Assembly (NCBI GenBank): GCA_016873675.1
Contig: VGWG01000019.1
Span: 1-35,611 of the forward strand
Direction: 5' to 3'
Source: Lentisphaerota bacterium
GTDB taxonomy: Bacteria > Verrucomicrobiota > Kiritimatiellia > RFP12 > JAAYNR01
Length of the DNA: 35,611 nucleotides
Shown piece by piece: positions 1 through 35,611 of the stretch. Under the pieces are notes generated by a model, which saw only the letters and a list, made by a program, of their open reading frames with translations, searched no databases and was not told the origin of the DNA. Both the position numbers and the translations under genes were made by a program. The stretch's first letter is position 1. Each line of letters begins with the position of its first letter.

Positions 1-137
1 TCACCCGCGCGGCGGGTGTCATCCTCCTCGGTTCATTCTGTCAGTAAGCAGCCGAACCGCTAATTACGCGATCCGTACGATTAGTGGTGTGGGAGGGGCG
101 CTCCACAAGGGGCGTCCCTATCCCGATGGGTGTCCCA
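1..137. other. Non-coding left edge with small hairpins
   Basis: I see no convincing gene here. Bases 2-18 form a perfect hairpin (CACCCGC, loop GCG, GCGGGTG). Bases 120-149, overlapping the stop of the leftward membrane-protein gene, form another (ATCCCGAT ... ATCGGGAT, with a nested GATGGG/CCCATC option). The second could be a terminator or part of a cassette recombination site for that gene, but no U-tract or clear attC core is visible, so its role is open. Confidence 0.4.
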
Positions 138-665
138 TCATATCGGGATTGGGTACATCCCCCCCATGCTTCCGAAAAGGAACCGGTACGAAATCAAGAA
201 ACCGGCGATGTAGCCGCTCGGAATGCACACCGCTGACTTCGCCAGAGTTGCCCAAGCAGCAGACGCGAGCAGGCCCAGAACCCATGCCACGTCAACAATT
301 CTGCCAGTGAGAGTCATTCCATGACACCCGTGACCTGCCATGCAGACATGGTTTTGGCAGCACCATGCCGAACCCCACAGAGCCACAGCGAACAGACAGA
401 ATATGCCTAGCGTCTGGATCCACATTGACCGTTTGAAGGCATACTGACTCCAAGGGAGCGTCATGGATAGCGCGAGAACTAGCAGGAGCGACAGAATGAG
501 GAACAGTCCTGGGAAGATGACCCAGTTCTCTGTCGGCCGGAAACCGGCCAAGGGGTCGATCCTGAAAAGTGGGTTCATTACGAGTGGGGATGCCATGCCA
601 AGGGCAAAGGCGATGCCCGTACGGATGCGTAAAGACCGAACTACAACTAAGATTGTCTGTTTCAT
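138..665 (-). CDS. Small multi-pass membrane protein, integron-cassette-like gene
   Basis: A 175-residue protein of unknown function, read leftward. I chose the Met at 665 (MKQTILVVV) over the longer frame because the extra N-terminus lies in upstream repeat sequence. Four to five hydrophobic segments are visible, at roughly residues 15-35, 46-67, 80-98, 118-140 and 143-162. A Cys/His-rich loop (CCQNHVCMAGHGCHG, near residues 100-114) might bind a metal. The base composition is less GC-rich than the operon to the right. The gene begins 9 nt after a GTTGGGT motif, which fits the GTTRRRY core of integron cassettes, and it is divergent from a broken integron integrase. Being a captured cassette is therefore plausible. 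I recognise no family. Confidence 0.6.
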   Translation of the reverse strand: MKQTILVVVRSLRIRTGIAFALGMASPLVMNPLFRIDPLAGFRPTENWVIFPGLFLILSLLLVLALSMTLPWSQYAFKRSMWIQTLGIFCLFAVALWGSAWCCQNHVCMAGHGCHGMTLTGRIVDVAWVLGLLASAAWATLAKSAVCIPSGYIAGFLISYRFLFGSMGGMYPIPI

Positions 666-673
666 TATCCCGC

Positions 674-680
674 ACCCAAC
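674..680 (-). other. Possible integron core site GTTGGGT
   Basis: On the minus strand GTTGGGT matches the GTTRRRY core of integron recombination sites exactly and lies 8 nt before the start codon of the leftward membrane-protein gene, as expected for the leading edge of an inserted cassette. A partner inverse core (ACCCAAT, one mismatch from RYYYAAC) is seen only at the end of that gene, inside its last codons, so the site assignment is tentative. Confidence 0.35.
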
Positions 681-693
681 ATTAAATAGGCGT

Positions 694-707
694 CCAGACG
701 CAATACA
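694..707 (+). repeat. 14-bp direct repeat, copy 1
   Basis: CCAGACGCAATACA here is identical to 915-928. The two copies flank the non-coding interval between the cassette-like gene and the integrase relic. Direct repeats of this kind accompany integron attI sites, where they bind the integrase. That role is inferred only from position. Confidence 0.6.
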
Positions 708-884
708 CCGGTCCAAAGGGTGAAACGGCGTACGATGCCTACGGGGGAAAGCGTACCCTGACGCCCCATACAAAGTCAATCTCCCGCTTCAAATATTCAA
801 AACTTTAATAAAACCAATGACTTACAATATCTCCGCCCAGTTGGACCGCGCACTGCGTCAGAAAAGCGCAATTCGCCGTTTTGA

Positions 885-913
885 CGTTATGCACGGCTAG
901 GCGGTGCATAACG
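885..913. repeat. 29-bp dyad upstream of the integrase relic
   Basis: Perfect inverted repeat CGTTATGCAC (885-894), 9-bp spacer, GTGCATAACG (904-913). GTTATGC/GCATAAC end motifs are common in attC sites, but here they sit too close together for a normal attC. It could equally be a hairpin or operator in the leader of the integrase gene. Confidence 0.55.
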
Positions 914-914
914 G

Positions 915-928
915 CCAGACGCAATACA
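915..928 (+). repeat. 14-bp direct repeat, copy 2
   Basis: Second exact copy of CCAGACGCAATACA, ending just before the TAGGAGA ribosome-binding site of the integrase relic and directly after the 885-913 dyad. See 694-707. Confidence 0.6.
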
Positions 929-941
929 TAGGAGAAACGAT

Positions 942-1522
942 ATGAATTCGACGCAAACCGTTGATCTGAATGATGTTGACGCCTATTTTAAAAGTCGGAA
1001 TTTGGTGGACGACAAGCACCGGCCGTACTGCCTGCGGTGGCTGCAGCGTTATTTGTCGGGGCCTTGGGGGACCGGACGCCTCGCCCCGAACGACGCGCTG
1101 GCGGCTTTCGCCCAGCACCTTGAACAGGACGGTCACACGGAAGAATGGCAGGTGCGGCAGGCGGTCCGGTCGGTGGAAATCTTCCAGAAGCACTACCTAC
1201 GCCACCTTCAGGAGACGGGCGCAACAGTGCCCGCCACCGTCGCGGGGAAAGGATCTATGGGGACGGACATGTGGATGAGCAGGTGCTGCAGCGCGCCATG
1301 CGCGAAGCGGTGATTCGCGCGGGCATCGCGAAACCGGCCCACGTGCATACGCTGCGCCACTCATTTGCGACGAGCCTTCTGCTGCGGGGCGTGAACATCC
1401 GCGAAGTCCAGCAGTACTTGGGGCACGCCAGCGTGGAGACGACCATGATCTACACACATGTGATCAGGGGGCTGGACAGCACGGCGCAGAGCCCGCTGGA
1501 TGCGCTTGGCGTCGTGACGTAG
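942..1522 (+). pseudogene. intI: Integron integrase (IntI-type tyrosine recombinase), internally deleted and frameshifted
   Basis: Translation would start at 942 behind TAGGAGA. About 100 residues of an N-terminal SAM-like, core-DNA-binding domain are readable (YCLRWLQRYL ... [20 protein letters not shown] ... [10 protein letters not shown]). The frame then changes near 1230-1260. The rest, in a different frame, is the catalytic C-terminus: [46 protein letters not shown] and the IntI-style ending near SPLDAL. His and Arg of box II, the later His and the nucleophilic Tyr are present. The first catalytic Arg and about 100 or more residues of the middle are absent compared with the usual 320-340. 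I therefore read it as an inactive remnant. A sequencing error could explain a frameshift but not the missing middle. Confidence 0.85.
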
Positions 1523-1639
1523 GAAGAGGCGGCGGAGGAAGTCTGGCAAGGGAAAGACATTCCGGTTATCAGGGACTAGAATCTAAAATTGGCGGATCGA
1601 CAAGGGGACACTCGAACACACACACCCACACACCCCTTT

Positions 1640-1674
1640 TTTCAGCTTTCAGCTTTCCATTTTCAGCTTTCTCT
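1640..1674. repeat. TTTCAGC heptamer tandem repeat
   Basis: Five consecutive 7-bp units: TTTCAGC, TTTCAGC, TTTCCAT, TTTCAGC, TTTCTCT. The TCAG core (CTGA on the other strand) and the exact 7-bp register recur in other gaps at about 24896-24957, 30618-30639, 31678-31691 and 31725-31752. The stretch TTTCAGCTTT(T/C)...CTCCCG recurs at 31941. Confidence 0.7.
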
Positions 1675-1688
1675 CCCGCAGTCTTCCT

Positions 1689-1717
1689 TTGACACCACCA
1701 CCCCGAAACTCTATCCT
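1689..1717 (+). promoter_or_regulatory. sigma70-type promoter
   Basis: TTGACA (1689-1694), 17-bp spacer, TATCCT (1712-1717). The -35 box is a perfect match and the -10 box matches at 4 of 6 positions. It would give a leader of about 45-50 nt for the gene starting at 1772. Confidence 0.55.
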
Positions 1718-1771
1718 TAACGCCATAACCAGCAACTATTATTACAGCACCCCATAACCCTCCAGGGCACC

Positions 1772-2194
1772 ATGGAAAACTCCAAAGCCATCGAGATTCT
1801 CAACAGTCTGGCCGACGGCATTGACCCCTTCACCCACATCCTCTTCCCGCCGGACAGCCCCTACCAACAAGCCGACGTGGTGCGCGCCCTCTTCCTCGCC
1901 ATCGAAGCCCTCAAAGCTCCGCAAGCGCCCCGCAAAGCCTCCGGCCCCGCCCGTCCCGCGTCCGCCAGGCTGTGGACCCCCGAAGAAGAGCAGCGCCTGC
2001 ACGACGCCTTCGCCGCCCAGAAGCCGGTCTCTGAAATCGCCGCCGCCCACGAACGCACCACCGGCGGCATCACCGCCCGCCTCATCCGTCTCGGCCTGAT
2101 CGAAGCGCCCCGCCACACATCCTATCCCCCCAACAACCGGGCCGCCCCCGCGCCAGCCGCCACCGCCAAAGACCTCGAAGACATGCCCTTCTAA
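1772..2194 (+). CDS. Small HTH/SANT-like hypothetical protein
   Basis: A 140-residue protein in two parts. Residues 1-47 (KAIEILNSLADGIDP ... DSPYQQADVVRALFLAIEAL) form an N-terminal module that I recall from many short bacterial proteins, where it is often followed by the second part. Residues 66-112 (LWTPEEEQRLHDAFAAQKPVSEIAAAHERTTGGITARLIRLGLI) look like a SANT/Myb-like or recombinase-type helix-turn-helix, with an acidic WTPEEE start and a recognition helix after SEIAAAHERT. DNA binding is likely, but the target is unknown. The linker and tail are Pro/Ala-rich and the ending LEDMPF is reminiscent of ssDNA-binding-protein tails. The start at 1772 has no clear Shine-Dalgarno motif, and the promoter at 1689-1717 fits this start. 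It appears to be a single-gene transcript. Confidence 0.75.
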   Translation: MENSKAIEILNSLADGIDPFTHILFPPDSPYQQADVVRALFLAIEALKAPQAPRKASGPARPASARLWTPEEEQRLHDAFAAQKPVSEIAAAHERTTGGITARLIRLGLIEAPRHTSYPPNNRAAPAPAATAKDLEDMPF

Positions 2195-2241
2195 ACGTGC
2201 CCGACTAGGGGGCCTTCCTTCCAACTGATGAATCCGGAGAG

Positions 2242-2391
2242 ATGGACATTCCTGTTGGCGGAGTCAGGACGGTGTTTGCGATTAGTGCTTATATTTACGC
2301 AGGAGAAAGAGGTAGTGTTGCTGAGTTGGAGGAGTCAGGCAGTATAAAGTGCTCAGCTATTTGTGTGTCTGACCTGTATACGGAGAAGTAA
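2242..2391 (+). CDS. Possible 49-residue peptide upstream of the membrane protein
   Basis: A short open frame (MDIPVGGVRTVFAISAYIYAGERG ... SDLYTEK) ends one base before the ATG of the next gene, and its last codons contain that gene's ribosome-binding site (GGAGAAG). The arrangement suggests translational coupling. The GGAGAG motif before its own ATG is too close for an ideal site. A second overlapping 39-residue frame starts at 2227, and I cannot tell which, if either, is translated. No family is recognised. Confidence 0.25.
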   Translation: MDIPVGGVRTVFAISAYIYAGERGSVAELEESGSIKCSAICVSDLYTEK

Positions 2392-2392
2392 G

Positions 2393-2743
2393 ATGGGTAT
2401 CGGTGCTACGCTTTGGAGAAAGAGGAGAATACCGCGTCGTGTACATGGTATTAGCGCAATTTTGTCTTTTATCGCACTCGCATGTCTTCGCTGGATGCCA
2501 GTTTGCGGGTATGAATGGTCATTGTTCGACGAGATACTCAATATTGGTGCCTTCGCATTAAGAGCCATCGACGATGCTTCTCTCTGGGGGGGGGTGGCTG
2601 GTCGAATAGTTTACATCCTGTTTTTGAGTGTCTTCTATGGTGTCGCCGCAATCGTTTGTGGTTGGATTGTTGCGTGTTGTGCCACGCTATTCAGTACGAT
2701 CATCAGGAGGTCCATCGGGGTCAGCCCTGAAAATAACAATTAA
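2393..2743 (+). CDS. Small hydrophobic membrane protein, hypothetical
   Basis: A 116-residue protein of unknown function. I chose the ATG at 2393 because GGAGAAG lies 6-10 nt upstream. The earlier Met at 2363 has no such site. The N-terminus is strongly basic (LWRKRRIPRRVH). Hydrophobic segments lie at about residues 21-38 and 68-102, the second probably spanning the membrane twice. The gene and its leader (2240-2750) are noticeably richer in A/T than the flanking operons, which suggests recent acquisition together with the nearby integron relic. Confidence 0.55.
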   Translation: MGIGATLWRKRRIPRRVHGISAILSFIALACLRWMPVCGYEWSLFDEILNIGAFALRAIDDASLWGGVAGRIVYILFLSVFYGVAAIVCGWIVACCATLFSTIIRRSIGVSPENNN

Positions 2744-3137
2744 GCATAGACTCCCGCTGTTCAACCTTTACCCTCGCCCGTGCGCCCACTGTGTGGGTGC
2801 ACGAAAGGCACCCACCACACGCCCGCTCCCGTCGCCCGCCACCCGTTTCGGTGCCTCCCCGAGGCGCCTGGTGGCCTTCCCGCTGACCGCCGCGGGTCCT
2901 GCCACACCCTCGGCAACCCCGGCCACCGCTGCGGCCTGAGGGGCCTCCGCGATCATCTCCCGGCTCCATTCCGATCCGGGCCGCCACAGATAGACCCCGC
3001 CCGCGGCCGCCGAAGCATCCGTCCACATTCCCAACGCATGCCCTCTCCGTACTCGCCCGCAGGCCCGTCTTGTGCGTCGCAACTAGGTGTGCTATCGTTT
3101 GACCATCTTTTGCTGCTCTTTTATGGAAAGAAAAACC
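2744..3137. other. Intergenic, GC-rich, no convincing gene
   Basis: Several overlapping frames are open here, but none has a credible start or a recognisable domain, and their Gly/Arg/Ala/Pro-rich translations are typical of GC-rich non-coding DNA. A perfect hairpin GTGGGTGC (2793-2800), loop, GCACCCAC (2808-2815) lies about 50 bp after the membrane-protein gene. A T-tract is lacking, so I do not call it a terminator. Confidence 0.5.
3070..3098 (+). promoter_or_regulatory. Possible extended -10 promoter
   Basis: TTGTGC (3070-3075), 17-bp spacer, TATCGT (3093-3098), with TG one base upstream of the -10 box. Its position suits the gene starting at 3138. Confidence 0.35.
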
Positions 3138-3659
3138 ATGACATTTGAAGAACGCTTCGAAAAGCTCGAACGCGAACTCGCCGCAGCAACACGGCGCAAT
3201 CGCTGGACGCTGTCCGCCGCTGTCTTAGTGCTGGTGGGTCTGGTAACAGCTCACAGCGTCATCCCTCCTGCGGATGGCTTCATAGCCCGCCGCGGTTTTA
3301 TCGTTACAGACGAGCAAGGGAGGGAACGCATCAGACTGGCCGTGAATTCAGACCAAACCACCCTCGACGGGGCCCCCGCGCTGGAAATATCAGACGCACA
3401 AGGGATCTGCCAGGTCAGCCTGGAGGTGCGTCGGGGGTCACCCTACTTGAGCATGCATGACGCGCAAGGGAGGGGTTTCACGCAGCAAGTGAATGCCGAG
3501 GGCAAACCCGAACTGGGGATGTTCAACGCGCAAGAGAGACCCCGCCACATCACGCTGGATGTGGGTACCAACGGCAACCCCGTCTTAATAATGCGGGACG
3601 ATGCGCGTCAACCGGACGGCGTAGAAATCTTCCGCGACGGAAGTTGGCTCCGGTGGTAG
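3138..3659 (+). CDS. Membrane-anchored coiled-coil protein with DxQGxxR repeats
   Basis: A 173-residue protein. I prefer the ATG at 3138 (MTFEERFEKLERELAA) because GGAAAG lies 8 nt upstream. An upstream Met at 3123 would add MERKT. Residues 1-20 form a short charged coiled coil, 24-44 a single membrane span (WTLSAAVLVLVGLVTAHSVI), and the rest an extracytoplasmic beta-rich region with repeats of about 20 residues: RGFIVTDEQGRERIRLAV, EISDAQGICQVSLEV, SMHDAQGRGFTQQV, GMFNAQERPRHITLDV. This layout is familiar from short PVC-bacterial proteins of unknown function. The last five codons run into the 3' end of the opposite-strand tRNA-Asn gene, so the tRNA sequence supplies the stop codon. Confidence 0.7.
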   Translation: MTFEERFEKLERELAAATRRNRWTLSAAVLVLVGLVTAHSVIPPADGFIARRGFIVTDEQGRERIRLAVNSDQTTLDGAPALEISDAQGICQVSLEVRRGSPYLSMHDAQGRGFTQQVNAEGKPELGMFNAQERPRHITLDVGTNGNPVLIMRDDARQPDGVEIFRDGSWLRW

Positions 3660-3719
3660 GATTCGAACCTACGACCAAGTGATTAACAGTCACCTGCGCT
3701 ACCACTGCGCTACACCGGA
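3645..3719 (-). tRNA. tRNA-Asn (GTT), CCA encoded
   Basis: Read on the minus strand, the cloverleaf is complete. Acceptor TCCGGTG pairs with CACCGGA, the D arm is GCGC-AGTGGTA-GCGC, the anticodon loop is CTGTTAA (anticodon GTT), and the T arm is GTAGG-TTCGAAT-CCTAC. Discriminator G is followed by an encoded CCA. The last 15 bases overlap the end of the convergent coding sequence at 3138-3659. Confidence 0.95.
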
Positions 3720-3767
3720 ACAAGATAAAAGCGACGCATCCGTCCCATGAGGGACAAGACGCGGCGA

Positions 3768-3797
3768 ACTGTAACGCATTCGTGCGGGGAGTGTCAA
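3768..3797 (-). promoter_or_regulatory. Promoter for tRNA-Asn
   Basis: On the minus strand TTGACA (3797-3792), 18-bp spacer, TACAGT (3773-3768). A short GTCCC-ATGA-GGGAC hairpin lies in the leader before the tRNA. Confidence 0.5.
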
Positions 3798-3806
3798 CAG
3801 GTTTCT

Positions 3807-3975
3807 CATGTTTTTCAGCAGTTCTAATTTTCTAATTTTGATTGCATCCTGCCGGTCGAAATCGAAATCGCTATCGGTATCGGGGTCGAATTTCGGCCTT
3901 TTTCGTCGATCCCGATCCCGATATCGATTTGGATCCCGATATCGACGACCATAATTAGAATTGCTGCATGTTTTT
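3807..3975. mobile_element. MITE-like element with ATCGnn hexamer interior, TIRs and 9-bp TSD
   Basis: The element occupies 3816-3966 (151 bp). Its ends are near-perfect terminal inverted repeats: CAGCAGTTCTAATTTT at 3816-3831 and, read inward from the right, CAGCAATTCTAATTAT at 3966-3951 (14 of 16 identical). The 9-bp sequence CATGTTTTT abuts both ends (3807-3815 and 3967-3975), as expected for a target-site duplication. The interior has no gene. Each arm is a run of degenerate 6-bp units (ATCGAA, ATCGCT, ATCGGT, ATCGGG, ATATCG) in opposite orientation around a TTTTTCG centre, so the whole can fold into a long imperfect hairpin. A partial relative lies at 31801-31891. No transposase is present, so mobilisation would have to be in trans. 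Confidence 0.7.
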
Positions 3976-3994
3976 TGCTGTCGCCTCTTTGGGC

Positions 3995-4023
3995 TTGAAA
4001 CAGGGACCACGCTGCGATATAAT
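3995..4023 (+). promoter_or_regulatory. Strong sigma70-type promoter of the rib operon
   Basis: TTGAAA (3995-4000), exactly 17 bp, TATAAT (4018-4023). Transcription would begin near 4030, about a dozen bases before the FMN aptamer. The MITE-like element ends only 20-30 bp upstream. Confidence 0.85.
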
Positions 4024-4042
4024 CTCCGGCAATACAACGCAA

Positions 4043-4180
4043 TGTCTTCAGGGCAAGGTGACCCCGTACACGCAGGGGAATTCCTGACCGGCGGTAAAGC
4101 CCGCGACTGGCACGGCCGATGCGCGCCACTGATACGGTGAAACTCCGTGGCCGACAGTACAGTCTGGATGTAAGAAGACA
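4043..4180 (+). promoter_or_regulatory. FMN riboswitch (RFN element)
   Basis: The conserved RFN sequence blocks appear in order: TCTTCAGGGCAAGGTG, CTGACCGGCGGTAAAGCCC, GCGACTGG, GGTGAAACTCCG, GGCCGACAGT, AGTCTGGATG and AAGAAGACA. The closing P1 helix pairs TGTCTTC (4043-4049) with GAAGACA (4174-4180). It senses FMN and switches off the downstream riboflavin genes, here probably by transcription termination at 4204-4240. Confidence 0.95.
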
Positions 4181-4203
4181 ACCGGCGGCGCATTGCGCCC
4201 CCG

Positions 4204-4240
4204 AAACGCCCTGACGCCTGCCGCGTCCGGGCGTTTTGTT
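4204..4240 (+). terminator. Riboswitch expression-platform terminator
   Basis: AAACGCCC (4204-4211) pairs with GGGCGTTT (4229-4236), and the loop itself contains a GACGC/GCGTC stem. The hairpin is followed by TTTTGTTTTG. It lies between the FMN aptamer and the ribBA start, so ligand binding should favour it. Confidence 0.85.
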
Positions 4241-4256
4241 TTGATGGGAATACCGC

Positions 4257-5468
4257 ATGAGCGCACTTTTTGACGATGTCGAAGTCTGTATCGGCGCGAT
4301 CCGCGAAGGGCAGATGGTCGTGGTGGCCGACGATGAGAACCGCGAGAATGAGGGCGACCTGATCGTCGCAGCCGAGAAGGCGACCCCTGCGGCTGTGAAT
4401 TTCATGGCCGCCCATGGCCGCGGACTGGTCTGTGTGCCGCTCACCCGCAGCCGCTTGGAGCGGCTGGGCATCGGACGCATTCCGCTGAAAAACCGAGGCG
4501 ACGCCTACTCCACCGCATTCATGGACTCGGTGGACGCCACGGCCGCGCACGGCGTGACGACCGGCATCAGCGCCGCCGACCGCGCCGCCACCATCCGCAT
4601 GTTGGTCGGCCGCGACACGACGGCGCATGACTGGGTCAGCCCCGGGCATGTTTTTCCGCTCGAAGCTCGCGAGGGCGGCGTGCTGGTGCGCGCGGGCCAC
4701 ACCGAGGCCGCCGTCGATCTGGCGCGCCTCGCGGGGCTGCAACCCGCTGGCGTCATCTGCGAAATCATGCTCCCCGACGGCTCCATGGCCCGGCTTCCCC
4801 AGTTGCGCGAGTTTGCCACGCGCCACGGTCTCAAGATGGTCTCCATCGCCGACCTGATCGCCTACCGCCGCAGCCGTGAGCGCTTGGTCGAAATGGTCGA
4901 GGAGGTCGACATGCCGACCGCCCATGGCCATTTCCGCCTGCGGATGTACCGTGCCTGTCTCGACGGCAAGGAGCACATCGCGCTGATCAAGGGCGCTGTC
5001 GCGGCCGCCGCCGAACCGGTCTTTGTGCGCGTCCACAGCGAATGCTTCACCGGCGACGTGCTTGGCTCGGCCCGCTGCGACTGCGGCATGCAGCTTCACG
5101 CGGCCATGGAGCGGATCGAGCGCGAGGGATGCGGCGTGGTGCTGTACATGCGCCAGGAGGGTCGCGGCATCGGCCTCGCCAACAAGCTGCATGCGTACAA
5201 GCTTCAGGAGGGCGGCCTCGACACGGTGGAGGCAAATGAAAAGCTTGGCTTTGCGCCTGATTTGCGGGATTATGGCGTCGGCGCCCAGATTCTCAAGGAT
5301 CTGGGGCTCACCCGGATCCGACTGCTGACCAACAATCCGCGAAAGGTGGTGGGGCTTGCCGGCTACGGACTCGAGATCGTCGAGCGCGTCAGCCTGATAG
5401 CCCCGGCGGGCGCGCATAACACGCGCTATCTGGAAACAAAAAAGCGCAGGCTCGGGCATGCGCTGTGA
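4257..5468 (+). CDS. ribBA: Bifunctional DHBP synthase / GTP cyclohydrolase II
   Basis: Cytoplasmic two-domain enzyme that starts both branches of riboflavin synthesis. Residues about 5-205 are 3,4-dihydroxy-2-butanone-4-phosphate synthase, which acts on ribulose 5-phosphate. They carry the acidic metal/substrate loop [10 protein letters not shown] (25-34), the GDAYSTAF block and GHVFPL (130-135). Residues about 210-400 are GTP cyclohydrolase II, with [19 protein letters not shown] (zinc ligands Cys263, Cys274, Cys276), RQEGRGIGL (299-307), [12 protein letters not shown] and LLTNNPRK. At 403 residues the protein has normal family length and looks intact. It is the first gene after the FMN riboswitch. 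The start ATG follows a weak GGGA site. Confidence 0.97.
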
Positions 5469-5507
5469 GCAGCATGAAGCACGGTTGAACACAGAAGGGA
5501 GTCATCC

Positions 5508-5978
5508 ATGGCCTATCGTCTGATCGAGGGAGATTTGAATGCGGCAGGGCTGCGCGTGGCGCTGGTCGTCAGCCGCTTCAACAGCTTTTTGACCACGCAC
5601 CTGCTGAAGGGCGCCGTCGACTGCCTGGTGCGGCACGGCGGGGCGGAGGCGGATATCACCGCCGTCTGGGTTCCCGGCGCGAATGAGCTTCCGCTGGTTG
5701 TGGACAAGCTCGCGGCATCGGGACGCTATCACGCCGTCGTCGCCCTCGGCGCGGTGATCCGAGGCGCCACGCCGCATGCCGACCTGATCAACACTCAGGT
5801 TTCCAAATCCCTCGCCGCCATCGGGCTCCGAACCGGCGTCCCCGTGCTCAACGGCGTGGTCTGCGCCGAGACGATCGAGCAAGGGATCGAACGCTCCGGT
5901 ACCAAGGCTGGCAACAAGGGATGGGATGCCGCCCTGGCCGCAATCGAGCTGTCCTCGGTTCTGAAGCAGATGGCATAA
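5508..5978 (+). CDS. ribH: 6,7-dimethyl-8-ribityllumazine synthase
   Basis: This 156-residue enzyme condenses 5-amino-6-ribitylaminouracil with 3,4-dihydroxybutanone phosphate to give lumazine, and usually assembles into pentamers or icosahedral shells. Motifs visible are SRFNSFLTTHLL (substrate loop), VPGANELP, GAVIRGATPHAD with the catalytic His, and EQGIERSGTKAGNKGWDAA with the phosphate-binding Arg/Lys. Two usual aromatic positions differ: the Phe/Tyr before Glu-Leu-Pro is Asn, and the residue after TPH is Ala rather than Phe. I recall this pattern in verrucomicrobial homologues. GGGAG lies 7 nt before the ATG. It sits 39 bp after ribBA in the same operon. Confidence 0.95.
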   Translation: MAYRLIEGDLNAAGLRVALVVSRFNSFLTTHLLKGAVDCLVRHGGAEADITAVWVPGANELPLVVDKLAASGRYHAVVALGAVIRGATPHADLINTQVSKSLAAIGLRTGVPVLNGVVCAETIEQGIERSGTKAGNKGWDAALAAIELSSVLKQMA

Positions 5979-5994
5979 CCGACGGAGACGCATC

Positions 5995-6513
5995 ATGTCT
6001 GACTTCAAAAAACGGCGCCACGCCCGCGAGTGGGCCGTGCAGATCCTGTTTCAAATCGACATGAACCGCCCCTCCGAGCTGGATCCGATCCTCGCGGCCT
6101 TCTGGTGCCAGTTGGTCGCCCGCACCCAGGAGGAGCAGGCTGACGCTGACCGCGCCGGGACCGCCCCCGAGCCACTGCCTGCAGAAGCCGCCCTGAATGC
6201 CGTCGCACCCGAGAAGCTCCGTCAGTTTACCGAACGGCTCGTCCGCGGGGTGACCACAAACCGTGAGTCCATTGACGAGAAGCTCTCGTTTTACACCCAG
6301 AACTGGCCGTTGCACCGCATGGGTGCCGTGGACCGCAATGTTCTGCGTCTCGCCATCTACGAGATGTTCTTCGGCGGCGAGGTACCTGCCGTGGTCTGCA
6401 TCAACGAGGCGGTGGACCTGGCAAAATTCTTCAGCAGTTCCGAGTCGGGGCGGTTTGTCAACGGCATCCTGGACCGCGCTGCCAAGGACGCGCCGCGGGT
6501 GATAAGGAAATGA
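5995..6513 (+). CDS. nusB: Transcription antitermination factor NusB
   Basis: Helical RNA-binding factor that, with NusE (ribosomal protein S10), binds boxA RNA in rRNA leaders. The N-terminal RRHAREWAVQILFQIDM and the C-terminal half (NWPLHRMGAVDRNVLRLAIYEMFF ... VPAVVCINEAVDLAKFFSSSESGRFVNGILDRAAKD) are typical of NusB. At 172 residues it exceeds the usual 130-150 because of an Ala/Glu-rich insertion at about residues 40-75. Its place between ribH and ribD is a common bacterial arrangement. GGAG precedes the ATG, and 16 bp separate it from ribH. Confidence 0.95.
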   Translation: MSDFKKRRHAREWAVQILFQIDMNRPSELDPILAAFWCQLVARTQEEQADADRAGTAPEPLPAEAALNAVAPEKLRQFTERLVRGVTTNRESIDEKLSFYTQNWPLHRMGAVDRNVLRLAIYEMFFGGEVPAVVCINEAVDLAKFFSSSESGRFVNGILDRAAKDAPRVIRK

Positions 6514-6514
6514 C

Positions 6515-7621
6515 ATGGTGAACGCCGATATCCGATGGATGCGGCGCGCGCTAACCCTCGCACGCCGCGGCGAAGGCGCCACGCGGCCGAATCCGCCCGT
6601 GGGCGCGGTGGTCGTTCGCGACGGCCGGAAGCTGGGCGAAGGATGGCACGCCCGCGCGGGGCTGCCGCATGCCGAGGTTGAGGCGATCGCCGCCTGTCGC
6701 GGCGACCCCGCAGGCGCCACGCTGTACGTGACGCTCGAACCGTGCTCGACTCAGGGCCGCACGCCCCCCTGCACCGATCTGATCATCCGCACCGGCATCA
6801 CTCGCGTGGTCAGCGGCTGCCCCGATCCCAATCCGATCCATGCGGCGCGGGGCTTTGACGTGCTGCGGCGCGCCGGCATCGCGGCCGATGTCGGCTGTTG
6901 CGGAGAGGCGTGCGCCGGGCTGATCGCCCCCTTCGCCAAACGCCTGGCCGAAGGGCTACCGTATGTGACGCTGAAATTGGCGATGACCCTCGACGGCAAG
7001 ATCGCCGACCGCCACGGCCGTTCGCAGTGGATCACCGGCGAGACAGCGCGGGGCTTTGTGCAGGAACTGCGGCGGCGCGCCGACGCCGTCATGGTCGGCG
7101 CGGGCACAGTCTGCGCCGACGACCCGGCGCTGACCTGCCGTCTCCCCGGCTGCGGCGACCGCTGGCGGGTGGTGATTGACGGGCAGGGCCGCGTCAAGCC
7201 CGGCGCGCGCATCTTCAACGATGGTGCCGCCGGCCCGACGGTGGTCTGCACGGCGTCCGGGGTCCCCCACCCCGTCGCCGCCGCCGCCTGTCGCAACACC
7301 GTGCAGGTTTGGCCGTTTGCGGCGCGCAACGGACGCTTCTCTCTGCGCGCGGCCCTTAAGCGGCTCGCGTCGGCCGGGCTGATGCACGTCTTGTGCGAAG
7401 GCGGCGGCGCACTGGCCGGTGCCCTGCTGCGCGCCGACTTGGTGGATGAATGCGTGATCGTTCTGGCGCCAGCCTTTCTCGCCGACCCGCGGGCGACGGG
7501 AGTCGCGGGCGCCGGCTTCCTGCTTGATCGGATGCCCCGTTTTACCCTCGCGGAAACGCGCGTGTTCGGCAACGATGTCATGATCCGCGTCACACGGAGG
7601 CGCTCATGTTCACCGGTTTAG
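6515..7621 (+). CDS. ribD: Diaminohydroxyphosphoribosylaminopyrimidine deaminase / reductase
   Basis: Bifunctional riboflavin enzyme of 368 residues. Residues 1-145 are the zinc-dependent deaminase, with NPPVGAVVV, PHAEVEAI (zinc His and proton-shuttle Glu) and LEPCSTQGRTPPCTDLI (two zinc Cys). The C-terminal part is the NADPH-dependent reductase, with YVTLKLAMTLDGKIA, SQWITG, RRRADAVMVGAGTVCADDP and LCEGGGALAGALL. The ATG follows the nusB stop after one base, and the 3' end overlaps the start of ribE by 16 bp, so translation is probably coupled. Confidence 0.96.
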   Translation: MVNADIRWMRRALTLARRGEGATRPNPPVGAVVVRDGRKLGEGWHARAGLPHAEVEAIAACRGDPAGATLYVTLEPCSTQGRTPPCTDLIIRTGITRVVSGCPDPNPIHAARGFDVLRRAGIAADVGCCGEACAGLIAPFAKRLAEGLPYVTLKLAMTLDGKIADRHGRSQWITGETARGFVQELRRRADAVMVGAGTVCADDPALTCRLPGCGDRWRVVIDGQGRVKPGARIFNDGAAGPTVVCTASGVPHPVAAAACRNTVQVWPFAARNGRFSLRAALKRLASAGLMHVLCEGGGALAGALLRADLVDECVIVLAPAFLADPRATGVAGAGFLLDRMPRFTLAETRVFGNDVMIRVTRRRSCSPV

Positions 7622-8235
7622 TGCAACGGCTGGGCCGTTTCCACGGGCTGAGTCACAGTGCGGGCGGATGGGCGCTCGCCTGCACCCACGAGGCGTGGGA
7701 TGCGCCGCTCGATGTCGGCGAGAGCGTCGCTGTGCAGGGGGCGTGCCTGACCGTGACCGGAGCACGCGCGGACGGGTTCAGCGCCGATGTGCTCGACGAG
7801 ACGCTGGAGCGCACCGCGCTGCGCACGCTCGCGCCGGGTGCGGCCGTCAATCTGGAGCGCGCGTTGCGGGTGTGCGACCGTCTGGGCGGGCATGTGGTGA
7901 CGGGGCACGTGGATGCGTGCGGCACGGTTGCGGCGGTGACCAGCCGCGGACGCGACCGGGTGCTGCGCGTGCGATGTCCGCACGCGCTGGCGCGGCAGAC
8001 GGTGCTGAAGGGCTCGATCGCGATGGACGGCGTCAGCCTGACCGTCTCGGGCGTCGGCGACGACTGGATCGAGGTCAACGTCATCCCGCACACGTGGGAG
8101 GCGACCAGTCTCTCGGCGCGGCGCGTGGGCGACGCCGTGAATCTGGAAGGCGACATTCTGGCGAAGTATGTGGAGAAACTCTGCGGCCGTGCCGGCGGCG
8201 TCACCGAGGCCCTGCTGGCGCGGTCGGGGTTCTAG
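7606..8235 (+). CDS. ribE: Riboflavin synthase, alpha subunit
   Basis: Last step of riboflavin synthesis, the dismutation of two lumazine molecules. The 209-residue protein shows the two tandem lumazine-binding beta-barrels. Barrel 1 starts MFTGLVQ, with SVAVQGACLTV, VNLERAL and GGHVVTGHVD. Barrel 2 has GSIAMDGVSLTV, VNVIPHTWEATSL and VNLEGDILAKYVEKL. The start is preceded by GGAGG and lies inside the end of ribD. With RibBA, RibH and RibD it completes the dedicated pathway, apart from the phosphatase step. Confidence 0.96.
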   Translation: MFTGLVQRLGRFHGLSHSAGGWALACTHEAWDAPLDVGESVAVQGACLTVTGARADGFSADVLDETLERTALRTLAPGAAVNLERALRVCDRLGGHVVTGHVDACGTVAAVTSRGRDRVLRVRCPHALARQTVLKGSIAMDGVSLTVSGVGDDWIEVNVIPHTWEATSLSARRVGDAVNLEGDILAKYVEKLCGRAGGVTEALLARSGF

Positions 8236-8289
8236 GCGTGCGATCGGGTCACTGCATCGCAGAATTGGGCAAGAAAGGGATGGGTGGGC

Positions 8290-9738
8290 ATGACGCAGAC
8301 AGGCGATACGGACGGCATCCTCTGGCACAACCGCCATGCGTGGCTAAACGGCGTGGATCTGGATGTCGAGTTGCTGCAGGCCGAACAGGAGGGACGCGAT
8401 CTCACGTCGGTCCGGCCGTTGATCCGCAGGCTGCAGAAGGCCAAACGCGATCCGGGCGCGGGAGCGATGCCGCTCGGCGGCGAACGCGGCACGGCGTGGC
8501 TGGCGGGATATGTCCGGCTGGCCGAAGCGATCCAGGCCCTGCCGCTGCGGACCGGCTACCCCTACGACGAGCCGGACGCGCTTGACGCCATCCGCCAGGC
8601 CCGCTCACCGGCGGCGATCCGCGTCCCTGCCTGGACGGGAACCGCCAAACAGTTCGGCGACAAGCTGCACGGCGGGCTGCTCGGGCGCATCTGCGGCTGC
8701 CTGCTCGGCAAGCCGGTCGAGGGCTGGTACCGCACGAGCATCGAGGTGACGGCGAAAAGCACCGGAAACTGGCCGATCAGCCGGTATCTGCGGACACCAA
8801 CCAAGACGATGGCCGCGCGAATCGACCGGCTCAAACCGGTCCAGAAGTTTGATTGCACGCGGGCCGCGAACCTGAAAAACCGGTGCCTCCTGCCCCACAT
8901 CAGCGGCATGATCGAGGACGATGACATCAACTATACGGTGCTGGGACTGGCGGTGCTCAAGCGGCATGGCGCCGCCTTTACCCCCCAAGATGTGGCGGCG
9001 ACGTGGCTGAATGAGCTGCCGCTGCTGCACACCTGCACAGCCGAACGCGTTGCCTACCGCAATCTGGCGGCCGGTCTCGCGCCACCGGGCAGCGCAACAC
9101 TCCTGAACCCCTACCGCGAGTGGATTGGCGCGCAAATCCGGGCCGACCTGTTCGGTTACGCCAATCCGGGGCGGCCGGAGCGGGCCGCCGAGTGGGCCTG
9201 GCGCGATGCCTCGATCTCGCATGTGAAAAACGGCCTGTATGGCGAAATGTGGGTCGCCTCCATGCTCGCAGCCGCCTATGTGCGCGACGACTGGGAAGCG
9301 GTGATCCGGGCCGGGCTCGACCAAATCCCGGCACACTGCCGCCTGCGGGAGGACGTGGAGACCATTCTTGCGCTGTGGGCGGATGGCGCCGATTACGGGA
9401 TCGTCTGCGAATACATCCACGCCCAGTGGAACGAGCGGCGCTCACACGACTGGTGCCACTCCAACTCCAACGCGCAGGTTGTCGCGGCGGCGTTGCTCTG
9501 GGGCGATGATGATTTCGGCCAGAGCGTCGCGCAGGCCGTGATGTGCGGCTTCGACACCGATTGCAACGGCGCGACGGTCGGGAGCCTGTGGGGCGTGATG
9601 CACGGCGCCAACCGGATTCCTGCGGACTGGACCCGGCCGGTGCGCAACACCGTGCAGACCGGCGTTTCGGGCTATCACGAAGTCGCGATTGACCGGCTGG
9701 CCGCCGAGATGGCCGCCGTGGCAGTAAATCTGAAGTAA
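8290..9738 (+). CDS. ADP-ribosylglycohydrolase (DraG/ARH) family protein
   Basis: A 482-residue protein with a DraG-type fold from about residue 120. It has HGGLLGRICGCLLGKPVEGW, an acidic metal site MIEDDDINYTVLGLAVL, a central SNAQVVAAALLWG block and the second metal motif GFDTDCNGATVGSLWGVMHGANRIP. Family members remove ADP-ribose from proteins, nucleic acids or small molecules using two Mg ions. The N-terminal 120 residues (LWHNRHAWLNGVDLDVELLQAEQEGRDL ...) extend the usual length of about 300 and match nothing I know. It follows ribE by 54 bp, so the FMN switch may control it, although its substrate need not be linked to flavins. GTG at 8284 is an alternative start. Confidence 0.88.
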   Translation: MTQTGDTDGILWHNRHAWLNGVDLDVELLQAEQEGRDLTSVRPLIRRLQKAKRDPGAGAMPLGGERGTAWLAGYVRLAEAIQALPLRTGYPYDEPDALDAIRQARSPAAIRVPAWTGTAKQFGDKLHGGLLGRICGCLLGKPVEGWYRTSIEVTAKSTGNWPISRYLRTPTKTMAARIDRLKPVQKFDCTRAANLKNRCLLPHISGMIEDDDINYTVLGLAVLKRHGAAFTPQDVAATWLNELPLLHTCTAERVAYRNLAAGLAPPGSATLLNPYREWIGAQIRADLFGYANPGRPERAAEWAWRDASISHVKNGLYGEMWVASMLAAAYVRDDWEAVIRAGLDQIPAHCRLREDVETILALWADGADYGIVCEYIHAQWNERRSHDWCHSNSNAQVVAAALLWGDDDFGQSVAQAVMCGFDTDCNGATVGSLWGVMHGANRIPADWTRPVRNTVQTGVSGYHEVAIDRLAAEMAAVAVNLK

Positions 9739-9754
9739 AGGGGAGGGACTACAC

Positions 9755-11149
9755 ATGACGATTCAATTTTTCGGCGCGGCGCGAACGACCACGGGCTCCA
9801 TGCATCTGGTGGAGGTTAACGGCCTGAAGATCCTGCTCGACTGCGGGCTTTTTCAAGGGCGCCGCAAAGAGTCGTTTGAGCGCAATCGCTCGCTGCCGAT
9901 CGATCCGGCGCAGCTCGATTATGTGATCCTCTCCCACGCGCACATCGACCACAGCGGCAATCTGCCGACCCTGGCGCGGCACGGGTTCCGCGGCGCCGTG
10001 ATCTGCACGCCGGCCACGCGCGACCTGTGCGACATCATGCTCCGCGATTCGGCCCACCTGCAACAAATGGATGTCGAGCATGTAAACAAGCGGCGGGCGG
10101 CGCAGGGAAAGAACCTGTTTGAGCCCCTCTACCTGCTGGAGCATGTTGAGCAGATTTTGACGCAATTCCAGCCCGCACCGCTCAAGCGGCAGATCGACCT
10201 GGGCAACGGTGTGAGCGTGTTGCTGCACGAAGCGGGTCACATCCTCGGCTCGGCAATCGTCCAGCTCGACGCCAGACAGCCGGACGGAACCCGGCGCAGG
10301 CTGGTCTTTTCGGGCGATCTGGGCCAGCCGGACCAGCCGATCCTCCGTCCGTATGACACGGTGTCCGATGTGGACACGCTGCTGATTGAGAGCACTTACG
10401 CTGACCGTGTCCACCCGCCCAAGGCCGACGTCATCGGCCGCCTCAAGGGATTTATTGACGACATCCATCAACAGCGTTCCAAGCTGATCATCCCCGCCTT
10501 CAGCGTCGGCCGCACACAACAGATCCTCTTTTATCTGAACGAGCTGGTCGAGAACCGCCGCATTCCGCGCACCCCCATCTTTGTGGACAGTCCGCTCTCG
10601 CTCAAGGCGACGAAGATCTACGCCGCGCACCGCGAATGCTACAGCGAGGAAGCCTCCAGCCTGATACGCGCGGGGGATGATTTCCTGCGCTTCCCCGGCC
10701 TGACCTTCATTCAGTCGACCGAGGAGTCCAAGGCGTTGAACGACCAGCCCGGGCCCATGGTGATCATCTCGGCATCGGGCATGTGCGAAGGCGGCCGCAT
10801 CCTGCATCATCTCCGGAACACGGTGGGCGACCCGCGCAACATCATCCTGATTGTCGGATTCCAGGCCGAGAACACCCTGGGGCGGCGGCTCGTTGAATAC
10901 GTGTCCCCGCTGCGGATCCTGGGCGACGAATTCGATCTCAAGGCGCGCGTGCATACGATCAACGCCTTGTCGGCGCACGCTGACCGGAACGCGCTGAACG
11001 CCTGGCTGGGGGCGATCACGCCGCCCGTCACCCACGCCTTTGCGATACACGGCGAAGAACCCCAGGTAATGGGGATGGGCGACGTGTTGCGCGCGCATGG
11101 CGCAAAGCACGTCCACGTGCCCAGCCCCGGCGAGCGGTTCACGGTGTGA
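9755..11149 (+). CDS. MBL-fold beta-CASP ribonuclease/exonuclease
   Basis: A 464-residue zinc-dependent metallo-beta-lactamase-fold nuclease of the CPSF73/Ysh1-like bacterial group. Motif 2 is HAHIDHSG (residues 61-68), motif 3 is EAGHILGSA with His162, and motif 4 is FSGDLG with Asp188. The beta-CASP domain shows PAFSVGRTQQI, FVDSPLS, SASGMCEGGRILHHL and GFQAENTLGRRL. The C-terminal RMMBL segment has LSAHADRNAL and a final HGE. All metal-binding residues appear present. The gene starts 16 bp after the DraG-like gene behind GGGAGGG and closes the rib operon. RNA processing is the likely role, with an unknown target. Confidence 0.92.
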   Translation: MTIQFFGAARTTTGSMHLVEVNGLKILLDCGLFQGRRKESFERNRSLPIDPAQLDYVILSHAHIDHSGNLPTLARHGFRGAVICTPATRDLCDIMLRDSAHLQQMDVEHVNKRRAAQGKNLFEPLYLLEHVEQILTQFQPAPLKRQIDLGNGVSVLLHEAGHILGSAIVQLDARQPDGTRRRLVFSGDLGQPDQPILRPYDTVSDVDTLLIESTYADRVHPPKADVIGRLKGFIDDIHQQRSKLIIPAFSVGRTQQILFYLNELVENRRIPRTPIFVDSPLSLKATKIYAAHRECYSEEASSLIRAGDDFLRFPGLTFIQSTEESKALNDQPGPMVIISASGMCEGGRILHHLRNTVGDPRNIILIVGFQAENTLGRRLVEYVSPLRILGDEFDLKARVHTINALSAHADRNALNAWLGAITPPVTHAFAIHGEEPQVMGMGDVLRAHGAKHVHVPSPGERFTV

Positions 11150-11212
11150 GGAAAAAAATACCATTGCGCGCAAGCCCGTATATTTGCTAATCTGCATCCA
11201 CTTTTCTCACAT

Positions 11213-11288
11213 GGGGCGGTAGCTCAGTTGGTAGAGCATTACGTTCGCAACGTAGGGGTCGGGAGTTCGAATCTCCTCCGCTCCACCA
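11213..11288 (+). tRNA. tRNA-Ala (CGC), CCA encoded
   Basis: The cloverleaf is complete. Acceptor GGGGCGG/CCGCTCC contains the G3-U70 pair that identifies alanine tRNAs. The D arm is GCTC-AGTTGGTA-GAGC, the anticodon loop TTCGCAA (anticodon CGC), and the T arm GGGAG-TTCGAAT-CTCCT. A is followed by an encoded CCA. CCTTTTTG shortly downstream may help 3' end formation. Confidence 0.96.
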
Positions 11289-11368
11289 TGTTCAGTCCTT
11301 TTTGTGCACGCGGAGGGTTCCGGGTTCCGGGTTTAGTAAGCGCTTCATCCCTGGACCCTGATTCCCGT

Positions 11369-11395
11369 CTCTTGCAGGGGGTCTGCAAGAGCCTC
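11369..11395. repeat. GAGGCTCTTGCA palindrome
   Basis: CTCTTGCA (11369-11376) and TGCAAGAG (11384-11391) form a hairpin. The right arm plus CCTC is the exact reverse complement of GAGGCTCTTGCA at 31563-31574, and related copies lie at 31637-31674 and 31757-31795. This is a dispersed REP-like family. Confidence 0.6.
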
Positions 11396-11428
11396 CTTTG
11401 AATACTCATCAAACAAGAAGCGACCCTC

Positions 11429-12442
11429 TTGATAACCCGGATCATCATGACGGCAGCGCTGCTGCTGGCCTCCCTCCCCGCCCCGGCCGCTGAAGGCCAG
11501 GTGGAGACGGCGAAACTCTCTCCAGAAGTCCGCGTGGCCATTGACAGGGGTCTGGTCTTCCTCGCCAGCCACCAGCGGGACGACGGCAGAATTGAAGGCC
11601 GTGGGACCGGCGGCAGGCAGCATCCGGTGTGCGACACCGCTCTGGCGCTCATGGCCTTCATGGTCCAGGGTCACGTGCCCGGCAGGGGTGAGTATGGCAA
11701 GACAATGGACGCGGCCATCGCCTATCTCGTTAGCGTCGCGGAGACCCGCTTGGGCTACATGGGCGGAAGCATGTACGAGCACGGATTGGCCACGCTCGCG
11801 CTCTCCGAGGCGTGGGGACACAGCAAGAATACCAAGATTCGCGATGCGCTCCGGGCCGCAGTTGATGTGACCTTGCGCGCGCAGAACGGCGCCGGCGGAT
11901 GGAGATACCAACCGCAACCGGTGGACGCCGATCTTTCCATCACCGTCATGCAACTGGTGGCATTGAACTCCGCCAAGGAAGCCGGCATCGCCGTGCCGGA
12001 TCAGACCATCCGCAAAGCGGTGGACTATGTGCTGAAATGCTGGAACCCGGCCGGTGGCGGGTTTTGCTATCAGCCCAGCGGCGGCGAGGAGAGCCCGCGT
12101 TTCGCAACGACTGCGGCGGGGGTGATGTCCCTGATCATGTCCGGTCAGCGGGACCATCCGTCAACCCGCCGCGGGCTCGCGGTTCTCGTCGCGTATCCCG
12201 ACGTAAAATTCAAGGCGGGCCAGAAATACTTCCTCTATGCCCATTACTATGCCGTGCAGGACATGTACCAGGCCGGCGACACGTTCTTTCAGCCGTGGTA
12301 TTCCAAGATCGCCGCGTCGCTGGTCAACGAGCAGTGGAAGGACGGGAGCTGGAACATCGAAGAGGGACCGATCTTCAGCACGGGAATGGCGATCCTGATT
12401 CTCGGCGTGCCCTACCGTTTCGTGCCGATCTACCAGAGGTAG
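11429..12442 (+). CDS. Secreted alpha/alpha-toroid (squalene cyclase/prenyltransferase-like repeat) protein
   Basis: A 337-residue exported protein. The TTG at 11429 gives a full signal peptide (MITRIIMTAALLLASLPAPAAEG), whereas the ATG at 11447 would lose the basic start. The mature part has QW-like toroid repeats of the terpene cyclase/prenyltransferase superfamily: VAIDRGLVFLASHQRDDGRI, YEHGLATLALSEAWG, LRAQNGAGGWRYQP, DLSITVMQLVAL, VDYVLKCWNPAGGGFCYQP, WKDGSWNIEEGPIFSTGMAILIL. No DxDD or similar cyclase catalytic motif is seen, so a structural or binding role is likelier than terpene cyclisation. Secreted proteins of this type occur widely in PVC bacteria. It is the first of three collinear secreted genes. 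Confidence 0.78.
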   Translation: MITRIIMTAALLLASLPAPAAEGQVETAKLSPEVRVAIDRGLVFLASHQRDDGRIEGRGTGGRQHPVCDTALALMAFMVQGHVPGRGEYGKTMDAAIAYLVSVAETRLGYMGGSMYEHGLATLALSEAWGHSKNTKIRDALRAAVDVTLRAQNGAGGWRYQPQPVDADLSITVMQLVALNSAKEAGIAVPDQTIRKAVDYVLKCWNPAGGGFCYQPSGGEESPRFATTAAGVMSLIMSGQRDHPSTRRGLAVLVAYPDVKFKAGQKYFLYAHYYAVQDMYQAGDTFFQPWYSKIAASLVNEQWKDGSWNIEEGPIFSTGMAILILGVPYRFVPIYQR

Positions 12443-12514
12443 CGGAGGTTTGGCGGAATAGGATTATCGAAAGGTCAGGCGCGTGAAGGTGCAAGTCAGG
12501 AGGGCCTCAGATCG

Positions 12515-14464
12515 ATGTTCCGGTCATTGACAGCTTTGTCACGGGTGGCGTGCCTGTTGGCGGGTGTATGCCTTGCCATCCGGGCCGCGTCTGCGGCGGA
12601 GGCGCCAGTCGGGACAACGGGCACGCCGCGCGTGCCCGACCCGGTGGCAATCGAGAAGACCCTCGCGCAGCTTGAGTCCTCCGACTGGATGCTCACATCC
12701 GAAGCCATCGCGCTGCTGGCGCAATGGAAAACGCCGGAAGCCGTTCCCCGGTTGACGGCGATGCTGGACAGGAGGCAGGAACCGTGGCTGGCCGGTGCGG
12801 CGCTGGTTGCCCTGGCCAGGATTTCCGGAAGCAACGTGTTGTCCAAGGCGGCAGGGCTGGCCGATGACCCCGCGCCGGAAATCCGCGGATCCGCCACGGA
12901 AGCGTTGGGGATCATCGGCGGCGCGGAATCCATCGGAGTGATCCAGCGCCGGCTCTCGGATGCCGATTCCCGTGTGCGTTACCGGGCGGCTGCGGTGTAC
13001 GCCAGGCTGCTGGGGAAGGATGCCTGGAAGGCTATTGCCGCGCTCGTCGAACAACCGCCGGCCGAAGCCCTTGAACAGGCGGCACGCGCCCTCGGGTATG
13101 TCGGAACCGCCGAATCACGGGCTCGGATTCACGCCCTTCTCGTCACGAACAACGTGGCTGGGTCGTCCGCCGTTCTGTGGGGGCTGAAGGACACGCGCGA
13201 TCCGGACGTCGTGCCGGTCGTTCTGGGGTTTCTTGCCGGCCTCCCGGCCACGAGCGAACTGGCCGGGCCCTGCATGGAACTCCTCCAATCCTACGGGGAT
13301 AAATTTCTTGCCGATCCCCTGGTCTCCGTTTTCGAGACCGGCAACGCAAACGTTCTGCTCGCGGCGTGTCGGCTGCTCTACGCGCATCCGGCGGAGGAAC
13401 CAGCGATGGCGCTGGCCGCGGCGCTGGATAAGATGCCGAATCCATCGGACGATCTGGTGCTCGCGGCGCTGGCCGCGCTGTCAACGGCACAGGCAAGCCC
13501 TGTGCGGCATGTCGATCTGTTCGGGCGCTATCTGGCGCACCGCAACCCAAAGTGCCGCGCCAAGGCCGCAGCCTCCCTCGGCCTGTGCGACAACGCCGAT
13601 CTCTACTCGCTTCTCCGCACATCGCTCGCCGACTCCGAGACGGCTGTCGTGCGCAGCGCCTTGCGGGCCCTGACCAGAATCCCGCCTGAGTCAGCGCCCC
13701 GGGAGGGAATCGTCAGCTATCTGGGCAAGGTTTTCGAAAGAAAGCCCAGCGATGTCGAAATCCTCCGCTATGCCCTGAATCTCATGGCCACCCACGGCAA
13801 GCCGGAGGAGTTTCCGCCAGCCCTGGCCGCGTTGAATCCGATCCTCAATGGAAAAGACGGCCGGTTGCGCTATCAGGCCGCCGTTACGCTTCGACAGTTG
13901 GGTGGACAGGCTATGGCGCGCCAGATCGCGGAGGCGCAGGGGTTCCTCCTCGATTGGATGCTCATCGGCACGTTTTTCAACGACGAAAGCAATTCGGGAT
14001 TAACCAACGCCTATCCGCCGGAGACCGAGATCAATTTCAAGACGAACTACGTCGCGCACTACGTTTGGACCGGGCTTGAGTCAAAACGAGAAGAGGATCG
14101 GCGAGCGATCGGCGAGCGAAACGTGGAATGGCAGGAATGGAAGACCGATCAGGTTGACGGACGGGTGTTGCTGAACGAGGCCATGCCGCCTCCCGCCTCC
14201 CTGTCTGTCGCCTACGGTGTCGGCGACATTGTCGCCCCCGCTTCAAGCACGGTGTCTGTCACGGTGGACTCGGGCGATCCCTTCCTGCTCTGGTTGAATG
14301 GAAGCCGGGTGGCCGAGGTGACGAATCGAACGCGAGCATCGGTGCAGTTTTCCGCGACGCTGAAGCCGGGAGACAACCGGTTCATGATCAAATCGTGCAA
14401 CGTCGGGGGGGAGTGGTGGTACAGTGTCCAGCTCAGGGATGAAACTGTGGCAGGCGGCCGCTAG
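12515..14464 (+). CDS. Secreted HEAT-repeat protein with C-terminal beta module
   Basis: A 649-residue protein with an N-terminal signal peptide (MFRSLTALSRVACLLAGVCLAIRAASAAE). Residues about 45-470 are HEAT-like helical repeats, for example TSEAIALLAQWKTPEAVPRL, IRGSATEALGIIGGAESIG, VRYRAAAVYARLL, CRAKAAASLGLCDNADLY and LRYQAAVTLRQLGGQA. Residues about 477-645 form a beta-rich module (DWMLIGTFFND ... NAYPPETEINF ... DPFLLWLNGSRVAEV ... LKPGDNRFMIKSCNVGGEWWYSVQLRD). The same layout recurs at the C-terminus of the next gene. AGGAGG lies 11 nt before the ATG. The likely role is a periplasmic or extracellular scaffold working with its neighbours. No enzymatic residues are seen. Confidence 0.75.
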   Translation: MFRSLTALSRVACLLAGVCLAIRAASAAEAPVGTTGTPRVPDPVAIEKTLAQLESSDWMLTSEAIALLAQWKTPEAVPRLTAMLDRRQEPWLAGAALVALARISGSNVLSKAAGLADDPAPEIRGSATEALGIIGGAESIGVIQRRLSDADSRVRYRAAAVYARLLGKDAWKAIAALVEQPPAEALEQAARALGYVGTAESRARIHALLVTNNVAGSSAVLWGLKDTRDPDVVPVVLGFLAGLPATSELAGPCMELLQSYGDKFLADPLVSVFETGNANVLLAACRLLYAHPAEEPAMALAAALDKMPNPSDDLVLAALAALSTAQASPVRHVDLFGRYLAHRNPKCRAKAAASLGLCDNADLYSLLRTSLADSETAVVRSALRALTRIPPESAPREGIVSYLGKVFERKPSDVEILRYALNLMATHGKPEEFPPALAALNPILNGKDGRLRYQAAVTLRQLGGQAMARQIAEAQGFLLDWMLIGTFFNDESNSGLTNAYPPETEINFKTNYVAHYVWTGLESKREEDRRAIGERNVEWQEWKTDQVDGRVLLNEAMPPPASLSVAYGVGDIVAPASSTVSVTVDSGDPFLLWLNGSRVAEVTNRTRASVQFSATLKPGDNRFMIKSCNVGGEWWYSVQLRDETVAGGR

Positions 14465-14488
14465 GTTGCGGGAAGCGAGTGTGTACGG

Positions 14489-17400
14489 ATGAAACTGGAT
14501 CGCAGCAATCTTCTCGCCCGCGCGCTGGCGGCGCTGTGCTGCCTCCCGGCGGCGCTGTTCGCGCAGCCGGTGACCCCATCGGAAGCATGGGATGCGCCGC
14601 GCATCGCGGCGTGCCGGAAGTTAGCCGATAACGCCTATGCCGCACGAGATGTCGAGGCGGGCAATCTGCATCTCCGGGACCTGATCGCGAACTGTCCCGG
14701 CCGCTGGGATATTGCCTGCCCGGCGCTCAAAGTCATCCTCCGCGCGTCGAAAGATGGCCCGGACCACTGGCAGGAGTACGCGGCCCTCCGGTTGATCGCG
14801 GCCTATCGGGCTGACCGTATCCTCCCGACGGACCCGGCCCTGCGGGACGCGTGGGGCGCGCTCATCGCTATTCGGGGATACCAGGACCGGTTTCTCGAAG
14901 CCCAGGCGGAGATTGCAGCGCTTGAAAAGGCCATCGGCAGGGATGTGTGGGTGCAGTTCCTGGAGGCCGAGCTGTGCTATCAGGCGGACTCGTATGAGAC
15001 AGAGTCCCGCTTCGCTGAGATTGTTTCCACGCTCAGCGCCGACGACAACAGCGATCCGTACGTGCGGGCCGTGTGGCAAGCCATATACCCGGCTGATGGT
15101 CGTAAGCCGAGCGCCAAATATCTGGAAAGTGCCCTGGCTTATCAGCCGGGCCGTCTGCAACCCTCCAGCGCCCCGAGGAATCTGTCCTTCAAGGATTTCT
15201 CAACGAGATGGGAGGCGGTTCGCGATCCGCCGCCTGAAACCGTGCCGTCGCAGACGCATGCTCTGATTGGCGAAAGTCTGGAGCCGGGGCGATTCATTGC
15301 CGACGACAACACGGCCACGGCCGCCTGGCTGTGGACATTGATTGACCGGCATCTGCTGTCGCAAAAGCCCGACGCGCTGCTTCCGTTGCGCCGGCTGCAG
15401 CATGCTGAGGTTTCAAACGCCGGCACTGGCGGCTCGGCCGGAGCCCGCGACGCCGGTAGTCCGATCGCGCTCTTTCGCCGGTATCCGTGGACCGACGCCG
15501 GGCAGCGGCAGCTAATGGAATACGGCAGGCGGGAATTGTTGAACGGACACGCTGGATCGGCGCTGCGATCCTTCCGGGACGTCCTGTCGCACGCCTCGGA
15601 CCCGGCCCTGCGCTCCGAGGCTCAAGTCTGTCTGTGGCTGGCGCTTGCCCAGCAGGACGACCGGGACGCGTTCGAGGGGGCCTTCCGGGACGTGAATGCG
15701 GAGGAGCGCTATCCCTGGATGGGCGGAACGGAAACGGCCCGGGGCATCCGCGACCGGTTGGAGAAGGGCCTGCCCGAAGCCGCCCCGGAGCGACCGGCGC
15801 TGCGACTGGGCGATCTGGACCGGCACCTGGTCAGGATCCCCGCGCTCGCGCCTTGGCCGTCTTCCTGGCGGCAGGCTGGCGGCTCGAACGGGTCCTACGA
15901 CACCACGCTGATGAAGTCTCTTCCATTCATCCGCATCGGAATGCAGCTCCAGGATGGCGGATTGCTGGTCAGCGCCCCCAACATGATGGTCTGGTATCGC
16001 GCGGACCATCCCGGCAAGCCCGTGTGGCAGCGCACGGCGCGCTTCACGGATTCAATATTCAGGCGGCACCCCGGGATCTACCGCCCCCCCCTGATCGGCG
16101 GCCGCATCTACACGCGATGGGGATACAGCGATAGCTGCCCCTTCGACGTTGCCGCGATCGACAGCCGGACGGGCAGGCAGCTTTGGTCAACAGCGCAGGA
16201 CAACACGTGGCGCAAACAATCCGTATCCTTCCGGGGCGTCCGGCATTGGCCTCTGAACGATCCCGTCTACGCCGAGGGCCGACTCTACGTCCTGGCGGCC
16301 AAAATCGTGAACTCCGAGATGGAGGGGGTTTATCTTATCTGCATGGACCCCGATACCGGGGCGAGGATCTGGGCATGCCCGGTCTCCCGCGATAAGATGA
16401 GAGGCACCTCGGGCTGGTTGCCCGAATATAACACCGATCTGGCCCTCTATGGAAACGCGGTGACCTGCCATCAGGGCGCCGTGTACTGCGCCACCGGCGC
16501 GGGTATCGTTTCCCGCGTTGATGCCCGCGATGGCAGCCTGGAATGGGCGCACCGTTATCCGCGCACAAGGTATTCGCAGAAAGAAAGATCACGATCGTCC
16601 CCCTGGGATAGGGACCACTCCGTCGCGTGGGGGGCGCCGCCGCTGGTCGCGGGAAATCGGTTGATCTGCATGCCCCGCGACCACAACGGGGTGCTTGCCC
16701 TGGACGTTGAGACGGGAAAACTCGTCTGGCACAACGCGTTCGTGCATCCGTCGGGAGCGGTCGGGATCTTTGCGGGGGCGCTTCTAGTGTACGATTATCG
16801 GAACGTCGTCGCGCTGGACCTGGCGACCGGCGCAACGCGCTGGTTCCGGCCTTTCGAGGAAGGCGATCTCCGAGGCGCTCAACGGATAGGATCGTCGATC
16901 TACGTCGGCACTCCCGGCGGCCTTTGCCGGCTCGACGCGCGCTCGGGTGTCGTCGCCGAGCGGATGGCATGGGGCGAGACGGATCGGCACGTCCTCGATT
17001 ACGCGATTCTCGACACGGCCCTCTACGTTGTTTCGGATGAGGCCGTCCCGGTGGACGGTTTTGAAGAGGTCGCGTCCGTGAAGCCACCCGCCGCGGGCTC
17101 GGAAGGAAAGCTGGTGTTCCCGTTGCGGCGAGCCTGGCGGCTCGTGCGCGCTAATTCGCAACTGTATGTTCCGCCGTCCGAGGCCGGGCTGGGCGGCGCT
17201 GTATTTCTGCTCTCGGACGGCGTCCTCGAACGCCTTCGGCTCGACAACCCCACCCCCTCGGTCGCCTGGCAGCGGCTGGTGCATCCGGACCTGGCAGGCG
17301 TGCGCTTTGCCCCCGGCGGGGTCGTCCTCGACTACCCGGCGCGTCCGATGCTGCTGGACGGGGAAACCGGCGCCGTGCAACCGGCCGGCACCAGGCAGCC

Positions 17401-19363
17401 ATACGATCCGCCTCCGCTGTTTCGTCTGATCGGGAACGGCAACACGCCTTCCCGAATCTTCTCTGCCGCATTCCCCGGGAAGGAGGGCGAAGTCGTCGGC
17501 GCGAGGCCCGGCTTTATTCACGGAGAGCGCTACTACGACGCCGTAAACGAATCCGGCACCGTGAGAGCTTTCGATCTGAAGAGTGGGCGGATGCTCGCGA
17601 GCGGCTCGATCCCATCCTGGCCGGTGCCGGACCCACGAAGGGTCGCCGGGATCACCGACTTCCGCCTGGCAGGCGATTCGCTGGTTGTGCTCTCGGCCGT
17701 CCGGGGTGTGCGCGCCGATGTGTTCGACGCCGAGACCTGCGTTCACACGGGCGGTCAGGTGCTGGAGAAGGTTGAATGGACGCGATGGTCGCCGGATAAG
17801 CACAGCGGGGGCGACATGGCGGGCCGTCGAACCTGGGAAAACGAGATCGTTTCGGGACCGGGCTTGATCGCGGTGACCGACAGGTCCGGGCTGCATGTTT
17901 TTGTCCCGGCGGATCGGATGGGTGATCCGACGGGCGCGCTGCCATTTCCGAAGCTGTACCGCCGGCGCGAGCCGATCGTCGCGGATGGTTTGATCAATGA
18001 ATGGGAGCGGGGCGAACACGTGGAGGTGCCGCTTCGCTGCGCGGACGGCAAGCCCGCCAGCCTGTTCTTGGCGCAAGACGGCCAGAATCTCTTCGCGGCC
18101 CTCGCCTACGAAGACGCGCGGGTTGACCCGCTGCGGGGGACGGGCGTGTACAACGACGGAGACTGGGTAACCGTCGAGCAGGGCGACGGACCGTTCGTGC
18201 GCAACGCGCGGATCGGCCTCGACGGGAGCGGCGGAATCATCTTGACAGCCGAGCCGCGCGGGAAAGGGCGAACCATCGAGGCAACGGCAGGCATTGGGCA
18301 TGACCTCAAGACCCTCCGGCATGTCTACGAACTCGTCCTGCCTTTGACGCGGACCCGAACGTGGGCCCAGGGTTTGCTTTCCATGGAAGCTTTCGACGAG
18401 CGGGGCCTCGCCGGCCCGACCAAGATCATCGCGTTCAATGATCTCCAGATCGGGTATCACGCCCTCACGCGCGATGAGGAAGACGCCATCTTCACTCTTG
18501 TCCGCGAATTGCCCGACCTGCCGGAATCGCGCGCCTTGTACGCCAAGCTGGGGAAGATCTATGATGCGTGGTCGCTCAAGATGCCGCCGTATCCGCCCTC
18601 AAAAGGCCCCGTGGATGCGGCCAAGGCCGTCGAGGTTCTGCGTACGTACACGTCCGTTATCGGGCCGACCCAGTTCCCGTACACATGCTATAAACTCATG
18701 CAACGCTTCGGGGGCGCGGACGTCCTCCCGCCAGAGGTGCGCGCATGGTCGCAGCGAAAGGGGGAGATCGAGGCCAAACGACAGGGGCCGCACCAACTGA
18801 GCGCATCTTTCTGCGTCACCAACTGGCAGGTGCTGGGGTATTTTCCCTACCCGCCCGGCACGTCCAGCCTGGATATAGACTACCTCCAGGGTGTCGGCGG
18901 GGAGCCGCGGCACGTTCCGCACGACGATGTCGCCATCGCCACCGGCGCGGGCGGGACAGCCCGATGGCACCCTTACACCTCGCCGGGCGACGAGGTGGAT
19001 ATCTTCGATGTGAAGGACCTGAATCTCCCCTTTAGCGCTGCGGAGGAGCATTTCGTCGTCTATGCCGCCTGTTGGCTGAAGGCGGAGACGGACACCGAGT
19101 GCGAACTGCGAATGAGCACGGTGGACGACAGTTGGAGGCTTTACCTGGATCATGAACGTCTCGAGGATTACTCCTCTGTAAGGGGGGCGCCTGACGCCAA
19201 CGGCCCCAGGGTTCTCCTCGAAAAAGGATTGCACCTCGTTCTGGTCAAAGTCGCCGGCACCAAGCTGCCACCCGGAGCGGGCCATCGGGGGGTGTTCTCC
19301 TTCAGCCTGCGCGTGACGGATCCCTCCGGCGGCCGCCCCTTGGGCATTACGGTGTGGAATTGA
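14489..19363 (+). CDS. Giant secreted PQQ-propeller protein with CBM9-like domain
   Basis: A 1624-residue protein with signal peptide MKLDRSNLLARALAALCCLPAALFAQP. Residues about 30-440 are helical, perhaps TPR-like. Residues about 450-900 form a PQQ-type beta-propeller with repeats such as VAAIDSRTGRQLWST, ICMDPDTGARIWACP, VSRVDARDGSLEWAH, LALDVETGKLVWHN and VALDLATGATRWFRP. Around 1150-1345 is a CBM9/DOMON-like sugar-binding sandwich (IVADGLINEWERGEHVEV ... LAQDGQNLFAALAYED ... YNDGDWVTVEQGDG). Residues about 1440-1620 repeat the C-terminal module of the HEAT protein (NWQVLGYFPYPPG ... DDSWRLYLDHERLEDY ... LEKGLHLVLVKVAG). No dehydrogenase catalytic signature is evident, so the propeller is probably a binding scaffold. 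It lies 24 bp after the HEAT gene. Confidence 0.82.
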   Translation: MKLDRSNLLARALAALCCLPAALFAQPVTPSEAWDAPRIAACRKLADNAYAARDVEAGNLHLRDLIANCPGRWDIACPALKVILRASKDGPDHWQEYAALRLIAAYRADRILPTDPALRDAWGALIAIRGYQDRFLEAQAEIAALEKAIGRDVWVQFLEAELCYQADSYETESRFAEIVSTLSADDNSDPYVRAVWQAIYPADGRKPSAKYLESALAYQPGRLQPSSAPRNLSFKDFSTRWEAVRDPPPETVPSQTHALIGESLEPGRFIADDNTATAAWLWTLIDRHLLSQKPDALLPLRRLQHAEVSNAGTGGSAGARDAGSPIALFRRYPWTDAGQRQLMEYGRRELLNGHAGSALRSFRDVLSHASDPALRSEAQVCLWLALAQQDDRDAFEGAFRDVNAEERYPWMGGTETARGIRDRLEKGLPEAAPERPALRLGDLDRHLVRIPALAPWPSSWRQAGGSNGSYDTTLMKSLPFIRIGMQLQDGGLLVSAPNMMVWYRADHPGKPVWQRTARFTDSIFRRHPGIYRPPLIGGRIYTRWGYSDSCPFDVAAIDSRTGRQLWSTAQDNTWRKQSVSFRGVRHWPLNDPVYAEGRLYVLAAKIVNSEMEGVYLICMDPDTGARIWACPVSRDKMRGTSGWLPEYNTDLALYGNAVTCHQGAVYCATGAGIVSRVDARDGSLEWAHRYPRTRYSQKERSRSSPWDRDHSVAWGAPPLVAGNRLICMPRDHNGVLALDVETGKLVWHNAFVHPSGAVGIFAGALLVYDYRNVVALDLATGATRWFRPFEEGDLRGAQRIGSSIYVGTPGGLCRLDARSGVVAERMAWGETDRHVLDYAILDTALYVVSDEAVPVDGFEEVASVKPPAAGSEGKLVFPLRRAWRLVRANSQLYVPPSEAGLGGAVFLLSDGVLERLRLDNPTPSVAWQRLVHPDLAGVRFAPGGVVLDYPARPMLLDGETGAVQPAGTRQPYDPPPLFRLIGNGNTPSRIFSAAFPGKEGEVVGARPGFIHGERYYDAVNESGTVRAFDLKSGRMLASGSIPSWPVPDPRRVAGITDFRLAGDSLVVLSAVRGVRADVFDAETCVHTGGQVLEKVEWTRWSPDKHSGGDMAGRRTWENEIVSGPGLIAVTDRSGLHVFVPADRMGDPTGALPFPKLYRRREPIVADGLINEWERGEHVEVPLRCADGKPASLFLAQDGQNLFAALAYEDARVDPLRGTGVYNDGDWVTVEQGDGPFVRNARIGLDGSGGIILTAEPRGKGRTIEATAGIGHDLKTLRHVYELVLPLTRTRTWAQGLLSMEAFDERGLAGPTKIIAFNDLQIGYHALTRDEEDAIFTLVRELPDLPESRALYAKLGKIYDAWSLKMPPYPPSKGPVDAAKAVEVLRTYTSVIGPTQFPYTCYKLMQRFGGADVLPPEVRAWSQRKGEIEAKRQGPHQLSASFCVTNWQVLGYFPYPPGTSSLDIDYLQGVGGEPRHVPHDDVAIATGAGGTARWHPYTSPGDEVDIFDVKDLNLPFSAAEEHFVVYAACWLKAETDTECELRMSTVDDSWRLYLDHERLEDYSSVRGAPDANGPRVLLEKGLHLVLVKVAGTKLPPGAGHRGVFSFSLRVTDPSGGRPLGITVWN

Positions 19364-19402
19364 ACGATAGTATGAATGACGGCCATAAGGAGAGGTGCTA
19401 AA

Positions 19403-21349
19403 GTGAGACTTGCTTTTTCACAATCTTGTTGTCGGCGGGCGCAGGGTGCGCAGCGTCAGGTGAGCCAGAGGATGGCCCGTGCTCTGGTGTTCTCTGCGCT
19501 GGCCTCGACAGGTTGTGTGGGGGGCGGCATCGAGCCCGGACCTGTGACGGGGAGGGATAATATGCGAACAGATGCACGCATGGGAGCCCGCGAGGCCGAC
19601 ACTCAACCTGCGGCCTTCGTCGAACTCGCTCCGGGCGACGATATCCAGAAAGCGCTGGACCGGGCCGAACCGGGCGACACGATCATGCTGAAGGATGGCG
19701 TGTACTACCAAAGCCTGCTGATCGCCCGTGGCGGCTCGCCGGGGAAGCCGGTGACGCTGCGGGCCGCCCATGGCGGCGGCGCCACCCTCAGCGGGGCGGT
19801 GCCGCCCGCGCGTGCAACCCTGACATTCGAGCGGGTCGAGGGCGATCTGTACAAAGCCGCTGTTCCGCATCGCGTGTGGTGGGTGATGGTCGGCCCCCGC
19901 AACCTCGTCAACTATGGGCGCCTTGATTTGCTCAAGCAATTTCTCTTTCCGAATCAGTCCAACGGCACGCTCAAGCCGTGCGCTCCGGAAGGCTTCGCGT
20001 GGCACGATGGGATCCTCTATATCCGCCTGGAGAACGACGGCGACCCCAACTCCGAGCCCGTCGAGATCAGCCGCCTGACAGGAGGCGACGTGGACCCCGA
20101 ATTGGGAAAACCCGGCCACAAAGGGGAACATTGGGCGCCGGACACCGGCTTTGACGTGCCCGGGCTCGGCCATCTGTATTCCGAAACCATCGGCCTCATC
20201 ACCGTGAAGGCCGACAACGTCGTGATCGAAGGTCTCCGCCTGCACATGGGTGTGGGCGCGGCAGTGATCGTCCACGGCAACGATGTGACCGTCCGCGACT
20301 GCTATATCACCGGCGCGCACATCGGCATTTGCCAGCCCGACATCCTCGCGCTTCCACCGCACCAGACGCCCGGCGAGCGGCCGATCAGTCGCAGCAACCG
20401 CACCGGCTGCGGTCTGACCGTCGAGTATTGCGAGTTCACCGCCCCGCCCGGCTACGAAGCGGCGCGCCGCGGCGCCTGGAGCGGGTTGTACGCATCTAAT
20501 ATCTCGGCTGTGTTCATGAACTACGGCGGGGCGCGGTCGGTCGTTCGCCACAACTGGGTCTATGATTCGTCCCAAGACCACCTCCAGCCGCGCGGCAACG
20601 GAACCACCGATCCCAGGGACGCGGGCGAGATCGCCTACAACTTCCTCCAGAACTGCGGCGATGACACGATCGAGTTCGACAGCGCAACGCCGCTGAACCT
20701 CCGGGTGCATCACAACGTCATCGTGGATGCCCTGTGCCTTCTGTCTCTGTGTCCCGTGATGGGCGGCGGGCTGACCATCGATCACAATCTCTTCTACGCC
20801 TCGCCCGAGAACAACCCCCCGCGGTGCCCGTGGCTGAAGCTGGGCACCCCCTGGGGCAAGGGGTTGCCGACGCGCGGCGTGCGCCTCGTTCACAACACAG
20901 TGGTCCAGCCGCGTGGCTGCCTCCAGTGGTTCGGCGACAACCAACGCTATGAGGACATCCTCATGGAGAACAACGTCATCTACGTCGGTGAGGCGCAGGC
21001 ATGGAATTCCACCGACTTTTTAATCAGCCGTCACAACCTCTACTGCGGGCCGGGCGTGAAGGCGGAACACATGCCCCAGATGACCCATGGTCAGCAACCG
21101 TTCGTTTCGCTCAAGCCCATCGATTTCAACATCCGTCCGGACAGCGCGGCTGTGGATGCCGGCGCTACCGGTAAGGACGAGGAATACTTCCACACGTCTG
21201 CCGGCAAGGCCCCGGACCTCGGCGCCATCGAATGGGGCGAGACCTGGAAGTTCCCGCGCCCGGGACCGCGATGGGCCACCGGCCGTGAGATTTCCGGCCG
21301 GCCGGCGCTCCCGGCATCATTGCCTGGAAAATGGGTCGGAATGGAGTAA
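19403..21349 (+). CDS. Secreted right-handed beta-helix protein, putative lipoprotein
   Basis: A 648-residue protein. I chose the GTG at 19403 because GGAGAGG lies 7 nt upstream and the N-terminus then reads as an export signal (RLAFSQSCCRRAQ ... MARALVFSALASTGCVGGG). The Cys after STG could be a lipid attachment site, although the lipobox is imperfect. The mature part opens like polysaccharide lyases and related enzymes (DDIQKALDRAEPGDTIMLKDGVYYQSLLI ... GSPGKPVTLRAA) and continues with parallel beta-helix rungs rich in NVVIEGLRLHMG, VTVRDCYITGA, SVVRHNWVYDSSQD, GLTIDHNLFYA and VRLVHNTVVQPRG. It ends with a DSAAVDAGATG ... APDLGAIEWG tail typical of these proteins. Binding or cleavage of a complex polysaccharide is likely, but the substrate is unknown. 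It converges on the GH42-like gene with only 24 bp between them. Confidence 0.82.
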   Translation: MRLAFSQSCCRRAQGAQRQVSQRMARALVFSALASTGCVGGGIEPGPVTGRDNMRTDARMGAREADTQPAAFVELAPGDDIQKALDRAEPGDTIMLKDGVYYQSLLIARGGSPGKPVTLRAAHGGGATLSGAVPPARATLTFERVEGDLYKAAVPHRVWWVMVGPRNLVNYGRLDLLKQFLFPNQSNGTLKPCAPEGFAWHDGILYIRLENDGDPNSEPVEISRLTGGDVDPELGKPGHKGEHWAPDTGFDVPGLGHLYSETIGLITVKADNVVIEGLRLHMGVGAAVIVHGNDVTVRDCYITGAHIGICQPDILALPPHQTPGERPISRSNRTGCGLTVEYCEFTAPPGYEAARRGAWSGLYASNISAVFMNYGGARSVVRHNWVYDSSQDHLQPRGNGTTDPRDAGEIAYNFLQNCGDDTIEFDSATPLNLRVHHNVIVDALCLLSLCPVMGGGLTIDHNLFYASPENNPPRCPWLKLGTPWGKGLPTRGVRLVHNTVVQPRGCLQWFGDNQRYEDILMENNVIYVGEAQAWNSTDFLISRHNLYCGPGVKAEHMPQMTHGQQPFVSLKPIDFNIRPDSAAVDAGATGKDEEYFHTSAGKAPDLGAIEWGETWKFPRPGPRWATGREISGRPALPASLPGKWVGME

Positions 21350-21373
21350 ATCTAAGTCCCGGGCGCAAATCCG

Positions 21374-24300
21374 CTACTGGACGGTGAGTGGGAGCGTGTG
21401 GGCGGTCTTGCGGTCGAACAAGTCGCGCACGGTCAGCGCGTACTCGCCGGCCGGATCATTGAAGGCCACGGGCAGTTGCACCTCTTTGGGCTCGCGCCCC
21501 ACGATCGCCACTTGCTCCCAGTAGTCGGCCGGCGTTCCGTCGGGCCGCGCGACGGTCAGCTTGAGCGCGTGCAGCCCCGCGGCTTCCGGCACGTTCAGGC
21601 GCAGGATCGCCGTCTCGCCGGGCGACACCTTCGAGGAGGTCAGTTCCAGGTTCGGCCGCGGCAACTCGCGGGGCATCAGGGCGAAGAACGTCGCCCGGGA
21701 GGGGATCACGTCCATGACGAAGTCCCCGCCGAACCAGCCGGTATCCACCTTTCCAACCGCCATGTCGTTGCGTAAATCATACACCCAGTTCGTGGTGCCC
21801 CGCCCCGCGATGAAATGGGCTCTTATCTGCTCGCCTGTTTCGCGGAAGACGGCCACCAGCTGCATCTCGCCGTTGCGCCAGCGCTGCAGTTTGACGTTAC
21901 CCAGTACCTTCGGGCCCTTGAATTGGCACAGGTCGACCACCGGCGTCACGCCGGCCTGGCCGAGCAACCGCCGGAAGGCGTTCCAGACCGCCGGAGGCGT
22001 CGTCTCGGTGGACCCCTGATGGGTGAGTCCTGTGGCCACCTGGCGTGTCGGGAACTGCGACAGGGAGAAGTTCAGCAGCACCGCGCGGCCTTTGTCGTGC
22101 TCCCGCACGATCCAGACGGGCGTTTCACCGGCCGCGCCGAGGGCCGTTCCGCCGTCAAGGCGCGTGCCTGGGTCGACGACCGCGTCCTGCCAATCCAGCT
22201 TCAACGGCGCTTTCTCGTCCGGCAGTTGCACCGTCATCGCCGCCCGTGTTGCTTTCTGCCGGACGGGCCCCGCGACTCCGAAGAGGTCGTCGAGCGCGCC
22301 CCGGTCGCGGGGCTTGCAGTGGCCGTCGAACACGCCCGGCCTGAGATCCGCGATCACGGTGCCGCCGCGGCGGACGAAGTCCCGGACGATCTCAGCCTCC
22401 TTGTCGCCAAGCGCCAGGGCCTGGGCCAGCACCAGCACCTTGAACGTGTCGGGGGCGAACTCGCCGCGGGTCAGGGTGCGGTCGGTGACGTAGCGGAACT
22501 GCAGGTGCAGATCGTGGATCACCGTGAACCACGCCCGGTGGTTGGGCTCGTAGTCGTTGTACGACGGGCTGTCCTGCAGCGTGGCGGCGAAACCCGACGG
22601 CATGGAATAGAGCATGGCGATGCCGTCGTCCAGCATCTCGCACTGCATCAGCAGGTCGCCCAGGCCGTCGCGCACCACCTGCGTGTCCTTCAGCATCTCC
22701 CCGGCGATCGGCAGGATCCCGAGGTCGGGATCGATAAACCCTTCGTAGGCTCCCGATGTTGACCACATCCACCACCAGGCGCTATTGGCGCCGTTGACGA
22801 CCATGCGCCAGTACTTGCTTATCAGTCCGTCGGCCGTGTGATCGTATCCGAGCCAGTTGCCATACACCATGCTCTTGGGCGCCAGGGAGCGAATCATCTC
22901 GTCGGCGCTGCTGGCGTAGGGAACCCAGAAGTCCATCTCACGGCAGAACGCGTCGATGTCGCCACTCCGGGCGAAGCCGCCGCTACCCTCGAAACCGATG
23001 GCGGCTTGCGGATCGAGATTGCGCATGACATTCCGCCGGACCTTGGCGTACTGAACGAAGTTCCAGCGCAGAAAGGCCTGCCGGTCGTACCAACGGGGGT
23101 AGTTCCCCGCCTTGAGCGCGGCCTTCTCGTCCCCATCGTTCTTCTCGGACAGGTCCACTTCGTCGAAACTCGCGAACGCGGTGCCCCAGGACGCGTTGAG
23201 CGCGGCGATGTCACCATGCATCTCCTTGAGGAAAAGGCGGTAGCCAGGCAGCGTCTTGGGGCCGGGCGCGGCACCATACACGGCACCCTCGTCGCCGAGG
23301 GAGTACTGGAAGACGCCGTGGCCGCGCGCGCCGGTAAAATGTCGGGTGGACCAGCAGAGTTCCTCGGTCGGCGGGCTGATGGTCAGATGTCGCTGGGCGC
23401 TGACATTGCCGCCGGTCATCGGCACCCACGCCAGTTCGGAGGCGGCCGCAGCCGGCATGGGCTGCTTGGTGGTCACGATCGTGTTCACGCCGTAGCGCTG
23501 CATGCTCTCGGCCATATAGGGAGCCAGCGCCTGCTTGTCGCTGATGTCCCAGAGAACGAAGTTGTGCTTGCCCCGATGACGCTTGGTGACGTTGAAGAAC
23601 CGGTAGTCAGAAGCTGCCTCCCGGTCGCCGTCCAGCACCACGGCTTCCACCGTGATTAGCATCGGCATCTCTTTCCGGACGGGAAACTCAAAGTGAGCCG
23701 TCTTGACGTCCTGGCCGTCGCCGGCAGGTTTCACGTCCTGCCGCGCCAGAACGCGGCCGCGCCGGTCCTTGAGCTGAACGCGCACCGTCTGCCGGCCGAT
23801 GAGGTTCGTGACGCTGACCGTGCCGGCCAGCACTTCACCGATTTCGGCCCAGGCGGTTTTCAGGGCGATGTTTCTCACCGCAGTAGGGTCCGTCACCTGA
23901 AACGGCGCGGTGGCCCAGGTTTCCACTCCGCGATCGCCGCGGGCGATGATATCCACGTGGTAGCTCCCCGTGCGCAATATGGGCAGCCGCAGGCGAACCG
24001 CCTGGCCTACCTGGCCTTCGCCCAGAGGGCTCTTCTCGCCGTCACCGCGCCGCAGGACCGCCTGCCAGCGGACGTTGCCCTTCGGAACGTTCTTCCAGGC
24101 GACGGCAACGGAATCGGCCGGCAGATCAGCCCGCCGCACGTCCGCGGGCACGGTCATCTCGATTCGCATTTCGGGCGCGCGCCCCGCCGCCCAGAGCACC
24201 GCCCGTCCGAAACCCTCCTGCCAGTAGTCGTACGCCATCTCCCATCCGACCTGATAGGGGATGTCGGGCAGGCCGGGCAGAATGACGCCCCGGCCCTTGT

Positions 24301-24877
24301 CGGCGGTGAAGGCATGGGAACCGGCGGATCCGGAGAGATAGGCCGGCAACTCGCGGCCGTCTTGCCGGTTGGGAATCAGGCCGCCGTCTGAGGTGCCGAC
24401 GAGCACGACGCCCGCGCCCGCCGCGACCGCCCGCGCCAGGGCTTCCTTCGCGCCGTCCTGCGGCCATGTCGGCAGGTTCGTCGGCGACACACCCTGGAAG
24501 ATATAGACGTCGTACGGCTTTTGGGTCATCAGGGCGTGGATGCGCCGATCACCCGCCATGCCGCCCAGCCAATGGTACTTGTAGAACTTGTACCAGTAGA
24601 CCGGCGTCACCTCGACGTCGAAGCGCTGCATCAATTCGATGACGTGGCGTGCATGCGTTTCCATGCCTTCGCTGTTGCTCGCAACGAAGTAGAGCACGCG
24701 CGTGGTTCCCCCGGCATAGGGCTTTGCCCACTTCGTGTGCGGCGTCTCCAGTCGTAGCGACACCTTGTGGTATTCTTCGACCTCAGCATGTGAGCTCTCC
24801 CACGCCTCAGCCGGACGGGCGGCGGCCAGAAAAGACAAACCCGATAAACCGACAATCGCGAACCGATGGAGTATCAT
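21374..24877 (-). CDS. Secreted GH42-like glycoside hydrolase
   Basis: A 1167-residue protein with a signal peptide (MILHRFAIVGLSGLSFLAAARPAEAW) and AGGAG 5 nt before the ATG. Residues about 55-250 resemble a glutamine-amidotransferase-like, ThuA-like module (MQRFDVEVTPVYWYKFY ... YDVYIFQG). Beta-sandwich regions follow. Residues about 440-780 look like a clan-A TIM barrel, with FQYSLGDEGAVYG near 525 and IGFEGSGGFARSGDIDAF near 630 carrying possible acid/base and nucleophile Glu residues. A GH42 trimerisation-like domain (FKVLVLAQALALGDKEAEIVRDFVRRGGTVIADLRPG) and C-terminal beta domains complete the protein. Catalysis on a beta-linked glycan is inferred. The residue assignments are by pattern only and need a structure-based alignment. 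Confidence 0.75.
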   Translation of the reverse strand: MILHRFAIVGLSGLSFLAAARPAEAWESSHAEVEEYHKVSLRLETPHTKWAKPYAGGTTRVLYFVASNSEGMETHARHVIELMQRFDVEVTPVYWYKFYKYHWLGGMAGDRRIHALMTQKPYDVYIFQGVSPTNLPTWPQDGAKEALARAVAAGAGVVLVGTSDGGLIPNRQDGRELPAYLSGSAGSHAFTADKGRGVILPGLPDIPYQVGWEMAYDYWQEGFGRAVLWAAGRAPEMRIEMTVPADVRRADLPADSVAVAWKNVPKGNVRWQAVLRRGDGEKSPLGEGQVGQAVRLRLPILRTGSYHVDIIARGDRGVETWATAPFQVTDPTAVRNIALKTAWAEIGEVLAGTVSVTNLIGRQTVRVQLKDRRGRVLARQDVKPAGDGQDVKTAHFEFPVRKEMPMLITVEAVVLDGDREAASDYRFFNVTKRHRGKHNFVLWDISDKQALAPYMAESMQRYGVNTIVTTKQPMPAAAASELAWVPMTGGNVSAQRHLTISPPTEELCWSTRHFTGARGHGVFQYSLGDEGAVYGAAPGPKTLPGYRLFLKEMHGDIAALNASWGTAFASFDEVDLSEKNDGDEKAALKAGNYPRWYDRQAFLRWNFVQYAKVRRNVMRNLDPQAAIGFEGSGGFARSGDIDAFCREMDFWVPYASSADEMIRSLAPKSMVYGNWLGYDHTADGLISKYWRMVVNGANSAWWWMWSTSGAYEGFIDPDLGILPIAGEMLKDTQVVRDGLGDLLMQCEMLDDGIAMLYSMPSGFAATLQDSPSYNDYEPNHRAWFTVIHDLHLQFRYVTDRTLTRGEFAPDTFKVLVLAQALALGDKEAEIVRDFVRRGGTVIADLRPGVFDGHCKPRDRGALDDLFGVAGPVRQKATRAAMTVQLPDEKAPLKLDWQDAVVDPGTRLDGGTALGAAGETPVWIVREHDKGRAVLLNFSLSQFPTRQVATGLTHQGSTETTPPAVWNAFRRLLGQAGVTPVVDLCQFKGPKVLGNVKLQRWRNGEMQLVAVFRETGEQIRAHFIAGRGTTNWVYDLRNDMAVGKVDTGWFGGDFVMDVIPSRATFFALMPRELPRPNLELTSSKVSPGETAILRLNVPEAAGLHALKLTVARPDGTPADYWEQVAIVGREPKEVQLPVAFNDPAGEYALTVRDLFDRKTAHTLPLTVQ

Positions 24878-24895
24878 GGCGACTCCTGTCTATGG

Positions 24896-24957
24896 GTATT
24901 CAGTGTTCAGTTCTCAGAAGATCTGCGAACTTCGTCTGAACACTGAATACTGAACAC
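24896..24957. repeat. 15-bp perfect inverted repeat built from CTGA heptamers
   Basis: GTATTCAGTGTTCAG (24896-24910) and CTGAACACTGAATAC (24936-24950) are exact inverted copies around a 25-bp loop. Both arms are made of 7-bp units: TATTCAG/TGTTCAG/TTCTCAG on the left and ACACTGA/ATACTGA/ACACTCT on the right. It lies in the 100-bp gap between the SUMF1-CBM9 gene and the GH42-like gene, where its RNA would form a stable hairpin between the two cistrons. Confidence 0.75.
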
Positions 24958-24977
24958 TCTCTTAAGTCCCATCCGGC

Positions 24978-26915
24978 CTATTCCGCGAGGACGAAACGCA
25001 GATCGGGCCCCATTTGGACCCGGTAGCACTGCCCGAAGCCGTCATCGTCATCGAACACGACGGCGTTGAAGCCGAACGCCCCTCCCGGCTTCAGGCCGAG
25101 GGCTTCCAGCGGCAGGCGCAGTTCGTAACGGGTGACGCCACCCGCGTCATCCCGCACGGCCGCGAGATTAGCGGTCTTCGCCAGCGCGTCGCCCGCGCCT
25201 TCCCACTGGTGAAAGGCCACGCCCGTCTTGGTTAACGCCAGCCCGAAGTTCCAGCGAACGCCCTCTCCGATGACGATCCCGATCTGCAGCGCGTCGCCGC
25301 TCGCGATGTTTTGCGTGGCATAGGCGTTGAAATGTTTGTCGTCAGTCACTTCACCGGCCACACAGAGCGTATCGCCGTCCCATCCCAGATACAGTTTGGC
25401 ACCAAGATCCTGGGGGCCCTGCCAGAACGCCGCGTCTGGGCCCGCGTCTGCGGGCGGAGGCAGGCGAAAACGATCAGGAAAAATGTCATCCGGGTCGCTG
25501 AGCACGGCAACGGGCTTCGTCCACTCGTCCAGCACGCCGTCAGCACGGAGGGCTTTCGCCAGGCGCGCGACGGCGCGGTGGGCCGGGTCCGGCTGAAGCC
25601 CCGTATCGCCTGCCGCCGCAGAGCGCGCGGCGCGCCAGCCCGGGAACGGCCATACATTGCGATCTGCGTGAGCGTAGGGCGCGCTGACGCGGCCGGCCTT
25701 CGCGAGGTGCCGGCCATTCATCGGAGCAGCATGCAGCACATCGCCGCGAAACACCACGCCGCTCAGGTCCTTCGGCCAATCCTCAGGTACGCCAGGCGTG
25801 CCATCGCCGTGGGTTCCCGCAAACGTGCGCCCCATGGCGCTCCCGATTGAAACCGCGCGATCATAGACGCCGCCGTGGCCGGTTTCTGGAATCTCGCTCC
25901 CGGCCTTCTCGTATTCGAGTTCCGTCATCGGACGAAGTCCCGCCCAAGCTGCAAACGCCGCGCCGTCCGCCCAGGACAGCCAGGGGCACCGCGCGCCAGG
26001 CACCGACGCCGTGTACGTGCCGTTTGAACGCCCATCCGAGCGCGTGATTTCGGGCCCGTGCCCTTCGGCGTAGAAGCGTTGCTCCGCCTGCGCCTCCGTC
26101 AGCGTGTTGAGAAAAGCGGCGTATTGCCCCTGTGTGATGAAACGCTTCATGCCGTAGAAGGCCGCGTATCCGTTGGGAAACGACGCTGGAATCTCGCCGC
26201 CGTCTTCGGGCGTAATGCCCGCCGCCCAGAGTCTCCCCGGCTGCCGGCCGGTGGGTATCGCCCCCGGGCCTGTCACGCGATACGGCGGAGTATTCTCCGC
26301 AAAATCGTGATAGATGCCGGATGTGCCCACCCGCATGGGCGGAGAAATGTCTTGACCCGTGTATGCGCACAGGCGATTGAGCTCGACTCCGTCCGAGGAC
26401 CCCAGTTCGAAAGGCCCTTCGGGCACGTAGGCCATCTCAATGGCGAAGACCAGAAGATTGGTGTTCAGGGGTTCGAGCGAGATCACCGCCGTGATGGTGC
26501 TGGCGGTCACCGTTCCCTTGCCGTCCCCGGCGCGGCGCAGGAACATGCCGGTGAAGCCGTCCTTGCCGTCGGGAACGACAAACTCCAGCGGGGTCCCCGC
26601 CCCTTGGCCGAAACCGGACGGGCTGAGGACCCTATCCGCAACCAGGCGCGGATGCCGCCACTCCGTGCCGTCTCCGGCGCGCGCCTTGAAGAACACCCAC
26701 ACGGCATCATGCCGCATCCCGAGGCGCAAGGCATTCGGCCAATTCAGGTCAAAGCGCACCTGCGCGGTCTGTGCATCGCGCTGGGTCACGGTCACGTTAT
26801 CAATCTGCGGGTTCTCCGCGCGGGCTGCATCCGCCCCGGACAGCATCACCCACGCGACGGCCGCCGCGACCGCATGCGTGACGAAGAGTTCTGGTCGTGT
26901 TTTGTTTTTCTTCAT
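24978..26915 (-). CDS. Secreted SUMF1-fold protein with CBM9-like C-terminus
   Basis: A 645-residue protein. I start at MKKNKTRPELF (26915) because this yields a classic signal peptide ending near ADAARAE. Residues about 35-130 form a beta domain (IDNVTVTQRDAQTAQVRFDLNWPNALRL ... HDAVWVFFKAR). Residues about 170-440 are SUMF1/FGE-like (IEMAYVPEGPFELGSSDG, YGMKRFITQGQYAAFLNTLT, CPWLSWADGAAFAAWAGLRPMTELEYEKA, GRTFAGTHGDG). Residues about 450-645 are CBM9/DOMON-like (RADGVLDEWTKPVAV ... AKLYLGWDGDTLCVAGEVTDDKHFN ... RYELRLPLEALGLKPG). The catalytic Cys pair of formylglycine-generating enzymes is not seen, so a carbohydrate-binding or structural role is more likely than sulfatase maturation. It lies 17 bp after the preceding gene. 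Confidence 0.8.
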   Translation of the reverse strand: MKKNKTRPELFVTHAVAAAVAWVMLSGADAARAENPQIDNVTVTQRDAQTAQVRFDLNWPNALRLGMRHDAVWVFFKARAGDGTEWRHPRLVADRVLSPSGFGQGAGTPLEFVVPDGKDGFTGMFLRRAGDGKGTVTASTITAVISLEPLNTNLLVFAIEMAYVPEGPFELGSSDGVELNRLCAYTGQDISPPMRVGTSGIYHDFAENTPPYRVTGPGAIPTGRQPGRLWAAGITPEDGGEIPASFPNGYAAFYGMKRFITQGQYAAFLNTLTEAQAEQRFYAEGHGPEITRSDGRSNGTYTASVPGARCPWLSWADGAAFAAWAGLRPMTELEYEKAGSEIPETGHGGVYDRAVSIGSAMGRTFAGTHGDGTPGVPEDWPKDLSGVVFRGDVLHAAPMNGRHLAKAGRVSAPYAHADRNVWPFPGWRAARSAAAGDTGLQPDPAHRAVARLAKALRADGVLDEWTKPVAVLSDPDDIFPDRFRLPPPADAGPDAAFWQGPQDLGAKLYLGWDGDTLCVAGEVTDDKHFNAYATQNIASGDALQIGIVIGEGVRWNFGLALTKTGVAFHQWEGAGDALAKTANLAAVRDDAGGVTRYELRLPLEALGLKPGGAFGFNAVVFDDDDGFGQCYRVQMGPDLRFVLAE

Positions 26916-26932
26916 GGTCTGAACACGTCCCC

Positions 26933-29038
26933 TCACGGCGCGGTCCTGACGCAACGAAGGCCGACCGTGGTCTGCCCCGGCCTGAAGGTGCCTCCGACGC
27001 TGCGAGAGGCGGCCCGATCCGACACGCGCATCATCAGATTGTCACGATCGGATTTCCATCCGAACCCGCCACCCCGGCAGCTAAAAGCACGAGTCGGATT
27101 GGCACGGTCGTCGTAATCGAGACGCCAGAAAGGAGACGGGGTCGGAGCGCCGTCCCCGTGCGTACCCGCGAAACGACGCCCCGACGCGCTGCCCACCGTG
27201 ATCGTAAGCTCCCACAGGTTGCCGCTCAGATCCAGAATGCCCCAGTACGAAGCGCCGGCTTCGGCGCGCCCGGTGCGCGGTCGGGCGAAAGCCCCCGCGC
27301 GCAACGGCCCCACAGAACGACTTCCACTGGCGTCGGGCGCTTCGCCGCCGCCGTCTTCTTCCTCTGCGGGGGACGGCTTTCCGCCGTCCTCGGCGATGCC
27401 GGGGGCCTCGCCGCTGTTGCTTGGCAGGTTCGTCACGGCGACGGCGTCTTCGTACATATCGACGCCAGGGGTGCCGACGGTTCCCCACCAGGCTGCGTTG
27501 CCGGCGCGCTCGCTCCCCACCATGACGACGTGCTCGTCGGGCTTGCCGATGCTACCGACCTCGTACCGCGCCTTGTGCTTCTTGTCTCCCGTAACGTTTG
27601 CGTCTCCCCACGCGTATTCATTCGGCATGGGCTTGAGTGGACCGCGGCAGGCCTTTTCGAACTCCAGTTCGGTCATCGGTCTGAGCCCCGCCCAGCCGCA
27701 GTAGGCAACAAGGTCTTTCCAAGTCATGTGGCCGCAAGCCGCATAGGGCCCATCGGTCCGGTACACCGCTGGCACGGGTGGCAGGCTGACCGACGCGATG
27801 GCACCGTCGTTTCGGGCCACCGGCGCTTCGACACGCTGATTGCCGGGAACCGCGATCGTGACCGAGTTCCGGCAGGGAGACCGCCGCTCGCTGTTTGTCT
27901 GACACAGAGAGGCCGAGCCGACCGCAGCATCGGGCGGCACAAGGGTCCGGTCCCGCTGTTGCGCGAACGTGAGGGTGTTGAGAAACTCCACGTACTGTCC
28001 TTCCGTGATTTCCGTTCGCATGCAGTAGAATGGCGCAAACCCCTTGGGAAAGTTCGCGGGAAGCGCCCGGGTCACCGCGCGGCCGAAATCTTCGCCGCGT
28101 ATCAGTCCCCAGCCGTTGCGGTTGCCCAGGTTGGTCACGCTCGCGCCGCCCAGCGTGAGCGCTCCTTCACTTTCGATCCGCAACGGGTAGGTCGTGTCGC
28201 CCGCCGAAAACTGGGCCGAGATATCGGCGGTTCTCCACGACGTCTGGGTATCCTGTGAAGCGCCCTCGTAGAATCGAGCCGCCGGATCCCTGACCGCGCC
28301 GTCGCCGGCCCAGAATGCCCCTTGTGGAACATAGACCATCGCGATGCCGAAAAGCCTGATTTCTACGGCAGCCGGGTCGGTCACGCCGTCCACCGTGTTG
28401 AGCCACCTCAGCGCAAGGTCCCGCCAATCGTTCGCGCCGCTGCCGGGGCTGGAGCGATAGACAAAAACCCCAAGTCCGCGCGTGCCGGTCGCTCCCGACG
28501 ATGCAGACGTGCTGTCCTTCGGCGCAGGCGAAGGGAGTGTCGTGCCGCCGGCGGGGGCGTCGCTCAAACCGACATCCAGCGCGGCTTCGGGCGGAGTGAC
28601 GTGATCGGAAGCAAGAGGCGAGAGCGTCGCGTGGCGCCATTCACCCCCAGGCGCCCGGAACTTGGCGAACACCCAGGCGGCGTCCCAATTCTCGAGTTTG
28701 ATCGGCGGCTTTCCTTCCCATTTCTGATCCTGCGGTCTGTTGTAAATGGGGTCGGGATAGAAGAGTGTATACGCGTGCTCCGGCACTTCCCAGACCGCGC
28801 GCCAGGAGTGGTCCCAGGCGACATCGCAGGTGATGATGGACTGTCCCGGGGCCGGACCCGCCGCGAGGCGCACCTGTCCGATTCGGATGGGATCGGCCTG
28901 GCCGCTTCCCCCGAACCGGGCGTCGGCCGCCGTGTCGGCTGCGGGCGCAGCCAGGGCGGCGAGCAGCGCAACCGTACAGGAAGCCCATCCCCGAAGCGCA
29001 CGCGCGGCGATTGCCCTGTGGCCTGTCGTAGCCCTCAT
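26933..29038 (-). CDS. Secreted SUMF1-fold protein
   Basis: A 701-residue protein with a signal peptide (MRATTGHRAIAARALRGWASCTVALLAALAAPAAD). The N-terminal beta domain (IRIGQVRLAAGPAPGQSIITCDVAWDHSWRAVW ... ENWDAAWVFAKFRAPGGEWRHATL) is shared with its two neighbours. The SUMF1 part has GIAMVYVPQGAFWAGDGAV, FYCMRTEITEGQYVEFLNTLT, TWKDLVAYCGWAGLRPMTELEFEKACRG, WGILDLSGNLWELTITVGSASGRRFAGTHGDG and CRGGGFGWKSD. A low-complexity Glu/Gly/Pro-rich insert (about residues 545-580) interrupts the SUMF1 core. The catalytic Cys pair expected near the end of formylglycine-generating enzymes is absent. Its ATG overlaps the upstream gene's TGA (ATGA), which indicates translational coupling. Confidence 0.8.
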   Translation of the reverse strand: MRATTGHRAIAARALRGWASCTVALLAALAAPAADTAADARFGGSGQADPIRIGQVRLAAGPAPGQSIITCDVAWDHSWRAVWEVPEHAYTLFYPDPIYNRPQDQKWEGKPPIKLENWDAAWVFAKFRAPGGEWRHATLSPLASDHVTPPEAALDVGLSDAPAGGTTLPSPAPKDSTSASSGATGTRGLGVFVYRSSPGSGANDWRDLALRWLNTVDGVTDPAAVEIRLFGIAMVYVPQGAFWAGDGAVRDPAARFYEGASQDTQTSWRTADISAQFSAGDTTYPLRIESEGALTLGGASVTNLGNRNGWGLIRGEDFGRAVTRALPANFPKGFAPFYCMRTEITEGQYVEFLNTLTFAQQRDRTLVPPDAAVGSASLCQTNSERRSPCRNSVTIAVPGNQRVEAPVARNDGAIASVSLPPVPAVYRTDGPYAACGHMTWKDLVAYCGWAGLRPMTELEFEKACRGPLKPMPNEYAWGDANVTGDKKHKARYEVGSIGKPDEHVVMVGSERAGNAAWWGTVGTPGVDMYEDAVAVTNLPSNSGEAPGIAEDGGKPSPAEEEDGGGEAPDASGSRSVGPLRAGAFARPRTGRAEAGASYWGILDLSGNLWELTITVGSASGRRFAGTHGDGAPTPSPFWRLDYDDRANPTRAFSCRGGGFGWKSDRDNLMMRVSDRAASRSVGGTFRPGQTTVGLRCVRTAP

Positions 29039-30594
29039 AGTCTCCGTCCTGTGTCTTGTTTGCCCTGCCCGGCTCCCGTCGACGGGCCCCGCAGCGTCAC
29101 CGCCATCGCGGGATCCGCTTCAGGGGGCACCGTGCGCACGCCGCGCCAGCGGTGATGCGGCTGCCGGTCCGGGTCCACCAGCGCCGCGTTGAGCCGATCC
29201 GACAGGCGCGCGCGAGGCATCTGTAAGGCGCCTTCGTGCGCTGGAATGTAGAACGGAATATCCGACATCAGGGCGCGGCTTCTCGCGTTTTCCAGGTTGC
29301 CGAAACCCCAATAGCTGCAGCGCATCCCAGCGCCGACGGCATCCTCCTGCGGCCAGTCTGCGGGCAGGTCAAGGGATCCGTGGCCGTGCGTGCCTCTGAA
29401 CAGGCGTCCGGCGGCATTGCCGATCGTCACCGCGCGTTCGCTCTGGTGGATGAGTTTAAGCGCGTGCCAGTCGTGCTCCGAGAAACCTTGGAGGCCCCAG
29501 ACCGACGGCCCGACCTCGTTCTGAATGGGATCGCATGGCCCGCGAACAGCCTTCTCCAGTTCCATTTCTGTGATCGGGCGCAGCGCGGCCCAGGCGGCGA
29601 ATGCCGCGCCGTCGGCCCAGGACAGGCCGACGGCTGTCGTTCCGTACCGGTGGGCGGCCGCATACGGATGATAGACGTGGTCAGGCCCCTTCCCCGAACG
29701 GATGACGATCCGGGGATGGTAGCGCGCGTCCGCCTGCGCGGGCGACAACGCATTCATGAAATCCGAGTACTGCCGGCGCGAGATGGTGTCTTTCATGCAA
29801 TAGAAAGCCCTGTAGCCATTGGGAAACGCGGCCTGAATCTCGCCGCCGTCCTGCGGCGTGGCGCCTCCCGCCCAGAGGCAGCCGTTCTTACGGCCGGTCG
29901 GGATCGGATCGGCGCTCGTCACCCGGTACGGCTGGGCATTGTGAACACCGTCGGTGTACTGGTAGAATGCGTTGGCTTCCGCTCCGCCCGTGCCAAGATA
30001 GAAGGGACCCTCGGGAACGTACACCATCTCGATTCCGTATCCCCGGACCTGCGCCTTGAGCTTCTTCGTCACACCTTGGGTGGCCGTGAGATCCCACAGG
30101 ACGGTCACGCCGTTCGCCTTGAGGGCCTTCGGCCTGCCATAGGTCGCTCTCCGCAGAAACACACCGGTGAATCCGTCCGGGCCATCCGGCACGATGCATT
30201 CAACCGGCGTGCCGTCTCCGGTCTGGCCGTAGCCGTCCGGGTTCATCACGCGGTTCGCGGCCAGCCGCACATGCTGCCAGGCCTTCTCGCTCTCGGCCTG
30301 CGGCTTGGCGGCCTTCCCGGCGGCCGCAGGCCTGGACCAGTGCGCCGGAAGCGCCGGCTCGTCCTCGATCTTCGCCTTAAAGAACACCCAGGCCGCGTCG
30401 TGGTTGACTTCGTTGCGCCAGGAGCCCTCCCAGGAGATGTTGAACTGCAGGATCGCAGTTTTCTCGTCGCGCGGCACGACCGACACGTCCGATATCCAGA
30501 GCGTCACGCCCAGCGCGTTTGGGCCCAGCAACACAGCGCAGGCAACCGCCGCACACACGCGGCTGAACCGCTGTCTGGAATGTCCTTGCCTCAT
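29035..30594 (-). CDS. Secreted SUMF1-fold protein
   Basis: A 519-residue protein. The start at 30594 has GGAGG 6 nt upstream and a signal peptide (MRQGHSRQRFSRVCAAVACAVLLGPNALGV). An N-terminal beta domain (LWISDVSVVPRDEKTAILQFNISWEGSWRNEVNHDAAWVFFKAK) is followed by a SUMF1 region: IEMVYVPEGPFYLGTGG, FYCMKDTISRRQYSDFMNALS, LSWADGAAFAAWAALRPITEMELEKAVRGP and GRLFRGTHGHG. It resembles the SUMF1-CBM9 protein more than the other two (PIPTGRKNGCLWAGGATPQDGGEI versus its PIPTGRQPGRLWAAGITPEDGGEI), which suggests local duplication. The final 40 residues are Pro/Arg-rich and lack the usual RGGSW ending. A non-catalytic, surface or periplasmic function is inferred. Confidence 0.78.
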   Translation of the reverse strand: MRQGHSRQRFSRVCAAVACAVLLGPNALGVTLWISDVSVVPRDEKTAILQFNISWEGSWRNEVNHDAAWVFFKAKIEDEPALPAHWSRPAAAGKAAKPQAESEKAWQHVRLAANRVMNPDGYGQTGDGTPVECIVPDGPDGFTGVFLRRATYGRPKALKANGVTVLWDLTATQGVTKKLKAQVRGYGIEMVYVPEGPFYLGTGGAEANAFYQYTDGVHNAQPYRVTSADPIPTGRKNGCLWAGGATPQDGGEIQAAFPNGYRAFYCMKDTISRRQYSDFMNALSPAQADARYHPRIVIRSGKGPDHVYHPYAAAHRYGTTAVGLSWADGAAFAAWAALRPITEMELEKAVRGPCDPIQNEVGPSVWGLQGFSEHDWHALKLIHQSERAVTIGNAAGRLFRGTHGHGSLDLPADWPQEDAVGAGMRCSYWGFGNLENARSRALMSDIPFYIPAHEGALQMPRARLSDRLNAALVDPDRQPHHRWRGVRTVPPEADPAMAVTLRGPSTGAGQGKQDTGRRL

Positions 30595-30617
30595 TGCCAA
30601 CCTCCGCGCCGGAAAAT

Positions 30618-30639
30618 CTGAATACTGCACACTGAATAC
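30618..30639. repeat. CTGAATAC heptamer repeat
   Basis: CTGAATAC at 30618-30625 and again at 30632-30639, spaced exactly 14 bp (two 7-bp units), in the 50-bp gap between two SUMF1-fold genes. Confidence 0.5.
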
Positions 30640-30644
30640 GTCCC

Positions 30645-31514
30645 CTACGGCACCGCCGGAAATTCCAAGACCACCCGGAATCCAACCCGGATGTCGGAAA
30701 ATTTCTCCCCGCCCTTGTCGCGCCCCGACGATGCCAGATGCCAGGGGGTCGAATGAAACCACGACCCGCCGCGCAGCGTCCGGTCGCCTGTGCCCCGCAC
30801 ATAGACCTCTTCACACCATTCCGCCACGTTCCCGCCCAGATCGAAAATCCCGTATGGGTTGGCGGGGTAACTGCCGACCGGCGCCGTGTATTCGTGCGGG
30901 TCCACCCCCCGGCTCGGGGCGTAGTTCCCGGCACCTGACGGCGGCGGCCACGGCCCAACCCAGGGATAGACGCCCTTGATTCCTCCGTCGCGTTCGTGGG
31001 GAGTATCCCCTGTCTCCGCGCCAAGCCCGACGGCAGCGCTCCACTCCAGATCCGTGGGCAGGCGGTACCGATGCCCCGGAGGCAGGAACCCGACCTGCTG
31101 CTCCCGCTCTGTCAGCCATCGGCAAAAGGCGTTCGCATCGTCCCAGGTGACGTTCACCGCCGGATGCGTCGGCCCCTGCTCGAAGGTCGGCTTGAGCCAT
31201 TTCCGCCCCTCGCGCCGTGCGAACGCCGCATAGTCCTGCACCCGTGTTTCCCATGTGCAGAAGAGCACAGTCGTTGTGGAAATCGGAACGAATTCCATGC
31301 CCATCGAATTGCGCCACGGACGCCCTACCGCAGGTTGCCCACCGGCGGTTGGCACCGGCGCCGGCTCTCCGGCCGTCGCTGCTGGCGAAGGCGCGTCCAA
31401 TTCGGGTTCCGGCCGTGCGTCGTCCGCAGCCGCGCCTGCGGCCGCGAGAAGCAGTGCCGCAAGGGCAAACGGTCCCACACATCTCACATCCGGTACTCGA
31501 TGACGCAGACGCAC
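30645..31514 (-). CDS. Secreted SUMF1-fold protein, single domain
   Basis: A 289-residue protein. I start at the GTG at 31514 because AGAGGA lies about 9 nt upstream and the result is a clear signal peptide (RLRHRVPDVRCVGPFALAALLLAAAGAAAD). Longer frames run into repeat DNA. After a Pro/Ala-rich linker comes a complete SUMF1 domain: NSMGMEFVPISTTTVLFCTWETRVQDYAAFARREGR, HPAVNVTWDDANAFCRWLTERE, YRLPTDLEWSAAVGL, YGIFDLGGNVAEWCEEVY, LRGGSWFHSTPWHLASSGRD and IRVGFRVV. The two active-site Cys residues of formylglycine-generating enzymes are replaced (S-T-P-W and S-S-G in that region), so it is probably a non-FGE member of the superfamily. It is the first gene of the minus-strand SUMF1 block. Confidence 0.85.
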   Translation of the reverse strand: MRLRHRVPDVRCVGPFALAALLLAAAGAAADDARPEPELDAPSPAATAGEPAPVPTAGGQPAVGRPWRNSMGMEFVPISTTTVLFCTWETRVQDYAAFARREGRKWLKPTFEQGPTHPAVNVTWDDANAFCRWLTEREQQVGFLPPGHRYRLPTDLEWSAAVGLGAETGDTPHERDGGIKGVYPWVGPWPPPSGAGNYAPSRGVDPHEYTAPVGSYPANPYGIFDLGGNVAEWCEEVYVRGTGDRTLRGGSWFHSTPWHLASSGRDKGGEKFSDIRVGFRVVLEFPAVP

Positions 31515-31562
31515 GGCTGGCAATCCTCTTCTTGGCGGACACGGGGTAAATCCGTGATCCGT

Positions 31563-31595
31563 GAGGCTCTTGCAAAACCCTGACATAAGGGTCAG
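31563..31595. repeat. GAGGCTCTTGCA-type repeat
   Basis: GAGGCTCTTGCAAAACCC (31563-31580) followed by CTGAC/GTCAG (31580-31584 and 31591-31595), which form a small hairpin. It is a family member of the palindromes at 11369, 31637 and 31757, and lies in the leader of the first SUMF1 gene. Confidence 0.55.
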
Positions 31596-31623
31596 TGTAC
31601 AGCCCCCTCCCCACGAAACGCAA
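31594..31623 (-). promoter_or_regulatory. Weak candidate promoter for the SUMF1 block
   Basis: On the minus strand TTGCGT (31623-31618), 18-bp spacer, TACACT (31599-31594). The match is weak, but it is the best I see upstream of the start at 31514. Confidence 0.2.
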
Positions 31624-31636
31624 GCGGTAAATGTAC

Positions 31637-31674
31637 GAGGCGCTTGCAAAACCCCTTCGGGGTGTTTGCAAGAG
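31637..31674. repeat. GAGGCGCTTGCAAAACCCC palindrome
   Basis: CTTGCAAA (31643-31650) plus ACCCC pair with GGGGT plus TTTGCAAG (31665-31672), with a TTC loop and a one-base bulge. It belongs to the same family as 31563 and 31757. Confidence 0.65.
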
Positions 31675-31677
31675 AGA

Positions 31678-31752
31678 AGTCAGGAGTCAGAATATGAGAA
31701 TACGCGGCCCGTGAAAGGGTTCCAATTCTGAATACTGAATTCTGGCTTCTGA
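31678..31752. repeat. CTGA heptamer repeats
   Basis: Two runs keep a strict 7-bp register: AGTCAGG/AGTCAGA (31678-31691) and ATTCTGA/ATACTGA/ATTCTGG/CTTCTGA (31725-31752). They share the CTGA/TCAG core with the runs at 1640, 24896 and 30618. Confidence 0.6.
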
Positions 31753-31756
31753 AACC

Positions 31757-31795
31757 GGCGCTTGCAGAACCGACGAAGGAGGTTTTGCAAGCGCC
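31757..31795. repeat. 15-bp palindrome of the GGCGCTTGCA family
   Basis: GGCGCTTGCAGAACC (31757-31771) and GGTTTTGCAAGCGCC (31781-31795) are inverted copies with one mismatch around a 9-bp loop. It ends 5 bp before the ATCGnn element half-copy. Confidence 0.75.
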
Positions 31796-31800
31796 TCGTA

Positions 31801-31891
31801 CAGCAATTCTAATTTTGAACACATCCGTACAGTCGAAATCGAAATCGCTAGCGCTATCGGGGTCGGAGTCGGTATCGGGGTCGGGATTTTC
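31801..31891. repeat. Half-copy of the ATCGnn hexamer element
   Basis: It begins CAGCAATTCTAATTTT, then CATCC, then GTCGAAATCGAAATCGCTA and further ATCGGG/GTCGGA units, matching the left half of the 3816-3966 element. No right terminal repeat follows, so this copy is truncated or represents a single-ended form. Confidence 0.65.
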
Positions 31892-31957
31892 ATTCCCAGT
31901 TACCCCCTCGTTTCTTCGCGGCGAAGCCGCGCGGCGGCCTTTTCAGCTTTTCTCCCG

Positions 31958-34900
31958 TCACTCCGCCAGCACCTCATAGTAGTCCGACACCTGCTGCCTG
32001 AACTCCTGGGGCAGCCTGTTCACGTAGTTCTGAAAGACCGCCGCGCGGTTTCGCCGTTCCAGCGCATGGATCTGCTCCGGGCTGAGTGCAACGGCTTTTC
32101 CACGAAGATCCGACGAGCTGCCGGCGACCGCCGACGCCGCCCCCGCCGGAGGGGATGAAGCAGACGATGGCGCGCTCGGTATCGGCTGAGTGGCGTCCCC
32201 TCCCCCGCCCTCGATGATATCCCCCATGTCCATCAACTTACCAGATGGGACTTTGTTCAAATCCGTCAGTTCCTCGATGTCGCCCGTGGTCACGTTTGTC
32301 GACACCACCTGGACCTCCCAGGGGTATTCGGGCATCTCGGGTAGCGCGATCGGAGGAAGCGCGCGTATCGCGTTCAGCGCCTCGATGGCGGCCATGAGGC
32401 ACACGATCGCTTCTTCCTGCTGCATGATCGCCGGCTCCTGCCGGCTCTTGCCGAAGTCCGTCTGGGCCGCTTTCATCGCATCCTGCGCCTTGCGAACGGC
32501 GAAGGCGGCCGGGGTCTTGACCGCCTGAGCACTGCATTGCAAGAGATCCTTGCCGATGTCCGCCTGTCGCGCCTGCATCTGGAAATGCCGTTCCTGAAAC
32601 TGCTGCGCGTTCGCCTGACTGACTTCCTGCTGCAGGTCCTGCTGAGCCTTGAGGATCTGCCGCAGATGCTCCATGACATCCCTGACCGTTGCCATGTCGT
32701 CGGTGATCTGCCCCGCCAGAGCCTCCGCTGCCGTGCGCAGGGCCTTGAGCGCGAGGTCCTGCTGTTCCACCCCGCTGATCGGCTTGCTGGCCTCTATCGC
32801 CCGCGCCGCCTCCTGCATCGCCGCATCAGGACGTCCGATCCGAAATGCGGTGACCGCAGCCTCGAACCGCCTCCGCCGTGCCGCATCCAATTCCTGCCCG
32901 ACGGCCGCCACCAACTGTTGGAGAAACAGCTCCATCTGTTTCAGCACGGCATGCTGCGCCTGGATGAGTTTGGGCTGCGTGAGTCCCGTGCGTTCCGGAT
33001 CGATGTAGAGCTGCTTGCCCCACTCGCCGGTCTCGCGGCGAATCAGTTCCTCGGTCTTGATAATGGAACGAAGCTGGGCCAACAGGACGTCATCGGTCAG
33101 GGTGAGCCCCATGTCTTTCAACAAGCCGTCCAACTCCCGGACGATCATTCCGATTTCCAGATCGGCATGCTCGATATGCGGCAGGGCGTTGACCGGATCC
33201 TGTCGCGCGAGTTTCAGCGCGTCCTCGGCCCTCGGAACGTGATTGGTGTTGACCGCCGCCAGAGTCCTGTTCAACTCGATCACGCGTTCCCCTCCGCCCT
33301 CCGAGAAGAGGTCGTTGGAGGTCAGGTCAATCATCAGCAGATTGATCCGGCGGACAACGCCGGACAATTCCCGGCGCACGATTCCCTGACGTCGTTCTTC
33401 GGTGAGCAGGCGCCCCCGTGTCTGCAGAAAATCGGCATCCTGACCCTTGATCTGCTGGATCTCCGAAAGCGAGGTCTGCTCTTCCGCCCACGCCTTCCGA
33501 ATGTCCGCCCGCTGTTCGTCGAGTTCATCCGCCAGCCAGCGCAAATAGCCCGCGTCGCCCACGATCGCTAACCGGCGCACAACCGAGCGTCCCCAGCGCG
33601 AATCGGTCGCCTCGTGCGCATCGCAGGCCTCGACCGCCACCGTCACCACGTCGCCGTCCTGAAGATCCGGTATCGTCGTGCCCAACGTCCAGTCGAACGC
33701 CGCCTCGGTCTGTCGGCCGGTCAGCGGCCCGAGGGGATATTGAACATCCTCCGCTCCGTTGACGGAGTAGACCAGCCGGATTTTCGACAACCCGTAATCA
33801 TCGGTGGCGCGCACGAGCAGCCGTAACCTCTTGCGAACGGTTGCCGGACCGTCGTCGGTCGGATCCAGAAGCGTGACGTCCGGGACGTTGTCCGCAGTGA
33901 CGCGTACTGCGTGCCAGACGTCGTCATATTCAAATCCGTGCGTCTTGTCCGTCAGCCGGAAGGAGTATTTGAGACTGTTCCGGAGGGTCACGGAATACCG
34001 CAGGCTGGATCCGCTCGAATCGAGTTCCATCTCGACGGGATCGTGGCCCTCCACCAGCATTCGCGCGGAACGAACCGCGGGTTCACACCGCAATTCCCAC
34101 GACACGGTGCTGCCATCGAGCGCTTGCACGTTCAGATCGTCGACGCAGGTGTCTTTCAAGCCGGTATAGGGCGGGTGGACGATGCGGACGCGGCGTTGAA
34201 CGAATTGCGGGGGTGGAACGAGGGTGATGCGGAACTCCGCGGAGCGATCGTCGCCGATTCTGAAAAAGTAGTCTGTGTCTCGAAACAGCTCCTCGATGCG
34301 GTGCGAGAACTCGGAACCGCTACCGGCCGGGAGGAGGATGCTGTGCCAGGCCTGATCGCCCGCCGGCCGGACGTACAGTTCGCCCGTCGGCGGCAGACGG
34401 CCCGCCACGGAAGCGGCCAGCGTGATCGTGTCGCCCTGTTTAACCGTCTGGTTCCCGGTGACAGACACGATCCGGGTCTGGGTCGGGTAGCTGATCTCCC
34501 GGTCAGCCAGCCTCAGAAACAGCGCGCCGACGTGCCTGGGCCACGTGACGCTGATGGCCGCGAAAAAGAGGATCGTGCCCACCGCGAAGAGCAGCGGGCG
34601 CCTGAACTGCCGCGGGGCGACAATCTCACGAAAGTCGAGCGGCTTGATTGCGGCGAGCGCATGGAGCCGCATCGCGGCAAGCAGCGCGGGCGAAATGGCT
34701 GGCTGCTCGGCGTTCTTCAGTTGAACGTAGGAGATCAGCAGACTCGCAAGCTCCGGGTGCCGGCCTTCAATCTGCAGGGCAATCCGCACGTCGTCAAAAC
34801 GCCTCAGATGGCGGAGCCATTCGTAGTAAAGGGCCCACAGCAGGACACCCGCGTTCGCGACAAGCAGCGGCAGCCGCCAGGCGGCGGGTCCTCGCAGCCG

Positions 34901-35053
34901 GAAGATGAAGAGCCAGTCCACGAGGAAGTCCAGCGCCACCAGGGTGCCCGCCCAAATCAGCGTGCGCGACACGCCGCGCAAGTGGAAATAGCGGCGCTGC
35001 CGCCGCCACGCCTGCCGCAGCTTTCGCTCGACCAGTTGTTCGTCCGATGTCAC
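31958..35053 (-). CDS. DUF4175-like large membrane protein with coiled-coil C-terminus
   Basis: A 1031-residue protein. I start at the GTG at 35053, which has GGAGGG about 9 nt upstream and overlaps the preceding gene's stop as GTGA. Two membrane spans lie near residues 28-50 and 60-80, and a third near 153-172 (RPLLFAVGTILFFAAISVTW). A long extracytoplasmic beta-rich region follows, with VSVTGNQTVKQGDTITLAASVAGRLP, VRIVHPPYTGL and RLRLLVRATDDYGLSKIRLVY. After that come roughly 450 residues of charged helical coiled coil (LADELDEQRADIRKAWAEEQTSL ... LKAQQDLQQEVSQANAQQFQERHFQMQARQ) and a Gly/Ser/Pro-rich tail. The order and wording match PVC-bacterial DUF4175-type proteins that sit beside BatA/vWA-like genes. 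The molecular function is unknown. Confidence 0.8.
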   Translation of the reverse strand: MTSDEQLVERKLRQAWRRQRRYFHLRGVSRTLIWAGTLVALDFLVDWLFIFRLRGPAAWRLPLLVANAGVLLWALYYEWLRHLRRFDDVRIALQIEGRHPELASLLISYVQLKNAEQPAISPALLAAMRLHALAAIKPLDFREIVAPRQFRRPLLFAVGTILFFAAISVTWPRHVGALFLRLADREISYPTQTRIVSVTGNQTVKQGDTITLAASVAGRLPPTGELYVRPAGDQAWHSILLPAGSGSEFSHRIEELFRDTDYFFRIGDDRSAEFRITLVPPPQFVQRRVRIVHPPYTGLKDTCVDDLNVQALDGSTVSWELRCEPAVRSARMLVEGHDPVEMELDSSGSSLRYSVTLRNSLKYSFRLTDKTHGFEYDDVWHAVRVTADNVPDVTLLDPTDDGPATVRKRLRLLVRATDDYGLSKIRLVYSVNGAEDVQYPLGPLTGRQTEAAFDWTLGTTIPDLQDGDVVTVAVEACDAHEATDSRWGRSVVRRLAIVGDAGYLRWLADELDEQRADIRKAWAEEQTSLSEIQQIKGQDADFLQTRGRLLTEERRQGIVRRELSGVVRRINLLMIDLTSNDLFSEGGGERVIELNRTLAAVNTNHVPRAEDALKLARQDPVNALPHIEHADLEIGMIVRELDGLLKDMGLTLTDDVLLAQLRSIIKTEELIRRETGEWGKQLYIDPERTGLTQPKLIQAQHAVLKQMELFLQQLVAAVGQELDAARRRRFEAAVTAFRIGRPDAAMQEAARAIEASKPISGVEQQDLALKALRTAAEALAGQITDDMATVRDVMEHLRQILKAQQDLQQEVSQANAQQFQERHFQMQARQADIGKDLLQCSAQAVKTPAAFAVRKAQDAMKAAQTDFGKSRQEPAIMQQEEAIVCLMAAIEALNAIRALPPIALPEMPEYPWEVQVVSTNVTTGDIEELTDLNKVPSGKLMDMGDIIEGGGGDATQPIPSAPSSASSPPAGAASAVAGSSSDLRGKAVALSPEQIHALERRNRAAVFQNYVNRLPQEFRQQVSDYYEVLAE

Positions 35054-35611
35054 ACCAGGTTCTCCCTCCGCCGCATGAACCACTCGGTGCCGCACAGGAG
35101 CGCCAGCAGCACAAACACCGCCGGCCAATCCCACAGATCGCGTTCCACGCGGATGACCTTGACCGGGTTCTTTTTGACAATGCGGTCTGGCAGCGACGCA
35201 AGCTCGCGGATCGCGAAGGCCTTGCCTCCCGATAGTTCCGCCATTTTTTCGAAGACCTGCCGTTGCATGGCGGTCTCGCGCCGCTCCAACGGGATGGAGA
35301 GCACATCGAACGTGGCGGAGTTGGCCGCCGCTGGATCGTCTTGGCCCGTTTGCACGACATAACGTCCGTCCTCGCCCGCCAGAAAGAGCCCCTGGTAAAG
35401 CCCGGCGACCGTCGGGACGGGCGTCAGTTCCAGCTCCACCGGATCGCCGCGGGACGCCGTGTTCTGAACGCGCACGGGAAACGACGGCAGCAGGACCGGT
35501 TCGTAGGCGTCGCTCAACACGTTGGCAAAAACTTGCACGTGCTCGCCGGCCACGTACGAGGCTCGGTCAGTCTCGATCGTGATCCGCTTGTTTTCGCCGA
35601 GCAGCCGCGAG
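35050..35611 (-). CDS. BatA/GATase-like membrane protein, C-terminal part (runs off window)
   Basis: The reading frame is open to the right edge, so only the last 186 residues or so are visible. They show an Ig-like extracytoplasmic segment (KRITIETDRASYVAGEHVQVFANVLSDAYEP ... VELELTPVPTVAGLYQGLFLAGEDGRYVVQ), then LSGGKAFAIRELASLPDRIV, and end in a single C-terminal membrane span with a basic tail (LWDWPAVFVLLALLCGTEWFMRRRENLV). This is the usual end of the large PVC-bacterial membrane proteins that carry BatA-like or glutamine-amidotransferase-like parts in their missing N-terminus. The stop overlaps the start of the DUF4175-like gene by 4 bp, so the two are translated together and probably act together in the membrane. 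Confidence 0.75.
   Translation of the reverse strand, partial: SRLLGENKRITIETDRASYVAGEHVQVFANVLSDAYEPVLLPSFPVRVQNTASRGDPVELELTPVPTVAGLYQGLFLAGEDGRYVVQTGQDDPAAANSATFDVLSIPLERRETAMQRQVFEKMAELSGGKAFAIRELASLPDRIVKKNPVKVIRVERDLWDWPAVFVLLALLCGTEWFMRRRENLV

Follow-up and report, generated by a model that had tools for sequence, protein, structure and literature searches.

A gene-free MITE with ISNCY-type ends and a hexamer-hairpin interior beside the rib operon of a Lentisphaerota bacterium

Upstream of the rib operon of a Lentisphaerota bacterium lies a short repeat with inverted ends and a periodic interior, which raises the question of what kind of element it is and where its ends and its filling came from. 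A sequence-only reading of the 35,611-nucleotide stretch of DNA analysed here (the window; contig VGWG01000019.1) had described a MITE-like element with inverted ends, identical 9-bp flanks and opposed hexamer arms able to form a long hairpin, and these observations were confirmed. The element is gene-free and 151 bp long. Its inverted ends, CAGCA(G/A)TTCTAATT, are CAGCAGTTCTAATT on the left and, as the reverse complement, CAGCAATTCTAATT on the right, with 13 of the 14 outer bases identical, and the left end contains an 8-bp tandem duplication (TTCTAATTTTCTAATTTT) that the reading had missed. A perfect 9-bp target-site duplication (TSD), CATGTTTTT, flanks the element on either side (Table 1). 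The window was scanned for 9-bp direct repeats around inverted ends matching at 12 or more of 14 positions and spaced 60–400 bp apart; positions 3807–3975 were the sole such place, and none of 30 mononucleotide shuffles of the window contained the arrangement. Folding of the entire element gave −64.4 kcal/mol, compared with −39.9 kcal/mol for dinucleotide shuffles (z −6.8). The ORFs running across it (3699–5492 and 3824–4480, minus strand) read antisense to the rib genes; neither is a credible gene. Rfam covariance models run on the whole window matched an FMN riboswitch and two tRNAs only, with no match over the element.

Table 1. Coordinates of the element, its parts and its neighbours in the window
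Feature	Position	Strand	Basis
Promoter-like site upstream of tRNA-Asn, TTGACA-18-TACAGT	3768..3797	-	
Left TSD copy, CATGTTTTT	3807..3815	.	Sequence and TSD statistics
Entire MITE, ISNCY-type ends, gene-free	3816..3966	.	
Left TIR, CAGCAGTTCTAATT(TT), with internal 8-bp tandem duplication	3816..3840	+	
Left arm, six in-phase RTCGnn hexamers	3855..3888	+	
Loop and inner stem separating the arms	3889..3906	+	
Right arm, nnCGAY hexamers: four uninterrupted units, then imperfect ones	3907..3946	+	
Right TIR, CAGCAATTCTAATTATG on the minus strand	3950..3966	-	
Right TSD copy, CATGTTTTT	3967..3975	.	
Promoter-like site of the rib operon, TTGAAA-17-TATAAT (11/12)	3995..4023	+	
FMN riboswitch of the rib operon	4040..4183	+	RF00050, 94.8 bits
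Second degenerate copy: exact left end and hexamer array, right end missing	31801..31886	+	

Rightward of the element follow a near-consensus promoter, the FMN riboswitch and the rib genes, in this order. Between the element and the promoter-like site are 28 bp, of which 19 bp separate the site from the TSD, so the insertion does stand beside the rib promoter, as had been proposed. On the other flank we found a tRNA-Asn gene (3645–3719, minus strand) that had been overlooked; since this flank is the tRNA-Asn promoter region, the element is placed between two divergent promoters. The rib copy is one insertion between the two promoters; it may influence rib transcription, but any role would be putative. 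As a separate observation on riboswitches of this type, that of the relative G003 (L298, 1231–1436) has an extended variable stem, being 206 bases long instead of about 140.

The search of the host genome and its relatives for further copies favoured the sequence-only reading, whose stated grounds for refutation were not borne out: other copies have TSDs, and one sibling copy has its empty site. The host genome produced 68 alignments to the element, about 20 of them substantial copies, and the 14-bp end pattern with up to two mismatches was matched 68 times, against 19 for a reversed control pattern. Complete host copies carry differing 9-bp duplications, and more copies are present in relatives of the host. 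Over all genomes checked, TSDs were present in 85 of 116 copies (69 of 9 bp, 13 of 10 bp), whereas shuffled pairing of the flanks of these 116 copies gave a mean of 0.76 TSDs and a maximum of 4; the lack of a TSD in the other 31 copies counts against the explanation preferred below. The suggested search for empty sites succeeded for a sibling copy only. A copy in the congener G001 (L111, 2522–2663) has CCGACAGCC on either side, and the orthologous host locus is an empty site with a single CCGACAGCC in an uninterrupted alignment of 294 bases at 88% identity. For the rib copy itself, no empty site could be obtained among the relatives compared, because synteny is lost in the rib-bearing relatives and a search of the congener MAG for ribBA gave no match.

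These data bear on the simplest alternative, namely that a chance inverted repeat met a chance flanking repeat in low-complexity DNA. Although the repetitive interior raises the number of chance matches, this origin is refuted by the shuffles, the TSD statistics with many independent copies bearing different 9-bp duplications, and the sibling empty site, and we give it practically no weight. The 151-bp element is thus a real MITE: short, gene-free and dispersed in many copies, with TIRs and a TSD, a sibling copy whose empty site is preserved, and an autonomous partner described below. Viral contigs yielded 11 matches to the ends, none of them part of a complete element, and two hexamer hairpins; plasmid records gave no match to the MITE, and phage records none to the transposase. 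An apparent spread of end-bearing repeats into Akkermansia was dropped on grounds of kinship, the records concerned belonging to the congener G001. These CAMBQN records (L099–L172, isolate MiH-14oct19-36) are labelled Akkermansia muciniphila, yet they are placed in the genus of the window and have MITEs in common with it; the label is probably wrong.

Wider-spaced pairs of the same ends in other MITE-carrying genomes led to an autonomous partner (L188, below), and homologues extended the set. ISNCY-family transposons with the same 14–17 bp ends and 9-bp TSDs are present in Desulfobacterota, in Cyanobacteria and, within the host's order, in a different family; they represent the full-length IS that the sequence-only reading had suggested looking for. 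One of them (L188) is 2515 bp long, has a perfect 9-bp TSD (GTTTCATTA) and encodes a 439-aa transposase and a DruA-domain ORF (PF14236, E 1e-34). A second one (L215), from the host's order but a different family, is 2110 bp long with a perfect TSD (ACATACAGC), and a third (L213) is a 1721-bp element with exact ends. Duplications of 9 bp were found on L188, L215, L229 and L231, and relatives on Calothrix and Anabaena plasmids have CAGCAATTCTCATT ends and perfect 9-bp TSDs. A transposase homologue with the same ends also occurs in another Deltaproteobacterium MAG, and decayed homologues occur in three more genomes. A homologue in Gloeothece is annotated as ISNCY, and the homology of the transposase to an annotated ISNCY member amounts to 48% identity; Pfam gave only a sub-threshold DDE_Tnp_1_assoc match to the transposase. 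ISNCY is a holding group of unclassified IS. End pairs 0.5–6 kb apart in MITE-rich loci were also considered as autonomous elements and rejected, being mostly neighbouring MITEs. It was also observed that the DruA-domain protein of L188 (2869–3753, minus strand) adjoins the transposase within an autonomous ISNCY element; the name DruA otherwise refers to the Druantia phage-defence system.

In the host itself, a 38-aa C-terminal remnant of the transposase matches that from the same order at 71% identity (E 8e-12) and stops 163 bp short of an exact CAGCAATTCTAATTTTG end. No intact transposase was found in the host MAG or the congener MAG, which counts against the preferred explanation and makes present-day mobility of the rib copy putative at most. 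Given the partners with the same ends and the decayed host relic, the ends are almost certainly those of ISNCY, an autonomous copy of which was once present in the host. By its ends, the element belongs with a named family, where the sequence-only reading had recognised none.

The interior presents another picture. Compared with six ISNCY elements and the host relic, it has nothing in common with them beyond the ends of about 17 bp: the best BLAST matches cover 14–25 bases with E > 0.1, and no hexamer runs occur in any ISNCY element checked. In our reading, the interior does not derive from an IS. The earlier view that such periodic filling is unlike an IS-derived MITE thus holds for the interior, which is foreign to the IS, but not as a claim of non-IS origin, since the ends are those of ISNCY. 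MITEs commonly arise by internal deletion, and an ISNCY element shortened in this way, its remaining interior having diverged and turned repetitive by slippage, would account for the matching ends and TSD as well as for the slippage-type gain and loss of hexamers that is visible among copies. The lack of common sequence beyond the ends, together with the occurrence of the same hexamer grammar without these ends in other genera, makes this origin unlikely.

How variable the filling can be was seen in 88 stretches of species genomes, from Kiritimatiellae, Desulfobacterota, Aminicenantes, Desantisbacteria and SAR202, in which the same 14-bp ends surround 90–120 bp. The fillers are unrelated from lineage to lineage. 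About half of them fold far more stably than shuffles (z about −3 to −9) and the others no better than shuffles; a universal hairpin interior was rejected, with z near 0 in several lineages. In STCSWMC_123, 27 of 30 filler copies sit between both ends, so that independence of the filler is not supported there.

For the hexamer hairpin, arms of RTCGnn facing arms of nnCGAY were searched as a pattern, with overlapping matches counted and a reversed control. Tens of matches were obtained in the host, the congener and two other genera (G003 and G040), whereas most of the order gave few or none and the reversed control none at all. Of the hexamer hairpins from G003 and G040, 25 were inspected and not one has ISNCY ends; several in the host likewise lack them, and one ATCGTA hairpin there (L291, 966–1120) is enclosed in a different wrapper with the inverted ends GGCGCTAAGTTAAG. 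Because it exists end-free in other genera, the hexamer hairpin probably represents an intergenic palindrome in its own right, of which the MITE is a carrier. The end-free copies also make it fairly probable that a pre-existing, lineage-specific hairpin was captured by ISNCY ends; the reverse direction, in which loss of the ends turned MITEs into end-free hairpins, is possible. Two side observations concern the surroundings of these hairpins. Some in G003 (L255–L274) form part of a longer palindrome, TATTGATCGTTC...GTGACAA, and so represent a second repeat family whose filler follows the same grammar, and in the host a G/T-rich repeat of GTGTGGGTG type precedes the end-free hairpins of L285, L286, L287 and L294.

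In G003, 15 of the 18 end-free hairpins examined lie between co-directional genes, mostly 30–140 bp from each by heuristic gene calls. This placement, the strong fold of the rib element and the position of the rib copy between two promoters would suit a selected functional intergenic element (a terminator, attenuator, mRNA-stability hairpin or protein-binding array) that the MITE spreads, in which case expression of rib or of tRNA-Asn would be tuned by the copy located there. We regard this as rather improbable: the element has no U-tract or terminator call, the rib leaders of three relatives (G002, G003 and G008) have the riboswitch without the MITE, and the two arms vary in unit number independently and thus keep no fixed structure. 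A bolder proposal, for which we see little likelihood, is that the RTCGnn/nnCGAY hairpin represents an undescribed class of dispersed intergenic element, tolerant of register, borne in several wrappers and functioning between co-directional genes. If so, its fixed tetranucleotide core would let both arms expand and contract without loss of pairing, and the ISNCY MITE would be one of several wrappers spreading it.

Taken together, an ISNCY-mobilised MITE carrying a pre-existing hexamer hairpin is very probably the best explanation of the element. ISNCY ends would have come to flank a hexamer hairpin already dispersed between genes in the order. An ISNCY-family DDE transposase, acting in trans, would recognise the outer 17 bp or so only, cut or copy the segment and insert it with a 9-bp stagger. 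Length differences between MITE copies are mostly whole hexamers, gained or lost independently on either arm, and such changes may be tolerated: with RTCG retained as the core of every unit and CGAY as its partner, the arms could pair again in another register.

A search of the literature found no description of these end sequences, and, by title and abstract, none of the papers that pair 'ISNCY' with 'MITE' appears to report ISNCY-derived MITEs. The nearly invariant end sequence ties orphan repeats of several phyla to one transposon family, and the finding that these ends enclose unrelated interiors, many of them hairpin-forming, offers a testable case of how MITEs acquire their filling. By means of the end sequence, such repeats can be annotated in metagenome assemblies, where they break contigs.

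Among known systems, the nearest relatives are the ISNCY IS themselves (Gloeothece verrucosa WP_013335080 and the Calothrix and Anabaena plasmid copies), with which the MITE has TIRs of CAGCAATTCT(A/C)ATT and 9-bp TSDs in common. These IS are 1.7–2.5 kb long and encode a transposase of about 440 aa, in some cases accompanied by a small partner such as a DruA-domain protein, whereas the MITE is gene-free and its sequence agrees with theirs over about the outer 17 bp only. REP, BIME and REPIN sequences are likewise intergenic, palindromic and located between co-directional genes, and the end-free hexamer hairpins resemble them in placement; they are fixed palindromes, in contrast to the hexamer unit grammar here. 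To our knowledge, 9-bp TSDs or IS ends are not expected of REPs. A REP or REPIN is a palindrome of 20–40 bp with a conserved tetranucleotide head, a RAYT transposase and no TSD, and the present element is 151 bp long with a 9-bp TSD and ISNCY ends. IS-derived MITEs such as MITEAba12 (PMC6382973), and the TIMEs (PMC4133298) as a further example, are short, gene-free elements with inverted ends, TSDs and many copies, for which mobilisation in trans is presumed. The elements described here differ from them in that the same ends enclose unrelated, often palindromic fillers across phyla, and in that the filler of the host's MITE is hexamer-periodic and also exists free of these ends.
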